Shown: piece by piece, positions 1-64,000 of the stretch | Position numbering within the stretch: the stretch's first letter is position 1 | How the letters are laid out: the number at the start of each line of letters is the position of its first letter | Source of the DNA: Bifidobacterium coryneforme | GTDB taxonomy: Bacteria; Actinomycetota; Actinomycetes; Actinomycetales; Bifidobacteriaceae | DNA length: 64,000 bases | Reading direction: 5' to 3' | NCBI RefSeq assembly: GCF_000737865.1 | Contig: NZ_CP007287.1 | Location: 1,040,872-1,104,871 of the forward strand | Program-made: the position numbers and the translations under genes | Notes under the pieces: model-generated | What the model saw: only the letters and a program-made list of their open reading frames with translations | The model's database searches: none | What the model was told of the DNA's origin: nothing

Positions 1-126
1 ATTTCGCGCGCATATACGCTTTCAATTGCTGCCACAACTGCTCCTTTAAGACTGTTGTTGTGATGTCTCCTACAGAATACTAGTTTTGTTGGACCAGATA
101 CAATACCAACCCGTTAGCGCTCACGC
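1..126. other. Intergenic left edge, no gene seen
   Basis: This stretch lies downstream of the minus-strand mfd stop. It is AT-richer than the neighbouring coding DNA. I see no convincing reading frame, RNA gene or terminator in it. Confidence 0.5.
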
Positions 127-3100
127 TCACAACTCTTCGTGGTGCCATGCCAGGTCATCCAGAAGCTGGTCAACCCATTCCACCATTTGGCCGGAATCCA
201 TCGGCCCCGATCCCAGGGACCCTGCGAACGGGGCGGGAACCAGCAGCGTGCTGGTGACAGGTCGGTATTGGCATCCCTTGTAGATACGCTCCATCCTCGA
301 CTGCAACGACTCAGGCAGATTCAGGGGTCTGACCCGGACACGCCCACCCTGGGTGGCAATCTCCGCGATGCCCAACTTCCGAGCCTTGGCCCGAAGCCGG
401 GCAATGGCGAAGAGGGTGTCGAACTCGGCGGGCGGTTGACCGTATCGGTCGGTCAGTTCCTCATGGAGATCCTGAAGGTCCTGGTCGTTACGGGCCGACG
501 CCAACTTCCTATAAGCCTCAAGACGGAGCTTGTCGGAGTCTATGTAGTCCACCGGAACCGAGGCCTCGATGGGCAGGTCGATGCTGACGTTGACCGATGG
601 GGCAGCCTGTGGTTCCTTATACTCCTCAACGGCCTGGGAGACCATCCGGACGTATAGGTCGAACCCGACCCCCTCGATGTGCCCCGACTGCTCATCACCC
701 AGGAGGTTACCCGTTCCGCGCAACTCCAGGTCCTTCATGGCCACATCGTATCCTGAACCCAAAGCCGTGCTCTGGGCGATGGTGGCCAAACGGTCATGAG
801 CTGTCTGGGTCATGGGCTTGCTGGGATCATAGAGGAAGTAGGCGTAGGCGCGCTCACGGCCCCGGCCCACCCTGCCACGCAGCTGGTGCAGCTGAGAGAG
901 GCCGAACCTATCAGCCCTGTCTACAATCAGGGTGTTGGCGTTGGGTATATCCAGACCGGTCTCGACGATGGTGGTGCAGACCAGGACGTCGATGTCGCGG
1001 CGCCAGAAGTCCTGGATGATTCCATCCAACTGCTTCTCCCCCATCTTGCCGTGGGCCACACCGACCCTGGCTTCAGGGACCAGTTCCTGGACCTTGGCTG
1101 ACACCTTGCCGATATCCTCAACCCGGTTGTGGATGTAGAAGACCTGCCCACCGCGCAGGAGCTCACGACGGACGGCAGCCGTGACCTGGGCATCCTCATA
1201 GGCCCCGACGTAGGTCAGGACCGGCAGCCGGTCCTCAGGAGGCGTGGCGAGGGTGGACATCTCCCTGATTCCGGTCACTGCCATCTCCAAGGTACGGGGT
1301 ATGGGGGTGGCGGAGAGGGAGAGAACATCGACGTTGGTCCTGATTGCCTTCAGGGTCTCCTTGTCTTCAACCCCGAAGCGTTGCTCCTCGTCGATGATCA
1401 TCAGCCCAAGGTCCTTGAACCGGATCTTGGGGTTGAGGAGCTTGTGGGTGCCGATAACCACGTCGACACTCCCGTCGGCCAGTCCCGCCATGGTGGCCTG
1501 GTTCTCCTTGGCGGTCTGGAAGCGGCTCATGGCTGCTACATTGACCGGGAATCCCTCGAAGCGGTCGACGAAGGTCTGGTGGTGCTGCTGAACCAGAAGA
1601 GTGGTCGGCACAAGAACCACGACCTGTTTGGAGTCCTGGACCGCCTTGAAGGCAGCCCTGATGGCAATCTCGGTCTTCCCGAAACCCACGTCACCACATA
1701 TCAAGCGGTCCATCGGCACCGGGCGTTCCATGTCGGCCTTGACCTCATCGATGGTGGTCAGCTGATCGGGGGTCTCCTGGAAGGGGAAGGCATCCTCAAG
1801 TTCCTTCTGCCAGGGTGTATCCGGGCTGAAGGCAAATCCCTTGGTTCGCTGGCGCGCGGAATAGAGCTTGACCAGGCCCTGGGCTATCTGGTGAACGTGC
1901 TTCCGCGCCTTGGCCTTGGTGGCCGACCAGTCCGAACCGCCGAGCTTGTTGAGCTTCGGTATCTCTGCACCGATGTACTTGCTGACCTGATCCAGCTGGT
2001 CGGCCGGAACGAAGAGCTTGTCGGGTGGAGCGTTGCGCTTGCTCGGAGCGTATTCCAGGACCAGATACTCTCGGCTGCCCTTCGTGGGGCCATTGCCGAT
2101 GGTCCTTTGCCTCATGCCCAGGTACTTTCCGATGCCATGCTGATCATGCACCACGAAATCGCCTGGTTTGAGTTCGGTCAGGTCGATGGCCTTGCGTCGC
2201 CTGCCCGAGGTCTTCTGACCTGCGGCCACACTGGTCCGACCAGTCAGGTCACGCTCGGTCAGGAGAGCCAGGCGAGCAGACGAATCGACGAATCCGTCAA
2301 CGGCCATGGAGCGCAGATACTCCACCCCGGTAATACCAGCGGATTCCAGAGCCCGGCGTAGTCGACTCAGGGTCCCTTGGGCGGCTGCTGTGACCACAAC
2401 CCGGTCTCCCGCCTTGGTCAGACCCATCAGGCCGGAGCGGGCCTTATCCTCGTCGCCGCGGTATTCGTCAGGCGTCTGAGCGTCGAGGCGTTCCGCCCCC
2501 TCGCGGTCTGTGTCCACAGACAGCTCCGTCAGTTTCCATACCTGGTGCTTGCTGAATTCCAGCGCGGAAATGATCTGGTCGTACTCCAGGAAACTGGCCT
2601 GGTCGAAGCTGATGGGGGCACCGGCTCCATGTCCCGAGGCCGCCACATGCCAGCTGGCCGCAAGAAACTCGTTCGCGGTCTTGGTCAGGTCCTGGGCCGA
2701 CCGGCGCAGGAGTTCGGGTTCGGAGAGGAGAACCAGGGCACTGTCGGGAAGCATGCTCTGCACCGGCACAAGGTCGGGCACCAGGGCCGGCAGGAGGGAC
2801 TCCATGCCTTCGACCGGTATGGCCTGGGCGATGGACTCCAACATGTCGTCAGCGTTGGGGATGCTTCCAATCAGGGCCTTGGCCCGCTGCCGCACCTGGT
2901 CGGTCAGCTGTAGTTCACGACAGGGGGGAGCCCAGATCCGATCCAGCCCATCGCCGAAGGTGCGTTGATCCGAGGCATGGAATGAACGGATGGTGTCAAC
3001 CTCATCACCGAAGAACTCAATGCGAACGGGGTGGGGCATGGTGGGCACGAAGACATCCAGGATGCCTCCCCTGACGGCGAACTGGCCCCTCTCCATCACC

Positions 3101-3711
3101 AGGTCGACCCGGGTGTAAGCGTTACGGACCAAGGCTTCACCGGCACGGCCCATATCCATCTCGGTACCGACCGTGAATACCAGGGGCTCCACGTCCTGAA
3201 GCCCCTTCACCACGGGTTGGAGAAGGGAACGGATGGGCATGACCAGAATCCTGATCGGTCCGAAGATCGGATCACCCTCTATGGGATGCGCCAGGCGGCG
3301 GAAAACCGCCATTCGCGAGGCCACCGTGTCAGCCCTGGGCGACAGGCGCTCGTGGGGTAGGGTCTCCCAGGCTTCCAGCGTGGCCACATCGTGGGGATCG
3401 CCCCCGTACCAGGACCTGATGGATCGGCCCATCTCCTGGGCATCATGCTCGGAGGGCACCACCATGACGACCGGCCCCTGCCCCGCGGCTGCCACGGCCA
3501 GGGCCGGGCGGGCACCCAATGGGGCCTGGACCAGAAGGGAGGGATCTATGTCCGAAGCGGGAGGCTCGATCTTCCCGTCGGCAAGTCGGGCAAAGGTCTC
3601 GTCATCAAAAAGAGGCTCAAGGAGGTCATGCAGGGCACCGTCCATGGCAACGGGGTGCTCAGTCTCCCCCTGCCGGGAATCCTCTGAATCCGTGGTGTGA
3701 TCAACGGCCAT
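127..3711 (-). CDS. mfd: Transcription-repair coupling factor Mfd
   Basis: ATP-driven translocase that dislodges stalled RNA polymerase and recruits UvrA for nucleotide excision repair. The 1,194-residue product has the normal family length. In order it shows an N-terminal UvrB-like region, the RNA-polymerase-interacting domain near residue 515 (FVVHDQHGIGKYLG), a RecG-like SF2 motor with Walker A GDVGFGKTE near 672, DEEQRFG near 772 followed by SATPIPRTLEM, and the TRCF C-terminal domain. The frame stays open upstream to 3894, but that extension lies inside pth and does not look like Mfd, so I start at the ATG at 3711. That start overlaps the pth stop by 11 bases, so the two are probably co-transcribed. 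Family identification is very secure. Confidence 0.97.
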   Translation of the reverse strand: MAVDHTTDSEDSRQGETEHPVAMDGALHDLLEPLFDDETFARLADGKIEPPASDIDPSLLVQAPLGARPALAVAAAGQGPVVMVVPSEHDAQEMGRSIRSWYGGDPHDVATLEAWETLPHERLSPRADTVASRMAVFRRLAHPIEGDPIFGPIRILVMPIRSLLQPVVKGLQDVEPLVFTVGTEMDMGRAGEALVRNAYTRVDLVMERGQFAVRGGILDVFVPTMPHPVRIEFFGDEVDTIRSFHASDQRTFGDGLDRIWAPPCRELQLTDQVRQRAKALIGSIPNADDMLESIAQAIPVEGMESLLPALVPDLVPVQSMLPDSALVLLSEPELLRRSAQDLTKTANEFLAASWHVAASGHGAGAPISFDQASFLEYDQIISALEFSKHQVWKLTELSVDTDREGAERLDAQTPDEYRGDEDKARSGLMGLTKAGDRVVVTAAAQGTLSRLRRALESAGITGVEYLRSMAVDGFVDSSARLALLTERDLTGRTSVAAGQKTSGRRRKAIDLTELKPGDFVVHDQHGIGKYLGMRQRTIGNGPTKGSREYLVLEYAPSKRNAPPDKLFVPADQLDQVSKYIGAEIPKLNKLGGSDWSATKAKARKHVHQIAQGLVKLYSARQRTKGFAFSPDTPWQKELEDAFPFQETPDQLTTIDEVKADMERPVPMDRLICGDVGFGKTEIAIRAAFKAVQDSKQVVVLVPTTLLVQQHHQTFVDRFEGFPVNVAAMSRFQTAKENQATMAGLADGSVDVVIGTHKLLNPKIRFKDLGLMIIDEEQRFGVEDKETLKAIRTNVDVLSLSATPIPRTLEMAVTGIREMSTLATPPEDRLPVLTYVGAYEDAQVTAAVRRELLRGGQVFYIHNRVEDIGKVSAKVQELVPEARVGVAHGKMGEKQLDGIIQDFWRRDIDVLVCTTIVETGLDIPNANTLIVDRADRFGLSQLHQLRGRVGRGRERAYAYFLYDPSKPMTQTAHDRLATIAQSTALGSGYDVAMKDLELRGTGNLLGDEQSGHIEGVGFDLYVRMVSQAVEEYKEPQAAPSVNVSIDLPIEASVPVDYIDSDKLRLEAYRKLASARNDQDLQDLHEELTDRYGQPPAEFDTLFAIARLRAKARKLGIAEIATQGGRVRVRPLNLPESLQSRMERIYKGCQYRPVTSTLLVPAPFAGSLGSGPMDSGQMVEWVDQLLDDLAWHHEEL

Positions 3712-4300
3712 TGAACTGCTCCTGGGCCTGGGGAACCCCCTTGAAGACGATGGTCTCTGCTGCATCGGCTCCGTCAGCCAGGAAGTCCGGCAATTCACTG
3801 CGCTGGGCACCGGAGAACCCTCCCAGGACCCAGTCGACCGTCTTGCGGTGGGCATCCTGCCCGCGCTGAGCATGGCCCACCCCCAGCCGCACACGGGAGT
3901 ACGCGTTACTGCCCAGGGACCGGTCTATGGAACGGATGCCGTTGTGTCCGCCGGCAGATCCACCGGCCTTGACCTTGATTCTACCGAATTCCAGGTCCAT
4001 GTCGTCGTGAATGACCACGATATGGTTGGTGTCGATATGGTAATACGCACTGATGGAAGCCAGGGCATTACCGGAATCGTTCATGAAAGTCAGCGGCTTG
4101 GCAAGAAGGAACTTGACCTGACGGGAATCCAGGTTCATGACCCCCCGTCCCAGCATGGCCAGACCCTTATGATCGGCGAAGGAGACGGACCACCGTTCGG
4201 CCAGAACATCGGCGCACATGAATCCCATGTTGTGGCGCGTTCCTTCGTACCTGCTCCCGGGATTGCCCAGTCCGGCTATAAGCCAGAAATCTGATGCCAT
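3701..4300 (-). CDS. pth: Peptidyl-tRNA hydrolase
   Basis: Cleaves the ester bond of peptidyl-tRNAs released from stalled ribosomes, recycling tRNA in the cytoplasm. The 199-residue protein starts MASDFWLIAGLGNPG and shows the family signatures: GLGNPG with RYEGTRHNMGF (catalytic His), a DDMDLEFG stretch, and KAGGSAGGHNGIRSI. A longer in-frame extension to 4387 is not conserved-looking and would precede the Rossmann-like first strand, so the ATG at 4300 is chosen. It is followed directly by mfd on the same strand, a very common bacterial pairing. Confidence 0.96.
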   Translation of the reverse strand: MASDFWLIAGLGNPGSRYEGTRHNMGFMCADVLAERWSVSFADHKGLAMLGRGVMNLDSRQVKFLLAKPLTFMNDSGNALASISAYYHIDTNHIVVIHDDMDLEFGRIKVKAGGSAGGHNGIRSIDRSLGSNAYSRVRLGVGHAQRGQDAHRKTVDWVLGGFSGAQRSELPDFLADGADAAETIVFKGVPQAQEQFNGR

Positions 4301-4387
4301 GCCTGTACCTGCCTCCTGCTCTCGTCGGATCGTTGAGATTCTACACAGGATTCGCGACCGGTTCCCTTGCCCGGCAGCCTTGTTCAC

Positions 4388-4915
4388 TCAGAGGGTGAGG
4401 ACCCAGTATGAGACATCGTGGACTTCATATCGGTCCGATGCCCCCTTCGGCAGAAGGCCGAACCTCCGGAACCCAAAATGCCCAAGAACACCCTTGGTGC
4501 CGAGGTTGTCATCAAAGATGACTGCGACGACCATTCGCATACCCGACTTCTTCGCCGCATCGATAAGGGCCCTTACCAGAACAGTGGCCAGGCCCCTCCC
4601 CCGGGCGGACCGGTCAACGTAATACCCCAGTTCGCAGGTATTCGCATAGCCCGGCCGGTCATAATACGAAGACAGGGAACCGAAAGCCTGCACTTCACCT
4701 TCGACCTCGACCACCATGACGGGATGCCCTTGGTCAGGCCGGTGAACGCGGAGCCAGTCACGCCGGGCCTCCCGACTGACCGGCTCCAGGTCGGCGGTGG
4801 AACCTCCGTCGAGTACCGCCTGGTTGTATATCTCGGTAAGACGCCCCAGGTCCTGCTCACGGCAGAGCCGGATCATCGGGTCCTGGACCCGCGAATCGGA
4901 CCCGGCGGCAGTCAC
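4388..4915 (-). CDS. GNAT-family N-acetyltransferase (phosphinothricin acetyltransferase-like)
   Basis: Acetyl-CoA-dependent N-acetyltransferase of 175 residues. The acetyl-CoA loop is visible as DRSARGRGLATVLVRAL near 100-117, followed by a typical C-terminal segment (FDDNLGTKGVLGHFGFRRFG) where NxxS-type sequences sit in the Pat/YncA group. The start codon overlaps the stop of the UPF0182 gene in an ATGA, suggesting translational coupling. The substrate cannot be read from sequence; the resemblance to phosphinothricin/methionine-sulfoximine acetyltransferases is family-level only. Confidence 0.85.
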   Translation of the reverse strand: MTAAGSDSRVQDPMIRLCREQDLGRLTEIYNQAVLDGGSTADLEPVSREARRDWLRVHRPDQGHPVMVVEVEGEVQAFGSLSSYYDRPGYANTCELGYYVDRSARGRGLATVLVRALIDAAKKSGMRMVVAVIFDDNLGTKGVLGHFGFRRFGLLPKGASDRYEVHDVSYWVLTL

Positions 4916-7900
4916 TGCCTCCCGCCCTCCTGTTCGGTGGCCTGCTTCAGGGCCTCCTTCAGACGGTCCTGCGCCTCTCCATAGGCGCTGAAATCGCCCT
5001 TCTTCAAAGCCGCATCAGAATCGGACATGGCTTGATTGGCCTGATTCAGGGACTGGCGCAGGGCCTCGGTGTTTCCTGAAGTCCCGGCTGAGGCAGGCTG
5101 GGAGGCGTTATGCCCCTCCCCGTCTCCGTTATCCTGGCCTTGTCCCGCAGCCGACTGTGCAGCAGCCGATGTCTGTGCGGTGGCGTTCTCCGCATCCCCA
5201 GCAGCTGCGCCCGAGTTCCCCTTGAAGGTCTTGTTCAGTGCATCATCAAGGGTGGGGGCCGAGCTGACCTTGTCGCCGAAGGCCACAAGGACCCGCTTCA
5301 GGAGAGGGAAGCTGGTGGACCCACTGGACTGGACATAGACCGGCTGGATGTAGATGAGGCCCCCTCCTATCGGCAGGGTCAGGAGGTTGCCGCGTTTGAC
5401 CTTGGTCGATCCCGACTGGAGCAGGTTCAGCTCGGTGGAGACGGTCGCATCGGAGTTGAAGTTGTTCTGCGCCTGTCCCGGCCCAGGAACATTGGAGTTC
5501 TTGGGGAGTTCCATCAGCCTGATTGTCCCGTAATCCGGCCCTATCACGCCCTTCCTGGAGCCCGCGTCCGAATCGACGGAGAGGAATCCCGTCAATATCT
5601 CGCGGGTGGAGGTGCCTGCGGGAATGAAGGTCGAGGTCAGGGAGAAGGCCGGCTTATCGGTTCCCGGGGTCTGCAGGGTCAGGTAGTAGGGCGGCTGCTT
5701 GACCCCATCGTTCTGCTCCCTGCTGCTTCCTGTGGGATCGACGGGGGTCTGCCAGAAATCCTCCCCTGAGAAGAACTGGCTGGCCGAGTTGACGTGATAC
5801 CGCGAGAGAAGCTGTCGTTGAACCTTGAAGAGGCTCTCCGGATAACGCATGTGACTCATCAGGTCACCCGAGATTTCCGAGAGCGGCTTGTATTGACCGG
5901 GGAACACCTGCTGCCAGGCCTTGAGCACCGGGTCGTCCTGGTCCCAGGCGTAGAGGTCGACGGAACCGTCATAGGCGTCGACAGTTGCCTTGACCGAGTT
6001 CCTGATGTAGTTGGCATCCTGTGATCCCAATCCTTTGACTGCCTCGGAACTCAGGGTGGTGGTGTCCTGGGTGATCGGCCCCAAATCGACCTTCTGCGAG
6101 TACGGATAGGCATCGGATGTGGTGTATCCGTCCACAATCCACTTGACACGGCCGTCGACCACTGCAGGGTACACCCTGCCATCCAGGGTCAGATAGGGGG
6201 CGACCTTGGCCACCCTCTCCTTGGGTGAGCGATTGTAGAGAATCTGGGAGTCGGGGGTCACACGGTCCGAGAAGAGTATCTGGTCGGAGCCGAATCGGAT
6301 GGCATACAGCACCCTGGACATGAAGTTGCCGACCGAGGGTCCGCCATCACCCTTGAAGGTATTGGTGGCCCCCTTCGAACCGGTCGGGTAATCGAACTCC
6401 CAACCACTCGCCCCCTCCGGCGCGCCCACGATTGAATACTCGGGGGCATTGGGAGAGAAGTAAATCCTGGGTTCATAGTGCTGGGACTCGGTCAGTTTGC
6501 CCTTGGTGGGAATGTCCTGCTCGAAGAACTCGGGCTGCCCATCAGGGGTCACCTTGTTTCCGTAGGCCGCCACAATGCCATAACCGTGGGTGAAGACCGT
6601 ATGGTCGTTGACCCAGTTGCGATTGTCGTTACCCTCCAGATCCAACTCCCTGGCACCGATGACCGTATCCTGGCTGATCCCGTCGATCTCATACTTGTCA
6701 ACAGCAAGGGTGTCTTCGAAGGTGTAGTACTGCTTGGACTGCTGCAACTGGCGGAAGGTCGGGGAAACCACCTGGGGGTCGAGAAGTCTGATCTGCGCCG
6801 TGGTCTCTGCATCCTGCGACAGGGCTCCGGACTGAACCTCAGTGGTTGCGTCGTAGGACTCGTTTTTCAGGTTGGTAAGACCGTAGGCCTGAGTGGTGGC
6901 CGCAATATTGCGCTGTATGTACTCCGACTCCATCTCCTGGGCATTCGGGCTGACACGGAATCGCTGGACCACTGCCGGCCAGACACCGGTCAGAAGAATG
7001 GCAACGACAATGGTGGCCGCAATGGAAATGACGGGCAGACGCCACTGCTTCACCGCCATCGCCACCGAATCCGCAGCAGGTCTGACCTCCGCCAAGGTCT
7101 TCGACCGGAGTATCCAGACCCCGAGAATGATCCCCAGTGCGGCAATCAGCACCGCCATGACCAGGGTGACGGGGATATTGGCCTTGACCGCGGTGTAGGA
7201 GGCACCGGTAATCCTGTCGCCTTCCTCGGTAAGCCTATTGAAAACGCCCAGGGCCGTCCTTCCACCCCAGACCAGCATGAACAGCATGAACCAGATGGCA
7301 ACCTGCCTACGCGCACGACCCGTCATCGACAGGATGCCCTTCCCATCGACCGGCATGGTGAGCCTGATGCCCCCCATGAGGAAGTTGGTAACCAGGCTGA
7401 AGACCAGGGCGGCGAGAAGAATCATCATGACAGAGGAGGCAACCAGTTCCAGACCCGGCAGAACGAAAACGTAGAAGCCCGTATCAAGACCGAATTGGGG
7501 ATCCTTGACCCCGAAGGACTGGGAATTGAAGAGGAGAAGAACCTGTTTCCAGTCCACATTGAACTGCGAACCGAAGAAGATGCCGACCACCAGGGAGACC
7601 ACCACGGCAACCTTCAAGGCGCTCTTCGAAGATATGCCCTTGCCGACCTCTATCAGGTCACCCTTGACGCGGATCGTGGATCCGTCAGGAGAGTCCGGAC
7701 GGGCTCGAATGGCCAGGATGGACGAGAAGAGGGTGACGGCCGCCAGTACAAGGGCATAGGCGACCCACAGTCCCACCTTGACGCCGAATTGGGTCCAGAT
7801 AACCCGTCCGGCACCCAGTTGGGAGTACCACATGACATCCGTGATGAACCTGCTCAAGCCGAAGAGGAGGGCAAACACCACGAGAGCGATGGCAACAACC

Positions 7901-8142
7901 ACAGCCAGAACCCTGGTTCCCTTGGAGGGACCACCTTCAGGCCTGCCTGACCTGGTAATCCGAGGAGCTGAGGGCCCTGAGAACCGGAACCCCCTGTCGG
8001 GGCCACGAGAGGTGGAACCCTCCTGGTCACCATCGGTCTGCACATCGAGGATGACCGGATCATCCTCATCCCGGCGACGACCCCGCTTATGGGGATCCTG
8101 GTCGGGATCGAACATGGCTCCGAACAAATCATAGAAAGACAT
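4912..8142 (-). CDS. UPF0182 family large integral membrane protein
   Basis: A 1,076-residue actinobacterial membrane protein of unknown function. A charged cytoplasmic N-terminus (about 1-65, rich in Asp, Arg and Gly) precedes roughly seven hydrophobic helices between about 75 and 390. A long extracytoplasmic region follows with UPF0182-like motifs (NDHTVFTHGYGIVAAYGN; YPESLFKVQRQLL). The last 110 residues are a low-complexity Ala/Gln/Asp tail. Nothing is known that would let me assign a reaction. It sits between a glycosyltransferase gene and the GNAT gene on the same strand. Confidence 0.92.
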   Translation of the reverse strand: MSFYDLFGAMFDPDQDPHKRGRRRDEDDPVILDVQTDGDQEGSTSRGPDRGFRFSGPSAPRITRSGRPEGGPSKGTRVLAVVVAIALVVFALLFGLSRFITDVMWYSQLGAGRVIWTQFGVKVGLWVAYALVLAAVTLFSSILAIRARPDSPDGSTIRVKGDLIEVGKGISSKSALKVAVVVSLVVGIFFGSQFNVDWKQVLLLFNSQSFGVKDPQFGLDTGFYVFVLPGLELVASSVMMILLAALVFSLVTNFLMGGIRLTMPVDGKGILSMTGRARRQVAIWFMLFMLVWGGRTALGVFNRLTEEGDRITGASYTAVKANIPVTLVMAVLIAALGIILGVWILRSKTLAEVRPAADSVAMAVKQWRLPVISIAATIVVAILLTGVWPAVVQRFRVSPNAQEMESEYIQRNIAATTQAYGLTNLKNESYDATTEVQSGALSQDAETTAQIRLLDPQVVSPTFRQLQQSKQYYTFEDTLAVDKYEIDGISQDTVIGARELDLEGNDNRNWVNDHTVFTHGYGIVAAYGNKVTPDGQPEFFEQDIPTKGKLTESQHYEPRIYFSPNAPEYSIVGAPEGASGWEFDYPTGSKGATNTFKGDGGPSVGNFMSRVLYAIRFGSDQILFSDRVTPDSQILYNRSPKERVAKVAPYLTLDGRVYPAVVDGRVKWIVDGYTTSDAYPYSQKVDLGPITQDTTTLSSEAVKGLGSQDANYIRNSVKATVDAYDGSVDLYAWDQDDPVLKAWQQVFPGQYKPLSEISGDLMSHMRYPESLFKVQRQLLSRYHVNSASQFFSGEDFWQTPVDPTGSSREQNDGVKQPPYYLTLQTPGTDKPAFSLTSTFIPAGTSTREILTGFLSVDSDAGSRKGVIGPDYGTIRLMELPKNSNVPGPGQAQNNFNSDATVSTELNLLQSGSTKVKRGNLLTLPIGGGLIYIQPVYVQSSGSTSFPLLKRVLVAFGDKVSSAPTLDDALNKTFKGNSGAAAGDAENATAQTSAAAQSAAGQGQDNGDGEGHNASQPASAGTSGNTEALRQSLNQANQAMSDSDAALKKGDFSAYGEAQDRLKEALKQATEQEGGRQ

Positions 8143-8151
8143 AAACCAACC

Positions 8152-9309
8152 CTACCTGATGAGGCGGTCCTGTATGGCCTGTTCGTATACCTCCTCAACC
8201 TGGTCCGCTACCGAATGCACGTCATAGCGGCTCAAAAGCGCCGTCTGTCGCCTATGGATACCCCTGGCCCAGTCCGGATTCCCGAATACACGGGCGATTC
8301 GCTCGGCCAGGATGATCGGGGTCTGTGGGTCGTTGACCCTGACCAGGGCCTCTTCATCATCCTGGAGGGTGGAACGGTACCCCGGATTGTCACCTGCCAG
8401 AATCACCCCGGCCCCGGATGCCATAGCCTCCAGGAGGACGATACCGAAGGACTCCCCACCGGTGGATGGGAAGACGGCCAGGTCCGCGCTGGCCAACAGA
8501 GCCGGTTTGTCCGACTCGGTGACGAAGCCGGGAAAGTCAATCGGAGTGGCGAGGTCTTGGGCACGCTGTCGGCAGCGTTCCAGAAGGGGCCCTTTTCCGG
8601 CCATGGTCAGGTGAAGGCCCTCCGGCAGTATCCCCCGGCGTTCACCCTGAGCGATGGCCTCAATGAGCAGGTCGGCTCCCTTACGCGCAACGAACCTGCC
8701 CAGGAAGACCAGGTGCGGACCCTGACCATGCAGCCGATCGATGGACTCGGTCCCGGCTCGGTCCCTGTTGGCCCTGATAGCCGCGACATCAATGGGATTG
8801 GGGATGATTCGGCTTTCCACCCCAGCCGTGGTTCTGGCATAATCCGCAGCCACCTTGGAGACTGAAATCACCTGATCGATGCGACGGTGACTGCCGGCAT
8901 TGATCCTCCCCAGAACCTGGCCTCCCTTAAGTTGCATGGTCCCGGTGGGTGCGATGTGGTAGGTGGCAACCAGGCCCGTACCAGGGTCGGCTCGTTTGAT
9001 GACCCGCCCGGCCATCAGCGGGCTGTACGGCGCCTGGACGTGAAGAACATCAAAGCGCCCTTCATCCAGTACCTTTCTGATACCGCGGACCGGGGCCAGT
9101 AGGGGGATGCGCATCCTGTTCCCGTTGAAGGAGACCATCATGTTGCGCGACATGGAATGGACACCACTCACCGGAGGATGGGCGGTCTGTCCGACCAGGT
9201 ACTCCACGTGATGACCCCGTTCCCTGAGTGCCTTGCCCAGGGTGAGGATATGTTGCTGGACACCATCGAAGACGTCCAGGGTGTCATCGAACACGAACCC
9301 TATTCTCAC
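8152..9309 (-). CDS. GT4-family glycosyltransferase (PimA-like)
   Basis: Retaining GT-B glycosyltransferase of 385 residues, probably using a nucleotide-sugar donor at the inner face of the membrane. The N-terminal domain opens with IGFVFDDTLDVFDGVQQHI, close to the GGVQ loop of PimA-type mannosyltransferases. The C-terminal domain carries the E-x7-E motif in GGESFGIVLLEAMASG, followed by GDNPGYRS. The gene is nine bases upstream of UPF0182 on the same strand. A role in glycolipid or cell-surface glycan synthesis is likely, but the acceptor is not known. Confidence 0.88.
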   Translation of the reverse strand: MRIGFVFDDTLDVFDGVQQHILTLGKALRERGHHVEYLVGQTAHPPVSGVHSMSRNMMVSFNGNRMRIPLLAPVRGIRKVLDEGRFDVLHVQAPYSPLMAGRVIKRADPGTGLVATYHIAPTGTMQLKGGQVLGRINAGSHRRIDQVISVSKVAADYARTTAGVESRIIPNPIDVAAIRANRDRAGTESIDRLHGQGPHLVFLGRFVARKGADLLIEAIAQGERRGILPEGLHLTMAGKGPLLERCRQRAQDLATPIDFPGFVTESDKPALLASADLAVFPSTGGESFGIVLLEAMASGAGVILAGDNPGYRSTLQDDEEALVRVNDPQTPIILAERIARVFGNPDWARGIHRRQTALLSRYDVHSVADQVEEVYEQAIQDRLIR

Positions 9310-9390
9310 TAGACTGCCCCATCATCCATATCCGGGCGCTCATCGCCCCTTCACCGAACTACCGGACCCGACTTGCCGTAACCGCTCCGA

Positions 9391-10035
9391 TCAGGACCGG
9401 ACCCCAGCATCACCAGATTCCGCCGAAGTCCTGTCGCCCAAGGCCAGTTCGCGCCCCATCAGGGCCAGAGAAACCAGGTGCCTATCCGCCGCCTGTCTTG
9501 CCTCAGGTTCGTCATCGCCCGATCTGAGGTTGTCGATGTAGGTGAAGGAGACATCGCCCGCCCGGCAGTACTTGATAAAGGTCTGCTGGCGTATCTGATT
9601 GTCCAGGGCCTGACCGATGCCACTGGAGCGGTACCAGTCCTCTCCGCCCCCGCTGAGCATGACAATCCTGATGGTCTTGCCGGCCAAGGCGCCCGGTGTT
9701 CCATCGGCGTCATAGGAGAACCCGCGGCAGAGCACTCTGTCAAAAAAGCCCTTCATGATGGCGGGCATCGTGTACCAGTAAATGGGGAAGACCAAGGCCA
9801 GCGCGTCAGCATCGCGAATCCGCGACTGCATGGCCAGCACATCATCAGGCATGGGCCCACGTCCGAGATAGTGCTCGCGATCCTCCATGCCGTAAACCGG
9901 ATTGAAGCCTTCTGCACAGAGGTCAATCAGCTCTGTTTGCGCTCCTCCTTCGGCCGCACCGTCCAGCAGGGCATTGCCGGCCGCATTGGTCATGCTCAGG
10001 GGATCGGGATTTGCAGTGACAGCAACGATTTTCAT
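9391..10035 (-). CDS. NAD(P)H-dependent oxidoreductase, flavodoxin-like fold (KefF/MdaB type)
   Basis: FMN-binding quinone-reductase-type enzyme of 214 residues. It starts MKIVAVTANPDPLSMTN and has the flavodoxin-like order of secondary structure, with LALVFPIYWYTMPAIMKGFF (the WPxxWx-like flavin/substrate segment) near 85-105 and a later GGGEDWYRSSG loop. The frame is open up to 10194, but AAGGAG sits nine bases before the ATG at 10035, which fixes the start. It is divergent from the M-box operon, so the intervening 400 bases hold control signals for both. Confidence 0.85.
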   Translation of the reverse strand: MKIVAVTANPDPLSMTNAAGNALLDGAAEGGAQTELIDLCAEGFNPVYGMEDREHYLGRGPMPDDVLAMQSRIRDADALALVFPIYWYTMPAIMKGFFDRVLCRGFSYDADGTPGALAGKTIRIVMLSGGGEDWYRSSGIGQALDNQIRQQTFIKYCRAGDVSFTYIDNLRSGDDEPEARQAADRHLVSLALMGRELALGDRTSAESGDAGVRS

Positions 10036-10187
10036 GTAGCCCATCTCCTTGTACGTGATGCATGCGTTCGCGGGCCATTCCATCCAGCCAACATCCATGA
10101 GACTGGTGTCCACGAGCGCGACGTTTTCTTCCATTCTGCGGCCAGGCAAAGACCAAAACGTGGAAAAACCCCGGCATGTCGAGGTGC

Positions 10188-10216
10188 TTGACATCTCTCC
10201 GGCCCCTACCTATCCT
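10188..10216 (+). promoter_or_regulatory. Strong sigma-70-type promoter of the M-box operon
   Basis: A perfect -35 TTGACA (10188-10193) is followed by a 17-base spacer and -10 TATCCT (10211-10216). Transcription would start at about 10222, exactly at the 5' end of the riboswitch aptamer. Confidence 0.8.
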
Positions 10217-10220
10217 TATG

Positions 10221-10369
10221 GTCAGTCGGTAGGTGAAGCTACCGCATGGACACGGCCTGCTGCCGCAAAATGGTGGAGACACCCCGCGCAGGTCAACAGT
10301 CCCAGTCGGATCAAGGCTGGGACTAATGCAGAGCCAAATGCCATGCGAAGCCGAAGCTTGAACGATGAC
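10221..10369 (+). promoter_or_regulatory. M-box (ykoK-type) magnesium riboswitch
   Basis: I recognise the M-box aptamer from its ordered invariant blocks: GGTAGGTGAAGCTACC, then TGCTGCCGC followed by AAAATGGTGGAGACACC, then GGTCAACAG, a hairpin CCCAGTC/GGCTGGG, TAATGCAG, ATGCCAT and a closing strand containing GATGAC. These match in order and spacing the blocks of the Bacillus subtilis mgtE leader aptamer. M-box RNAs sense divalent cations, chiefly Mg2+, and normally shut off Mg2+ transporters when Mg2+ is plentiful. The promoter lies immediately upstream and the first ORF starts 84 bases downstream. The 5' and 3' P1 strands are partly complementary (GTCA with TGAC). A covariance-model search has not been run. 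Confidence 0.85.
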
Positions 10370-10374
10370 GACCC

Positions 10375-10393
10375 AGTCGGCCTTGCGCCGACT
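10375..10393 (+). promoter_or_regulatory. Hairpin in the M-box expression platform
   Basis: AGTCGGC and GCCGACT form a perfect 7-bp stem with a 5-base loop, just after the aptamer. The AGTCGG sequence also occurs in the 5' P1 strand (10224-10229), so the two copies could compete for the same CCGACT arm. There is no T-run, so a classical intrinsic terminator is doubtful. Confidence 0.55.
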
Positions 10394-10452
10394 TCTGCAT
10401 GCCATCCTCAAGGTTGCCGACAAAGACATCCGCACCTTGAAGGGAGGCCATA

Positions 10453-12216
10453 ATGCGTCTACAGGCACCAATCATTCGACACACCATCACCCTGAACGAT
10501 GACCGAAAACAGGCCTCCCCTGGCACCAGGATCCTGACCAGTTTCGCGGTTGCATTGGGAGCCATGGCCCTCCTCGGAGCCATCGCCTACATCCTTCCGG
10601 GTTTCTCGGCCCCGATCGGTCCGTCGGGCATACCCTCGCACGTATCGACGGATCCCGCCAACCTGCCCTATTACGCCCTCCGCTCCGTGTTCAGGATGTT
10701 CATCGCACTGGTGTTCTCCCTGATCTTCGCCTTCGTCTATGGGTTGGCGGCGGCCAGGTCCAAGCGTCTGGGAACCGTTCTGATCCCCCTGCTGGATATC
10801 CTCCAGTCGGTGCCGATTCTGGGTTTCCTCTCGGCGACCATCTCCATCTGGCTGGTCATCTTCCCCGGGTCGATCCTGGGTGTTGAGGCGGCATCCATCT
10901 TTGCCATCTTCACCAGCCAGGCATGGAACATGGCCTTCTCCTTCTACAACTCCCTGACCACGGAGCCGTCTGACCTGGATGAGGCGGTCAGAATTCTGCG
11001 ACTGACCCGGTGGCAGCGCTTCTGGAAGCTGGATGTTCCCAACTCCATGATTCCCCTCCTCTGGAACTGCATGATGAGCGTGGGTGGGGGCTGGTTCTTC
11101 CTGACGGCCTCGGAGATGATTTCGGTGAACAACCGGACCCTGACCCTTCCCGGCATAGGTTCGTATGTGGAAGAGGCTGCCGGTGAGCAGAACCTGGGCC
11201 GGGTGGGCCTGGCCATACTGACCATGATCATCGTGGTGGTCCTGATTGATTTCGTACTCTGGAAGCCACTGACCGCCTGGGCCGAGAAGTTCCGGTTGAC
11301 CCAGAACCAGTCTTCGGAACCACGCAGGAGCCTGGTGCTGACGGTCCTTCGGCTCTCGGGAATCAACGATCAGCTGGCCCGCCTGGGGCGGCCGATTTCG
11401 TACGCTCTTGACAGGATCACCCGACCCTTGGGCAGGACCGGAGCCCGGTGGAAGGTCCAGAGCAGGAAGAGCCGTGCCGGCGACCTGATTTGGTATATCC
11501 TTGTCGGTCTGGCCTGCCTCTGGGGCATCTGGGAGCTCTTCGACCTGATCAAAACGACTGTTGGATACGGAGAGGTCGGTCATGCCCTCCTCCTGGGTTG
11601 CCTGACCTTCATCAGGGTGGTTGTCCTGATGGTGATCTGCTCCCTTATCTGGGTTCCGATCGGTGCCATCATCGGTATGAATCCGAAGATATCGCGGATC
11701 CTCCAGCCTGTGGTGCAGATCCTGGCCAGCTTCCCGGCCAACTTCATCTTCCCCTTCATCACCCTCATCTTCGTGGCCTGGAAAATCGACATCAACTGGG
11801 GAAGCATCTTCCTCATGGCCCTGGGTACCCAGTGGTACATCCTCTTCAATGTCATTGCAGGGGCTTCGGCCATTCCCGATGACCTTCTGGAGATGTCGCG
11901 CAGCCTCAGGCAAACCACCTGGCAGCGATGGAAGACCCTTATCCTCCCCGCCGTCTTCAGCTCCTGGTGCACAGGTGGCATTACGGCAGCCGGGGGTGCC
12001 TGGAACGCATCCATCGTCTCCGAGGTGGTCACCTACGGAAAGACCGAACTGACCGCCAAGGGACTGGGTGCCTACATCGCACAGTTCACCGCCACCGGCG
12101 ACATGACCCGGGTGATGGTGGGCGTGGTCGTGATGAGCGTTTTCGTTGTGGCGGTGGACCGCCTCTTCTGGACGCCTATGCAGAGCCTGGCCCGCCGGCG
12201 CTACGCCCTGAACTGA
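10453..12216 (+). CDS. ABC transporter permease, two fused BPD_transp_1 domains (NitT/TauT-like)
   Basis: Membrane subunit of 587 residues made of two tandem binding-protein-dependent permease domains, each with its own EAA loop: DLDEAVRILRLTRWQRFWKL near 172-196 and PDDLLEMSRSLRQTTWQRWK near 476-500. Each half has about six transmembrane helices. The ATG at 10453 has GGGAGG upstream. Such a fusion replaces the usual homo- or heterodimer, and no periplasmic or lipoprotein binding protein is encoded nearby. The family usually imports nitrate, taurine, sulfonates or aromatic ions, but the M-box leader argues for a substrate connected to Mg2+ (inference). The ATPase follows 37 bases later. Confidence 0.9.
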   Translation: MRLQAPIIRHTITLNDDRKQASPGTRILTSFAVALGAMALLGAIAYILPGFSAPIGPSGIPSHVSTDPANLPYYALRSVFRMFIALVFSLIFAFVYGLAAARSKRLGTVLIPLLDILQSVPILGFLSATISIWLVIFPGSILGVEAASIFAIFTSQAWNMAFSFYNSLTTEPSDLDEAVRILRLTRWQRFWKLDVPNSMIPLLWNCMMSVGGGWFFLTASEMISVNNRTLTLPGIGSYVEEAAGEQNLGRVGLAILTMIIVVVLIDFVLWKPLTAWAEKFRLTQNQSSEPRRSLVLTVLRLSGINDQLARLGRPISYALDRITRPLGRTGARWKVQSRKSRAGDLIWYILVGLACLWGIWELFDLIKTTVGYGEVGHALLLGCLTFIRVVVLMVICSLIWVPIGAIIGMNPKISRILQPVVQILASFPANFIFPFITLIFVAWKIDINWGSIFLMALGTQWYILFNVIAGASAIPDDLLEMSRSLRQTTWQRWKTLILPAVFSSWCTGGITAAGGAWNASIVSEVVTYGKTELTAKGLGAYIAQFTATGDMTRVMVGVVVMSVFVVAVDRLFWTPMQSLARRRYALN

Positions 12217-12253
12217 AACAGAACAGACATATTGAAAGCAAAAGGACAAGAAC

Positions 12254-13648
12254 ATGACCAAGATCGAAGTCAAGAACACCGCAACCATGACCGCAGGCAC
12301 GGACCGCGCCCCCATCATCCAGGCCGAACAGGTGAACAAGACCTACAAGTCCGACGCCGGCAGTGACCTGAACGTGCTCGACTCCATCGATTTCACCCTG
12401 CACGAGGGAGAAGTGGTGGCCATCCTCGGCAGGTCCGGCGCCGGCAAGTCCACCCTGCTGAGGATTCTGGCCGGTTTGGTTCCCGCAAGCTCGGGCAAGG
12501 TATCCTACCGAGGCAAGGAACTGGCCGGTCCCAATCCAGGTGTCGCCCTGGTCTTCCAGAGCTTCGCCCTGATGCCCTGGCTGACCGTCAAGGACAACGT
12601 GGAGCTTGGGCTCCAGGCCCGCGGGGTGCCCAGGGCCGAACGGGAACGCCTGGCCCTGGCGGCCATCGACGCCATCGGATTGGACGGGTTCGAATCCGCC
12701 TACCCCAAGGAACTCTCCGGAGGCATGCGCCAGCGTGTGGGCATCGCCCGTGCCCTGGTGCTCAAGCCCGATGCACTCTTCATGGATGAACCTTTCTCCG
12801 CCCTGGACGTACTAACGGCCGAGAATCTCCGCCAGGAGGTGCTCAAGGTCTGGTCCGAGGAGGCCGGGAGCATCCGGTCCGTGCTTCTGGTGACCCATAA
12901 CATCGAGGAGGCCGTCGAGATGGCCGACCGGGTCGTCGTCCTGGGATCCCACCCCGGCAGGGTCATCGCCGATGTGCCGATCAAGATGGAGCGGCCGCGC
13001 GACAAGCAGTCCGACATCTTCCAGTCCAGTGTGGACTACCTCTACTCGATTCTTACCGGGCAGAACAACACCGAGGACATCCGCAAGCAGCTACAGACCA
13101 AGGTCCGCAACAAGGAGGCCGTGCAGAACTCCCTGCGCGACGAGAACATGACCGAGAAGAACCTGCCCGATGCCACTCCTGGTGGGTTGGCCGGACTTGC
13201 CGATGTACTGGTGGACCATCCCAAGGGGATCGATCTGGCCGATCTCGCCGCCCAGCTCTCCTTCGAGGTGGATGACCTCTTCCCCCTGATAGACGCCGGG
13301 CTGATGTTGGGAATCTTCCAGGCCGATAACGGTCACATCTCTCTGACCAGCCTCGGGCAGACCTGGCACGATGCCGACATTCTGGAAAGCAAGGAGATGT
13401 TCTCGCAGATGCTCCTGGACAGGGTGCCCCTGATCCGGGTGATTGACCGGGCTCTGAGAAACAGCGAGCACGGCAATCTGCACGGCAGCCTTATCCTGGA
13501 CCTGCTCCGTTCGCACCACTCCGACAAGGAGGCCATCCAGCAGTTCGAGACGGCCATAACCTGGGGCCGATACGGTGAGCTCTTCGATTACGATGCCGAC
13601 GACGACCGGCTGACCCTGACGGCCGAGGATACCCAGGAGGCCGAATAA
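12254..13648 (+). CDS. ABC transporter ATP-binding protein with C-terminal AAA-associated domain
   Basis: Cytoplasmic ATPase of 464 residues. The nucleotide-binding domain covers about 25-265, with Walker A GRSGAGKSTLLRIL near 58, signature LSGGMRQRVGIA near 154, Walker B ALFMDEPFSALD near 173 and the H-loop THNIEEAVEMAD near 213. Residues 300-464 form an extra winged-helix-like domain resembling AAA_assoc_C, found on some NrtD/SsuB-like ATPases and thought to be regulatory. The gene lies between the fused permease and crcB, with only 4 bases before crcB. The extra domain may sense ligand or nucleotide state, which is inference. Confidence 0.9.
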   Translation: MTKIEVKNTATMTAGTDRAPIIQAEQVNKTYKSDAGSDLNVLDSIDFTLHEGEVVAILGRSGAGKSTLLRILAGLVPASSGKVSYRGKELAGPNPGVALVFQSFALMPWLTVKDNVELGLQARGVPRAERERLALAAIDAIGLDGFESAYPKELSGGMRQRVGIARALVLKPDALFMDEPFSALDVLTAENLRQEVLKVWSEEAGSIRSVLLVTHNIEEAVEMADRVVVLGSHPGRVIADVPIKMERPRDKQSDIFQSSVDYLYSILTGQNNTEDIRKQLQTKVRNKEAVQNSLRDENMTEKNLPDATPGGLAGLADVLVDHPKGIDLADLAAQLSFEVDDLFPLIDAGLMLGIFQADNGHISLTSLGQTWHDADILESKEMFSQMLLDRVPLIRVIDRALRNSEHGNLHGSLILDLLRSHHSDKEAIQQFETAITWGRYGELFDYDADDDRLTLTAEDTQEAE

Positions 13649-13652
13649 GCCC

Positions 13653-14156
13653 ATGGCTCACGGGCAAAGCAGGGATAGGAACACGGGCGAAACCGTCGGA
13701 GCGACCGGTGGATCCTCGCCCGAGGGGCCCCGGTTGGGCATGGCCCCGGTGGTCTTCATCGGAGGAGCACTGGGGACCTGGCTGCGCTGGGTTCTGGGTG
13801 GCATTGCCGCCCCTATTGGCGGCTTCCACCCAGGCACCTTCCTGGCAAACATGCTGGCCTGCACCTGCTACGCCTTCCTGACCTCTTACCTGGCCGCACG
13901 GACCGATATCGCCAGGCTACGGAGGGACTACACCAGTCGGGCCCTGGGTATGGGCCTGTGCGGAGGGCTTTCCACCATGTCGACGATGGTGGTCGAGGTT
14001 ATCCAGGATGTGATGGAAGGTCATATCCTGGGCTCGCTCGTCTATCTTCTGAGCAGTTTCATGCTGGCACTCGCTCTGGCCGCCGTCATGGCTGAACTCG
14101 GCCAGACGGCGGCGGGGCGTCGTGCGCACGGAACATCAGCAGGTGAGAGCCGATGA
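13653..14156 (+). CDS. crcB: Fluoride channel CrcB/Fluc, first subunit
   Basis: Small four-helix F- channel subunit of 167 residues that exports cytoplasmic fluoride as an antiparallel dimer. Visible Fluc signatures are GGALGTWLRWVLGG, FLANMLACTCYAF (conserved Asn) and GLSTMSTMVVEV, the STxST-like break motif. The first 28 residues are an unusual polar extension; an internal ATG at residue 30 (MAPVVFIGG) is an alternative start giving a normal-length protein. The stop overlaps the next crcB start in an ATGA, typical of heterodimeric Fluc pairs. Confidence 0.9.
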   Translation: MAHGQSRDRNTGETVGATGGSSPEGPRLGMAPVVFIGGALGTWLRWVLGGIAAPIGGFHPGTFLANMLACTCYAFLTSYLAARTDIARLRRDYTSRALGMGLCGGLSTMSTMVVEVIQDVMEGHILGSLVYLLSSFMLALALAAVMAELGQTAAGRRAHGTSAGESR

Positions 14157-14521
14157 CTACCCTGCTGATTTGCGTGTGCGGAGGTCTCGGTGCCAGCCTG
14201 CGGTATCTGATTGACATTGCCATCAAAGCCCGTTGGGGAGGCCCTTTCCCCCTCTCCACCCTGGTCATCAACCTAACCGCGGGATTCTTCGCAGGCCTGG
14301 TTGCCGCTCTCTTTTCTCAATCCCTTATGGGTCCTCAAATCCATCTACTCCTGGCAACAGGACTCTTGGGAGGCTTTTCAACCTTCTCGACAGCCATCAA
14401 CGAGGTGGTGGTCATGCTTCGGGTACGGGCCCGACCAATGGCAATCTGCTACTTCCTGGCCTGCCTGATTCTCCCCATTGCGACCGGCGTTCTGGGATAC
14501 CTCCTGGGCGGCCTTTTGTAG
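14153..14521 (+). CDS. crcB: Fluoride channel CrcB/Fluc, second subunit
   Basis: Second Fluc subunit, 122 residues and standard length. It has GGLGASLRYLIDIA, STLVINLTAGFFAGL (pore Asn) and GGFSTFSTAINEVV, the canonical GxxTxSTF motif that is less well kept in the first subunit. The ATGA overlap with the first crcB predicts coupled translation and hetero-oligomer assembly. It is the last gene of the M-box operon, linking fluoride export with the ABC transporter. Mg-fluoride chemistry could be the reason, which is speculation. Confidence 0.93.
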   Translation: MTTLLICVCGGLGASLRYLIDIAIKARWGGPFPLSTLVINLTAGFFAGLVAALFSQSLMGPQIHLLLATGLLGGFSTFSTAINEVVVMLRVRARPMAICYFLACLILPIATGVLGYLLGGLL

Positions 14522-14735
14522 AGTCACTTTATATTTCGGTTTCTGTGCTTGAAACCATGCTCAGCGCGAGGGCCTGCATATCTCTCATGACATCCGCAAC
14601 CGCGCCTGGGACGAGTGTCTCTCTGGGTACTGTGGGAAGCGGCACTGTAACCCGACGAAGCAATACGATGCGACGTTTGCTGTCGCACAGCGACTGGGGC
14701 AAGGAAGAAATCCCCTACCCCAGTGAGTCGTATCG

Positions 14736-15842
14736 CTATTTCTTGCCCCCTGAGGGTATGCCGGTCTTGAACTCCACAATGTCCCCGTCCTGCATGATGT
14801 AGTCCTTGCCTTCCAGACGCATCTTGCCCTCTTCGCGGACCTTGGTGTAGGACCCATCTGCGGCAACAAAATCCTCGTAGGAGACCACCTCGGCCTTGAC
14901 GAACCCCTTTTCGAAGTCCGTATGGATGGCACCTGCCGCCTGGGGGGCGGTCCAACCCTTGTGAATCTGCCAGGCCCGCACCTCCTTGACGCCTGCCGTC
15001 AGGAAGGTCTGAAGTCCGAGTATGTCGAAGCCCACTCGGGCCAGCTGGTCGAGACCGGACTCCTCCAGACCGGCATCAGCCAGCATCTCTCGGGCATCAG
15101 CCGGGTCCAACTCGGTCAGCTCGGCTTCGAACTGGGCGTTGAGGAAGATGGCCTTGGCGGGGGCCACGGACTCCGACAGCCGCTGCTTCAGGTCATCCTT
15201 CTGAAGCTCGTCATCATCCAGGTTGAAGACATAGATGAAGGGCTTGGCCGTCATCAGATGGAGGTCATAGAGTTCCTCCTTGTCAATGGTGCCGGCCTGC
15301 GCCGCCTGGTCTATGGTCTGACCCTGCCCCAGAATCTCCCTGGCCTTCTTCACGGCATCGAGGTAGGCCGGCTTGATCTTGCCGCCCCTGAGGTCCTTCT
15401 CCAGCTTGGGGAGCGCCTTGTCGATGGTCTGCATGTCCGCCAGGATCAGTTCGGTGTTGATGGTCTCGATGTCATCGCCCGGGTCCACCCTGCCGTTGAC
15501 ATGAACAATGTCGTCATCCTCAAAGGCACGTACCACCTCGCAGATGGCATCGGCCTCTCTGATGTTGGCCAGGAACTGGTTGCCCAGGCCCTCCCCCTCC
15601 GAAGCGCCCTTGACGATGCCGGCGATGTCAACGAAGGTGACGGTGGCCGGGACGATCTTGTCGGTGTGAACCAGATCGGCCAGGACCGGCAGCCGGTCAT
15701 CAGGCAGGGGGACGATGCCCGTATTGGGTTCGATGGTGGCGAAAGGGTAGTTCTCCGCCAGGACGTTGTTCCGGGTCAGTGCATTGAACAGTGTTGACTT
15801 ACCCACATTGGGCAGTCCGACGATTCCGATGGTAAGCGACAT
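14736..15842 (-). CDS. ychF: Redox-regulated ATPase/GTPase YchF
   Basis: OLA1/YchF-type P-loop NTPase of 368 residues that associates with ribosomes and prefers ATP. The G domain begins [20 protein letters not shown]. The switch region has [20 protein letters not shown], followed by the coiled-coil insertion, [12 protein letters not shown] in the base-recognition region, and a C-terminal TGS domain from about 280 ([34 protein letters not shown]). The frame extends to 15941, but the P-loop lies at the very N-terminus of the family, so the ATG at 15842 is the start. Confidence 0.96.
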
Positions 15843-16025
15843 AACCACCAGTCTATTGCCCGCACTGCCCTGGCGTGGCGGCAGGATATCCCGACGATGC
15901 CGACAGTGCTCCCTGACCGGCATGTGCACCTTGGAATCCACATATTCCCCGGGCAGGTACGCAGCTCAGATTCACCACCCGAGCACCAGAAAACCGAAAC
16001 AGGAAAGACGCGGGACCGAATCCCG

Positions 16026-16826
16026 TCAGACCCCTTCGACCGTATCGATGGCGTCGATGACGCTCCCCCTGAACCCGCTCTTCTCCAGGGCGGCAACACC
16101 ACGGATGGTGCTTCCTCCGGGCGAGCATACAGCATCTTTCATAGCGGCCGGGATAGTTCCCGTATCCGTGTAGAGCGCTCCGGTCCCCTCGGTCATGCGG
16201 GCAGCAAGCCTGTAGGCCGTCTGACGCGGCAGACCATGCTTGACACCGGCATCGGCCAGGGCCTCCATGTACATTGCCGTGTAAGCCGGGGCACAACCGG
16301 CGATGGTCGTGGCCACAGAGGTCAGATCGGATCCGAGTAGCTCAATCAGAGCCACCGGTTCGAAGATCCGATCGAAGAGTCGACGCTGGTCACTGGTCAG
16401 GGTGTCCTCACCCTGGGTGACCATGATCCCTTTCCCGACCGCTATGGGGGTATTGGGAATGGAACAGATCAGATGAGTGCCCGGATTGAGCAGACCGTCA
16501 TAGTCTTCCATCTGGAACCCCCCAACGATGGAAACGACCATTCGATCCCCATCTCCCAGCTCATCGCGGATGGGCTCGCAGACCCTGGCCACCTGGCCGG
16601 GTTTGACGGCGATGACGACCATATCCGCAACCGATGCCACTTCCTGAGCGGAGTGAAGGGGGCGCACCCCAAGCTTCCCGGCATTTTCGGCCAGCTTCTC
16701 ATAGTGGTTGGCACAGGCCACAATTCGCTCACCCGGAAGAACCCCGGCTCTTACCAGCCCCTGGGCCATGGCCTGAGCCATATTCCCGTATCCGATGAAT
16801 CCGATGGTGAGTGTCTCTGCAGTCAT
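16026..16826 (-). CDS. proC: Pyrroline-5-carboxylate reductase
   Basis: NAD(P)H-dependent enzyme of the last proline-biosynthesis step, 266 residues. It has the N-terminal dinucleotide-binding fold (IGFIGYGNMAQAMAQGL, 9-25) and the C-terminal dimerisation helices with the P5CR signature (AVCSPGGSTIRGVAALEKSG). Length and motif order are standard. The gene is 28 bases downstream of the S33 peptidase stop on the same strand; a prolyl aminopeptidase and proline synthesis side by side may reflect proline supply. Confidence 0.95.
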   Translation of the reverse strand: MTAETLTIGFIGYGNMAQAMAQGLVRAGVLPGERIVACANHYEKLAENAGKLGVRPLHSAQEVASVADMVVIAVKPGQVARVCEPIRDELGDGDRMVVSIVGGFQMEDYDGLLNPGTHLICSIPNTPIAVGKGIMVTQGEDTLTSDQRRLFDRIFEPVALIELLGSDLTSVATTIAGCAPAYTAMYMEALADAGVKHGLPRQTAYRLAARMTEGTGALYTDTGTIPAAMKDAVCSPGGSTIRGVAALEKSGFRGSVIDAIDTVEGV

Positions 16827-16854
16827 GGTCCCAGTCTACCTACAACGTGGTGGC

Positions 16855-18210
16855 TCAGAACAGTCGCTCCAGGTCTCCGCGATTCAAAGCCTCCCCGTAA
16901 AGGTGCGCGAAGACCTCATTCCCATGAAGCCCGTCGTGCTCGAACTGGTTGGTCACCCAGGCATGGGAGTTCCCCACGCGCGACAAGGTATCCAACTGCA
17001 TGCCGGAGTCAACGTACAGGTCATCGAAGTAGACGGCCGCCTGGAGGGGAACGGAATTGGATGCCAGACGGTTCTGGTCGTAGAGTCTCCCCCAATGTCC
17101 GTCCTCCATAAGCAGATTCACCGCTGGAGCGAAGGGTTTCAGGGCCTCTTCCTGTTCGAACATCCAGGGGAAGATGACCTCACCGGTAAAGAGGAGGGGG
17201 CTGGAACCAACCCGGAACTCGGGGTGCTGATCGCGTACGCGCTGCCCGGCCCAGCGAATCGGGCCGCAATCCCCGTCCGCATAGATGAACTCCTGGAGGG
17301 GCCAGTAAAGGGGCGTGGAGGCCGTAGCGGTCCGCACCCCCTCCAGGAAGGCATCGGAGAGGACCACGCCCCCCTTGGCCGGGATGGATCCGTCATCCTC
17401 CAGGAAGGCCGTATCGAGGAGCCAGTGCAGGCGGGCCGCACCGGACTGCCTGCCCAGGTCGGCACCCAGGGTCTGGAAACGTTCCACCGTCAGCGGGTCT
17501 CCCCCGGGCAGGGTCACATCGCCCTGACTCAGCCGGTCGGCGATGGCGGCCACCCGCTCCCGGTCCTGGGGATATCGCTGATAGAAGGCCTCCGTCTTGG
17601 CCTTCATCCTGGGGAAGGTGTGCGCATAGACCTCGGTCGGGTCCGCCGGGACATGTGGGATGCCTCCGGTCGTGAAGGACGCAGCCACCCCTTCGGGAAA
17701 GGCCGAAAGGTAGGCCAGGGTCAGGAAGCCGCCATAGCTCTGACCCAGAGTGACCCAGGCCCGCCCGGCAAAGACGGTACGACGGAGATGCTCGAAGTCG
17801 CGGACGATGGAGTCGGCCAGGAAGTGCTTGAGGTAGGAGGCCTGCGCCTGCGGCTGACCCAGCGCTCGCATGGTGTGCGAATCGATGGCCGAGGACCGTC
17901 CGGTACCACGCTGGTCGGGCAGGACGATTCTGAAGTGCTTGACGGCCTCGGCAATCCACCCGTCACTGGTCGAGTCCAAGGGTCGGGGTCCCCCGGACCC
18001 CGGTCCACCCTGGAGGTAAACAAGCAGGGGTAGGTCGTCATGGACATGCTGGGGGGAGCAGATGGTCCGGTAGAAGCAGGAGATGGTCGGCTCACCAGGG
18101 TTCCCATCGGGTCTCCACGATCCGGGTTCCGAATCAGCCCAGTCCAGGGGGACCGGGACGGACCCTTCCTCCACATAAAGTCCCGGCAGGTAGTATCCCT
18201 GGCTTGCCAT
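16855..18210 (-). CDS. Alpha/beta-hydrolase, S33 prolyl aminopeptidase family
   Basis: Probable proline iminopeptidase of 451 residues that removes N-terminal proline from peptides in the cytoplasm. It shows the oxyanion HGGPG-like box as YLQGGPGSGGPRPLD near 70 and the nucleophile elbow GQSYGGFLTLAYL near 155, plus DQRGTGRSS. The cap domain is long, which accounts for the extra length over about 300-residue PIPs and fits the larger actinobacterial subgroup. AAGGGAG sits eight bases before the ATG at 18210; the frame reaches a GTG at 18234, which lacks such a site. Confidence 0.88.
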   Translation of the reverse strand: MASQGYYLPGLYVEEGSVPVPLDWADSEPGSWRPDGNPGEPTISCFYRTICSPQHVHDDLPLLVYLQGGPGSGGPRPLDSTSDGWIAEAVKHFRIVLPDQRGTGRSSAIDSHTMRALGQPQAQASYLKHFLADSIVRDFEHLRRTVFAGRAWVTLGQSYGGFLTLAYLSAFPEGVAASFTTGGIPHVPADPTEVYAHTFPRMKAKTEAFYQRYPQDRERVAAIADRLSQGDVTLPGGDPLTVERFQTLGADLGRQSGAARLHWLLDTAFLEDDGSIPAKGGVVLSDAFLEGVRTATASTPLYWPLQEFIYADGDCGPIRWAGQRVRDQHPEFRVGSSPLLFTGEVIFPWMFEQEEALKPFAPAVNLLMEDGHWGRLYDQNRLASNSVPLQAAVYFDDLYVDSGMQLDTLSRVGNSHAWVTNQFEHDGLHGNEVFAHLYGEALNRGDLERLF

Positions 18211-18642
18211 GATCACCGCTCCCTTCATGAACACCTCAGACGACTCCGCATCAACACCCTATTCCAGTGAAGCCTGCGAACCCGTGGATGGCATCATTCT
18301 CCCCATGGCGCTGGACGGGGGCCCGCCGTGTTTGACTCAGGCAGGAAAGAAGGACAAGGCCTGACCGACTTGAATGGCCTTTCCGCTGGCAAGAATCGCT
18401 GCAAGGGCTGGAGGGGCCCGCGGCCTCCTGCAAAACCGAAAGCGGAAATCCTGATGAATATTGCAGACGAGTTCGGCAAACGGGAGCAAAGATACAATCT
18501 CCTCCCCCAAGGTCGAGGTCTATGTACACCCGTATCCCACTGGGGGCCGATGCCTGGAACCGGTTTCGACCCCAGTCCCCGCACAGAAGAGCGCATAGTA
18601 GGAAAGGGTATCCCGGCACCATGCGGCTGAACGTGAATCGAT
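18211..18642. other. Gene-free region between the S33 peptidase and the LacI gene
   Basis: About 430 bases of moderate GC with no convincing ORF, tRNA or known riboswitch. It must hold the promoter of the minus-strand peptidase. I see a few weak inverted repeats but none with a T-tail. Confidence 0.4.
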
Positions 18643-18671
18643 TTGCGGTATCGTTACCGCACTGATATAAA
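18643..18671 (+). promoter_or_regulatory. Promoter overlapped by a LacI-type operator
   Basis: The -35 TTGCGG (18643-18648), 17-base spacer and -10 TATAAA (18666-18671) drive the LacI gene. The near-palindrome TGCGGTATCGTTACCGCA (18644-18661) covers the -35 and most of the spacer, with 8 of 9 symmetric positions, so the encoded repressor probably regulates itself and the ribokinase gene. Confidence 0.65.
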
Positions 18672-18762
18672 TAATGGTTGCGAAGCCTCGCCGGTACTGC
18701 TGTCGAGGCCAAAGAGCCGGTGTCTCCTGGGTGCCGACTGCCGATCAGATCGAAAGGCAATG

Positions 18763-19821
18763 ATGGCATACGCGACGATTCGGGATGTGGCCCAACAGGC
18801 CGGCGTCTCCGTATCGACCGTTTCGCGGGCGCTCAATGATTCAGGTCGAATTTCGGAGAGGACCAGGGCCCGGATCAATCAGGTCATCAAGGAACTTCAC
18901 TACGTTCCCGATTCCAGGGCCCGATCCATGCACTCCCCCCACTCGCGCACCATCGGCCTGCTGATACCCGACATCAGGAACTCCTATTTTGCCGACCTGG
19001 CCTATCTGATACAGGGCGAACTGCTGGCGCACGGCTTCCAAACCCTGATTTGTACCTCGACCCAGGGCGATTCCCACGAAAGCAGGATTCAGGTGCGCAA
19101 CCTCCTCGGCCAGCACATCGACGGGGCCATCATCGTACCCGGACCACGATCCCAGGAAACGCTGGATGAGCTCACTCGCCGGGGACTTCCCGTTGTGTAC
19201 GTGGACCGGACCAGCGGCGACAGACGGCAAGTCGACGGCCGCCCAGTGCCTTCCATCGACTCCGATCCCCTTCCAGGTCTCAGGGATGCATTCAAGGACC
19301 TGGTCAGACATGGCCACAGCCGAATCACCATGGTCCCGGGACCCCTGGAAGAATCCGGTACCTTCCGTGAGCGCGAAGAGGTCTTCGATGACCTGCTCAA
19401 TCAAATGGACGATCTTCAAGACCCCACCCGCGATGTTGCCTGCACCCGAAACGATACCCCTTCCGAGGAGGGCGCCTTCAACCCTGAGCTGCTGCGGCAG
19501 TGGAGAAACCAGGGGGTCAGTGCGGTTATCTTCGGGCGCTCGCAGGATGCCATTCAGGTCATCAAAGCCTGCCAGGCCATCGGTATCGGTATCGGGCGCG
19601 ACCTCTCCATTGTGACTTTCGACGACCTGCCGGTCTTCAGGATTCTGACACCAGCCATCGCCACGATCTCACAGCAGATTGATTCCATGGGAACCCGTTG
19701 CGTAAGGATGCTCCTGAACCTGATGGCCGGGTCGCAGACCGACTCGGTCCGGTTGAAGACCAAGTATCTCCATCGGGCCTCCGTAGGGCAACCCCCAGGG
19801 CAAGCCGGGCAGTATCCCTGA
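18763..19821 (+). CDS. LacI-family transcriptional regulator (RbsR-like)
   Basis: Sugar-responsive repressor of 352 residues. The N-terminal helix-turn-helix and hinge read TIRDVAQQAGVSVSTVSRAL through RARSMHSPHSRTIGLLIPD. The rest is a periplasmic-binding-protein-like effector domain ending with the usual MLLNLMAGSQTDSVRLKT segment. Two adjacent ATGs occur at 18760 and 18763; the second has better spacing from the GAAAGG upstream. The ribokinase gene follows 45 bases later, so ribose or a ribose-containing nucleoside is the probable effector (inference). Confidence 0.92.
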   Translation: MAYATIRDVAQQAGVSVSTVSRALNDSGRISERTRARINQVIKELHYVPDSRARSMHSPHSRTIGLLIPDIRNSYFADLAYLIQGELLAHGFQTLICTSTQGDSHESRIQVRNLLGQHIDGAIIVPGPRSQETLDELTRRGLPVVYVDRTSGDRRQVDGRPVPSIDSDPLPGLRDAFKDLVRHGHSRITMVPGPLEESGTFREREEVFDDLLNQMDDLQDPTRDVACTRNDTPSEEGAFNPELLRQWRNQGVSAVIFGRSQDAIQVIKACQAIGIGIGRDLSIVTFDDLPVFRILTPAIATISQQIDSMGTRCVRMLLNLMAGSQTDSVRLKTKYLHRASVGQPPGQAGQYP

Positions 19822-19866
19822 CGTGGATAAACAGGTCAGCAAATCGTTAACAATGAATGGAGAAAC

Positions 19867-20850
19867 ATGATTCAAGACATGGCGGCGACACCCGACCAGG
19901 TGCTGCAAGGACTGGATACCATCAACGGGTCCATTTCGGTGGTCGGATCCATGAACGCGGACTACACGGTCACCACAGACCGGCTGCCCAACCCGGGTGA
20001 AACCATCAACGGTGGCCCCTTGCAGATCCTTCCCGGAGGCAAGTCAGCCAACCAGGCAGCCGCTGCTGCCCGCATCGGGGCCCATGTCCAGCTCTTTGGA
20101 GCCGTAGGGTCCGATCCCAATGCAGACTTCCTTTTGGGACAGCTGGGCAACGCGGGAGTCGACACCTCCCAGGTGATGACCGTCCCCGGTCCGAGTGGAA
20201 CCACAGTCATCACCGTGGACGCCCAGGGGGAGAACACCATCGTCTACTCCCCCGGCTCCAACGCCAAGGTCGACGTGGACTATGCCCACCGCTCCCAGAA
20301 GGCGCTGACTTCGGCGAAGGTCCTGGGACTTTGCCTGGAAAGCCCCATAGAGACGGTGACCGAGGCCGCCAGGATGGGGCATGAGGCCGGTATGACCGTC
20401 CTCCTCAACGACTCCCCGTTCCGGGCCGACCTCCCCGCTGATCTGATTGCCTACTCCGACCTGATTCTGGTCAATGAGCATGAGATGGCCCAGCTCCTGG
20501 GCATCGATGAGCCCGAGGACGGGGATTGGACCAAGGCCGACTGGGATCGGACGAACCAGACCATGCAGGACTTCGGCTTCCACAGGGCCATCGTGACCCT
20601 GGGCGGCGAGGGGTCCATGGTCCTTGACCAGGGCAAGAACTACCGGATTCACGCCGTCAAGGTCGATGCCGTTGACACCACCGGATGCGGCGACGCCTTC
20701 ATGGGAACCATCCTGGCCGGGCTCTCCTCAGGCATGTCACTGGTAGAGTCCGCACAGCTGGCCTCGTATGTCTCGGCCTACGCGGCCACGGGGCAGGGTG
20801 CCCAGGCTTCGTACGGCTCAGCGGAACAAATCAGGTACCGCTTCGCCTGA
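19867..20850 (+). CDS. rbsK: Ribokinase, PfkB family
   Basis: Phosphorylates ribose to ribose 5-phosphate; 327 residues. It has the N-terminal signature GGKSANQAAAAARIGA near 58 and the C-terminal ATP/anion-hole motif DTTGCGDAFMGTILAGL near 268, with the catalytic Asp in GCGDA. The first 20 residues are an extra polar extension before SISVVGSMNADYTV. GGAG precedes the ATG. The gene sits in an apparent two-gene operon with the LacI regulator, and no ribose transporter is in the window. Confidence 0.92.
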   Translation: MIQDMAATPDQVLQGLDTINGSISVVGSMNADYTVTTDRLPNPGETINGGPLQILPGGKSANQAAAAARIGAHVQLFGAVGSDPNADFLLGQLGNAGVDTSQVMTVPGPSGTTVITVDAQGENTIVYSPGSNAKVDVDYAHRSQKALTSAKVLGLCLESPIETVTEAARMGHEAGMTVLLNDSPFRADLPADLIAYSDLILVNEHEMAQLLGIDEPEDGDWTKADWDRTNQTMQDFGFHRAIVTLGGEGSMVLDQGKNYRIHAVKVDAVDTTGCGDAFMGTILAGLSSGMSLVESAQLASYVSAYAATGQGAQASYGSAEQIRYRFA

Positions 20851-20887
20851 GTTCGACTCCGAACACCAAACCGCTTACATCCGACTC

Positions 20888-20924
20888 CAATCGGGGTTAC
20901 CAGCATTGCCGGTAACCCCGATTG
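20888..20924 (+). terminator. Long inverted repeat after rbsK
   Basis: CAATCGGGGTTACC and GGTAACCCCGATTG form a perfect 14-bp stem with a 9-base loop. No T-run follows on either strand, so termination may be factor-assisted. It separates rbsK from the convergent metY. Confidence 0.7.
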
Positions 20925-21087
20925 TGTATACACTGCTTCGTCGCTCTTGAGCAGGTGCATCCGGCTGTGAGGCGCCGATTGCCCGAGCCGACAATGAGAG
21001 TACTCTACAGAACGGCCACTGAAGGATTCACAAGTGAGGTCCTAGGGTCGCCGCCCTCGCAAGCTGCCAACAAGGCAAGGAAACAGA

Positions 21088-22413
21088 TTACCGCCCGACC
21101 GCCAGCCCTGACTCCTTGACGGCTCGGAATGCTCCTTTAAGGTCATCCAGAATGTCGCCGATATTCTCCGTACCGATCGAGAGTCTGATGGTACCGGGAT
21201 GGATGGCCTGATCCTCCAGCTCTTCTGGAGTCTCCTGGGAGTGTGTGGTCGACGCCGGATGGATGGCCAAGGACTTGACATCTGCGACATTCGCAAGGAG
21301 GGAGAAAAGATGGAGGTTGTCGATGAAGACCCTTGCCGCATCCTTCCCTCCCCTCAGGTCGAAGGTGAAGATGGACCCGGCCCCGTTCGGGAAGTAGCGC
21401 TTGTACAGTTCATGGTCAGGGCGGTCCGGGATGGAGGGGTGGCTGACCGATTCAACCTCGGGCACGGTCCTCAGGTAATCCACCACCTTCAGAGCGTTCT
21501 GGACATGTCGTTCGACCCGCAGGGAGAGCGTTTCGGTCCCCTGCAGAAGCAGGAAGGCCGCGAAGGGCGAGAGAACGGCGCCCGTATCGCGCAAGAGAAT
21601 GGCCCTGATCCGGGTGACGAAGGCCGAGGCACCCAGATCCTGGTAGAAGCGCAGACCATGGTAGCTGGGGTCCGGCTCGGTCAGGGTGGGGAACTTGCCC
21701 GGCACCGCCGCCCAGTCGAATCCGCCTCCCTCTACGATGACCCCACCCAGGGTGGTGCCGTGGCCGCCTATGAACTTCGTGGCGGACTCCACGACCACAT
21801 CCGCTCCATGCTCCAGAGGCCGGAACAGGTACGGGGTGGCAAAGGTGTTGTCAACGATAACCGGCAGGTTGTGGGCATGGGCGATTGCGGATATGGCCTC
21901 GAAATCAGGCAGATCGGCGTTGGGGTTGCCGAAGGTCTCGAAGAAGACCAGTTTGGTGGTATCCCGGATGGCCGACTCGAAGTTGCCCGGCTCTGAGGGA
22001 TCGACGAAGGTGGTCTCCACACCATCACGCGGCAGGGTGTGTTTGAGGAGGTTGAAGGTCCCCCCGTAGATGTTCTTGGAGGCTACGATATGATCGCCGG
22101 TCTGGGTGATGTTGCGGAAGGCGTACTCTACTGCTGCGGCTCCTGAGGCTACAGCCAGACCCGCAGTGCCGTTCTCCAGGGCGGTGATCCTATCCTCGAA
22201 GACCCCCTGGGTGGAGTTGGTCAGACGGCCATAGATATTACCGGGATCCTTCAAAGCGAACCGGGCCTCAGCATGGTCGAAGTCGTGGAAGACATAGCTG
22301 GTGGTGGCATAGATCGGCACGGCACGCGAATCCGTGGCGGGATCTGCCTGTTCCTGCCCCACATGGAGTTGCAGGGTCTCGAAATGGTACTTGTGCGGAT
22401 TCTGGTCGGTCAT
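21088..22413 (-). CDS. metY: O-acetylhomoserine (thiol)-lyase MetY
   Basis: PLP-dependent direct sulfhydrylation enzyme making homocysteine from O-acetylhomoserine and sulfide; 441 residues. The opening FETLQLHVGQEQADPATDSRAVPIYATTSYVF (given in parts) is characteristic of MetY, and the PLP lysine lies in ESATKFIGGHGTTLGG near residue 215. C-terminal IRLSIGTENIGDILDDL is also typical. It is a lone minus-strand gene with AGGAG five bases before the ATG. I saw no SAM riboswitch in the 282-base upstream gap. Confidence 0.95.
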   Translation of the reverse strand: MTDQNPHKYHFETLQLHVGQEQADPATDSRAVPIYATTSYVFHDFDHAEARFALKDPGNIYGRLTNSTQGVFEDRITALENGTAGLAVASGAAAVEYAFRNITQTGDHIVASKNIYGGTFNLLKHTLPRDGVETTFVDPSEPGNFESAIRDTTKLVFFETFGNPNADLPDFEAISAIAHAHNLPVIVDNTFATPYLFRPLEHGADVVVESATKFIGGHGTTLGGVIVEGGGFDWAAVPGKFPTLTEPDPSYHGLRFYQDLGASAFVTRIRAILLRDTGAVLSPFAAFLLLQGTETLSLRVERHVQNALKVVDYLRTVPEVESVSHPSIPDRPDHELYKRYFPNGAGSIFTFDLRGGKDAARVFIDNLHLFSLLANVADVKSLAIHPASTTHSQETPEELEDQAIHPGTIRLSIGTENIGDILDDLKGAFRAVKESGLAVGR

Positions 22414-22695
22414 ATCGACTCCTATCTGTGTCCCGGCTGATCGGGTGGACCGGATCGCGTCCGCAGCCGCCCTTGCCTGTGACCATAAGCGACGCAGGAC
22501 AGTCGGTTCAAGCTTGAAGGGACATTTTGGTATCGCCCTTTTTTATGGCAGCTTGCAGAAGGTTGAAAGCAGGCCTTTCCCGTCTCGCCATGCCAGATGG
22601 GTGGTGCACGCCCGGCCTGCTCACTGTAGAGTCGAGAGAGCAGCGGAGAAGACTCCGTTCCGAACAGCCGCAGCAGGCATGAAGGAGTTCAAAAG

Positions 22696-23586
22696 ATGGC
22701 CGGACAAAGGGACAATCAGAACAGGCTCTACCAGCGCGATGCCGGTTACATCCCCAGGGTCGCCGCCGTACATGACATGTGCGGATATGGCAAGTGCTCG
22801 CTGACCGCAGCCATCCCCATCCTTTCGGCCGCCGGTTGTGATGTCTGCCCCGTGCCGACCGCCCTGTTCAGCGCCCACACCATGTTCAAGGATTACACCT
22901 TCCACGACACCACCGAGATCCTGACCGGGTACCTGGATGCCTGGCAGAAAGAAGGGGTCGATCTTGACGGCATCTACAGTGGATTCCTGGGAAGCGCCGA
23001 ACAGGTCGACATCATCCTGCGCATGTATCGGGACTACCCCAAGGCCTTGCGCCTGGTCGATCCCGTCATGGGCGACGGCGGTTCCATGTACCCCACCTAC
23101 ACCGAGGAGATGTGCAAGGCCGTGATTCGCCTGGTGGACGGGGCGGATCTGCTCATGCCCAACCTGACCGAGGTCAGCCTCCTGACCGGCCTGCCCTATG
23201 AGGGTCAAAACCTGAGCGACGAGCAGGTTGAGACGCGCCTGTCCCGGCTTTTGGAGATGGGAGCCCGGAACGTAATCATCAAGGGGATCGATCGCGGTGA
23301 CGGCAAGTTGCGCAACTTCGTGGCTTCGGCACAACAGGGCGGAAGCAGCGACAAGCAGGAACTGGTTCACGACAAGCTGCCCTTTATGATTCACGGGACC
23401 GGCGACGCCTTCGCATCCTCCCTCTGCGGAGCCGTCTTCGCCGGGAAGAATCTTTCCGAAGCAGCGGAAATCGCCGGTGAGTTCGTCCGCTCGGCCATGC
23501 AGCACACCCGCAACCAGCCCAACTACCAGGAGCGGGGAGTCAGCTTCGAACTGGACCTCGGTCTGCTGACCGGAATGGTTGACTGA
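22696..23586 (+). CDS. pdxY: Pyridoxamine kinase (PdxY/ThiD-like ribokinase fold)
   Basis: ATP-dependent kinase of the B6 salvage pathway, 296 residues. It has VAAVHDMCGYGKCSLTAAIP near 22-41, VPTALFSAHT, the mid-protein LRLVDPVMGDGGSMYPTY, LLMPNLTEVSLLTGLPY and the C-terminal anion hole FMIHGTGDAFASSLCGAVF. The GYGK and DPVMGDGG segments fit pyridoxal/pyridoxamine kinases rather than sugar kinases. AAGGAG is eight bases before the ATG. It is divergent from metY, a PLP enzyme, but nothing in the sequence shows co-regulation. Confidence 0.9.
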   Translation: MAGQRDNQNRLYQRDAGYIPRVAAVHDMCGYGKCSLTAAIPILSAAGCDVCPVPTALFSAHTMFKDYTFHDTTEILTGYLDAWQKEGVDLDGIYSGFLGSAEQVDIILRMYRDYPKALRLVDPVMGDGGSMYPTYTEEMCKAVIRLVDGADLLMPNLTEVSLLTGLPYEGQNLSDEQVETRLSRLLEMGARNVIIKGIDRGDGKLRNFVASAQQGGSSDKQELVHDKLPFMIHGTGDAFASSLCGAVFAGKNLSEAAEIAGEFVRSAMQHTRNQPNYQERGVSFELDLGLLTGMVD

Positions 23587-23673
23587 TCGGGCACACCGAT
23601 TCATCAGCCAGCGCCACCCAGTATGGGATTCGGCTCTTCTGACAGGTTTCAACACCAACCGTAGAATCAGATA

Positions 23674-23718
23674 GCCTGGCCTTATTCCCTTTGAAGTCAC
23701 AGGGAAACTGGGCCAGGC
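23674..23718 (+). terminator. Nested hairpin downstream of the pyridoxamine kinase gene
   Basis: GCCTGGCC/GGCCAGGC forms an outer 8-bp stem and TTCCCT/AGGGAA an inner 6-bp stem. It is followed by TTATCC rather than a T-run. It lies between two plus-strand transcription units, so a terminator is the simplest reading. Confidence 0.55.
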
Positions 23719-23784
23719 TTATCCACATACGCACATTCGCATAATTAGCGATGCTCTTTTCCCTATCCGTGGTGTCCTTGAGTC

Positions 23785-24372
23785 ATGGATACCCGGAAGC
23801 ACACCATAACCCGCAATCACAAACCCCTCGAAGACGTTCATGACAGGGCCAGCACCTTGGCCGAAGTCGAACGTCTAATCAGGAGAACCGGCCTGAGTGG
23901 CAGGGAACTCGGGAGGCTTGGCGAAGAATATGCCAGCCTATGGTTACAGAATCAAGGGTGGCGCATCGTCACCCGCAACTGGCACTGCAGATATGGGGAA
24001 TTGGACATCATCGCCCTGGACCCCTCGCCGAACCTGGTCTTCATCGAGGTCAAGACCAGGCGGTCGACCAGGTACGGCCCACCCTGTGAAGCTGTGGGGC
24101 CGGCGAAACAGCAACGTTGCAGACGTGCAGCGGTGCAGTGGCTGATTGAACACGACCGGGATCCTCTTATCCGACACCAGGGCACCCGTTTCGATGTCGT
24201 CACCCTCACGATTGGGGACCAGACACTCAATTCCGGTATATCATCTGGGGTCATGGATTCCGATATGAGAATTCACACGGCCACGGATGACCGCCTCGAA
24301 AGACTCCGGCCCCAGGCATGCGGATGGTCTCCCGACTCCATATTCCTCCGTCATATACGGGAGGCCTTCTGA
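23785..24372 (+). CDS. YraN/UPF0102 family endonuclease-like protein
   Basis: Small Holliday-junction-resolvase-fold protein of 195 residues. The core is GRLGEEYASLWLQNQGWRIV followed by the nuclease-like pattern YGELDIIALD...LVFIEVKTR, giving the E-D-ExK arrangement. Residues 1-35 and the last 45 residues extend beyond the usual about 120-residue family. The stop overlaps the comM start in TGATG. The yraN-comM-dprA order is widespread in actinobacteria and firmicutes and links it to DNA processing. Confidence 0.9.
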   Translation: MDTRKHTITRNHKPLEDVHDRASTLAEVERLIRRTGLSGRELGRLGEEYASLWLQNQGWRIVTRNWHCRYGELDIIALDPSPNLVFIEVKTRRSTRYGPPCEAVGPAKQQRCRRAAVQWLIEHDRDPLIRHQGTRFDVVTLTIGDQTLNSGISSGVMDSDMRIHTATDDRLERLRPQACGWSPDSIFLRHIREAF

Positions 24373-25946
24373 TGCGGCTTGGATCAGCGAAGTCCATCGG
24401 CCTGGTGGGACTCAAGGCGTTTGTCATCAACGCCCAGGCATTCATCTCGCCGGGTCTCCCCTACTTCTCCATCATCGGTCTGCCGGATGCCTCCCTGTCG
24501 GAATCCAGGGAAAGGGTCAAATCGGCCTGTTCGTCCTGCGGGTTCCGCTGGCCTCAGACAAGGGTCACCGTCAACCTCTCACCGGCTTCGCGCCCCAAGC
24601 GCGGTTCCTCGCATGACCTGGCAATCGCTACAAGTGTTCTGGGCGCCGGAGGCGTGGTACCCGTTGAAGGATTCGAACAGACCATAGCCCTGGGCGAGCT
24701 GAATCTGGATGGGAGCGTTCTGCCCATTACCGGCGTTCTTCCCATCCTGGCCTATGCAAAGGAACTTGGCGTGCAAAGGGTCTTCCTACCGGAAGCCAAT
24801 ATGGAGGAGGCCGCAATCGTACCCGGAATCGAAGTGACCGGATTGATGCACCTCGGCCAGCTGGTAGAGCACATGGGAGGTCGCGCGATCTACCACATAC
24901 CGGACACCGTAGTTGATTCAGGACAGACGACGGACATAACCATCCAGGACCAGAACGCCCCAGGGGCGACGAATCTGGACATGGACCAGGTCATAGGCCA
25001 GGAGGGGACCAAGTGGGCCTTGACCGTGGCGGCCGCCGGCGGGCATCACATACTCATGGTCGGACCACCAGGTGCAGGCAAGAGCATGATGGCCCGGTGT
25101 CTACCTGGCATCCTGCCCCCACTTGGGGCCAAGGAGCAGCTGGAGGTCGCATCCATCCGTTCCCTCTGCGGCACCCTGAAGCAGTATGGGGTCAGCGACA
25201 TTCCACCTTTTGAAGCACCCCATCATACCGCGTCCATGGCTTCCTTGGTCGGTGGCGGCAGCGGACTTGCAACCCCTGGCGCCATCACCAAGGCCCACTG
25301 TGGTGTGCTCTTCATGGACGAGGCCCCCGAGTTCTCGCCCCGGGTCCTTCAAGCACTGCGTGAACCGCTGGAAATCGGGGAGATAATCCTCTCCCGGGCC
25401 AAGGGGTCCACATCCTTCCCTGCCAGATTCCAGCTGGTCATGGCCGCCAATCCCTGCCCCTGCGGGTATGGCTATGGGACAGGTGAACGATGCACCTGCT
25501 CCCCAAGGGAACGAACCAGGTACTGGAACCGGATTTCCGGCCCAATCATGGACCGTATCGATATACAGACAACGGTTCCCCCTGTTTCCGACCTGGGTGG
25601 TGCCAGCCCAAACGTGACCGGTCTCGGTCATGGTGAGGCCGGTCACAGACAATCCAGCGCCGAAATCAGGCAGCAGGTAATCATGGCCCGCGAGGCTGCC
25701 GGAAAACGATTCAAGGAGGAGGGTTGGACCTGCAACGCCCAAGCCAGCGGCGAGTGGTTACGGGCCAATACGGGGCAGAAGTCACTAGCCGTCGTCAACG
25801 AAGCCATGCGGAAGAAACACCTCAGCCTGCGCGGTGCGGACAGGACCCTACGTCTGGCATGGACGCTGGCCGACCTTGACGGGAGATACGGACCGAACGT
25901 CGATGACGTAGCCGTCGGAATCATGATGCGGACAAGGACGGCATGA
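24372..25946 (+). CDS. comM: YifB/ComM family Mg-chelatase-like AAA+ ATPase
   Basis: Hexameric AAA+ helicase-like protein of 524 residues; in Gram-negatives ComM drives branch migration during natural transformation. It has an N-terminal Lon-substrate-like ChlI domain (1-170, with SRPKRGSSHDLAIA), Walker A GPPGAGKSMMARCLPG near 235, LFMDEAPEFS near 312, and the C-terminal Mg_chelatase_C part. The cysteine-rich NPCPCGYGYGTGERCTCSP is typical of the family. The frame continues upstream to 24318 inside yraN; the ATG at 24372, overlapping the yraN stop, fits the family start. Confidence 0.94.
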   Translation: MRLGSAKSIGLVGLKAFVINAQAFISPGLPYFSIIGLPDASLSESRERVKSACSSCGFRWPQTRVTVNLSPASRPKRGSSHDLAIATSVLGAGGVVPVEGFEQTIALGELNLDGSVLPITGVLPILAYAKELGVQRVFLPEANMEEAAIVPGIEVTGLMHLGQLVEHMGGRAIYHIPDTVVDSGQTTDITIQDQNAPGATNLDMDQVIGQEGTKWALTVAAAGGHHILMVGPPGAGKSMMARCLPGILPPLGAKEQLEVASIRSLCGTLKQYGVSDIPPFEAPHHTASMASLVGGGSGLATPGAITKAHCGVLFMDEAPEFSPRVLQALREPLEIGEIILSRAKGSTSFPARFQLVMAANPCPCGYGYGTGERCTCSPRERTRYWNRISGPIMDRIDIQTTVPPVSDLGGASPNVTGLGHGEAGHRQSSAEIRQQVIMAREAAGKRFKEEGWTCNAQASGEWLRANTGQKSLAVVNEAMRKKHLSLRGADRTLRLAWTLADLDGRYGPNVDDVAVGIMMRTRTA

Positions 25947-25947
25947 G

Positions 25948-27726
25948 ATGGCCGCAGGATGCCCGGAACAAAAGAAACCCGAGTTCGAAAGGTCCGATAT
26001 GGAGCAGGCGGCGACCGGGCAGCCGGAACAGAAACAACCGGGGCGTACAGGCACGATACCGGAAGAACCAGAAGAGGCCAGACCGGGACACTCCTCGCCG
26101 ACGAAAATACAGAAACCTGTGCGAGCTGGAAATCGACCTGCAGGCATTCAAGCTGCCCACCTACGAATCAGGGATGACTGGCTTGCTCGCGCGGTACTGA
26201 ACTTCGCGGCTGATGGGCCCGATGCCCTCATGCACGCCAGTCTGCTGGGGTCGGAGTGCCCTCTGGACCTATGTCAGACACTGCTGGAAATCTCACCAGA
26301 CACTTCCTTACCCATCTCCGCACGACAGTCTCAGGCCCGCACACAATTGGATCGGGCTTTCATCCAGGGAGCCATCCGATGGGGCAGGCAGATAAACGGC
26401 AAGGACATGGACCGTTTCCGGCGGGTCAGCACCGCATGGCGATCACGAGTGGAATCCGTACGGAATTGGGATGCGGACAGGTTGAAAGAAAGTCTGACCG
26501 AGGGAGGAACCCTGTGGGTACTGACACCGACATCAGACACCTGGCCATCCCAGCTCAACGACCTCGCCCAACGATCAGACTGGGCTCCGCCTCTCTGCCT
26601 ATGGGGCAGGGGCAACAAGGACAGTCTGATCAGTTGCAGCAAACCCGTCGCAGTCGTCGGCTCCAGGACCTGCGACCTTTATGGCAGCTACATCGCTCAC
26701 GAAATCGGCAGACAGGCAGCGATCCAAGGCCACCTGGTGGTTTCCGGAGGGGCCATGGGAGCCGACGCACAAGCACACTGGGGCGCCCTAGCCGCCCGAG
26801 GAGAGGAATATACGAGCGATGCCGGATCGACCGTGGCTGTATTCGCAGGTGGATTGAAACGAATGGGGCCTCTACGCAATCGGGAACTCTTTCAAGCCAT
26901 TGAACGACATGGCGGGGCCTTGATCAGTGAGATGCATCCGGAAACGATCCCCGAAGGCCGCCGCTTCCTCCTCCGCAACAGAATCATCGCCGCCCTCGCC
27001 TCGACGATAGTGGTGGCTCAGGCCCGATACCGATCGGGGGCCCTCAACACGGCCACCTGGGGGGCAGAATTAGGGAGGGAGATCTATGCGGCTCCAGGTC
27101 GAATCGACACTCCGGAGAACACCGGATGCAACCGCCTGATCCACCAGGGCAAGGCAACCATTCTTATCTCGGCAACCGATATAAGCGGTATCTGCCATGC
27201 TCCGCATCAGTCAGGAACCTACCCTGTCGTTGGCTCTTTCCAATCGTCGGACCTTGAGGATGATACCGGGACGGCGAAATCGAGAGAAGATACCTCAGAC
27301 CAAATTGAAAAGTCGCTCCCCGAGCAGGAAATCGCCGTCAAAGGGCAACCTAAGAGCAAGAAGATCGGCAGTAAGTCCGACAAGGAACTTGAGCCCGGCA
27401 AAGGAAGCGAGGACGACTTACCGCCCCTGGAGGAAATACCTCCGGCACTGGAATACCTCACGGAGGCAGAGAACTGCCCTCATGTGGACCCGGAGGAGGT
27501 GATTCTGAAAGCGATACGAGCCTGCTGCAAAAAGGGCGAAGCTGCAACGGTTGATGCACTGATCAGAACGCTGGAAGGGAGTCGATTCTCCGGCATGGCT
27601 ACTTCATCGCAGGTCGACACTGTCCAGTTGGTGCTACGCCATCTCGGACGGCTTGAGCTCGAAGGGAAAATCGAGACGGTCAACGGTTCAGCGCACCTGG
27701 TCAAGCAGGATCAGGCATCCCATTGA
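25948..27726 (+). CDS. dprA: DNA-processing protein DprA (long form)
   Basis: Single-stranded-DNA-binding RecA loader of transformation. The 592-residue protein is longer than the usual 300-500. The Rossmann-like core spans about 225-410: VAVVGSRTCDLYGSYIAHEI, SGGAMGADAQAHWGAL, ISEMHPETIPEGRRFLLRNR and GRIDTPENTGCNRLIHQG. Around it are a polar N-terminal extension of about 80 residues, a charged linker (about 430-500, rich in Lys, Glu and Ser) and a C-terminal winged-helix region. It begins one base after the comM stop. Its 3' end overlaps the convergent MGMT gene by 16 bases. Confidence 0.92.
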   Translation: MAAGCPEQKKPEFERSDMEQAATGQPEQKQPGRTGTIPEEPEEARPGHSSPTKIQKPVRAGNRPAGIQAAHLRIRDDWLARAVLNFAADGPDALMHASLLGSECPLDLCQTLLEISPDTSLPISARQSQARTQLDRAFIQGAIRWGRQINGKDMDRFRRVSTAWRSRVESVRNWDADRLKESLTEGGTLWVLTPTSDTWPSQLNDLAQRSDWAPPLCLWGRGNKDSLISCSKPVAVVGSRTCDLYGSYIAHEIGRQAAIQGHLVVSGGAMGADAQAHWGALAARGEEYTSDAGSTVAVFAGGLKRMGPLRNRELFQAIERHGGALISEMHPETIPEGRRFLLRNRIIAALASTIVVAQARYRSGALNTATWGAELGREIYAAPGRIDTPENTGCNRLIHQGKATILISATDISGICHAPHQSGTYPVVGSFQSSDLEDDTGTAKSREDTSDQIEKSLPEQEIAVKGQPKSKKIGSKSDKELEPGKGSEDDLPPLEEIPPALEYLTEAENCPHVDPEEVILKAIRACCKKGEAATVDALIRTLEGSRFSGMATSSQVDTVQLVLRHLGRLELEGKIETVNGSAHLVKQDQASH

Positions 27727-28067
27727 CAGCGTTCGAGGTCAACCACCCATCCCGATTGACCGGCGTTCTCGTCATGCGCAGGTGGAATGAAGACAACCCC
27801 TTCGGATTCCAGCAGCTCCCTCTGTCGCTCAGGACCACCAAAGGCAAAGCCCGGAGCCAGGGAACCATCCTTGAAGACAACCCGATGGCATGGAATCACA
27901 CCCGGTTCGGGGTTGGAATGAAGCGCGAATCCAACAAATCTTGCATTTCTGGGTTTCCCCGTCAAAGCCGCTATCTGACCATACGTGGCGACCCTGCCAG
28001 CAGGTATGCGACTGACAACCTGATAGACCATCTGCGAAAAGGACTGCTCTCGACCCATGCTTTTCAT
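27711..28067 (-). CDS. Short methylated-DNA--protein-cysteine methyltransferase family protein
   Basis: A 118-residue protein equal to the C-terminal DNA-binding and active-site domain of MGMT/Ogt. The HTH region is [17 protein letters not shown], the arginine-finger region [13 protein letters not shown], and the active site [14 protein letters not shown] has the acceptor Cys60, so it is not an Atl protein with Trp in place of Cys. The usual N-terminal domain is missing. The ATGs at 28067 and 28058 are both possible starts; neither has a strong ribosome-binding site. Repair of O6-alkylguanine is likely. Confidence 0.82.
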
Positions 28068-28143
28068 TGTCCGGGAACAAAGGGACAAGACCACATGCCC
28101 AAACCTCCTGGTGCTATCAAAGGGTTGTGAGAATATCGGCTTT

Positions 28144-30138
28144 ATGAGTCCTGCGACAATCAAGAATCACTATGAGGCCATCATCGTAGGCGCCGGGGCC
28201 GCCGGCATGTCAGCAGCATTGAGCCTGTCCCGGTCACTGAAAAAGGACAATCGGGAAGGCGGGGAAAGCCCATCGATTCTCGTCATTTCAAAACTGCAAC
28301 CTCTCCGGTCGCACACCGGATCGGCCGAGGGTGGCATCGCAGCCAGCCTGGGCAATGAGGAACAGGACGATTGGCACTGGCATTACTACGACACCATCAA
28401 GGGTGGTGATTGGCTTGCCGACCAGGACGCCGTAGAGGTATTGGCCCGAGAGGCCAAGAAGACGGTGACTCGCCTGGAACATGAGGGGGTGGCCTTCTCC
28501 CGGCGTGAAGACGGCCGTATCGCCCAGCGCAAGTTCGGCGGTCACACGTCTGAATTCGGCGGGAAACCGGTAAAAAGGGCGGCTTATGCCGCAGACCGCA
28601 TTGGCCATCAGATCCTCCACTCGCTCTGGCAGCAGTGCGTACAGATGGGAGTGACTTTCGCCGAGGAATGGTACGTAACAGATCTGGTCCTGGACAAGTC
28701 CAAGACTGCGAACAAGAAGGCAAAAACCGAAAACGCCTCCGCAGAGGATGATGCTGCAGGCACCACTCCGGCACAGCCTTGGGCCACGGCATGCGGTCTG
28801 GTGGTCCTGGACACCCATACCGGACAGACCCGCGCCATATCGTCCGACACCATCATGCTCTGCACCGGAGGCGCCGGCAGGCTCTTCCACACCACCTCAA
28901 ACTCCTGGGACCTCACCGGAGATGGTACGGCACTGGCCTTGAAGGCCGGGCTGCAGCTTGAAGACATCGAATTCATCCAGTTCCATCCGACCGGTCTCGG
29001 CCATACCGGCTTTCTCCTCTCCGAAGCTTCCCGAGCAGAGGGCGGAATCCTCCGTAACTCGGAGGGTAGGGCCTTCATGCAGGACTATGCGCCTGAGCAC
29101 GGCGACCTGGCGGCCAGGGATGTGGTCAGCCGATCCATCATGGCCGAAATCGATGCGGGCCGAGGCGTAGCCGACCCCAGAGACCCCGATGGTCCGCGCG
29201 ATTGCGTCTGGCTGGACATGAGGGAGGTCGGCGAGGATCGCATGAAGTCACTCCTCCCCCAGGTCTATGAAACCATCCGCAAGTATGCGAATCTGAATCC
29301 TGCCGTCGACCTGATTCCCGTCAAACCGACCGCCCACTACACCATGGGAGGTATTCCCATCACCACCCGAGGGCAGGTTTATCGATGGGTGGACGGTCAA
29401 CGCCGTTCCATTGAAGGTCTCTACGCTGCCGGCGAGTGCTCCTGCGTCAGCGTTCATGGCGCCAATCGGCTCGGGGGCAACAGCCTCCTGGATGCCTGCC
29501 TCTTCGGCACCCGGGCAGGTGAAGCCATGGCCAGCCGTATCACCGCCATTGCATCCTCCCATCAGGAGAACCAATCCCCGGGCATGGAAGCAGCATCCGA
29601 TCGTGCTCAAGATGACCGGAGCATCCGCAACGAGGACCTGATGAATCAGGCCTTGTCCAAGAGGCAATCGGCAATGGACCACATGCTGTCTTCATCGGAG
29701 CCCGAAGACAGGAATGAAGACTCCCCCGACGTGGAATCGTCTGATGACATCAACGCCTACCTGCTTATGCAGGAGCTGGGGCGAATCATGGAGAAGGCGG
29801 TGGCGGTCCGCTGCGATCAGACCAGCATCGACAAGGCCTTGAGTCAGATCAACCACCTGCACAACAAGGCTCTCACATTGAAATCGCATAGTACGGAAGC
29901 GGCCCTCAACCAGGAGCTGACGGCGATGATGGAGGTCGACAACCTTCTGACTCTGTCCAAGGCGGTCCTGGCTGCAAGCGGTGATCGAAAGGAATCACGC
30001 GGAGCCCTCTTCCGCCAGGACCACCCGGAACGCGACGACGTACACTTCCTCTCGCACTCCATGGTCGATTGTGATGGCAACATCGATTGGCAACCGGTTC
30101 ACATCGTCGACATGCCTCCACAAGGCAGGCAGTACTGA
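28144..30138 (+). CDS. sdhA: Succinate dehydrogenase/fumarate reductase flavoprotein subunit
   Basis: FAD subunit that interconverts succinate and fumarate; 664 residues. It has the FAD-binding [17 protein letters not shown] at the N-terminus, the covalent-flavin histidine in [48 protein letters not shown] and [21 protein letters not shown] Lys/Glu/Ala-rich insert near 185-210 is unusual. The chosen ATG places the Rossmann strand at residue 12; a longer frame from 28057 overlaps the MGMT gene. sdhB follows after about 200 bases, and no cytochrome b anchor gene is visible. Confidence 0.93.
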
Positions 30139-30335
30139 CAGGAAGTATCGGAACAACGGCCGTCCCTGTTCGATTGCAGGCAAAGGCGGGAATCGAATAC
30201 AAACCCGGTTGATCGGTCTTCCAGGATGCCGCCCTCTCAATTACGTTGATTTCGTTTGGATTAGCGGCAAATCCTAATGGACGAGTGACCGATGACGGGT
30301 CGAGTCACTAGGATGAATGAGTGGTTGATTCCCGA

Positions 30336-31391
30336 ATGATGTACGGGACCATCAATGCGCACGATGAAACGGAGCCTGAACCTATGAAATCCGAAGGCGC
30401 TGAAGGGCAGAGCAGACCCTCAATCGGAACATGCGGACAGACCGCAGACACCGGAAGCCTCGACTCCGGCAGCACCACAGACTCCAGTACAACCAGCACC
30501 AGCGTCACCATACGCGTAGCCAGGTTCACGCCGCGGCAGGCCCGCCCGGGCCGCACGGCTTCCAACCCCTTCGCCGCTACCTCATCGCCTTTCGGCTCCA
30601 GACCAGGACGTCCGCGTGGAAAGCGGTGGACTCAGGAGTACAAGGTGCACACCTCGCCTGAGCAAACAATCCTGGATTGCCTGTTGCAAATCAAACGTGA
30701 GCAGGACCCGACCCTGAACTTCCGCTACTCCTGTGGACATGGCATGTGCGGTTCGGATGCCGTCCTGGTCAATTCCACGCCCACGCTCCTCTGCACAGCC
30801 ACCATCGGCGACCATGCCAAGGCGCCGGCTCAGGGAACAGACGAGGGAGCCGACTCCTCGCAAGGATTCCGTCGAACCGGACAAGCCAGGGATGCCAACC
30901 CCGAGCCGCAGCAAAATACAGAAACCGTCCGTACAGGTTGGCTCGGAATCATAGAAATCAAGCCCCTTCCCGGCTTTACACCCCTACGCGACCTGATTGT
31001 CGACACCGACACCATGTTCGAGCAGATCCGCCGTTTCCATCCGTATCTACGCGACGGTGCGGGCCCCGAATCCGAAACGGAAAACCTGCAGACCCCGGCC
31101 CAGCTGTCCAAATTTGAGCTGCTCAGCAACTGCATTGCATGCGGAATCTGCGAGGGGTCCTGCCCCGTCTATGCCGGCGGAGAGGCCTTCGCAGGCCCCG
31201 CCGCCCTGGTTGCAGCCTCCCGCTTCATCAATGACTCGCGTGACCAGCACCGCCAGGAACGCCTCGACGCCATCAACCAGGAGGACGGAATCCTGGCCTG
31301 CGAATCCGTTCGCGCCTGCTCGCGCCAGTGCCCAAAGGGAATTGACGTCGGCGAAGAAATGTGGCGATTGGTCGAGGCAGTCAACCGCTGA
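30336..31391 (+). CDS. sdhB: Succinate dehydrogenase/fumarate reductase iron-sulfur subunit
   Basis: Electron-transfer subunit of 351 residues. The [2Fe-2S] site reads RYSCGHGMCGSDAVLVN near 130 with LLC later; Asp in place of the third Cys is also found in Escherichia coli SdhB. The [4Fe-4S] site is NCIACGICEGSCPVY near 266, and the [3Fe-4S] site includes ACESVRACSRQCPKGID. The first about 85 residues are low-complexity Ser/Thr/Arg sequence not typical of the family, so the true start may be later; a GTG at 30321 and an ATG at 30384 are alternatives. Confidence 0.88.
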   Translation: MMYGTINAHDETEPEPMKSEGAEGQSRPSIGTCGQTADTGSLDSGSTTDSSTTSTSVTIRVARFTPRQARPGRTASNPFAATSSPFGSRPGRPRGKRWTQEYKVHTSPEQTILDCLLQIKREQDPTLNFRYSCGHGMCGSDAVLVNSTPTLLCTATIGDHAKAPAQGTDEGADSSQGFRRTGQARDANPEPQQNTETVRTGWLGIIEIKPLPGFTPLRDLIVDTDTMFEQIRRFHPYLRDGAGPESETENLQTPAQLSKFELLSNCIACGICEGSCPVYAGGEAFAGPAALVAASRFINDSRDQHRQERLDAINQEDGILACESVRACSRQCPKGIDVGEEMWRLVEAVNR

Positions 31392-31439
31392 CCGGCCCCA
31401 TGTCGCCATTTGTGAACACCAGACGTTAGAGTTATCACT

Positions 31440-32123
31440 ATGGATAAGACCGCATACAGCAATCATGCCCAAGGGTGGGAGCTAGCCGAGAAGAGCACAC
31501 TCAACAGCGAATCCGGAACACTGGCAGCCTTTCGCACCCGGGCGGAATCAGCAGGGTTCCCACAGTGCTCAGTGGCACAGGGCTCCTTCCTGCGATTCCT
31601 GGCAGGCAGAGCGGATGCCGCTTCCATCATCCTTCTGGGAACAGGTTCAGTGGTCGAAGCCATTCGTCTCATGGATGGTCTAAGCGGTCGGGGCCAGTTT
31701 ACGGCTGTCGATTCCTCCCCCGAGGGTGCCTCGCTGATTCGTCAGACCTTCCAGGAGGAAGAGCGAAGGAACTCGGTTCTGCGTCTGCGCGCGGTCAATA
31801 CCTCTGCGGGCACCTATTTTCCCCGGCTGAACCCTGCCGACTACGACCTGATTGTGGTTTCCGGGGATTGCCGGAATTACCAGGATGCCATAGACCACGC
31901 CCCCCGTCTGCTGAAGAGCAGCGGTCAGCTGGTCTTCACCGATGCCTTCGCCCTGGACGCAGAACCGAAAAAGGGCGGGATAATGAATCCGGCCAATCGC
32001 TCCGACAAGGCAGTTACGCTCCGAACCCTCATGGACACCCTGTCGCAGGAGGACCATCTCGAATCCTGCCTGATTCCTGTCGGCAATGGTATGGTTCTGG
32101 CCGCGAAGGACAAGCAGGCCTAG
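31440..32123 (+). CDS. Predicted SAM-dependent O-methyltransferase
   Basis: A 227-residue Rossmann-fold protein resembling the small actinobacterial O-methyltransferases. The SAM-binding first strand is ASIILLGTGSVVEAIRLMDG near 60-80, followed by QFTAVDSSPEGASLIRQTF (acidic residue after the second strand) and DLIVVSGDCRNYQDAIDHA. There is GxG-like glycine spacing but no clear metal-ligand set, so the substrate is unknown. It stands alone between sdhB and a convergent gene. Confidence 0.75.
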   Translation: MDKTAYSNHAQGWELAEKSTLNSESGTLAAFRTRAESAGFPQCSVAQGSFLRFLAGRADAASIILLGTGSVVEAIRLMDGLSGRGQFTAVDSSPEGASLIRQTFQEEERRNSVLRLRAVNTSAGTYFPRLNPADYDLIVVSGDCRNYQDAIDHAPRLLKSSGQLVFTDAFALDAEPKKGGIMNPANRSDKAVTLRTLMDTLSQEDHLESCLIPVGNGMVLAAKDKQA

Positions 32124-32264
32124 TTCCTTCCCGCACTTCTCATACGATGTAGGACCACATCCGAGGCTATGTCAACGCATGGTTTTCACGTATTGCTCCG
32201 GCCGTGTTTCTCATGACAGCAGCAGTCCTCCACAAGCTCCGTAGTCAGAGCGGCAGTGACACCC

Positions 32265-33080
32265 TTAAGGCTGACGGTTCCGCAGTATGACCTGCACAGC
32301 CTCGTCCGGATCGTCGGTCCGGACCACCAGCCCCGGATCCAGATCCGAAATCATGCCACGGTCCCTGACAGTGGTCAGCAGCCAGTCAAAGAGGCCATCC
32401 CAGTACTTCTTGTCGAAGAGGACAATGGGCATGGTGTCCACCTTGTGGGTCTGCACCAGCGTCAGCACCTCAAACATCTCATCCAAGGTACCGAAACCTC
32501 CCGGGCAGACGATGATACCGGACGAGTACTTCATGAACATCATCTTCCGCACGAAAAAGTAACGGAAGGTAATACCCAGATTGACCCACCGGTTGATTCC
32601 CTGCTCGTGAGGAAGTTCGATTCCCAACCCTACCGATTTTCCACCGGCCAGGGCGGCACCCTTGTTGGCGGCCTCCATGATGCCCGGGCCACCACCGGTG
32701 ATCACAGCCATGCCTCCCTTGGCCAGTCCGGCCCCCATCCGCTGAGCAGCTCGATAGTCAGGACTGCCCTCGTCGGTCCGGGCTGAACCGAAGATTGTGG
32801 CGGCCGGCCCCAGCTCGGCAAGGGCGCCAAACCCATCGACGAACTCGGCCTGAATACGCAGCACCCGCCATGGGTCCATATGAAGCCAGTCCGTATCGGC
32901 ATCCGCGGAGAGCAGGCTGGCGTTCGAATCACTTGACGGAATCATGGGGCCTCGCATGATGACCGGACCACTATGGTAGGTCCTCCCCATATCCTGCTCC
33001 TCTTCGAACGCTTTGCCGCCCTTGTTCAGCATCTTCGCCTGTTCCTTCATGTTTTGGTCTTCCATCATCGATCTCCCCAT
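32265..33080 (-). CDS. TIGR00730/LOG family protein (nucleotide 5'-monophosphate phosphoribohydrolase)
   Basis: Rossmann-fold protein of about 271 residues that may release a nucleobase from a nucleoside monophosphate. It has ATIFGSARTDEGSPDYRAAQ, VITGGGPGIMEAANKGAAL and the diagnostic IVCPGGFGTLDEMFEVLTL (PGGxGTxxE). Older annotations call this family lysine decarboxylase, which is not supported biochemically. The start is uncertain: AGAGG lies eight bases before the ATG at 33080, while a GTG at 33107 would add nine residues. Confidence 0.88.
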   Translation of the reverse strand: MGRSMMEDQNMKEQAKMLNKGGKAFEEEQDMGRTYHSGPVIMRGPMIPSSDSNASLLSADADTDWLHMDPWRVLRIQAEFVDGFGALAELGPAATIFGSARTDEGSPDYRAAQRMGAGLAKGGMAVITGGGPGIMEAANKGAALAGGKSVGLGIELPHEQGINRWVNLGITFRYFFVRKMMFMKYSSGIIVCPGGFGTLDEMFEVLTLVQTHKVDTMPIVLFDKKYWDGLFDWLLTTVRDRGMISDLDPGLVVRTDDPDEAVQVILRNRQP

Positions 33081-33418
33081 CTTCTGTACCTCTTCGTCCC
33101 GATTCACCTGCAGAAGTTGATTCTGCGTGGGTTCCAGACCCTCCCGGCCGCCAACATCCGGGTACCTGCCTCATATACTCCAGCAATATCATCCATCAGG
33201 AGCACGACTCAACCAGTCGAACACCCCACCTTACTTTAATGGACCAGACCATATCCGGTCCATTACGCTCGATCGGCGGTCAAAGGCGGGGACGAACACC
33301 CACTTAGCACAATGGAATATCCTATAATCGGCAGGTGCGCAGACGGTAATCGCCCTGACATGCCGCACAGCCAGGTCCCGCCCAAGAAACCCGCCAAAAT
33401 ACCAGCAGGGAGCAATCC
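33081..33418. other. Intergenic region with a perfect hairpin
   Basis: No convincing gene. The inverted repeat TAATGGACC/GGTCCATTA (33237-33265, 11-base loop) could end the short upstream transcript or be an operator. A TATAAT-like sequence occurs near 33327, with no well-spaced -35. Confidence 0.45.
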
Positions 33419-33700
33419 ATGGAATTTCAGCCCATGATCCATCCGAGGATTCATCGTACGCATCCCGACATTGACCAGCAGGACATCTTGGAGGTCTGGC
33501 GCAATGCCCTTGTTTCAGCACCGGTCATCAACAGCCAGGGAAGCCGAAAGGTCTGGCTGACCCTGGGCTTCGACGGGCAGGGAAGGCTGATGGAGCTGGC
33601 TTCCGTCAACGACGACGCCAGGCTCTGGATGGTCTTCCATGCCATGACTCCTCCTTCACGCAAAACCCTACGGGAGTTCCTCACGAGGGGGAGGGATTGA
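33419..33700 (+). CDS. Small protein, candidate type II toxin
   Basis: A 93-residue protein starting after GGGAG with a six-base spacer. The layout is MIHPRIHRTHPDIDQQDILE, then a central strand pattern KVWLTLGFDGQGRLMELASV, and a C-terminal WMVFHAMTPPSRKTLREF. This His-rich layout with a late HAMTPP motif resembles small actinobacterial toxins I recall from toxin-antitoxin loci, but I cannot name the family with certainty. The next gene overlaps its stop (TGATG), the usual arrangement of a coupled pair. Confidence 0.55.
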   Translation: MEFQPMIHPRIHRTHPDIDQQDILEVWRNALVSAPVINSQGSRKVWLTLGFDGQGRLMELASVNDDARLWMVFHAMTPPSRKTLREFLTRGRD

Positions 33701-33885
33701 TGGCCACCAACGAAGGCAAGGACTGGAACACCCTGTCAGGAATCAGCGAAGAGGAACTGAACCTGCTGAGCCGACCCTTCCAGGATGGAACCTGGTCAGG
33801 CGAGTTGGGTCAGATTTGGCCAGAACGCCCTCGTCTCCACCTCGGTTACCCCACCTCCTCGGACTGCATCTGCCACAGGGACTGA
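33700..33885 (+). CDS. Small protein, candidate antitoxin partner (possibly truncated)
   Basis: A 61-residue acidic protein (MATNEGKDWNTLSGISEEEL...) whose ATG overlaps the stop of the preceding gene. The middle, FQDGTWSGELGQIWPERPRL, resembles the GepG..RPRL stretch that precedes a DNA-binding segment in some antitoxins. Here the protein ends soon after, in an unrelated-looking tail (GYPTSSDCICHRD), so the C-terminus may be truncated. The pairing rests on size, order and overlap only. Confidence 0.5.
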   Translation: MATNEGKDWNTLSGISEEELNLLSRPFQDGTWSGELGQIWPERPRLHLGYPTSSDCICHRD

Positions 33886-33935
33886 TGGGCGAAATAGACA
33901 ACAAGGCAATACCATGAGTAGAACCTCGATTCTCC

Positions 33936-35693
33936 CTATAAGGACCAGTCTGCGCTCTCGCCCTGCAAGCGAACCATCCGCGCAAACTCACCATCTGCGG
34001 CCATAAGCTCCTGCGGAGAACCCTGCTCGACCACACGCCCATGGTCAAGAACGACAATCTTGTCGGCCTGCTCAACAGTGCGCATCCGGTGGGCAATGAC
34101 CATGACGGTCTTCCCCACCAGTAATTGCGACAGGGCTTCCTGCACCTGCGTCTCGTTCTCCACATCCAGGGAGGCAGTGGCCTCGTCAAGCAGGACAATC
34201 GGGGCGTCCTTGAGAATGGCTCTGGCAATGGAGATTCGTTGCCGCTCACCTCCGGAAAGTCTGGAACCGTTTTCACCAATCATCGTTTCGTACCCCTGTG
34301 GCAGGCGTGAGACGAACTGGTCGCAGTTGGCGGCCCTGGCCGCAGCCAGCACCTCCTCGTCACTGGCACCGCACCGCCCCATTCGAATATTGCCCATGAC
34401 CGTGTCGTCAAAGAGCATCACGTCCTGGAAAACCACGGCATAGTCTCGCAGGAGAACCTCCGGATCCACCTTGCTCACATCCACCCCTCCTACGGTGATG
34501 GAACCTGAAGCGGTATCCCAGAAACGAGCCGCCAACCGAGCACAGGTTGATTTCCCTGATCCCGAGGGGCCAACCAGGGCCGTGATCTCCCCCTCTTTGG
34601 CAGTGAAACCGACATCTTCAAGAACCGGCTCACCTGCCGCCTTACCCGCAAGGCCAGGATAGGAGAAGGCAACATGGTTGAAGACGATATCGTGCCCTAC
34701 GGGATGGAATTCCATACTCCCCTCAGCTACGGGTTCCTCGGTGATGGAGCGAATCCGTCGTGCCGAACCCTGGGACTGGAAGAGCTCCGAAACCAGCATC
34801 AGCGCCTGATCAAAGGGCGAGTAGATCCGTGAGACCATCAGGAGGAAAAGGAACATGACCATGAAGTCGATCCTGCCCTGAATGATCAATCCGGCAGCCA
34901 CCAGGAAGGTCGTTGCCACACCCAACCTCAAAACCACCATGGCGGAGTTCATTATGAGACCATTCGTCATCTCGGTTCGGACCGTAGTGGCTTCGGTGTC
35001 GTCGATGGTCGAGAAGAGCCTCTCCAGATACCTGCCTTCCTGGTTGGTGGCGTGAATCTCCCGAACGCAGTCAAGCGCCTCCTGAATACCGTCGCTAACA
35101 CGAATCTGGGCCTGTCTCGTACGCTGTGACGCAGCTTCGACGAATCGCCGAGTGGCAAAGATGATGGCGAAGGCCACCGGCACACTCCAGAAGGCAGCCA
35201 GATCAAGAGCCCAATTGATGGGCAGAAGGGCAAGGAAGACCAGGACGGATGAGACGACCGCACCGTAGAGCTGGCTCAGCGCATGGGCGTAGGCATGTTC
35301 CATGGTGGCCACGTCACCCAGAATGGTATCGGTCAGATCAGCCAGGTCACGCCGCCCGAAAAAGGAGAGCGGCAGTTTGCGCAGTCGCTCGGCAAGGTCG
35401 ATCCGCTGGGTTCCGGTCTGACTGAAAACCGCACCGTAGGAATAACTGTACTGGAACCAGGAGGTGCCGAAGAGGATAAACGCAAAGACCAGGAGACCGG
35501 CCAGATAGGGCAGGACTTTCGGCAGAGGCGCCCCTGCCGTCAGATGCTCAACAAAAGCGTTCATGACCAGCAGAAGGGAGGCCGTTCCCGCCATGATAAT
35601 CAGATTGGTCAGTGTGGTCCACAGCGTTCCCAGAACTACGATCTTCATGCCTTGGTCGGACAGGGCATACTTCTTCTTGAATGAGGCGAACAC
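33936..35693 (-). CDS. ABC transporter, fused membrane and ATPase domains (second half-transporter)
   Basis: Half-transporter of 585 residues. Six transmembrane helices (about 20-310) precede an ATPase with Walker A GPSGSGKSTCARLAARFWD near 375, signature LSGGERQRISIARAIL near 480 and Walker B IVLLDEATASLD. It starts with GTG directly after the TAA of the partner gene, with GGAGG inside that gene. The two proteins should form a heterodimer. Substrate is unknown; multidrug export or siderophore import (IrtAB/YbtPQ-like) are the main options. Confidence 0.9.
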   Translation of the reverse strand: MFASFKKKYALSDQGMKIVVLGTLWTTLTNLIIMAGTASLLLVMNAFVEHLTAGAPLPKVLPYLAGLLVFAFILFGTSWFQYSYSYGAVFSQTGTQRIDLAERLRKLPLSFFGRRDLADLTDTILGDVATMEHAYAHALSQLYGAVVSSVLVFLALLPINWALDLAAFWSVPVAFAIIFATRRFVEAASQRTRQAQIRVSDGIQEALDCVREIHATNQEGRYLERLFSTIDDTEATTVRTEMTNGLIMNSAMVVLRLGVATTFLVAAGLIIQGRIDFMVMFLFLLMVSRIYSPFDQALMLVSELFQSQGSARRIRSITEEPVAEGSMEFHPVGHDIVFNHVAFSYPGLAGKAAGEPVLEDVGFTAKEGEITALVGPSGSGKSTCARLAARFWDTASGSITVGGVDVSKVDPEVLLRDYAVVFQDVMLFDDTVMGNIRMGRCGASDEEVLAAARAANCDQFVSRLPQGYETMIGENGSRLSGGERQRISIARAILKDAPIVLLDEATASLDVENETQVQEALSQLLVGKTVMVIAHRMRTVEQADKIVVLDHGRVVEQGSPQELMAADGEFARMVRLQGESADWSL

Positions 35694-37712
35694 TTATGCC
35701 TCACCTCCTTCCCTCTGGATGTCGGAATCATCGGTAGACAAGTCCCCAACGAATGGTCCTGTACCGGGAACGGTGTGCTCCTCATCCCCGGTGAAGTCTG
35801 CGGGATTTCGCCCCGCTTCACTGGCAGCCTTCGGAGAGTTGTCGACCTTCCAGGAGACCGCCCGTTCGTAATCAGACCAGATACGGGCATAGGTACCCTG
35901 CGCGTCAAGAAGCTGGCGATGAGTACCCTGCTCAACCAGGCAGCCCCCATCCAGCACCAGGATTCGATCGACATCAGCCACAGTCGATAGACGGTGAGCA
36001 ATCATGAGCACGGTTCGCCGATGGTCTCCTTCGGCCCGGGTCAGCTTGGTCAGAGCCTTCTGTATCAAGACCTCGTTCTCGGGATCGGCAAAAGCAGTCG
36101 CCTCATCCAGGACCACAATGGGAGACTCCTTGAGAATTGCCCTGGCCAGGGCCACGCGCTGGACCTCTCCCCCGGAAAGGTAGATTCCACCTGAACCGAG
36201 CATGGTGTCAAGCCCATCGGGAAGCTTGTCAACGATGTCCATGCACTGAGCCGCTCTCAACGCGTCCATGACCTGTTCAGGAGTGGCTTCCGGTCTGGCT
36301 GCGCGAACGTTCTCCAGGAGGGTGGTCGAAAAGAGCCTGTTGGTCTGAAAGACAAAGGCGACCTGCCCCATCAGATCGTGTGGATCGATGGATCTGACAT
36401 CAATACCACCCACAGCGACCCTGCCCGAATCCACATCCCAAAAACGCGGCAACAGACTGGCACAGGTCGATTTGCCGCCTCCTGAAGGGCCGACCAGGGC
36501 CACGGTTTCACCCTCCGGCACCTCGAAATCGATCCGCTTCAGTGCCGGGTGATCGGCACCCGGATAGGTATACGACACCTGATCCAAGGAAGCATCCGCA
36601 GACTTCGGATGTTCCGGTTCGGTAGACACCGCGAGGGGATCAATGCTGAGCACACCAGTGATTCTGTTCAAGGCGTCATCGGCCTTGCTGAAGGACTCGC
36701 TGGAGAACTGGAGACGGGTCATGGCAGTAGGAACCATACCCGAGAAGACTGCATAGAAAGCGAAATCAGTCAGGAATGAAGTGAAGTCACCCTGCCCAGA
36801 AGCCAGCAGGATGGCCACAGGAATCAGAAAGATCACGGTCCCGTTCAGGGCAGTCATCTGAATGGTCTGGGGCAGGTGGCAGACCTTCATGGAATAGGTC
36901 CTGGCTATTCGGCTGTAATGCTCGATGGCCTCATGGAACGCCTTGAAGGAGTACACCGTCTGTTGGAAGACCTTGACGACCGGAATACCGCGGACATATT
37001 CGGTCCCGGTCTTCGACATCCGCACCAGCGCATCCTGGTATTCCGTCATAAAGGACTGTCCCTGATCGTTCATCATCATGCGGATGCAGACCAGGGCAAT
37101 CAGAATGGGGAAGAGGCAGGCCAGGCCCATACGCCAGTCGAAGACCAGCATCAGTATCGGCATGCCCAGAATCATGGCGAAGGATCCAGCCGCGTCGGGG
37201 AGGATATGGGCGAGAAGATTCTCGGTATCACCCGCCGAGCCATCAATGGTTCGGCGCAGCTCGCCGGAGGCATGGAGGTCGAAATACCCCAGAGGAAGGC
37301 TCAGCAAGTGGCCTATGGCCGCTTTTCGCATGTTGGATGCGCTCCGGAAAGCCGCCAGGTGCGCCATCAGCAGCCCTGCACAATACAGAATGACGGAAGC
37401 CGCCGCAAGCCCTAATCCTATCCATCCGTATGCGGCGATTCCCGTAGCTTGTGACCACCCCGGAGCAACAGCGAGAAGGTCCTTTACCGCCAACCATATG
37501 CAGATGTATGGCCCAAAACCGGCAATCGTGGAGAGGGCAGACAGGCAACAGCCGAGATAGGAGAACACCTTACGCGGTCCGGCGAAATCCAGCAATTGCA
37601 TCAAGGAGCTACGCCCATGCGGTCTCTCACGGTCGGGCGCACCTCCCCCGCCCTGTGCCCTGCCTTCTACAGGATTCGGTTCGCTTCCCGAATCCGACTG
37701 GTCTGCGGTCAT
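35694..37712 (-). CDS. ABC transporter, fused membrane and ATPase domains (first half-transporter)
   Basis: Half-transporter of 672 residues with a polar 35-residue leader. Membrane helices span about 40-350, then an ATPase with Walker A GPSGGGKSTCASLLPRFWD, signature LSGGEVQRVALARAILK and Walker B IVVLDEATAFADPENE. The segment YVRGIPVVKVFQQTVYSFKA is typical of the YbtQ/IrtA-like branch. AGGAGG lies six bases before the ATG at 37712, overriding a much longer open frame to 38120. An AraC regulator is transcribed divergently, as in yersiniabactin-type loci. Confidence 0.9.
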   Translation of the reverse strand: MTADQSDSGSEPNPVEGRAQGGGGAPDRERPHGRSSLMQLLDFAGPRKVFSYLGCCLSALSTIAGFGPYICIWLAVKDLLAVAPGWSQATGIAAYGWIGLGLAAASVILYCAGLLMAHLAAFRSASNMRKAAIGHLLSLPLGYFDLHASGELRRTIDGSAGDTENLLAHILPDAAGSFAMILGMPILMLVFDWRMGLACLFPILIALVCIRMMMNDQGQSFMTEYQDALVRMSKTGTEYVRGIPVVKVFQQTVYSFKAFHEAIEHYSRIARTYSMKVCHLPQTIQMTALNGTVIFLIPVAILLASGQGDFTSFLTDFAFYAVFSGMVPTAMTRLQFSSESFSKADDALNRITGVLSIDPLAVSTEPEHPKSADASLDQVSYTYPGADHPALKRIDFEVPEGETVALVGPSGGGKSTCASLLPRFWDVDSGRVAVGGIDVRSIDPHDLMGQVAFVFQTNRLFSTTLLENVRAARPEATPEQVMDALRAAQCMDIVDKLPDGLDTMLGSGGIYLSGGEVQRVALARAILKESPIVVLDEATAFADPENEVLIQKALTKLTRAEGDHRRTVLMIAHRLSTVADVDRILVLDGGCLVEQGTHRQLLDAQGTYARIWSDYERAVSWKVDNSPKAASEAGRNPADFTGDEEHTVPGTGPFVGDLSTDDSDIQREGGEA

Positions 37713-37890
37713 CTCTTTCCTCCTGATTTTCATCCAAAACCCTTGTCGTCCGCTGCCATCGAACGTAATCTGAGAAGCCACTGGTCGAAAGACCGTCACC
37801 GAGCGGCGGATGAATCCATAAAAGGTGGGGACGAAAGCGAAAGTCTGCCGAGATTGTCGTAAAAGCCGGCAGGATGAAACCAGGTGAGCA

Positions 37891-38865
37891 ATGACAGACC
37901 ACGCAATACGCTCCGAGTCCCGCGAGCTACAGACCCTGTACCGCCCCCAGGCGGAGCAACTCGGCATGAAACTCCATCGCCTATCGGCAGGACTGGTGGG
38001 GCGGGTCGATAACGACATTTGCCGAGGTAGGTTCCAAGCCAATCCGGCGGGTCCATATTGCCTGGTCATATGGCATGACATCACCTTCCTGCGCGAGGTG
38101 AACTTCAGCGAGTACTCCATGACCGATTACGCCTGCCTGACCATGGACGAGAGCCCGGCATCCAATGCCTGCCCTTATGGAGTGCAACCGTTTACGATGC
38201 AGGAAGGCAATATGGTTTCTCTGGTCCAACAGGCGGGATCAGTCACCTACCGCATACCGGCGGGCTCACGCTCGCTGACCCGGAGTATCTGCATCCTGCC
38301 CGAGTATTTCATGGAGCTGGAAAGCCAGTGGCCCGGCCAGGTCAAGGGACTCTTCGACACCTTCGTCCAACCCTGGCCGTCCGATATTGCCCTGGCAGCT
38401 TCAACCGCCCTGTCGACATTCGCCCCCGGAAGACCTGACCAGACGGAGTTCCTCATAAAAGCACACATCGACCTCCTCCTGGCAAGGCTGGCCCAAACTT
38501 CCTCCGCCTTGGCGCATAGCCACGAATCGTCACGCGACCAGGACCTGGTCCAACAGGTCAAAACCCACATCCAAACCCACCTGGGCGGCGACCTCTCCCT
38601 CGAACAGATAGCCCGGTCCCTGTATGTAGGACGAACACGTTTATGTCTCGCCTTCAGGAGTCAGACCGGCACAAGTCTGGCCAGGTACATCAGAGAGCGA
38701 AGAATGAACCGGGCCCGCCATCTCCTCTCGTCCACCGAGGAGGACGTTGCCTGGATTGGACGGCAGGTCGGATACGAGCGCCCCAGCTCATTCAGCGCGG
38801 CTTTCACCCGGGAAACCGGAGTTGCCCCAATCGTTTGGCGCGAGTTGAGCAATCGCAGCAATTGA
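37891..38865 (+). CDS. AraC-family transcriptional regulator
   Basis: A 324-residue regulator. The C-terminal part (about 220-320) carries two HTH motifs: LSLEQIARSLYVGRTRLCLAF and DVAWIGRQVGYERPSSFSAAF, then TRETGVAPIVWRE. The N-terminal ligand domain is unassigned. AGGTGAG precedes the ATG. It is divergent from the two ABC genes across about 180 bases, so it most likely controls them; in other bacteria such AraC/ABC pairs respond to a siderophore or peptide carried by the transporter (inference). Confidence 0.9.
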   Translation: MTDHAIRSESRELQTLYRPQAEQLGMKLHRLSAGLVGRVDNDICRGRFQANPAGPYCLVIWHDITFLREVNFSEYSMTDYACLTMDESPASNACPYGVQPFTMQEGNMVSLVQQAGSVTYRIPAGSRSLTRSICILPEYFMELESQWPGQVKGLFDTFVQPWPSDIALAASTALSTFAPGRPDQTEFLIKAHIDLLLARLAQTSSALAHSHESSRDQDLVQQVKTHIQTHLGGDLSLEQIARSLYVGRTRLCLAFRSQTGTSLARYIRERRMNRARHLLSSTEEDVAWIGRQVGYERPSSFSAAFTRETGVAPIVWRELSNRSN

Positions 38866-38884
38866 GCTCGCTGCAAGCGCTGCA

Positions 38885-39099
38885 TCCGCTTGGCAGAGGG
38901 GAATCATCTCACGTTCCTCCTCCCTGTAGAACAGGTTCATGTTGCTCTGCATGGAAACAAGGGGTCCATCCGTGGACTGCCGCAACGAACTGGGTTTTCT
39001 CGAACTGCCAGGCGTACGTGGCGCTCGCTCCCAGATAGCGCGCATCTTTGCCCGCCTTCACCAGCTCATGCAGGGCCCCCGCGGTCTCTTCTTCTGCGC
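38885..39099 (-). pseudogene. Remnant of an aldo/keto reductase
   Basis: On the minus strand one frame reads ETAGALHELVKAGKDARYLG and then SATYAWQFEKTQFVAAVHGW. After a frame change the next reads VSMQSNMNLFYREEEREMIP followed by LCQAD. Together they match the middle of YajO/YhdN-type aldo/keto reductases (ALHDLVKAGKARYIGAS..., SMQNHYNLLYREEEREM...). The catalytic N-terminus and the C-terminus are missing. The frame break and both truncations mark it as non-functional. Confidence 0.75.
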
Positions 39100-39115
39100 A
39101 TAACAGCTGCGCTTA

Positions 39116-39712
39116 TTAGTGCTTATCCGCGATAACCGAGCTCAGCCTCTGCCAGGTTCTCGCGCTTTTCAAAATGAGCGCGCGGCCGGAAAAACTCGAC
39201 CAAAATCTGGTCCGCTCCACTTCATCGACGATGGCTCCCTGGGTCGAGGGATCATCGCAATAGCAGACTTCACCTTTTGCGTTCGATACTCGAGTGCCAC
39301 GGAATACGACCAAGTGTCCGCCTTTTGCACTTGGGGTTATTGGGAAGTTGCAGGACACGGAAACAATCGGAGTGATTTGGACTGCAGGTAGACTCTCCAA
39401 AAAACCAATCGATGCTTCAGGGAAAACCTCACCATCCAAGCCATAGGAACGTCCCAATTCAAGAAGACCCCGCAGTATCCACCCTTTCGCAGCATCATAG
39501 GCTCCGCTCTCAATCCCCTCAGCCAACAAGGCATCAAGAGTCGGTACAGGAAGCCCTTCGGCATCCAGAATCGTCTGGATACATGCCAGACCGCAACAGT
39601 TGTCTTCCCACTCCAGTCGCGACAGCGTCGCTCCACCGGGCAAGACGATGTCTCGAAGCAGAGCATGTTGCGGATATCGATGAGACTCCAAAACCGTACC
39701 GGGTATGGTCAC
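39116..39712 (-). CDS. C39-like papain-fold cysteine peptidase domain protein
   Basis: About 198 residues with a papain-like core: the catalytic Cys segment WEDNCCGLACIQTILDAEG, a histidine in KGGHLVVFRGTRV and the acidic partner in VCYCDDPSTQG. This matches Peptidase_C39_2-type domains. No membrane or ABC domain is attached. AAGGAG lies six bases before a GTG at 39712; the frame is open to an ATG at 39814 that lacks a good site. No precursor peptide or transporter gene is adjacent, so its substrate is unknown. Confidence 0.7.
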   Translation of the reverse strand: MTIPGTVLESHRYPQHALLRDIVLPGGATLSRLEWEDNCCGLACIQTILDAEGLPVPTLDALLAEGIESGAYDAAKGWILRGLLELGRSYGLDGEVFPEASIGFLESLPAVQITPIVSVSCNFPITPSAKGGHLVVFRGTRVSNAKGEVCYCDDPSTQGAIVDEVERTRFWSSFSGRALILKSARTWQRLSSVIADKH

Positions 39713-40126
39713 TTCGTACTCCTTTGCCAGGCCCCCTCTTCGCCCCACAAGCCTGGACCGAAATACAGCGTGCCAGTGCCAAACAGCTGCGTACAATATG
39801 CAAGCGTCTCTCATTACTTCACCAATTCAATATCATTATTGCCTGTTTCACGACAACTTGGCATAAAGACACAAATCCTACGGATCCGTGAAGCACCTTG
39901 TACTCCTACTAGCAAGACCAAGCTAGGCAGTGAGTTCAGAGGCTGGTCGAATCGCAATCATGCGGAAGACATTTTAGAGCCCCTCCTCAGCTCAGTTCCC
40001 GGAAACCTCACTGAGCCAGACCGGGGCTGGACAGGTACACAACTCTTGCGATACTGAAGATATGACACGGAAGACCAGGCCAACCGACAATGGTCACAGA
40101 CTCCAATCGCAGGGTAAGGCTCAACC
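39713..40126. other. Intergenic region with a hairpin upstream of the ADP-ribosylglycohydrolase operon
   Basis: Apart from the possible N-terminal extension of the C39 gene (to 39814) I see no gene. GCTCAGT/ACTGAGC (39990-40016) is a perfect 7-bp stem with a 13-base loop. It lies in the probable leader or promoter region of the plus-strand operon. No known riboswitch signature was recognised. Confidence 0.4.
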
Positions 40127-41167
40127 ATGACAACATGTGACAGCCAGACCATGGACCGGGCGCTGGGGGCGCTGTCCGGCCTTTCGCTTGGCGACGCCCT
40201 GGGTATGCCCACCCAGAGCATGAGCGACCAGGACATCAAAACGACCTACGGGCGCATCTCGACCCTGCGCGATGCGGTGCACGAGCAACCCATCGTTCCT
40301 GACATGCCAGCCGGGTCAGTTACGGACGACACCGATCAGGCCCTCATCGTGGCTGACCTGCTCATCCAGGGCGAAGGCCATATCGACCCCCAGACCTTTG
40401 CTCAGAGCCTGCTGCGCTGGGAGGACAGCATGCGAGCCCGTGGATCCCACGACCTACTGGGCCCATCCACCAAGCTTGCCTTGGAGGAGGTACGGGCCGG
40501 AGCTGACATTGCAAGCACCGGCAAAACCGGCTGCACCAACGGTGCCGCCATGCGCGTGACACCCGTGGGCATCGCCACACCAATCAAGGGCGACACGGAC
40601 CGATTCGCCCGGCACGTATACGAGTCCTGCCAGGTCACCCATGACACTCTCCCCGGCTTCCAGGGAGCGGCCCTGGTCGCTGCAGTCGTAAGCTACGGGA
40701 TAGATGGAGCAGACACTCATCAGGCGCTTCAGTCGGCGCTCACCGCAGTGTCCGGTATGCAGGTTCCGGCAGCGTGGAGCCCCAAGGCCAACGTACTGAC
40801 CCGTGCACGAATCTCCATGGACCTGGCCCAGGCCAGCGCTTCGATCAGCAACGACGAGTTCGAGGACCGGCTACGCGCGGAGTGCGGCAGCTCCGTGGAA
40901 GCCAACGAGTCCGTGCCGGCGGCCTTCGCGCTGGCATGGAGGTTCGCGGAAAAGCCCACGGAAGCACTTCTTAGCGCAGCCAACCTGGGTGGCGATACGG
41001 ATACCATTGCCGCCATGACCGGTGCCATGCTCGGGGCCTGCAACGGTGTCGGCGGTTTCCCCAAAGACCTCCTTGACCAGGTGGAATCCGTGTCCAAGCT
41101 CGACCTGGCACCCATCGCCCGGCGGCTGGTGAACCTGCGGAGTCGCCAGGACGGGCGGGCAGAGTAA
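40127..41167 (+). CDS. ADP-ribosylglycohydrolase family protein
   Basis: DraG/ARH-like hydrolase of 346 residues that cleaves ADP-ribosyl or related N-glycosidic bonds. The binuclear Mg2+ ligands are visible: GALSGLSLGDALGMPTQSM, SVTDDTDQALIVADLL (DDTD) and the C-terminal NLGGDTDTIAAMTGAMLGA. It opens a four-gene cluster and ends two bases before the kinase gene. With a sugar kinase, a nucleobase-type permease and a cysteine hydrolase behind it, a role in nucleoside or ADP-ribose-like salvage is likely (inference). Confidence 0.92.
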   Translation: MTTCDSQTMDRALGALSGLSLGDALGMPTQSMSDQDIKTTYGRISTLRDAVHEQPIVPDMPAGSVTDDTDQALIVADLLIQGEGHIDPQTFAQSLLRWEDSMRARGSHDLLGPSTKLALEEVRAGADIASTGKTGCTNGAAMRVTPVGIATPIKGDTDRFARHVYESCQVTHDTLPGFQGAALVAAVVSYGIDGADTHQALQSALTAVSGMQVPAAWSPKANVLTRARISMDLAQASASISNDEFEDRLRAECGSSVEANESVPAAFALAWRFAEKPTEALLSAANLGGDTDTIAAMTGAMLGACNGVGGFPKDLLDQVESVSKLDLAPIARRLVNLRSRQDGRAE

Positions 41168-41169
41168 CC

Positions 41170-42141
41170 ATGGGCAATGTCATATCTTTGGGCCAGATCG
41201 TGGTGGATACCACCCTGCGAGTGCCAAGTGTTCCTGTCGCTGGTGAAGACATCTTTGCCTCCAGTTCCTCCCAGCAGGTGGGTGGTGGTTACAACCTTCT
41301 CCACGCTGTACGACAGATGGGACAGCAGGCCTGCTTCGCCGGACTTCTGGGAACCGGACCCAATGCCGCACTCATCCGTAAGACCTTGGAAGACGAGGAC
41401 ATCAAGCATATTGGCGCAACCCGCCTTGACTGCGACAACGGTTTCTCCATCGCCCTCACAGACAATCAGGCAGAACGCACCTTCATCTCCGTGCGCGGTG
41501 CCGAAGCGGAGGGCGACCCCGAAGCCTTCGACCAGGTAGACCCCGAGCCCGCGGACGTGGTGTATCTCAGCGGGTACACCTTGGTGCACCGTACTGCCCA
41601 GGCGCTGCTCCGATTTCTTCAATCCCACCCAGGCCCAAGGCGTTTCACAACGATTTTCGATGCCTCACCCGTGTTCGGGCAGGCCGAAGACAAGGCAGTG
41701 GTGCGAGCCCTGGTGGGCTACTTCCCCATCTGGTCCTGCAACCTTCGAGAAGCGCCAATCATCGCACGGAAAATCGGGATGGAATGGCCTGACGATACAG
41801 ACGGAGGGGAAGACGGCGCCCCGGAGGCCTACCTGCGCCTGTCCCAAGCCCTTGGATCGACTCTGATTGTGCACGTCGGTCCCCACGGTGCCTGGCTCTG
41901 TCAGGACGACCAGGTCCGACACATACCCGGCTTCCCCGTCACTCCGGTGGACACCAATGGGGCAGGCGACTGCCATGCTGGAGTTCTCTGTGCGCTACTG
42001 AGCAAGGGGGTGCCCCTGTCCGACGCAATCTCCTACGCCAATGCAGCCGCGGCCTTGTCCGTGACGAAAACCGGCCCGGCCACCTGCCCCACACCACAGG
42101 AAATCCAGGACTTCACCAATACCAACACGACATGCGCCTGA
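41170..42141 (+). CDS. PfkB-family sugar/nucleoside kinase
   Basis: Ribokinase-fold kinase of 323 residues. The N-terminal substrate motif is SSQQVGGGYNLLHAVRQMGQ and the C-terminal anion hole is DTNGAGDCHAGVLCALLSKG, with Asp as catalytic base. It differs from the rbsK product in the same window, so it probably acts on another substrate, perhaps the sugar or nucleoside released by the preceding hydrolase. It is two bases downstream of that hydrolase gene. Confidence 0.88.
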   Translation: MGNVISLGQIVVDTTLRVPSVPVAGEDIFASSSSQQVGGGYNLLHAVRQMGQQACFAGLLGTGPNAALIRKTLEDEDIKHIGATRLDCDNGFSIALTDNQAERTFISVRGAEAEGDPEAFDQVDPEPADVVYLSGYTLVHRTAQALLRFLQSHPGPRRFTTIFDASPVFGQAEDKAVVRALVGYFPIWSCNLREAPIIARKIGMEWPDDTDGGEDGAPEAYLRLSQALGSTLIVHVGPHGAWLCQDDQVRHIPGFPVTPVDTNGAGDCHAGVLCALLSKGVPLSDAISYANAAAALSVTKTGPATCPTPQEIQDFTNTNTTCA

Positions 42142-42179
42142 CAATCCGGCAACGAGCACCACACGAATAAGGAAGCAAC

Positions 42180-43673
42180 ATGAATGAGCGCAATGCATCA
42201 AGAGAAGGGACCGGCAAAGCCTCAGCCCTAAGCGTTGAGGCCCAAGGCATCGACACCATCGCCGAGTCCGAGCGCAAGGGCAAGCCCTCAAGCCTCTTCT
42301 GGCCCTGGTTCTCCGCCAACATCTCGGTGCTGGCCATGTCCTATGGAGCCTGGGCGCTGGGATTCGGCATCTCCTTCTGGCAGGCCACATTGACCACCAT
42401 CGCAGGTGTCGTCATCTCCTTCCTGCTTGTTGGCATCATCTCCATTGCAGGCAAGCGCGGCAACGCTCCGACCATGGTCCTCACCCGGGCCATTTTCGGC
42501 GTGAAGGGCGCCAAGGTGCCGTCCGCCATGTCATGGATAGCGACACTGGGCTGGGAGATATCCTTGACGACCACGGCTGTGCTGGCATCGTCTTCGACCA
42601 TTGAAAAGCTGGGCTGGGGTTCAGGGGCAAGCCCCAAAATCATCTCAACCTTGGTAATCACCGGGCTGGTTGTGGTTGCGGGCATCTACGGATATGACCT
42701 GATCATGCGTCTTCAGCAGGTCATCACCATCGTCACCGCCATCGTGATTGCTGGCTTCTTCATCATCGGCTGGGGCAATATCGACTTCTCGGCAATCTCC
42801 TCCGCCCAATCCGGCTCACTGCCCGCCATGCTGGGCTGCTGCTTCTTCGTCATGACAGGCTTCGGCCTGGGGTGGGTCAACATCGCGGCGGACTACTCCC
42901 GGTACCTGCCTCATAGCGCCTCCAACACCGGAATCGTCGCCTGGACAACCTTCAGCGCATCCATCGCCAACATCTTCCTCATCGTCTACGGCCTGCTCCT
43001 CGCCATCTCCAACGGGGCCCTGTCCGAAAACGTAGGCAACGATCCCATCGGCGCCATGGCCAGTGTATTGCCCACCTGGTATCTGATCCCATTCACCATC
43101 GTCTCGGTGCTGGGGCTGATGTCAGGGGCCATCATGGATAACTACTCCAACGGTCTGGCCCTGCTCTCCTTCGGCATCCGGCTCCCCCGGACACTCGCGG
43201 CAGCCATCACCGCCGTACTCACCGTGATCGGCGTAGTCTACGTGACCTTCTTCTCCTCCACGTTCATCGGCCCCTTCCAAGGGTTCCTGATTACGCTCGG
43301 CGTACCCATGGCCGCCTGGGCAGGCATGTTCGTGGCCGACGTACTGCTCCGCCAGAAGGACTATGACACCACCGACCTCTACCGCCCCGAAGGACGATAC
43401 GGCTCGTGGAACATCACCGCTTTTGCCATCCTTGCCATCGCCACCTTCCTCGGATGGGGACTGGTGGTGAACTCTGCAGCCAGCTGGCTCAACTGGCAGG
43501 GCTACCTCCTGGGCCCCATCGGAGGCAAGGACGGGACCTGGGCGGCAGCAAATCTGGGTGTCATCGTAGCCTTGGCTGTCGGATTCCTGGGGACTCTCCT
43601 CTTCCAGAAGGGCGGCGTCCGCCGTCAGGAGGGCATCCGGGAGCCGGCCGAATCTACTAAAACCACTGACTGA
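42180..43673 (+). CDS. NCS1-family purine/cytosine permease
   Basis: Cation-coupled nucleobase or nucleoside importer of 497 residues with about 12 membrane helices. A polar 45-residue N-terminus precedes LFWPWFSANISVLAMSYGAW, the NCS1 helix-1 signature with conserved Asn. Further family marks are LGWVNIAADYSRYLP and the terminal segment after DVLLRQKDYDTTDLYRP. AAGGAAG lies before the ATG. The cluster context suggests it brings in the substrate processed by the adjacent kinase and hydrolases. Confidence 0.9.
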   Translation: MNERNASREGTGKASALSVEAQGIDTIAESERKGKPSSLFWPWFSANISVLAMSYGAWALGFGISFWQATLTTIAGVVISFLLVGIISIAGKRGNAPTMVLTRAIFGVKGAKVPSAMSWIATLGWEISLTTTAVLASSSTIEKLGWGSGASPKIISTLVITGLVVVAGIYGYDLIMRLQQVITIVTAIVIAGFFIIGWGNIDFSAISSAQSGSLPAMLGCCFFVMTGFGLGWVNIAADYSRYLPHSASNTGIVAWTTFSASIANIFLIVYGLLLAISNGALSENVGNDPIGAMASVLPTWYLIPFTIVSVLGLMSGAIMDNYSNGLALLSFGIRLPRTLAAAITAVLTVIGVVYVTFFSSTFIGPFQGFLITLGVPMAAWAGMFVADVLLRQKDYDTTDLYRPEGRYGSWNITAFAILAIATFLGWGLVVNSAASWLNWQGYLLGPIGGKDGTWAAANLGVIVALAVGFLGTLLFQKGGVRRQEGIREPAESTKTTD

Positions 43674-43681
43674 AGTTGAAA

Positions 43682-43713
43682 ACGCAGAGGGATGTGTTCC
43701 GCACCCTCTGCGT
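43682..43713 (+). promoter_or_regulatory. Intercistronic hairpin between the permease and cysteine-hydrolase genes
   Basis: ACGCAGAGGG and CCCTCTGCGT form a perfect 10-bp stem with a 12-base loop. There is no T-run and the next ribosome-binding site follows at once, so it may stabilise or partly attenuate the transcript. Confidence 0.6.
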
Positions 43714-43727
43714 GAAAGGAAACAGCC

Positions 43728-44291
43728 ATGATCAATGACGACGAATGGCTGGTGGTCATTGACCGCCAGGAGGTATTCGCTCACAATGAGTGGTCCCGTT
43801 GGGCCTGCTCCGACGGCGCCTACTATCAGACTGACAACAATTACACCCGCCTCGCCAAGGCATACGGTAACCGCGTTGCCTACACCAGATACATTGCACC
43901 GCAACCGCCAAAAGGTGCCTGGGTGGAATACATGAAGGTCTGGTCGGAATTTCTGGTGGCCCCCGACGATCCCATGTACGACCTCACACCTGAGACCGCT
44001 GAACTTGCCAAGGGACATCCAATCGTCTCACTCAGCACTTACGGCAAGTGGGGACCTGAATTGCAGGCGGCTGTGGAGGGAACCCAGAAGATAGCCCTTT
44101 GTGGTGTTGCCACTGATGCCTGTGTGTTGCAGACAGCCTTGGCGGCCGCAGATCAAGGCATTGCCGTTCGGTTGGCGGCCGATGCCTGCGCCGGATCTAC
44201 GTTGGAAAATCACAAACTGGCACTCGATACGATGGCCCTGTTCACACCGTTAATCACCATCACAGATACCGACTCGCTGCTAGCAGACTAA
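43728..44291 (+). CDS. Isochorismatase-family cysteine hydrolase
   Basis: A 187-residue hydrolase of the nicotinamidase/isochorismatase superfamily. The catalytic Asp is in WLVVIDRQEVFAH, the Lys probably in LSTYGKWGPELQ, and the Cys in ALCGVATDACVLQTALAAA, giving the D-K-C triad. AAAGGAAA precedes the ATG. As the last gene of the cluster it may deaminate or hydrolyse an amide from the released base, for example nicotinamide, but specificity is not readable. Confidence 0.88.
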   Translation: MINDDEWLVVIDRQEVFAHNEWSRWACSDGAYYQTDNNYTRLAKAYGNRVAYTRYIAPQPPKGAWVEYMKVWSEFLVAPDDPMYDLTPETAELAKGHPIVSLSTYGKWGPELQAAVEGTQKIALCGVATDACVLQTALAAADQGIAVRLAADACAGSTLENHKLALDTMALFTPLITITDTDSLLAD

Positions 44292-44627
44292 TCTCAGGCA
44301 CTTCCACTAGTATAACGTTCACCTTATTCCTCAGAACTTCGTAGCATCTTTACCTCATGACCACGCTCCTCCGATAGCGTTTGCGAATAGTAACTGGTTC
44401 AGTACCGGCATAAACAACCCTGACTCGTTGACATTGATCGCTCTAATCACTGCCAGTTATGTCAACGAGGCAAGCAGGGTCTCTTCAACCTCATCCAGTC
44501 GTTGTACAGCAAATCATGAGTTCATAACCAGATAGAGTCGCATACGCTCTAAAACAAACACCAGGTTTAACAAGGTTCTTAAGTAAACATCCTTCCCCGA
44601 TACTCTTCGAAACCTAAAAGCTGTATA
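44292..44627. other. AT-rich boundary region of the accessory island, with a spaced inverted repeat
   Basis: No gene. CTCGTTGACAT (44424-44434) is repeated in inverse as ATGTCAACGAG (44459-44469), 11 bp perfect with a 24-base spacer. Base composition drops here relative to the gene before, marking the left edge of the foreign-looking segment. I could not find a copy of the tRNA-Arg 3' end in it. Confidence 0.5.
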
Positions 44628-45485
44628 ATGCAATTTGACATTGATGGTCTATCTGCTTTCTTTGTTCCTGCCGCGGCTACAGCTGCGTCATTCTTCTTGC
44701 ATAGACAAGAGCTAAAGGAGAGAATCTTGAACGCAGCAAGAGTACTGCTCAACTTCTTCGGTTCTGGTTCTAGCACCATAAGATTCAGGGATTTGATTAA
44801 TGCGTATGCCGAGGTTTCCAGATTCTTTTCCGAAGCAAAAGCAGATGGTGACGAGAAGGCTTCAATAGTAGTCGAGTGGCTGCCCAATCTATGGGACTGT
44901 ATCGCGCAAGCATTTGATGGGTGCGCCGAGTATGTTGGACCGTACATGGGGGTGGAATTCTCCAGCCAATGTCGAATGTCTCTATTGATTGCTGAAGAGA
45001 TGTTGGACGGGAAGACCAGTACTTATTCTGCTATACGAAGAGAGAAAGTCAAGCAGCTCCTGGATTCTCTACCGGACGAGCTGGATCAACTTTCACTTCC
45101 ACAAGAACTTCACTTATATGTTCTCCGGCTGGCTCGAGAAGTCCGAGTTGCCCTCGACGAATACGCCATTACCGGCGATTTCAAACTGGACGCTGCGTTC
45201 TCTCGTTTGCAGTCCCAGCTTTTCGTTGTTGCTACGCACCTACCGAATGAAACACAACAGAACCGATTCGTCCAATTCCTCACAGACAAATTCATCCCTT
45301 GCATGACCGCGCTTAGTCTCACCATCACAAGCGCTTCTGAGGGGATGAATCTGAAGAGCATGATTGCTCAGCAGATTCAGAGCTCTGCGCTGCAAACGAG
45401 CACTTCATCATCACCACCTAGAATTCCTCAACTCGATCCTTGGACAGAGCAATATAACTCTGATCCCGAGTCTGACGAAACTTAG
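44628..45485 (+). CDS. Membrane-anchored accessory protein of unknown function
   Basis: A 285-residue protein with no recognised domain. Residues 9-25 are hydrophobic (SAFFVPAAATAASFFLHR), followed by a mostly helical soluble part. Nucleotides 44620-44700 are clearly related to the short hydrophobic ORFs at 50181 and 52278 (shared CTGTATAATG, TTTGACATTG and CATTCTTCTT blocks), but here the frame continues instead of stopping after 31 codons. Codon use is more AT-rich than in the chromosome around it. It precedes the basic phage protein and abiH genes. Confidence 0.6.
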   Translation: MQFDIDGLSAFFVPAAATAASFFLHRQELKERILNAARVLLNFFGSGSSTIRFRDLINAYAEVSRFFSEAKADGDEKASIVVEWLPNLWDCIAQAFDGCAEYVGPYMGVEFSSQCRMSLLIAEEMLDGKTSTYSAIRREKVKQLLDSLPDELDQLSLPQELHLYVLRLAREVRVALDEYAITGDFKLDAAFSRLQSQLFVVATHLPNETQQNRFVQFLTDKFIPCMTALSLTITSASEGMNLKSMIAQQIQSSALQTSTSSSPPRIPQLDPWTEQYNSDPESDET

Positions 45486-45670
45486 TTTTAAACTTCCTAC
45501 AGCCAAACACACCTAAATCACCCTGGCTCTTCATAAGCACCTTATCGAAGGCCTCACGCACCTTGTCAGAGAACAAGACCGAACCCAAAAGAAGCCAGAA
45601 AACGCAAATACAGTGATGCAAAAAGCAAGGACCTGGTGCTTTCCATCTCTGATAAGGATTGAGGCAGCGG

Positions 45671-45922
45671 ATGAAATACGGTATGCGCCCCCGTCCCCGG
45701 CGCTCGTTCAAGGCCCGCACCACGGCTAAGTGGAAGAGGCAGGCGAAGAAGGCCCTCATACCCGGGTACGGGAAGAAGGGCATAGGCTGGGTCAGGAACC
45801 CGAGGAAGGCCGCCTACAACAATCGGCAGCGCAGAATGGCCTGGCTAGAAAATGTGGATAAGTCAGCTTATATAGCATCTGAAGCCATCGAAGGAATAGG
45901 AGGCAATTTTGTTGTCAGATAG
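45671..45922 (+). CDS. Small basic mobile-element protein
   Basis: An 83-residue, strongly basic protein. The core PGYGKKGIGWVRNPRKAAYN resembles short proteins often seen on Gram-positive prophages and integrative elements (PGYGKKGMGW..PKKAxYN); their function is unknown. GAGG lies six bases before the ATG at 45671. Its end overlaps the start of abiH, suggesting one transcript. Confidence 0.65.
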   Translation: MKYGMRPRPRRSFKARTTAKWKRQAKKALIPGYGKKGIGWVRNPRKAAYNNRQRRMAWLENVDKSAYIASEAIEGIGGNFVVR

Positions 45923-47156
45923 ACAAGTGCTGGTATTAGGGAATGGTTTCGACCTTCAATGCGGGCTGAAGTCAAGTTTTGCTGACTTCATGCAGACCCG
46001 GATCGCCAGGGTGGGAAAAATAGAGGCCATGCTGTCTTCCGAAGATGTTCCGATGATTACGGTCCAGCGGCCAGACGGCAACGAATTACACGGGAATAAT
46101 CTATCTTATCTGCTTTGGGGAGACGACCTTACCGTATGGGATTTCATTCTTATTGAAGATAAGCAGCTACGAACATGGTACGACGTGGAAGAGTGCATCA
46201 AGGAATGGGTGGACTATAGCTCGCCGTCTGCTCCAAGCAGTCCGCACCTGCGACAAATCTGCGATGCCTTCGTGAAACCCGACAAATATCATTGGCCTGA
46301 CCTAAAGTGCCCAGTAAAAGCACAGCCATGTGTCCTGGCTTACGCAACGGATTTCTACAGCTGGGACGGACAGCCTGGTCCACTTCTAGGCATCCTATTG
46401 GACCAGCTGCATCGTTTCGAGGCCAGTTTTGCCGGATATATCTATAATCAGGTCAGTTGCCATAGTCATTATTCCGCCTGCGCAAACACTCTGATTACGA
46501 ACCTGGCCAACGACGAAATGCCAGAAAAGATCTTTGACGTGGTGTATTCGGAAGGCTGGTATTCGGGACTTCCCGGATCCACCAACATATTGGACTTCAA
46601 TTACACCTCACCAATCATATGGGGCTGGGAGAACTGCCCTACCTGTTTGAACGTCCATGGCCTGGCCGGGGACGGAAACATCATTTTCGGGATAGACGGG
46701 ACGAATCTCATCCCCGAGCAGGAATGCTATGCCAACATCGTCAAATTCACAAAAACCTACCGTATCATGGAGCTCAACAGCACACCACACCCATCATTGG
46801 TCAGCCCCTATCTGTCCAGCGACCCGAACAGCGCGACAAACACAATCAAATTCTTCGGGCATTCGTTGGCGGAAGCCGATTACTCGTACTTCCAAGCCAT
46901 TTTTGACGAGGTCAGCCTATATGAAAGCAACACCCGTTTGATTTTCTATTACAACGAGAGACGTCCGGATGGGAAAAATGCGAATGCGCAGGAGGAGATG
47001 TTCGAGAAAGTCAACCACCTGATCACTACATACGGACAGACTCTCGACAACAAAGACCACGGCAAAAACCTGCTGCACAAGCTGCTGTTGGAAGGCAGGC
47101 TGATCATCAAGCAGGTACCCTTAAACTCACGTGAAGTCCATATCGGAAACAACTAA
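45909..47156 (+). CDS. abiH: AbiH-family abortive-infection protein
   Basis: Phage-defence protein of 415 residues. The diagnostic N-terminus is QVLVLGNGFDLQCGLKSSF, then the mid-protein ILDFNYTSP and NVHGLAGDGNIIFGIDG, and near 314 IKFFGHSLAEADYSYFQAIF, all typical of AbiH (GNGFDL...HG...GHSL). The mechanism is unknown; AbiH stops phage propagation in lactococci. The strong AGGAGG at 45898-45903 serves the TTG at 45909 or 45912. Sitting at the lysis-side end of a prophage, it is probably a lysogenic-conversion gene. Confidence 0.9.
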   Translation: MLSDRQVLVLGNGFDLQCGLKSSFADFMQTRIARVGKIEAMLSSEDVPMITVQRPDGNELHGNNLSYLLWGDDLTVWDFILIEDKQLRTWYDVEECIKEWVDYSSPSAPSSPHLRQICDAFVKPDKYHWPDLKCPVKAQPCVLAYATDFYSWDGQPGPLLGILLDQLHRFEASFAGYIYNQVSCHSHYSACANTLITNLANDEMPEKIFDVVYSEGWYSGLPGSTNILDFNYTSPIIWGWENCPTCLNVHGLAGDGNIIFGIDGTNLIPEQECYANIVKFTKTYRIMELNSTPHPSLVSPYLSSDPNSATNTIKFFGHSLAEADYSYFQAIFDEVSLYESNTRLIFYYNERRPDGKNANAQEEMFEKVNHLITTYGQTLDNKDHGKNLLHKLLLEGRLIIKQVPLNSREVHIGNN

Positions 47157-47160
47157 ACAC

Positions 47161-47199
47161 AAAAACCGCCCCCGCTCCGGCCTTCCGAAGCGAAGGCGA
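47161..47199 (-). terminator. Terminator after the holin region
   Basis: Read on the minus strand, CGCC...GGCG with an internal CTTCGC stem is followed by GGTTTTTG. It closes the minus-strand phage lysis genes and lies between them and the convergent abiH. Confidence 0.55.
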
Positions 47200-47218
47200 T
47201 TGTGTTATGAACAGTCCA

Positions 47219-47445
47219 CTATTTGCTGAGTGCAGCTTTGGCCTCGTTGCCTGCGATGAGCACTCCCAGCGCGTAGATCGTAGTCACGATAGCGTCCGTG
47301 TGGGGCAAGCCCCATATCGGTCCGACGCTGTGGATGAAGGCCCCCAGCAGTGGCAGGAACGCGAGTCCCACCCATTTGAGGATCTGGTAGAGCCAGTCGG
47401 GCAGCCAGTAGGGCCTGCCCCGTCCTCGGAAATCGTATCGGTCAT
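47219..47445 (-). pseudogene. Phage holin with a frameshift at codon 2-3
   Basis: From the ATG at 47445 (preceded by AAGGAGG) the frame runs into unrelated sequence, but the neighbouring frame encodes a typical small phage holin: RYDFRGRGRPYWLPDWLYQI, then LKWVGLAFLPLLGAF and DAIVTTIYALGVLIAGNEA, ending in TAG at 47219. One extra C in the ACC at codon 2 would join start and body (227 nt is one short of a multiple of three). This is either a real inactivating deletion or a sequence error. Confidence 0.75.
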
Positions 47446-47458
47446 GTATGTCACCTCC

Positions 47459-47860
47459 TTAGTAGTTGAGGGTTTCGCCAGCATAGATCAGGCTGGGGTT
47501 GCCGGACCGGTAGCCGTGGATCTGGCTTTGGGGGAAGCCGAGCCTGGCGGCGATCCTGGAGAGCGTATCGCCACGGCGCACGGTCAAGGTCCGGCCACCG
47601 CCGCCGCTGCCGGTAGCGAGACGCTGGCCCGGATAGATGACGCAGGGCGCTCGGATGCCGTTGAGCTGGGCTATCACGGGCCAGGAGCCGCCGAAGACCA
47701 TGTTCAGGCAGTCGCCGGGACGCACCACATAGGTGCCGCTCCCGGTGCCCCCGCCCGTGTTGCCTCGCAGCCGCTCGTTGACCGCGGCCATGACCTCGTC
47801 GTACCGGTTGCCCAACAGGGCGTGCCGCTGCGGGTCGTTGCCGTACTCGCCACGGATCAC
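47459..47860 (-). pseudogene. C-terminal fragment of a phage lysin with LysM domains
   Basis: About 133 codons. It opens with VIRGEYGNDPQRHALLGNRY and DEVMAAVNERL, the segment that links catalytic and cell-wall-binding parts in bifidobacterial phage lysins. Two LysM-like repeats follow: TYVVRPGDCLNMVFGGSW and TLTVRRGDTLSRIAARLGF. The catalytic domain (expected GH25 or amidase) is absent. The fragment abuts the exonuclease fragment, so it is the product of a large internal deletion. The holin gene lies immediately downstream. Confidence 0.8.
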
Positions 47861-48168
47861 CGCCGCAGCGATGCTGCCAGCGTCCCCGACCGGAGGACCG
47901 CCGCATCAGAGGCACGCAGCTCCTCCATGCGCGCCTTACCCTCCCTCGTGCGCAGATTCGGCCTGTCGACGACCTCCGCACCAGTGCCCAGCACCAGCGC
48001 ATGCGCCGCCTTGCCAAAATCCAGAGCATCACCGGACACATCCAGACCATGATCGAGATAATCCACATACGACAACGGCGACACCATGAACCGCTTCAAC
48101 GCAGACTGATCCAACGCCGGGTCAGCGAAGTACTCCCGATCCGCCATCTCCTTAATCTCAAACCCCAT
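47857..48168 (-). pseudogene. N-terminal fragment of a PD-(D/E)XK phage exonuclease (DUF3799-like)
   Basis: A 103-residue piece whose start matches phage RecE/exonuclease VIII-like proteins: PALDQSALKRFMVSPLSYVD followed by GDALDFGKAAHALVLGTGAE. The nuclease catalytic D-ExK region should lie further on and is missing; the frame stops at 47857, within the junction with lysin sequence. All structural genes normally found between recombination and lysis modules are gone. Confidence 0.75.
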
Positions 48169-48202
48169 CAGAAAATCTCCTTGAACTCGGTTTCAACGGG
48201 GG

Positions 48203-48345
48203 TCAACGGCATGGACACATGTCCATCTGTCCATGTGTCCATGCCTCTGATACCACGTTGGGGTCGAGGCAGTACCACCCTGGTTGTTGGTGCAACCTCA
48301 GCCAGTACGCGCCGTTCTTGTCCCTGTAGAAACCGGGATAGACGG
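48203..48345 (-). pseudogene. Out-of-frame C-terminal piece of the 48298 phage gene or a small separate gene
   Basis: The third minus-strand frame reads APVYPGFYRDKNGAYWLRLH and then QQPGWYCLDPNVVSEAW before a TGA at 48203. This looks like real phage coding sequence, unlike the overlapping tail of the 48298 product. The span 48203-48798 is one base short of being in frame. Confidence 0.5.
48210..48243. repeat. Perfect 12-bp palindromic arms
   Basis: CATGGACACATG (48210-48221) and CATGTGTCCATG (48232-48243) are exact inverse copies around a 10-base loop. They lie between two minus-strand phage genes. No T-run follows. Confidence 0.6.
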
Positions 48346-48798
48346 GTGCGGACGACCTGGCCCGCAGGTAGGCGGTACCATGCCCGAGTCCACGCTGAAG
48401 GTCGTAGAGTTGTCACAAACCCATACCCTCCCGCTGCCTTCATCCGGACCGACGACCCGCCACATTCGCCCACGGATGACCACCCTCTCCGCAACGTCTG
48501 CGTCGTCGGGGCAGAGCTGCTCCCATTCGCGCTCGTCCCAGGCCAGCTCTATAGACTGGATGCCCTTGAGCGGATACCAGATACCGTCTTCGGTTTCGAA
48601 GAGCAGACTGAAGAGAGGTGTCTCCAGTTCCGTACCGTTGTCCTCCGGGACCTCAAGCTGCGGGGCATCCAGCCGCACAAAGCCGCTCTGCTTGTCATAC
48701 ACGAGCCGTCCCTCGAGCACGCTGCCACCGTCAAGCAGCACGCGCACATGCTTGCCCTTCATCTCCTCCAGTGCCAATTCGGAATACCATTCATTCAT
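48298..48798 (-). CDS. Phage protein of unknown function
   Basis: A 166-residue product opening MNEWYSELALEEMKGKHVRV with a beta-rich, acidic body (GRLVYDKQSGFVRLDAPQLE; VVIRGRMWRVVGPDEGSGRV). The last 25 residues (PGRPHPSIPVSTGTRTARTG) look like out-of-frame sequence, while a neighbouring frame continues plausibly (48203-48345). The start overlaps the DivIVA-like gene stop in ATGA, so it belongs to the phage early operon. I do not recognise a family. Confidence 0.55.
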   Translation of the reverse strand: MNEWYSELALEEMKGKHVRVLLDGGSVLEGRLVYDKQSGFVRLDAPQLEVPEDNGTELETPLFSLLFETEDGIWYPLKGIQSIELAWDEREWEQLCPDDADVAERVVIRGRMWRVVGPDEGSGRVWVCDNSTTFSVDSGMVPPTCGPGRPHPSIPVSTGTRTARTG

Positions 48799-49058
48799 TT
48801 CTTTTCTCCTTTAACGACTGCTTTCCTTGATTCCCTTGCCTTGCGACCGCTCCTCAACGAACGGCGACGATGACGACGACCGGCATTAACGGCATTCACG
48901 CGACTGTTCGCAACCAACACCGACCGCGACAACCGCTCCACCGTGTCCGCAGCATCATCAAGCACCCGGTCCACCTCATCCGCGTCATACCGGTCAGGAC
49001 GACCGAACCAGCCAGGCCACGAAGTGAACCTCACCTCACGAATCTCACGCGGAGTCAT
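48795..49058 (-). CDS. DivIVA-domain phage protein
   Basis: An 87-residue protein whose first 50 residues match the DivIVA/Wag31 N-terminal lipid-binding domain: MTPREIREVRFTSWPGWFGR followed by DRYDADEVDRVLDDAADTVE, then a short coiled coil and a very basic C-terminus (RRHRRRSLRSGRKARESRK). Wag31 organises polar growth in actinobacteria, so a phage copy could interfere with or borrow host polarity. The ATG at 49058 lies inside the upstream small ORF, and the stop overlaps the next gene. Confidence 0.7.
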   Translation of the reverse strand: MTPREIREVRFTSWPGWFGRPDRYDADEVDRVLDDAADTVERLSRSVLVANSRVNAVNAGRRHRRRSLRSGRKARESRKAVVKGEKK

Positions 49059-49152
49059 CAGAGCCACCAGCCCCACCCCCAAGCCCGTAACAGGCCAGCG
49101 TGCCCGGATCAAGACGCTCCAACTCCAACAAGGACAAATCAGACGATTCCAT
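49045..49152 (-). CDS. Very small phage protein
   Basis: A 35-residue ORF (MESSDLSLLELERLDPGTLA...) with a Gly-rich end. Its ATG overlaps the stop of the gene before it (49139-49141) and its stop overlaps the start of the DivIVA-like gene, so it fills an otherwise unexplained gap in a tightly packed operon. GGTGAGG-like purines lie upstream. Support is context plus packing; no family is recognised. Confidence 0.5.
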   Translation of the reverse strand: MESSDLSLLELERLDPGTLACYGLGGGAGGSDDSA

Positions 49153-49387
49153 CAGACACCACCCTCACCGGCGAGCGAAGCTCCTCACGGATGTCCCACA
49201 CCTCGTCCGGCGTGTAGTACTTCCCGTTGCCGATCTTCCGGCCATGCCCCTTAGCCACCTTGTCAAACTGCCCATCAGGAATCCCGCCCAGCATCTGCTT
49301 GATCTCGTCCGGGTTGTAGAAAAGGTGACCCTGCTGGATGGACGAAGACACAAACTCCTCCTTGAGGGGGTCGTTCTTCCGGGTCAT
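49139..49387 (-). CDS. Small phage DNA-binding-like protein (excisionase type), copy A
   Basis: An 82-residue protein: NDPLKEEFVSSSIQQGHLFY, NPDEIKQMLGGIPDGQFDKV and AKGHGRKIGNGKYYTPDEVW, the last like the wing of MerR/excisionase-type winged helices. The ATGA overlap with the antirepressor gene shows co-translation. A 23-residue relic of a paralogue starts at 51518, also directly after an antirepressor gene, so antirepressor plus this gene is a repeated module. Confidence 0.6.
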   Translation of the reverse strand: MTRKNDPLKEEFVSSSIQQGHLFYNPDEIKQMLGGIPDGQFDKVAKGHGRKIGNGKYYTPDEVWDIREELRSPVRVVSDGIV

Positions 49388-50187
49388 GCCGCCACCTCCA
49401 CATCCTCGCTGCGGACGGCCTCAAGCCGCTGCCGGGTGATGCGGCTGGCTATGAGGTTCAGGCCCTTGGTGGTCAGCCGCACCTGGGCCGCGAGCGCGAA
49501 GGTGGTTCCGTCTTTGCGTTGCCCTGGGTGGCTGTAGCTGCACATGAGGAGGTGTCCTGCTTTGATGCGGTCCTGGCTGGCGAGCCAGTGCCCGTCTCGC
49601 CGGTATATCCACTTGTTGGAGGACAGCCAGTCGGTGAGGTCCTTGACGCGCATGGAGCAGCCGGTGTCGCTGAGCAGCTTTGCCGCTTCACTTATCGAGT
49701 AGGTGCCTTCGGCGTTGGACAGCACGTCGAGTGCGATGGCCTTGGGTTCCAGCTCACCCACCTTCGTCTCTGCGAGCGCCCTGGCTTCCTTCTCTTTCTT
49801 GAGGGTTTGCGCCAGGCGGATCAGATAGTCCGGGTCGGAGAGGGTGTTCTCGATCACGTCCGTCGACATGTAAGCGCCGTGGCGACGGATCGTGGGCAGC
49901 ACGTCATGGGTCACCCAGCGTTGGAACTCGCGGGCCTCCGGCTTATCGGAGCGTAGGACGATCTTGTACAGGCCTGACTCGTTGACGATCCAACCCTCGC
50001 CCTGACGACCTAGATTGAATCTAGACCGTTCATCCTGGTCCAGCCGCTTGGCGAGATCGGAGGCGTTCTGCACTCCCAGCACTTTCGCAACATCGGCAAG
50101 CACCCACCAGGTCTGCCCCGTCTCAAAGGTGAGGGTTCTTACTTGATGGCCCTTGAAGTCGAAGGGCTGTATAATGTCAGTTGACAT
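49384..50187 (-). CDS. Phage antirepressor (Bro-N plus KilA-C/ANT), copy A
   Basis: A 267-residue protein that would counteract the prophage repressor. The Bro-N domain (about 1-110) shows QVRTLTFETGQTWWVLADVA, VNESGLYKIVLRSDKPEARE and FQRWVTHDVLPTIRRHGAYM. A coiled linker follows, then a KilA-C domain from about 150 (YSISEAAKLLSDTGCSMRVK; TTKGLNLIASRITRQRLEAV). Its start codon sits in the near-palindrome AATGTCAGTTGACATT, whose other strand begins a divergent hydrophobic ORF. A 7-bp hairpin lies in its leader. Confidence 0.88.
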   Translation of the reverse strand: MSTDIIQPFDFKGHQVRTLTFETGQTWWVLADVAKVLGVQNASDLAKRLDQDERSRFNLGRQGEGWIVNESGLYKIVLRSDKPEAREFQRWVTHDVLPTIRRHGAYMSTDVIENTLSDPDYLIRLAQTLKKEKEARALAETKVGELEPKAIALDVLSNAEGTYSISEAAKLLSDTGCSMRVKDLTDWLSSNKWIYRRDGHWLASQDRIKAGHLLMCSYSHPGQRKDGTTFALAAQVRLTTKGLNLIASRITRQRLEAVRSEDVEVAA

Positions 50188-50276
50188 TGGATCTACCTAC
50201 TTTCTTTGTCATCGCCGCAGTTGCAGCTGCGGCATTCTTCTTACTTGGGCAAGAATCAGAGGGGATGGGGATATGA
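50181..50276 (+). CDS. 31-residue hydrophobic peptide, copy A
   Basis: TTG-started ORF coding a single membrane segment (FFVIAAVAAAAFFLL). It overlaps the divergent antirepressor start on its left, and its TGA overlaps the ATG of the next membrane protein (ATGA). Copy B at 52278 has the same length and the same FFVIAA core. An in-frame start is needed at TTG because the ATG at 50174 is out of frame. The DNA GCCGCAG/CTGCGGC plus ATTCTTCTT inside it could instead be an RNA terminator. Confidence 0.45.
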   Translation: MTLDLPTFFVIAAVAAAAFFLLGQESEGMGI

Positions 50277-50773
50277 CGCCGAGCATGATCATCGCTGTTA
50301 TTGGAGCCGTGACAGGCATTCTGGGAACCGTGACCGCCGTCATCGCCATCGTCCAGACGCGCAAGGCGAATCAGCTCGCCAAGGACGCGAACTCGATCAG
50401 CCAGCGGGCGCTTTCCGTCAGCGCGGACCAGACGGTCTACGACTGGAGGTTCGAGTTCGACCAGGAGAGTTCTACCCTCACGGTGACCAACGACAGCCCC
50501 AACCCCGCAATGGACGTTACGGTGTCCGTCCGGCACAAAGGCATGACCATAGCTGAAAGCGACATCAACTATATGGACCCCTTCGAAAACGCTCTGTTCA
50601 AATGCGCGCGCCTGAGCGAGAAGATCAGAGACAGCCAGCAATGTAACTACGACATCAATACCGGAAAATTCATATCCTACGGTCCCGGAAACCTCTGTGT
50701 TGACCTCGCCGTTACTTGGACCAGCGCCCTCGGGATGATACGAAGCGAGAAGTTCGAGCAGACCTTCTCCTAA
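50273..50773 (+). CDS. Membrane-anchored accessory protein next to antirepressor A
   Basis: A 166-residue protein with an N-terminal membrane helix (MIIAVIGAVTGILGTVTAVI), a short helical linker and a beta-rich soluble domain (RFEFDQESSTLTVTNDSPNP; AMDVTVSVRHKGMTIAESDI; LCVDLAVTWTSALGMIRSEK) suggestive of an Ig-like fold. It resembles in layout, not in sequence detail, the 52357 product. It lies on the opposite strand to the early phage genes, as superinfection-exclusion or other lysogenic-conversion genes do. No family is recognised. Confidence 0.7.
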   Translation: MTPSMIIAVIGAVTGILGTVTAVIAIVQTRKANQLAKDANSISQRALSVSADQTVYDWRFEFDQESSTLTVTNDSPNPAMDVTVSVRHKGMTIAESDINYMDPFENALFKCARLSEKIRDSQQCNYDINTGKFISYGPGNLCVDLAVTWTSALGMIRSEKFEQTFS

Positions 50774-50789
50774 CCTCAACCAATCCATA

Positions 50790-51038
50790 TCAAGCCGCCA
50801 GCCTGTATCGGCGGTCAGCTTCTTCCATGAGTTGCAAGAAGTCGATTCCCAGTACTTCCGATATCGCCACTATGTCCGATACCGTAAATGGGTATCGGTC
50901 GGCTCGGTTCAAGCGCCGAGAGAAAGTTGCCCAGGGGATGCCTGCACATTCAGCTACCGAGCCCATTGATTTCCCTGACTCGGTTATGGCATCCTTGATA
51001 GCGGATGCTAGCAGATTGGCATATTTACCAGTGTCCAT
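50790..51038 (-). CDS. HTH regulator, Cro/C1 type (switch 1)
   Basis: An 82-residue helix-turn-helix protein: SGKSMGSVAECAGIPWATFS is the recognition region, followed by RLNRADRYPFTVSDIVAISE. The start at 51038 is fixed by AAAGGAG five bases upstream; the longer frame to 51074 runs into the operator. It is divergent from a second HTH gene at 51189, with operator-like palindromes between, so it is probably a phage repressor or Cro. Confidence 0.78.
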   Translation of the reverse strand: MDTGKYANLLASAIKDAITESGKSMGSVAECAGIPWATFSRRLNRADRYPFTVSDIVAISEVLGIDFLQLMEEADRRYRLAA

Positions 51039-51066
51039 GCCCACTCCTTTTAAAAAGAGAAGTTGT

Positions 51067-51085
51067 ACTATCAATTTTTGATAGT
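51067..51085. promoter_or_regulatory. Operator-like palindrome of switch 1, site 1
   Basis: ACTATCA-ATTTT-TGATAGT is a perfect 7-bp-arm palindrome about 28 bases before the minus-strand HTH start. It covers a plausible minus-strand -10 (GATAGT, 17 bases after TTAACA). Confidence 0.7.
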
Positions 51086-51157
51086 GAACTGTTAAAACTT
51101 CATAGCGCCGTTCAAATGGATGCTGTCAACCCGGAGTGTTTCAAAAAGTCATATTGC

Positions 51158-51176
51158 ACTTATCGTTTTTGATAGT
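51158..51176. promoter_or_regulatory. Operator-like site of switch 1, site 2
   Basis: ACTTATCGTTTTTGATAGT shares the right half TTTTTGATAGT with site 1. It lies in the spacer of the plus-strand promoter (TTGCAC at 51154, TAATAT at 51176), so binding would block the 51189 gene. Confidence 0.6.
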
Positions 51177-51188
51177 AATATATGAGTT

Positions 51189-51431
51189 ATGAATGTAAAT
51201 CAGGCTACAGCCAAGGCCCTTCATGCCGCTAGAGTAGTCAGCGGTCTTACATATGACGAGCTAGCAAAGAAAACAGGAATGAACGTGCAAGCCATCTACC
51301 GTGTATTCGGCGCAAAGGGCGAGATAAAGGTGACCCAGCTTGCTTCGCTGGCAGGAGCTATGGGTCTTACGCCACATCAAATCCTTGAGGACGCGCAACG
51401 GATTATGGAGCGCAGCAAAACCGAAAGTTAG
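51189..51431 (+). CDS. HTH regulator (switch 1, divergent partner)
   Basis: An 80-residue single-domain HTH_3-type protein: VVSGLTYDELAKKTGMNVQA followed by IYRVFGAKGEIKVTQLASLA. It is transcribed away from the 51038 regulator across about 150 bases that hold two related operators. It is short for a lambda-type CI and lacks a peptidase domain, so it may be a Cro-like or stripped-down repressor. Its 3' half overlaps the decayed excisionase-like frame on the other strand. Confidence 0.75.
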   Translation: MNVNQATAKALHAARVVSGLTYDELAKKTGMNVQAIYRVFGAKGEIKVTQLASLAGAMGLTPHQILEDAQRIMERSKTES

Positions 51432-51449
51432 CCGCGCGGCCCGCACCTC

Positions 51450-51518
51450 ATGGCCCTGCCGGATGGACGAGCTGACGAACTCGGCTTTGAGAGGATCCTT
51501 CTCCTTTTCCCTGCTCAT
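51450..51518 (-). pseudogene. Excisionase-like fragment, copy B
   Basis: The first 23 codons (EKDPLKAEFVSSSIRQGH) match the N-terminus of the 49139-49387 product, including the VSSSI-QGH block, then the similarity stops abruptly. The start overlaps the end of antirepressor B, as in module A. The remaining frame is unrelated and antisense to the HTH gene. Confidence 0.7.
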
Positions 51519-52291
51519 GCGACCACCCCCATGTCCTTCTGATCGAGGAAGCGGCTGATGAAATACGACTGCCCCTTGCCGGTGACCTTGGGGGTCTTGT
51601 TGATGGTGGTATGGCCGTCCTAATGCACGACGGTCGTCTCCTTGACCCTGAACAGGCCAAGCTCCATGGACTTCTGCGTGGGCATGTTCTTCGAACTGCC
51701 TGACTTCATCAGATACCCGTGCTCGCGCATCCAGGCGAACAGCCTGGTAGCCCCAGTGTCCACCCCGTTGCCCTTGAGGATCTTCGCCAGGTCGCCCACA
51801 AGGATGTCCGCGTGCGAGGCAGTGACCGCATCCGCGAACAGTACCTTCGGCCTTTGCTGGCCAAGCTGCTCCTCCTGTTCGCGGACCTTGGACTGAAGCC
51901 AGCGCATGGAAGCCAAGGCCATCTGCTCGGGAGTCATACGCTCCTGCCCCAGCATGTAACCCCCATGCATACGGATCGACGGGAGCACCTCATGCGTCAC
52001 CCAACGTTGAAACTCATGCACCTCGGGCTTATCCGAACGGAGGACGATCTTGTACAAACCGGACTCATTGACTATGTTGACCGGCTCGTTGCTACGTGAC
52101 CCTAACCCAGAGTTAGGGTCAAACTTGGTCACCTCGTCCGAGTCCAGACGCTGCGCCACCCGACTCGGGTTTGAGAGCTCAAGCGCATCACACACGTCCT
52201 TGAGCACCCACCAGGTCTGACCCGTCTCAAACGTCAGGGTTCTTACTTGATGGCCCTTGAAGTCGAAGGGCTGTATAATGTCAGTTGACAT
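51515..52291 (-). pseudogene. Phage antirepressor, copy B, with an in-frame stop
   Basis: The N-terminal 50 residues are nearly identical to antirepressor A (MSTDIIQPFDFKGHQVRTLT). The rest diverges: a Bro-N domain, then a different linker and a KilA-C domain (HADILVGDLAKILKGNGVDT; RLFAWMREHGYLMKSGSSKN). A TAG at 51620-51622 ends the frame, yet the same frame continues as typical KilA-C sequence (DGHTTINKTPKVTGKGQSYF, ISRFLDQKDM) to a natural stop at 51515. One base change would restore it. The truncated 223-residue form might still be made. Confidence 0.8.
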
Positions 52292-52373
52292 AGTTATCTC
52301 ATTCTTTGTCATCGCCGCAGCTGCAACTGCGGCATTTTTTGTGAGAAAATGTTGTTATGCATTGGGTGAATAG
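52278..52373 (+). CDS. 31-residue hydrophobic peptide, copy B
   Basis: ATG-started ORF with one membrane segment (SFFVIAAAATAAFFV), the same length as copy A and sharing FFVIAA-A-AAFF. Its ATG is part of the palindrome that holds the antirepressor start on the other strand, so the two genes overlap at their 5' ends. Its last 17 bases overlap the start of the 52357 gene, which suggests coupled translation. TATAAT lies directly before the ATG, too close to be its own -10. Confidence 0.5.
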   Translation: MSVDIVISFFVIAAAATAAFFVRKCCYALGE

Positions 52374-52941
52374 CTTCACGGGGACCACGGCGGCATGGGT
52401 GGCCGCGTTCATTTCCTTCATCAGCGTGGTAATCAACCTCTGGATACCAAACAGGCATCGGCCGCAGGCATCGTTCACGCTGATCGAGCACCTGGGCCCA
52501 ATACCTCTGTTCCGACGATTGCAAAAAGTCAACACTCTCAAATTCACTACGTTCATGAATGCCCACGTTGCCTATCATCTTCAAAACGTTGGGGATGGTG
52601 CCGGGTACAACCTGTCCATATCCTTCGTCGATTGCTACGGAAGGACGACCATCAGCACAGAACAGGACCCTTATATCCCAACTATTAACAGGGTCTTCTC
52701 CACTAACGACGACCTATGGGTCTTCGTGAAAAGGAACAGCCTGTGCAAATCGAGCGCCTTGGAAGTGCATTGGGTCACGCCTCCGACTCGGCTGAATCAT
52801 TGCCGTTATCAGCGCATTTCGATTCCTACGTCACCTCACAAATGGGAAATTGCCAGCAGGATCTCCGAAACGGGCGGGCAGTGGTTCCTGCATCGGAGCT
52901 GGCACCATCGTGACCGAACAGGACAGCTGCGTCACCGGTAG
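52357..52941 (+). CDS. Membrane-anchored accessory protein next to antirepressor B
   Basis: A 194-residue protein with a membrane helix at 11-30 (TAAWVAAFISFISVVINLWI) and a beta-rich soluble domain (AHVAYHLQNVGDGAGYNLSI; SFVDCYGRTTIS; ALEVHWVTPPTRLNHCRYQR). The layout equals that of the 50273 product, but the sequences are strongly diverged, as expected for a variable accessory slot. The basic C-terminal tail overlaps the convergent 52826 gene. Confidence 0.65.
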   Translation: MHWVNSFTGTTAAWVAAFISFISVVINLWIPNRHRPQASFTLIEHLGPIPLFRRLQKVNTLKFTTFMNAHVAYHLQNVGDGAGYNLSISFVDCYGRTTISTEQDPYIPTINRVFSTNDDLWVFVKRNSLCKSSALEVHWVTPPTRLNHCRYQRISIPTSPHKWEIASRISETGGQWFLHRSWHHRDRTGQLRHR

Positions 52942-53122
52942 AGCAAACGAGCAAGTGGCAGACGCGAGCCGTAAGGTCGTTCAAGGTCCTCCGGCAGTCG
53001 TCAAGCATCCAGCTGTCAAGATTCTCAGCACGCCGCAAACGTGAGACGCTCACCGGGTTGCACACCGCCGAGACAGCAAGACAGACAATCGCCGCATCCT
53101 GCAACAATTCAGTCCACTCCAT
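52826..53122 (-). CDS. Small phage early protein, membrane-associated
   Basis: A 98-residue product. It has a hydrophobic N-terminal stretch (LLQDAAIVCLAVSAVC) and an amphipathic segment (SRLRRAENLDSWMLDDCRRT; LNDLTARVCHLLVC). The C-terminal 25 residues look random and lie antisense to the 52357 gene. The start at 53122 is one base beyond the stop of the HTH gene upstream, so the two form an operon. No family is recognised. Confidence 0.5.
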   Translation of the reverse strand: MEWTELLQDAAIVCLAVSAVCNPVSVSRLRRAENLDSWMLDDCRRTLNDLTARVCHLLVCSTGDAAVLFGHDGASSDAGTTARPFRRSCWQFPICEVT

Positions 53123-53123
53123 C

Positions 53124-53392
53124 TCACGCCGCCAGACCGGCGTCGGCGAGACGCTGTTCCTGCCGAGCTAGGTCTAGAAGAGCCCAGCCATCAGAGAAGC
53201 CGAGAGCATTGGAAACCTGATCAATTTCTGCCGTTGTCCAGCCAGAATCGCCTGACAGGCGCGCGTTGAGTCGGGTTAGATTTCGCCCCCCCCCCCCCAG
53301 CCAAGGCGTCTAGAAAGTACCTTCTTGCTGATGCCTGACCTGCCTCGTTCTGCTTCGATTGCCTTATTCAAGTTCTTCGCGAAGTCATTCAT
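53124..53392 (-). pseudogene. HTH regulator broken by a 13-base G/C tract (switch 2); possibly phase-variable
   Basis: From the ATG at 53392 the product reads NDFAKNLNKAIEAERGRSGI then SKKVLSRRLGW and enters a run of 13 G on the coding strand (C at 53286-53298). With 13 G it stops after WGGGGEI. With 11 or 14 G it continues as RNLTRLNARLSGDSGWTTAE, IDQVSNALGFSDGWALLDLA and RQEQ to a TGA at 53124, giving about 89 residues. The body on both sides looks like a small Cro-type regulator. The tract length decides whether it is functional. Confidence 0.7.
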
Positions 53393-53554
53393 TGTTGCTT
53401 TTTTCAACTCAATTGAGTTGGTATTTGTTTATAGTAACCTTTCCCGGTTATTTGTCAACTCATATGAGCTGGCACTTAGGAAAAGGACTTCCGCTTGGCC
53501 TATCTAACAGCGCAATAGAGTTGACAAATAACTCTATTGAGTTAATCTCGTCAT
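53393..53554. promoter_or_regulatory. Divergent control region of switch 2 with three AACTC-N4-GAGTT operators
   Basis: Operator-like sites occur at 53405-53420 (CAACTCAATTGAGTTG, perfect), 53456-53471 (CAACTCATATGAGCTG, one mismatch) and 53530-53543 (AACTCTATTGAGTT). TTGACA at 53521-53526 with TAATCT at 53543-53548 points right, and a minus-strand TTGACA with TATAAA points left. All promoters are overlapped by sites, the classic layout of a repressor switch. Confidence 0.75.
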
Positions 53555-53827
53555 ATGGTTAGAAACAGCGAATTACCCGAAATGGACCCGTTTTCTCGGA
53601 TCATTTCCGCTTCCGTCAAGGCCTTGGCCGCCAAGAAACGGATGTCAAATTCCTATATAGCGGGACAAATTGGCAAATCCCCTACATACGTGTCATTGCG
53701 CATCAGAGGACTTGATGCGTGGGATACTCATGACCTAAGCGCTCTCGCCCAGCTTTTTGACTACACGAGCGCATTTGGCATTGTGGACGAGGCTCGCGGG
53801 CTATCGGAATCCGACACGCCTCACTAA
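53555..53827 (+). CDS. HTH regulator (switch 2, divergent partner)
   Basis: A 90-residue XRE-type protein: IISASVKALAAKKRMSNSYI, then AGQIGKSPTYVSLRIRGLDA as the helix-turn-helix. It is divergent from the poly-C regulator across the AACTC-N4-GAGTT operators. The -10 at 53543-53548 would place the transcript start on or next to the ATG at 53555, implying a leaderless mRNA. It is a candidate prophage repressor although it lacks a C-terminal multimerisation domain. Confidence 0.75.
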   Translation: MVRNSELPEMDPFSRIISASVKALAAKKRMSNSYIAGQIGKSPTYVSLRIRGLDAWDTHDLSALAQLFDYTSAFGIVDEARGLSESDTPH

Positions 53828-53955
53828 GCAGCGACCCCACTGCTCGCATATCGCAGCGCCTCTTTATCTCCTTCGATACCACAAAGCTAAAACAGGTGCA
53901 GCTCTCTGCACTACATCGCTTTAGTACTACATGTGCTTCGTTGGCTGTATACAAT

Positions 53956-54033
53956 TCAAGTTCCTTGTCTATGTGTCTTTTGCGTTCCGCGACTACTCCG
54001 ACGCACTGTTAACAGAATCCGTGTAGACTGCAT
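53956..54033 (-). CDS. Very small ORF with a hairpin-embedded Shine-Dalgarno
   Basis: A 25-codon ORF (MQSTRILLTVRRSSRGTQKT...) whose ATG is preceded at six bases by AAAGGAGGTG. CACCT-GAAAGG-AGGTG can form a stem that hides this site. The peptide is basic, not hydrophobic, and I recognise no family. The strength of the ribosome-binding site is the only reason to list it. Confidence 0.35.
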   Translation of the reverse strand: MQSTRILLTVRRSSRGTQKTHRQGT

Positions 54034-54065
54034 AGCAAGCACCTCCTTTCAGGTGTAAGTGATTG

Positions 54066-54100
54066 AAGGGGTCCAGCTTCTTGGCGGGAGAGGGCCCCTT
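54066..54100 (+). terminator. Intrinsic terminator
   Basis: AAGGGGTCC and GGGCCCCTT pair over 9 bp (one G-U) around a 17-base loop, followed by TTTTA. It would end plus-strand transcription coming from the 53555 regulator. Confidence 0.75.
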
Positions 54101-54592
54101 TTTACATGCCATCGGCGCTCCACCTCTACAGAGAGTCAGAGCGACCCAAGCGCTTTCACCAAACCAACACACTTTGTTCGAATGGTGATTTAAAGATATG
54201 ACTTTGCCGACCGGGTGTCAATTTGGATGGGGAATGCCAGTTGGGCCCGATCGCATTCCAAGAGACTGCGGTTGTTCACCGAGAGGAGCTCCTTAATCTG
54301 TCCGTCTGCGAGGCGGATTAGTTGATTTGTTCCAACAACCTTACACGACACTCCCGATATGCGGGAACGTTATACCCGTTGGAATCACTGGTATTCGACC
54401 CCTCGAACTATCCGCCTGGACCGTTGCGGTAGCTGACAGAGACCGACTCGCTGACCAGCCGGATACCGTTAACGCTCACGGTCTGAGCCTATCTTTGTTC
54501 GCCACACCCGGAATTCAGGTTTCTTTAAGGTTGGTGTGAGGGTTCGCCCCGGCTGGTAGTCTGCTGAGAGTCACTGCGGACAAGGAGCCGAA
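54101..54592. other. Unassigned region between the island regulators and the lipoprotein gene
   Basis: About 490 bases. A 70-codon open frame (54327-54539) has plausible composition but no ribosome-binding site or family; it may be a gene remnant. No integrase or RNA gene is recognised. Confidence 0.35.
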
Positions 54593-55171
54593 ATGAAAAG
54601 ACCAGCAGCCATCCTCACCGCCTCCCTGGCACTCTTGCTCACCCTGTCCGGATGCGGGTCCCCCGGCACCGGGGCGACGGGGCAACAGCACAACGGAGCC
54701 GCCAAATCCACGCGAAATCCCGAGCTGAATGAACGGGGCAACCTTGTCAGACATGCTGGCGACACAGCCCGGGCCCTGGACTCCAAGGGCAAGGTGCAGG
54801 CCGAATGGACTGTAAACAAAATCGTGACCGACCCGACCTGCACGGGCGCCGACAGCGAACCCCCGGAAAACGGGCACTTCGTCGAACTGGACATGCAGGC
54901 AAGTCTGTCCAACGACTCCGACACCGATTGGTTGGGCATCGGATCTTCCGCGACATGGAGGTTCATCTACAAGGACGGCACCCTGTGGAGCGGGAATACC
55001 GGCTCGTTTCACGCATACGGGTGCCTGCCTGCGGCTGAGCAGATGCCTGGGACCCTTATCAGGGGAACCAAGGCACAAGGCAAGGTCATCTTTGACGTGC
55101 CATCCCTGGAGGGGTCCCTCTACTACGAGTACGACGGAGAGAACCCCGGATGGGAATACCCGATCGGCTGA
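54593..55171 (+). CDS. Predicted lipoprotein (DUF4352-like)
   Basis: A 192-residue secreted lipoprotein. The signal peptide ILTASLALLLTLSGCGS gives a lipobox LSGC with Cys21. The mature part starts with a flexible Gly/Thr-rich stretch, then a beta-sandwich-like domain (VQAEWTVNKIVTDPTCTGAD; GHFVELDMQASLSNDSDTDW) resembling DUF4352/telokin-like domains of actinobacterial lipoproteins. AAGGAG precedes the ATG. A terminator follows, so it is a single-gene unit. It may be chromosomal or island cargo. Confidence 0.8.
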   Translation: MKRPAAILTASLALLLTLSGCGSPGTGATGQQHNGAAKSTRNPELNERGNLVRHAGDTARALDSKGKVQAEWTVNKIVTDPTCTGADSEPPENGHFVELDMQASLSNDSDTDWLGIGSSATWRFIYKDGTLWSGNTGSFHAYGCLPAAEQMPGTLIRGTKAQGKVIFDVPSLEGSLYYEYDGENPGWEYPIG

Positions 55172-55229
55172 TCGGGTCCAGACGACCACCCGGCAGGCTC
55201 GAGGCCGGGTCCTGGTCCAACAATCTTCT

Positions 55230-55251
55230 GCCCCGTCGCCGCGGGGCTTTT
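55230..55251 (+). terminator. Terminator of the lipoprotein gene
   Basis: GCCCCG-TCGCCG-CGGGGC is a perfect 6-bp GC stem followed by TTTT. Confidence 0.8.
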
Positions 55252-55407
55252 CCATACCTAGACACCACCCGCCAAGAGGGCAGGCGGGGCAAAGCCCGTG
55301 TCAGCGCAGCAGCCTCGCTCTGCGGGATGCCGCATCCACCGTGACCTTGAAGTAGCCGGCGGGGCTGTTCCTTTGCCCGGGAGTGTCCGAACTTTCCGAT
55401 GCACTTT

Positions 55408-55427
55408 AGTATACATATAGTATACAT
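55408..55427. repeat. Tandem AGTATACAT repeat, 11-bp period
   Basis: AGTATACAT occurs at 55408-55416 and 55419-55427. Each copy contains the palindrome GTATAC, and the 11-base spacing places both on one DNA face. It lies just beyond the tRNA-Arg terminator. Confidence 0.6.
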
Positions 55428-55461
55428 TTCCGCCCCATCGGGAGGCTGTTTGGATAAGAGA

Positions 55462-55494
55462 GAAGCCCCACAGCCGTTGTGGCCGTAGGGCTTC
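55462..55494 (-). terminator. Terminator of the tRNA-Arg gene
   Basis: On the minus strand GAAGCCC...GGGCTTC with an inner CCACAA/TTGTGG-type pairing is followed by TCTCTTAT, directly downstream of the tRNA 3' end. Confidence 0.75.
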
Positions 55495-55498
55495 CGCG

Positions 55499-55575
55499 TG
55501 GTGCGCCAGACAGGATTCGAACCTGCAACCTGCTGATCCGTAGTCAGCTGCTCTAATCCATTGGGCTACTGGCGC
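55499..55575 (-). tRNA. tRNA-Arg(ACG)
   Basis: A full cloverleaf on the minus strand: acceptor GCGCCAG/CTGGCGC, D-arm with AGCCCAATGGATTAGAGC, anticodon stem CTGA/TCAG with loop CTACGGA giving anticodon ACG, and T-arm CAGGTTCGAATCCTG. The 3' CCA is encoded (55499-55501). The 3' end faces the prophage remnant, the orientation expected if the tRNA is an integration site, but I found no second copy of the 3' end at the other side. Confidence 0.95.
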
Positions 55576-55650
55576 ATGTCATCTCAAACAACTTCTTGCT
55601 TTTGACAACTCATATATATTACCGCATTTGGCACTGCAGTCCAGCCTGGT

Positions 55651-55688
55651 GTGTCGCCGCAGTTCTGTTTATCGAACTGCGGCGACAC
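55651..55688 (-). terminator. Terminator after the GH31 gene
   Basis: GTGTCGCCGCAGTTC and GAACTGCGGCGACAC form a perfect 15-bp stem with an 8-base loop, immediately beyond the alpha-xylosidase stop. There is no T-run. Confidence 0.75.
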
Positions 55689-55699
55689 CCGGTCGGCTG

Positions 55700-58120
55700 T
55701 TATGCAACAGTCAGCACCACTTGTCCGTTCTGGGAGCGCACACCCTCTCCCCTGCCCAGGCATCCGGTGAAGTCGCGGCCATCGGAGGAGACGATGGTCA
55801 CTTGATCACCGCTACGTTCAGCGGTGAAGACCACATCATCGCCGACCTCGTCACGAACGCGGGCCTCGGCCTTGCCATCCTGAGCCAGGAAGACGGAGAC
55901 GGTGACATCCGTTCCGTAGGCATATTCAGTACTGGTTTGCCCCTGCCGGGTAACCAGTACGGTTCCGTCACGGATCCAGAGCGGTACGGTATCGAAGCCT
56001 TCCCGACCGCTCATCCAGTGACCCGCCTGCCGGCAGTCCTCCTGCTCACCGGTGAACCAGTTGGTCCACACACCCTTGGGCAGGTAGTACTCCACGTCTC
56101 CGGAGTAGGAGAAGACCGGGGCCACCAGGAGGGAGGAACCCAGCATGTACTGCCTGTCGCAGTCCAGAGCGGTCCTGTCTTCGGGGAATTCCATGAACAT
56201 GGACCGCATGACGGGCTGCCCATCCTCATGTGCCTCAAGTCCGAGCTGGTAGAGATACGGCATGAGTGAGATCTTCAACCTGGTGAACTTCCTCAGCACA
56301 CTGACGGCGGTCTGCTCGGGCGGATTGACCACACCACGCCGCTCATCCTCCTGGTCAAAGAGCCAGGGCACCCGGTAGACGGTGGAACCATGCAGGCGGG
56401 AGTGGGACGACAGGAGACCGAAGGCGATCCAGCGCTTGTAGACCGCCGGGTCGGGATGGGCACCTTCGAAGCCACCGATATCGTGACTCCAGAACCCGAA
56501 GCCCGAGCTGACCAGGGACAGCCCGGCCCGCAGTGTCTGGGCCATGCCGTTGAAGGTCGACTCGCAGTCGCCACCCCAGTGGACCGGCTGTTGCTGCCCG
56601 CCGACGGTCGCCGACCTGGCATACAGGCAGGCCTGCCCCTTGCCCTTCACTTCTTCTATGGCCTCGAAGACGGTCTGGTTGTAGAGCTGGGTGTACCAGT
56701 TGTGCATGGAGGCCGAGTCCGATCCATCGAACCAGACCACGTCCGAGGGAATGCGTTCGCCGAAATCGGTCTTGATGGCGTCGACCCCCTGGGCGAGGAG
56801 GGTCTTGACCTTCCCCTTGTACCAGTCGCGGGCGGCAGGGTTGGTGAAGTCCACCAGTCCCATGCCGGCCTGCCAGAGGTCCGTCTGCCAGATGTCACCG
56901 TCAGGCTTGCGCACCAGGTAGCCCTTGTCCGCTCCCTCATCGAACAGGATGCTCTCCTGCCCGATGTAGGGGTTGATCCAGGCGCAGACGTGCAATCCCT
57001 TGTCCTCATGGAGACGGCTCAGGGTCCCCTCGATGTCGGGGAAGAAGCGTTTGTCCCACTGGAAGTCCGTCCAGTGGAACTCACGCATCCAGTAGCAGTC
57101 ATAGTGGAAGACGCTGAGCGGTATGTCCCTTTCGGCCATGCCGTCGATCATGGAGGTGACCGTCTGCTCGTCATACTTGGTGGTGAACGAGGTGGTCAGC
57201 CACAGTCCGTATGACCAGGCCGGAACCTCGGCGGGCCTGCCGACCAGGGCGGTGTACCGTTCCAGGATCCGCTTGGGGTCCGGCCCCGAAATCAGGTAGA
57301 AGTCGATGGCCTCACCGGGGACGCTGAACTGGACGGTCTCCGTGTTTTCGGAGGCCACCTCGAAGGAGACATGCCCCCTGTTGTTGACCAGGACCCCATA
57401 CCCGTTGCTCGTCATGTAGAACGGGATGTCCTTGTAGCCCTGCTCACTCGCAGTGCCGCCGTCCTCATTCCAGATGTCGATGGTCTGGCCGTTCTTCACA
57501 TACGGGCCGAAGCGTTCTCCGAAGCCGTAGACCCGCTCCCCCACCTCCAGTCCGAGCTGGATGGAGGTGAAGACCGGTGACTCGTCGTAGGCATGGGCCG
57601 TGGGCGAGACGCCGAACTCCCCCACCGGCTGGGTGGGCACCGCAGCATCCGGGGTAAGGAGGAACCTGGCCAGGGACTTGCCCCTGGCGTGGGTCAGTTC
57701 CTTCTCGCCGCATCTGAAGGTCATGTCGAAGGAGTCGCCCTTGGTCATGGTCAGGCTCAGGTCGCCGCTGGTCAGGCGGACGGTGGCCCCGTCCTGACCG
57801 ATCTCCCCGTCTCCGGGGCCCTGCGCGCTGGCGGTTATGATCCCCCCATCCGCCTCCTGCTCATTGACAGGGAAACCCGGGCAGACCCTGCTCCCCTTCC
57901 AGTGCGAGGCCTGGACACGTATGACCCCCTCGGCCGGTGACGATGCATGAATTCGGAAGGTGGGAAGATTGAGCGTATCAGCCCGGTCATGAATCACCCT
58001 CGTGGTGGCCAGCACATCCATGCTCTTGCCGTCATCGCCCACCGACAGTTCGTATGGCAAACGGGCGTACAGAGCTTCGACCCCTGGCCTGGCCAGCCAG
58101 TATCCATTGGTGAATTTCAT
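55700..58120 (-). CDS. yicI: GH31 alpha-xylosidase (YicI-like)
   Basis: Glycoside hydrolase of 806 residues that releases alpha-xylose, for example from isoprimeverose or xyloglucan fragments. It has an N-terminal beta-sandwich (1-350), the catalytic barrel with nucleophile Asp in GVDAIKTDFGERIP near 450 and acid/base Asp in WSHDIGGFEGAHPDPAVYKR near 545, and C-terminal beta domains. Length and the KTDFGE motif fit YicI better than GH31 alpha-glucosidases. It has no signal peptide, so it acts on sugar imported by the permeases just upstream (1-base gap). Confidence 0.92.
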   Translation of the reverse strand: MKFTNGYWLARPGVEALYARLPYELSVGDDGKSMDVLATTRVIHDRADTLNLPTFRIHASSPAEGVIRVQASHWKGSRVCPGFPVNEQEADGGIITASAQGPGDGEIGQDGATVRLTSGDLSLTMTKGDSFDMTFRCGEKELTHARGKSLARFLLTPDAAVPTQPVGEFGVSPTAHAYDESPVFTSIQLGLEVGERVYGFGERFGPYVKNGQTIDIWNEDGGTASEQGYKDIPFYMTSNGYGVLVNNRGHVSFEVASENTETVQFSVPGEAIDFYLISGPDPKRILERYTALVGRPAEVPAWSYGLWLTTSFTTKYDEQTVTSMIDGMAERDIPLSVFHYDCYWMREFHWTDFQWDKRFFPDIEGTLSRLHEDKGLHVCAWINPYIGQESILFDEGADKGYLVRKPDGDIWQTDLWQAGMGLVDFTNPAARDWYKGKVKTLLAQGVDAIKTDFGERIPSDVVWFDGSDSASMHNWYTQLYNQTVFEAIEEVKGKGQACLYARSATVGGQQQPVHWGGDCESTFNGMAQTLRAGLSLVSSGFGFWSHDIGGFEGAHPDPAVYKRWIAFGLLSSHSRLHGSTVYRVPWLFDQEDERRGVVNPPEQTAVSVLRKFTRLKISLMPYLYQLGLEAHEDGQPVMRSMFMEFPEDRTALDCDRQYMLGSSLLVAPVFSYSGDVEYYLPKGVWTNWFTGEQEDCRQAGHWMSGREGFDTVPLWIRDGTVLVTRQGQTSTEYAYGTDVTVSVFLAQDGKAEARVRDEVGDDVVFTAERSGDQVTIVSSDGRDFTGCLGRGEGVRSQNGQVVLTVA

Positions 58121-58121
58121 C

Positions 58122-58979
58122 TTATTTCACTGCTCCTGTCGTAATACCCCTGGAGAGGGTGCGCTGGAATATGAGGTAGAAGATCAGCGTGGGTACGATG
58201 CTGATCAGGGAGGCCGCCGCCGTGGTGGTCACATCCATGAGCCTGTCTCCGGTCAGCGAGGCGATGGCAATGGGGACGGTCTGCTTGGAGTTGTCAATCA
58301 GGAAGGCCATGGGAATCATGTACTCGTTCCATGTCCAGATGAAGAAGAAGACCAGCATGACGCTCAGTGTAGGCGTGGATATGGGGAAGACGATGTCCTT
58401 GAGGATCTTCCACCTGCTGGCCCCATCGATGGTCGCGGCCTCCAGGATGGCCTTGGGGAAGGTTCCATAGACCGAGGAGAGCAGATAGGTGCCGAAGGCG
58501 CTCTGGATGACGGTGAAGATGATGACTATGGCCCATTGGGAGTTATACAGCCCCATGCTCTTGAACATGATGTAGAGCGGGTAGAGCAGGGCCTCCTGGG
58601 GCATCATGTTGGCCAGCATGATCAGGAGGACGATCCAGCGCCGCCCTTTGACCCGGCCGATTCCGAGCGCAAAGGAGTTCAGCACTGAAAGGACGACCGC
58701 CAGGACCGACACCAGACCGCTGATCCAGATGCTGTTCCAGACCTTCTGGGGGAACCTGACCCTGGTCCAGAACTTCTCCAGTCCGGCCAGACTGAATTCA
58801 CTGGGCCATGAGAGCGGACCCGAGGCGTTGTAATCCGCCGCGGTCTTGAAGGCGTTGAGGAGGAGTATGAAGAAGGGGAAGAGCATGATCAGTCCACCGA
58901 CGATCAGCAGGGCCAGGATGACCCAGTCCCCTACCGTCCGGTTCTTCCTTGCCTTGGGAACGGTGATATGTGCACTCAT
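58122..58979 (-). CDS. Carbohydrate ABC transporter permease, MalG type
   Basis: CUT1 permease of 285 residues with about six membrane helices. The EAA loop is EAATIDGASRWKILKDIVFP near 180-200, and the C-terminus is the usual LISIVPTLIFYLIFQRTLSR with GITTGAVK. It lies between the MalF-type permease (3-base gap) and the GH31 gene. No ATPase gene is present; CUT1 systems in bifidobacteria commonly share one MsmK-like ATPase encoded elsewhere. Confidence 0.93.
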   Translation of the reverse strand: MSAHITVPKARKNRTVGDWVILALLIVGGLIMLFPFFILLLNAFKTAADYNASGPLSWPSEFSLAGLEKFWTRVRFPQKVWNSIWISGLVSVLAVVLSVLNSFALGIGRVKGRRWIVLLIMLANMMPQEALLYPLYIMFKSMGLYNSQWAIVIIFTVIQSAFGTYLLSSVYGTFPKAILEAATIDGASRWKILKDIVFPISTPTLSVMLVFFFIWTWNEYMIPMAFLIDNSKQTVPIAIASLTGDRLMDVTTTAAASLISIVPTLIFYLIFQRTLSRGITTGAVK

Positions 58980-58982
58980 GGC

Positions 58983-59951
58983 TTACTCCTCATCCTCTTT
59001 CTCAACCCGCTGCTGAAGGTTGGTGAAGACTATCGATATGACGATGATGACCACCGTCAGGGCCGTGGCTATGGCCGCTCCGTACCCCACCTGCTGGGAT
59101 TGGAAGAACTGGGTGTAGGAGTAGTAGGAAGGCACGATGGTGCTGTCGCCAGGACCACCCTTGGTCAGCATATACACAGGGGCGAAGACCTTCAGGGCCG
59201 CGATGGTGCAGGTGAGTGCGACCACGAAAATCTCGGGCTTGATGGCCGGCAGGGTGATGACTTTGAACCTCTGCCACCAGTTGGCCCCATCCAGGCTGGC
59301 CGCCTCATAGAGTTCCGGATCGACCCTCTGCAGACCCGACATGAAGATAACGAGCGGGTACCCCAGCTGGATCCAGATCATGATGACCATGAGGAATATC
59401 AGCGCCGTATCAGGAGACCCCAGCCAATTGTGCTGGAAACGGCCCAGGCCCACCCCCTCAAGAATCGCGTTCAACGCCCCGTTCTCCGGCCGGAATATCC
59501 ACCCCATGACCAGGGCCGCCACGGAGATGGGCAGGAGCTGGGGGAAATAATACACAGCCCGCATGGTCGAGGCGGTCTTTGCCCCAAAGCGCTTCTGCAC
59601 CACGTCGAATACCAGGGAGGCCAGAACCAGGCCGACCAGGATGGGAATGACCACCATGGCCACAATCATCCAGATTGAATTTCGGAAGGAGGCCCAAAAG
59701 GTGGCATCCCTCATCAGCCTGGACCAGTTGTCGAGTCCGATCCAGCGAGGCGGCCGTATGCCGCGGTAGTTGGTGAAGCTCAGATAGATGTTCCACAGGG
59801 CCGGAATGATGATGATCCAGAGCAGGACCGCCAGGCCCGGTATCAGGTACCACCAGAAACGGCTTGACGGATTGCCCGGTATCCGGGACATCCCGCGCTC
59901 TTCGTCGGTCCTGGAGGGGGCCGACTTCGCGCCTTTCTTTCGAGATCGCAT
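58983..59951 (-). CDS. Carbohydrate ABC transporter permease, MalF type
   Basis: CUT1 permease of 322 residues. A charged 30-residue N-terminus precedes WWYLIPGLAVLLWIIIIPAL, and the EAA loop is LYEAASLDGANWWQRFKVIT near 230. The GAGGA before the ATG at 59951 supports the start. It pairs with the MalG-type permease and the upstream lipoprotein binding protein, forming the importer for the xyloside or glucoside cleaved by the GH31 enzyme (inference from the operon). Confidence 0.93.
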   Translation of the reverse strand: MRSRKKGAKSAPSRTDEERGMSRIPGNPSSRFWWYLIPGLAVLLWIIIIPALWNIYLSFTNYRGIRPPRWIGLDNWSRLMRDATFWASFRNSIWMIVAMVVIPILVGLVLASLVFDVVQKRFGAKTASTMRAVYYFPQLLPISVAALVMGWIFRPENGALNAILEGVGLGRFQHNWLGSPDTALIFLMVIMIWIQLGYPLVIFMSGLQRVDPELYEAASLDGANWWQRFKVITLPAIKPEIFVVALTCTIAALKVFAPVYMLTKGGPGDSTIVPSYYSYTQFFQSQQVGYGAAIATALTVVIIVISIVFTNLQQRVEKEDEE

Positions 59952-60080
59952 TTCTCACTTCCTCTTGCACGATTGCTGCTCGGATACTGGCCCGCAAGGC
60001 CGAGGACCCGCTCCCTTGCGGAGGCAGGCCCTCCGGCCGAATGCTGCGGGATGGTCCGGCGAATAAACCAGACTCTTGTT

Positions 60081-60105
60081 GGCGGTTCAGCTGGTCTGAA
60101 CCGCC
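60081..60105 (-). promoter_or_regulatory. Intercistronic hairpin after the binding-protein gene
   Basis: GGCGGTTCAG-CTGGT-CTGAACCGCC is a perfect 10-bp stem six bases past the binding-protein stop. Such hairpins let binding proteins be made in excess over permeases by blocking 3' decay or partly terminating. Confidence 0.7.
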
Positions 60106-60111
60106 CAGCGA

Positions 60112-61428
60112 CTACTGCTGCTTCACACCTGACGTTTCAACACCCTTGTCGTACTTGCCCTGGAGTTCCTTGAGCACGTCCTTGGGGGCCTTGGTCCCGT
60201 TAACCAGTTCCTGCAGGCCCGCGTTCAGCTCGTCGTACAGGGTGGACGTGGGCCAATCGGGATAGTAGCCCAGCCGATCATCCTTGATGACCTCGTTGAA
60301 CCCGGCTATCAGCTCCTTGCTCTTGGGATCGGTGATCTTGTCGGGGTCGGCGGCAATGGGCAGACCACCGGCATTGCCCATCAGGTTCTGGTTTTCCTTG
60401 GTCAGGGTCATGTTGATGAACTCCGCGGCGGCGTCCTTCTTCTTGGAACGCTCGGGAATGACCCAGATGTTACCGGATCCACCAGGGATCTTCTTGGACT
60501 CCGGGAAGAGACCGACCTGCCACTTGAGGTCGGGGACATCACTCTGGAAGCGTCCGAACCACCAGGATCCGGAGAAGAACATGGGATAGGTGCCCTTCAT
60601 GAAGTTCTGCCCGGCATCCTCGGCCTTGAGACCGGTAGAGTCCTTGCTGATGTACCCCTTGTCGACCCAGTCCTTGATGGTCTCGGTGGCGTAGGTCATG
60701 GCAGGCCCTTCCCAGTCGACCTCGCCGTCATAGCGCTGGTAAGCGTCAATCAGCTTGGAATCCGCCTTCTGCAGGACCAGCTGCCACCACAGGTGCTGAA
60801 GGGGATATTCGGCCACACCCTCGGACAGGGGCGTCACGCCATTCTCCTTGAACTTCTGCATGGCCGATTCCAACTCGGCCATGGTCCCGGGGATGGCGAT
60901 GCCGTACTTGTCGAACATCTCCGTGTTGTAGTACATCATCACCTCTTCGCCATAGGTGGTGATGCCGTACCAGTCGCCGGACCCCATGACTCCCTTTTCG
61001 TCATACTTGCCCGGCACGGCCAGGGAACCGGTGATCTTCTTGTCCCAGTTGTACTTCGTGACGTAATCATCGAGGTTGGACAGAAGCCCCTGGCTCGACA
61101 GCAGACCTGCCGTGGCGTTGCCCTTGTTGTACTCCATGACATCGGGGGCGTCATCGGAGTTCAGAATCTGGCTGGCGTTCTGCCTGATCTGTTCGAAGGT
61201 CTTCTTTTCGAAGTTGACCTTCACGCCGGTCTTCTTCTCGTAGTCGGCTATGGCCTGCTTCCAGGCCTTGCCCTGGGAGCCGTTGTCCTCCTCGTAGTAC
61301 CAGATCTTGATGGAGTCCGGGTGCTCCTCCTGGGCGCTGTCACTGCCGCCGCAGCCAGACAGTGTTGCGAGTCCCACGAGACTTGCCACAGCCGTTGCCG
61401 CCGCCATGATTTTCTTAGACACCTTCAT
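60112..61428 (-). CDS. Carbohydrate ABC transporter substrate-binding lipoprotein
   Basis: Solute-binding protein of 438 residues. The signal ends in the lipobox LATLSGCGGSD with Cys26. The mature protein opens with DSIKIWYYEEDNGSQGKAWK and has the family-typical GTYPMFFSGSWWFGRFQSDV and KKDAAAEFINMTLTKENQNL. AAAGGAG precedes the ATG. It is the first gene of the importer operon, downstream of the LacI gene and of LacI-type sites. Confidence 0.93.
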   Translation of the reverse strand: MKVSKKIMAAATAVASLVGLATLSGCGGSDSAQEEHPDSIKIWYYEEDNGSQGKAWKQAIADYEKKTGVKVNFEKKTFEQIRQNASQILNSDDAPDVMEYNKGNATAGLLSSQGLLSNLDDYVTKYNWDKKITGSLAVPGKYDEKGVMGSGDWYGITTYGEEVMMYYNTEMFDKYGIAIPGTMAELESAMQKFKENGVTPLSEGVAEYPLQHLWWQLVLQKADSKLIDAYQRYDGEVDWEGPAMTYATETIKDWVDKGYISKDSTGLKAEDAGQNFMKGTYPMFFSGSWWFGRFQSDVPDLKWQVGLFPESKKIPGGSGNIWVIPERSKKKDAAAEFINMTLTKENQNLMGNAGGLPIAADPDKITDPKSKELIAGFNEVIKDDRLGYYPDWPTSTLYDELNAGLQELVNGTKAPKDVLKELQGKYDKGVETSGVKQQ

Positions 61429-61506
61429 AGGAGTCCTCTCCTTTCAGCCTCTTTGCTTGATGGTCGTCCGCCATGAACAACCAGTACTTAATTTATTCAT
61501 TGCACT

Positions 61507-61540
61507 ATTATCGACCGACTATTTCGATAATTTTCGATAG
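61507..61540 (-). promoter_or_regulatory. TATCGA-containing operator-like sites before the importer operon
   Basis: ATTATCGA, ATTTCGATAA and TTTTCGATAG cluster in 34 bases, giving repeated CG-centred half-sites of the kind LacI proteins bind. They sit about 80-110 bases before the binding-protein start. Confidence 0.5.
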
Positions 61541-61566
61541 GTGCTTCTATTTGACCGCCGAAAGGC

Positions 61567-62595
61567 TCATCCTCTCGTGGAAACAGGCCCGACAGACCCC
61601 CGCCGCAGGTAATTCGAGGGAATCAGTTCAACGGACCCAAGGCTCAGATTGCGCCCCTCAAGCCGATCCATGAGCATATCCACCCCACGCGAGCACGTCT
61701 TGTTGGGCTGCATGGGGATTTCATCGATGGGCCGCTCCATAACCGACGCATTGCCGAAGGTGCTCAGGGCCAGGAGCGATACATCGCCGGGGATGGACTT
61801 TCCGCGCCTGGATAAAGAGCCGATGACGTTATTCATATGGCTGATGTTGGTCTGGGCCATGATCGCAGTAATCCCCGGTGTCGCTTTATATGCCTCAGCG
61901 ATGACCTCCTCTACGTGCCTGGCGTCATCCCCGGTGGAATACCTGAAATCCAGGCGCACCCCCAGTACCTTTGCGCGCGACTCGATGGCCTCCCTTGTCC
62001 TGACGAGGAAGTTGGAACCGAACCGGTAGCTCTCCTCACTGGCACCGATAAAAAGCACCTCCCTGTGCCCCAACCGGTAGAACTCATCCATGGCCATCCT
62101 GCCCATGGACTCAAAGTCCATGTCCACGGAAACGACATCGGCATGATTCTCGGCACAACCGATTGAAACATAAGGCACCATGGAGGTCCGAGCATGCGCC
62201 ACCCGTTCATCGTCGGTGTTGACGTCCAGCAGGAGAACCCCATCAACCATGCCGCTGTACGACATGCGCAGAAGCTCATCCTCCTCGTTCTCATCCGTCA
62301 GCAGGACCACATTGTAGTGATATCGGCGAGCCCTGGCCACGACGGCGAAGAAGAAGGTGGCGTAGTTGCTGTAATCGGTATAGCTGTGCATGGGGGAACT
62401 CAGGGCGATCAACCTGGTCCGCGCCCCCTGCCGAAGCATGACCGCCCCCTTCTTCGGGCGGTAGTCCAGAAGACGTACAGCCTCCAGGACCCTCAGCTTG
62501 GTCTCGTCGCTGACCCGACGCTTTCCTGAGAGAGCATACGAAACGGTGCTGATGGAGACTCCAGCTTGAGCGGCAACGTCTTTGATTCCGGCCAC
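61567..62595 (-). CDS. LacI-family transcriptional regulator of the GH31 operon
   Basis: A 342-residue repressor. It opens with GIKDVAAQAGVSISTVSYAL, the LacI HTH, and the hinge RPKKGAVMLRQGARTRLIAL, then a sugar-binding domain (SGMVDGVLLLDVNTDDERVA). A GTG start at 62595 with AGGAGG just upstream puts the HTH at residue 3, as usual; the frame is open to 62649. It lies upstream of the importer and GH31 genes on the same strand and is probably their repressor. Confidence 0.9.
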   Translation of the reverse strand: MAGIKDVAAQAGVSISTVSYALSGKRRVSDETKLRVLEAVRLLDYRPKKGAVMLRQGARTRLIALSSPMHSYTDYSNYATFFFAVVARARRYHYNVVLLTDENEEDELLRMSYSGMVDGVLLLDVNTDDERVAHARTSMVPYVSIGCAENHADVVSVDMDFESMGRMAMDEFYRLGHREVLFIGASEESYRFGSNFLVRTREAIESRAKVLGVRLDFRYSTGDDARHVEEVIAEAYKATPGITAIMAQTNISHMNNVIGSLSRRGKSIPGDVSLLALSTFGNASVMERPIDEIPMQPNKTCSRGVDMLMDRLEGRNLSLGSVELIPSNYLRRGSVGPVSTRG

Positions 62596-62643
62596 GTGAC
62601 CTCCTGCAACAAGGGGAAACTGGGCATGAACCAATATAGCATT

Positions 62644-62657
62644 GGTCACCAGTGACC
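62644..62657. promoter_or_regulatory. Palindrome GGTCAC-CA-GTGACC upstream of the LacI gene
   Basis: A perfect 6-bp-arm palindrome close to a minus-strand TATATT -10-like sequence. It could be an operator, though it differs from the TATCGA sites before the importer operon. Confidence 0.4.
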
Positions 62658-62717
62658 TTTCCGGCCCGCCTCAGCCGGGTGTGCGGCAGGCCATCAATCA
62701 ATCAGGCTACCGACGTA

Positions 62718-63527
62718 TCAGGGCCTGGGACCGTTCGAAAGCCAGAGCAGGTATTCGATATTGCCGTGTGCTCCGGTAATGGGCGACGGTATCCGCCCCC
62801 TGACCTCGAAGCCGGACTCCTCGGCACACCTGGTCACACGCTCCACAGCCTGGACACGACGGTCCTCCTCGGTGACCACGCCATGGTGGCCGAGGAGTGT
62901 TCTGCCGACTTCGAACTGGGGCTTTATCAGGAGAATGCAGTGGGTATCCGGGGCAATGATGGCCGGCAGGACGGGAATCACATAGGTCAGGGAGATGAAG
63001 GAGACATCAGAGACCACATAGTCCGGCCGGTAGGGCAGATCGTCAGGTCCGACATCGCGGATATTGACGCCGCTCATCTCAAGGACCCTGGAATCCCGGG
63101 CAATCCGGTCAATCAGCTGGTCCTGCCCCACATCCAGGGCAACCACCCTGCTCGCCCCCCTGCGTAGAAGGAGATCAGTGAAACCACCGGTTGAGGCACC
63201 GATGTCCAGACAATGACGGCCTTCCGGCCCCGGTAGCCCCATGGGTTCGAAGGCTTCAAAGGCACCGGCCAACTTATAGGCGCCACGGGAGGCATAGTCG
63301 GCCCCCTTGTCGACCTCGATCAGGTCGCCTGTCTTCACCTTGGTCGATGGCTTTGTGCAAACGGTGCCCGAGAGGCGGACCGATCCATCCTGAATCAACC
63401 TTTGGGCCCTGGAGCGGGAATCCGCAAGGCCCAGATCCTGGATGACACGATCCAGACGGCCCGGCTCTACGACCTGGGCACCCGACCCTGCGTCTTCCAT
63501 GGATTCGGGGGAATCAGTCCTGTCCAT
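62718..63527 (-). CDS. tlyA: TlyA-family rRNA 2'-O-methyltransferase
   Basis: Methylates ribose in 16S and/or 23S rRNA; loss gives capreomycin resistance in mycobacteria. The 269-residue protein has an S4 RNA-binding domain (GRLDRVIQDLGLADSRSRAQ; LIQDGSVRLSG) and an FtsJ-like domain with CLDIGASTGGFTDLLLRRGA, the K-D-K-E residues in RGAYKLAG, VVSDVSFISL, LLIKPQFEVG and NIEYLLWL. AAGGAG lies four bases before the ATG at 63527, inside the end of the preceding gene. Confidence 0.93.
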   Translation of the reverse strand: MDRTDSPESMEDAGSGAQVVEPGRLDRVIQDLGLADSRSRAQRLIQDGSVRLSGTVCTKPSTKVKTGDLIEVDKGADYASRGAYKLAGAFEAFEPMGLPGPEGRHCLDIGASTGGFTDLLLRRGASRVVALDVGQDQLIDRIARDSRVLEMSGVNIRDVGPDDLPYRPDYVVSDVSFISLTYVIPVLPAIIAPDTHCILLIKPQFEVGRTLLGHHGVVTEEDRRVQAVERVTRCAEESGFEVRGRIPSPITGAHGNIEYLLWLSNGPRP

Positions 63528-63777
63528 GCAACTCCTTCTGGAGTGCGGCAAGGGCACTCTGATATGCCTTGACCTGGTCCTCAAGATCCAGGTCATCAAT
63601 GTGGTCCAACTCGGGGAATCGCCCGACAAGCTCCTTCATGCCCGTAGCATTCTCCCCACGGGCCGTCGGCTCCTGCGATGAGGAGGCATCGACCCGTCCG
63701 GCTTCACCAGCAGCTCGGGCCATCATTTTCAAGGGGTTGGCCTTGCTGCCACCCTGGTCGGTTCCCTGGTTGTCCAT
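63514..63777 (-). CDS. Small conserved-looking protein upstream of tlyA
   Basis: An 87-residue acidic protein: MDNQGTDQGGSKANPLKMMA, a low-complexity middle, then MKELVGRFPELDHIDDLDLE and DQVKAYQSALAALQKELHGQ, a likely amphipathic helix. Its stop overlaps the tlyA start by 14 bases. The frame is open to 63954, but that part is antisense-like to the next gene, so the ATG at 63777 is chosen. Function unknown. Confidence 0.7.
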   Translation of the reverse strand: MDNQGTDQGGSKANPLKMMARAAGEAGRVDASSSQEPTARGENATGMKELVGRFPELDHIDDLDLEDQVKAYQSALAALQKELHGQD

Positions 63778-63781
63778 ATGG

Positions 63782-64000
63782 TCAGGCACCGATTCTGAAT
63801 TGGGGAAGACGCAGGTCGTGCACATCGTGCCCCTGGTCCATGTACTCCCAAACGGCGCAGGCACTGGCCCGAACGGCGTCCAGATCCGTCCTGGGATCAT
63901 AGGTGCTCTCGACACCATCGTGTGCCTCGGAGGAGTGCAGTTCCACGGTTCCACCCCTCAGAACAGCCGTGGCGCGCCCACAATGCCAGATCTGGTCGGC
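63782..64000 (-). CDS. C-terminal end of a protein cut by the window edge
   Basis: 72 codons without start: IWHCGRATAVLRGGTVELHS, then EAHDGVESTYDPRTDLDAVR and the end VWEYMDQGHDVHDLRLPQFR. In relatives a HAD-type phosphatase gene often precedes tlyA, but this fragment shows no HAD motif, so I leave it unnamed. The stop is four bases before the 63777 gene start, consistent with one operon. Confidence 0.6.
   Translation of the reverse strand, partial: ADQIWHCGRATAVLRGGTVELHSSEAHDGVESTYDPRTDLDAVRASACAVWEYMDQGHDVHDLRLPQFRIGA

Follow-up and report, generated by a model that had tools for sequence, protein, structure and literature searches.

Does a long homopolymer inside a phage-type regulator gene serve as a genetic switch, or is it a trace of decay? 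The question arises from a run of 13 C in Bifidobacterium coryneforme, within an analyzed stretch of 64,000 nucleotides (hereafter the window). A preliminary description had placed the run inside a repressor gene of a prophage and read it as a stochastic lysogeny control. The tract is real: it occupies exactly positions 53286-53298, as C13 on the plus strand and G13 on the minus strand, within the phage-type helix-turn-helix (HTH) gene HTH3, as had been described. No other G/C run in the 64-kb window is longer than six bases, and such runs are expected at most about 0.03 times there under Markov models of order 1 to 6, and about 0.002 times by geometric extrapolation. By both expectations the homopolymer exceeds chance, as would be expected of a poly-G contingency locus, and a 13-base run so far beyond geometric extrapolation could reflect retention.

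A second property of such loci, that a change in length opens or closes the reading frame, is also found. From its start codon (ATG at 53392, minus strand), HTH3 is open for 38 codons with 13 G, for 88 with 11 G and for 89 with 14 G, which agrees with the frame arithmetic given earlier. The upstream half matches positions 5-34 of the phrog_4583 profile, weakly on its own (E 0.1), and the downstream half positions 37-71 (E 0.003), while the gene read through the tract covers both segments and thereby matches the family across its whole length (E 1.6e-7). Because the two matches are colinear and near-contiguous, and the read-through product matches as well, both halves are taken to be one XRE-type regulator gene. 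Apart from the tract they are free of other lesions, so that the claim of clean regulator coding sequence on both sides stood up.

HTH3 is part of the second of two tandem immunity cassettes, Ant1-ORF-HTH1-HTH2 followed by Ant2-ORF-HTH3-HTH4, which lie in a larger strain-specific element with the following features.

44282-55452, no strand: strain-specific element from genome comparison, consisting of a prophage remnant and an AbiH-like gene, between an isochorismatase gene and tRNA-Arg
47459-48168, minus strand: deletion junction of an endolysin C-terminal stump (47459-47860) and a truncated exonuclease VIII-like gene (47857-48168)
49384-50187, minus strand: Ant1, antirepressor of cassette 1, by family match
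50790-51074, minus strand: HTH1, intact phrog_4583 regulator of cassette 1, by family match
51189-51431, plus strand: HTH2, intact divergent regulator of cassette 1
51518-52312, minus strand: Ant2, BRO-N/KilAC antirepressor with an in-frame TAG (open part 51620-52312)
52357-52941, plus strand: small ORF between HTH3 and Ant2 with a hydrophobic N-terminus, putatively moron-like
52826-53122, minus strand: small ORF directly downstream of HTH3, possibly coupled to it (ORF only)
53122-53392, minus strand: HTH3, frameshifted XRE/Cro-CI regulator gene of phrog_4583, by profile matches and predicted XRE fold
53286-53298, minus strand: G13 tract within HTH3 (C13 on the plus strand), through which the frame runs into a TAA
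53401-53543, no strand: HTH3/HTH4 divergent control region with palindromic operator-like sites AACTC-N4-GAGTT
53431-53458, minus strand: sigma70-like HTH3 promoter TTGACA-16-TACTAT between operator-like sites, by consensus match only
53555-53827, plus strand: HTH4, intact divergent XRE regulator, CI-like by position

The arrangement bears directly on the role that was proposed for the gene. A lysogeny repressor of the CI type would be found on the lysogeny side, opposite the Ant early operon; HTH3 instead occupies the Cro or early position beside Ant, on the Ant2 strand and divergent from HTH4. Judging from this order, HTH3 would be Cro-like and HTH4 CI-like, and a role of HTH3 as lysogeny repressor is not supported. 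The control region between the two appears intact, with a near-consensus promoter and operator-like sites at 53406-53419, 53457-53470 (one mismatch) and 53530-53543, plus a partial copy at 53509-53522. The window-wide count of the motif is unexceptional, as 14 of 100 shuffles reach three, yet all three sites fall in one 160-base region. Cross-talk between the cassettes was also considered and is unsupported, cassette-2-type operators not being found beside cassette 1. Within cassette 2, the TAG of Ant2 sits within and truncates KilAC, with an open tail beyond the stop, and the ORF at 52357-52941 is without a family match.

The surrounding element is a defective prophage remnant. It is missing from a conspecific genome (G014), where other DNA lies between the same isochorismatase and tRNA-Arg flanks. 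None of the tyrosine integrases of the genome lies within the window, no serine integrase was matched among the element ORFs scanned (the genome-wide scan covered the tyrosine type only), and no virion or structural genes were found in the element. Lysis is represented by the endolysin stump, a C-terminal piece of 133 aa fused to the truncated exonuclease VIII-like gene; a related prophage in another genome (G010) has a full lysin of 414 aa, and its matching ends lie about 30 kb apart. Cassette 2 is not part of that prophage, in which 51420-53932 of the window has no full counterpart. A comparison of the left edge of the element with the tRNA edge gave no direct repeat that would mark att ends. 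As neither an integrase, nor virion genes, nor an intact lysin was found, and Ant2 carries a nonsense codon, flipping of the tract cannot control lysogeny of this element, and the stochastic lysogeny control suggested for it lacks support.

Several other observations were made on the element and its site. At the junction of the two cassettes (51430-51535) lies a truncated second copy of a small gene found at 49139-49387, suggesting, from the sequence arrangement, tandem prophages fused by deletion. An AbiH-like abortive-infection gene (45909-47156) forms the left end of the remnant, and a putative lipoprotein gene (54593-55171; phrog_25640, function unknown) is situated between HTH4 and tRNA-Arg. 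The conspecific genome harbors a HamA/HamB pair, i.e. the Hachiman anti-phage system, at the same site (L097:9696-13144), and the gene content of the tRNA-Arg/isochorismatase site is suggestive of a hotspot for defence genes and prophages. In a study of bee-gut prophages, isolates of B. coryneforme and B. indicum were without intact prophage, and one B. indicum prophage prediction contained a purine-cytosine permease and an isochorismatase (PMC10259446). Since both of these families flank the site of the element here, that prediction is probably at the same place.

The tract can be viewed also as a member of a class. The genome (one contig of 1,755,151 bp) holds 18 G/C runs of at least 10 bases and three of at least 13, as opposed to about 3.5 and about 0.06, respectively, by geometric extrapolation, a rough model built from 148 kb. 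In the genus, 26 of the 27 genomes contain poly-G runs of at least 10 (between 0 and 98 in each of the 27), and A-runs this long hardly occur. Of nine tracts (at least 10 bases) that could be aligned between this genome and the conspecific one, six are not of the same length in both, and a tract in a surface-protein gene that is in frame here, at 13, is out of frame there, at 14. Tracts of this kind thus change length within the species, and from their behavior the HTH3 tract is probably mutable too; to this extent the preliminary description is supported. A sample of 30 13-G tracts from the genus includes many located behind signal-peptide-like sequences in long surface proteins, and HTH3 is the sole HTH regulator recognized in it. 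Two paralogous surface proteins (L039, G000:C1:416598-416610, and L146 in G014) carry poly-G soon after the signal peptide, one of them being in frame at 13 G here and out of frame at 14 G in the conspecific genome. In another prophage region of the conspecific genome, a G10 run stands where the open frame of an AbiH-related fragment begins (L151 1502-1511; G014:C1:1193424), possibly another mutable or broken gene. Bee-gut Bifidobacterium genomes accordingly have many poly-G tracts that vary in length within species, and many of those with readable context are in surface proteins, making phase variation directly testable in a simple gut system.

What the HTH3 tract encodes is less favorable to a switch. 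In alignment with relatives, the tract-encoded residues come directly after the turn glycine and before the recognition helix. With 11 G the insertion is WGGG, i.e. four residues more than the family-length turn, and with 14 G it is five more; these extra residues are absent from all correctly read relatives aligned, including the closest intact one. As the insertion consists of a T plus the G run, any in-frame length keeps at least one extra residue. The AlphaFold2 model of the 11-G form, based on an input alignment of four window proteins only, reached a pLDDT of 84.7 and a pTM of 0.76, with five helices kept and the insert modeled as a longer loop. It resembles XRE regulators, e.g. C.Esp1396I (Z 12.5, rmsd 1.4, 78 aligned). 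The model suggests that the XRE fold could survive the insertion, a claim about fold and not DNA binding, and since the control region looks intact as well, slippage could restore the regulator. While the phage-type nature of the gene had been recognized at the outset, both this insertion in the DNA-binding turn and the defective state of the remnant had been overlooked.

The insertion also speaks to a simpler account, namely that the tract really has 11 or 14 G, that HTH3 is simply in frame and that the sequenced length is a sequencing or assembly error. Homopolymer lengths are error-prone, the halves of HTH3 are otherwise clean and the tract length annotated in B. breve was not the one prevailing in the population (PMC9187656). 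The turn insertion would nevertheless persist at either length, other tracts of the same assembly give sensible frames and a wrong length would still leave a long tract, and we regard such an error as quite unlikely to be the explanation.

Comparison with homologous prophages, which had been proposed as a check, spoke against a conserved tract. The closest intact relative of HTH3 that was found (in G179; 32% identity, E 8e-13) precedes an antirepressor-like gene, has a diverging HTH4-like partner (36% identity) and is without the tract. Neither is there a G run of at least eight bases in the prophage regions retrieved from G010, G018 and G025. The tract was accordingly seen in none of the relatives compared, which are distant (about 32% identity). 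Protein searches with HTH3 and HTH4 of viral contigs, genome contigs and a phage collection gave no close relative, and exact flank patterns had no match in the viral or genome collections, leaving the locus without a second copy in these collections. Searched at the nucleotide level, phages yielded only an 86.6% match over 164 bases (about 54020-54183), outside HTH3. Slippery homopolymers can in principle cause transcriptional or ribosomal slippage, and the G run might by such programmed slippage allow the 13-G template to yield some full-length product. With no tract conserved in relatives, this is very improbable.

The reading we prefer, with a probability of roughly 0.58, is that a slippery tract now inactivates a Cro-like regulator in a relic cassette, as a by-product of relaxed selection rather than as a maintained switch. 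The G homopolymer, of a class prone to slippage in this lineage, would have arisen by expansion inside the turn of the HTH3 helix-turn-helix, in what would be the Cro-position XRE regulator of the second immunity cassette of a defective remnant. With 13 G, HTH3 is off, its translation ending at codon 38, and replication slippage to 11 or 14 would be expected to restore the open frame in some cells. Decay is favored because the insertion hits the DNA-binding turn, the relatives are tract-free and the cassette carries a second lesion. Counted against it are the intact operator-like sites, promoter and HTH4, the lesion-free halves of HTH3 and the confident XRE fold predicted for the 11-G form.

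A retained switch stays under consideration because the control region looks intact and the frame is otherwise clean. Slippage among 11 to 14 G would then toggle HTH3 and change repression at the HTH3/HTH4 operators, with stochastic superinfection immunity or early-promoter control, and not lysogeny of the element, as the effect. The length of the tract, a genome with demonstrated tract variation, the fold predicted for the in-frame form and the replication slippage demonstrated at G tracts of B. breve pili (PMC9187656) all argue for such a phase-variable regulator. Against it stand the defective remnant with its interrupted Ant2, a Gly-rich insertion and a tract that no relative has in common, and a position unlike that of the surface loci, where the tract comes right after the signal peptide. 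On balance we hold this to be unlikely, if far from negligible. A more specific variant, speculative and held to be improbable, is that the remnant has been domesticated and retains the slippery tract, that a fraction of cells stochastically expresses the regulator as a bet-hedged immunity to phages using AACTC-N4-GAGTT operators, and that, through the Gly loop, DNA binding would be tuned by the length of the tract as well. Provided that the tract does flip and that its in-frame product is functional, this would be a slippage-controlled phage immunity regulator. A limited literature search, by title or abstract, gave no clear precedent for a phage repressor or immunity regulator under such control.

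Among known systems, the small XRE phage regulators of phrog_4583 (Cro/CI type) are matched colinearly by the halves of HTH3, which likewise belongs to a divergent pair with operator-like sites; HTH3 departs from them in being frameshifted as sequenced and in a turn that would be longer by 4-5 residues if the tract had 11 or 14 G. Divergent cro-ant/CI immunity modules occur in Gram-positive temperate phages, and the position of HTH3 on the Ant2 strand, the divergent HTH4 and the shared operator-like sites are in line with these; the cassette differs from them in being a tandem duplicate with an interrupted Ant2 in a defective element. The sortase pili of B. breve (bbr_0113, bbr_1889), for which G-tract replication slippage has been measured, provide the closest parallel for the tract itself, i.e. 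an intragenic G homopolymer of about 10-12 in Bifidobacterium whose length sets the frame (PMC9187656). That tract occurs in several species with measured variation, whereas the one in HTH3 is known from one remnant at one assembled length, and it lies between the signal peptide and the pilin body (PMC9187656), whereas the HTH3 tract interrupts a phage regulator at its DNA-binding turn.
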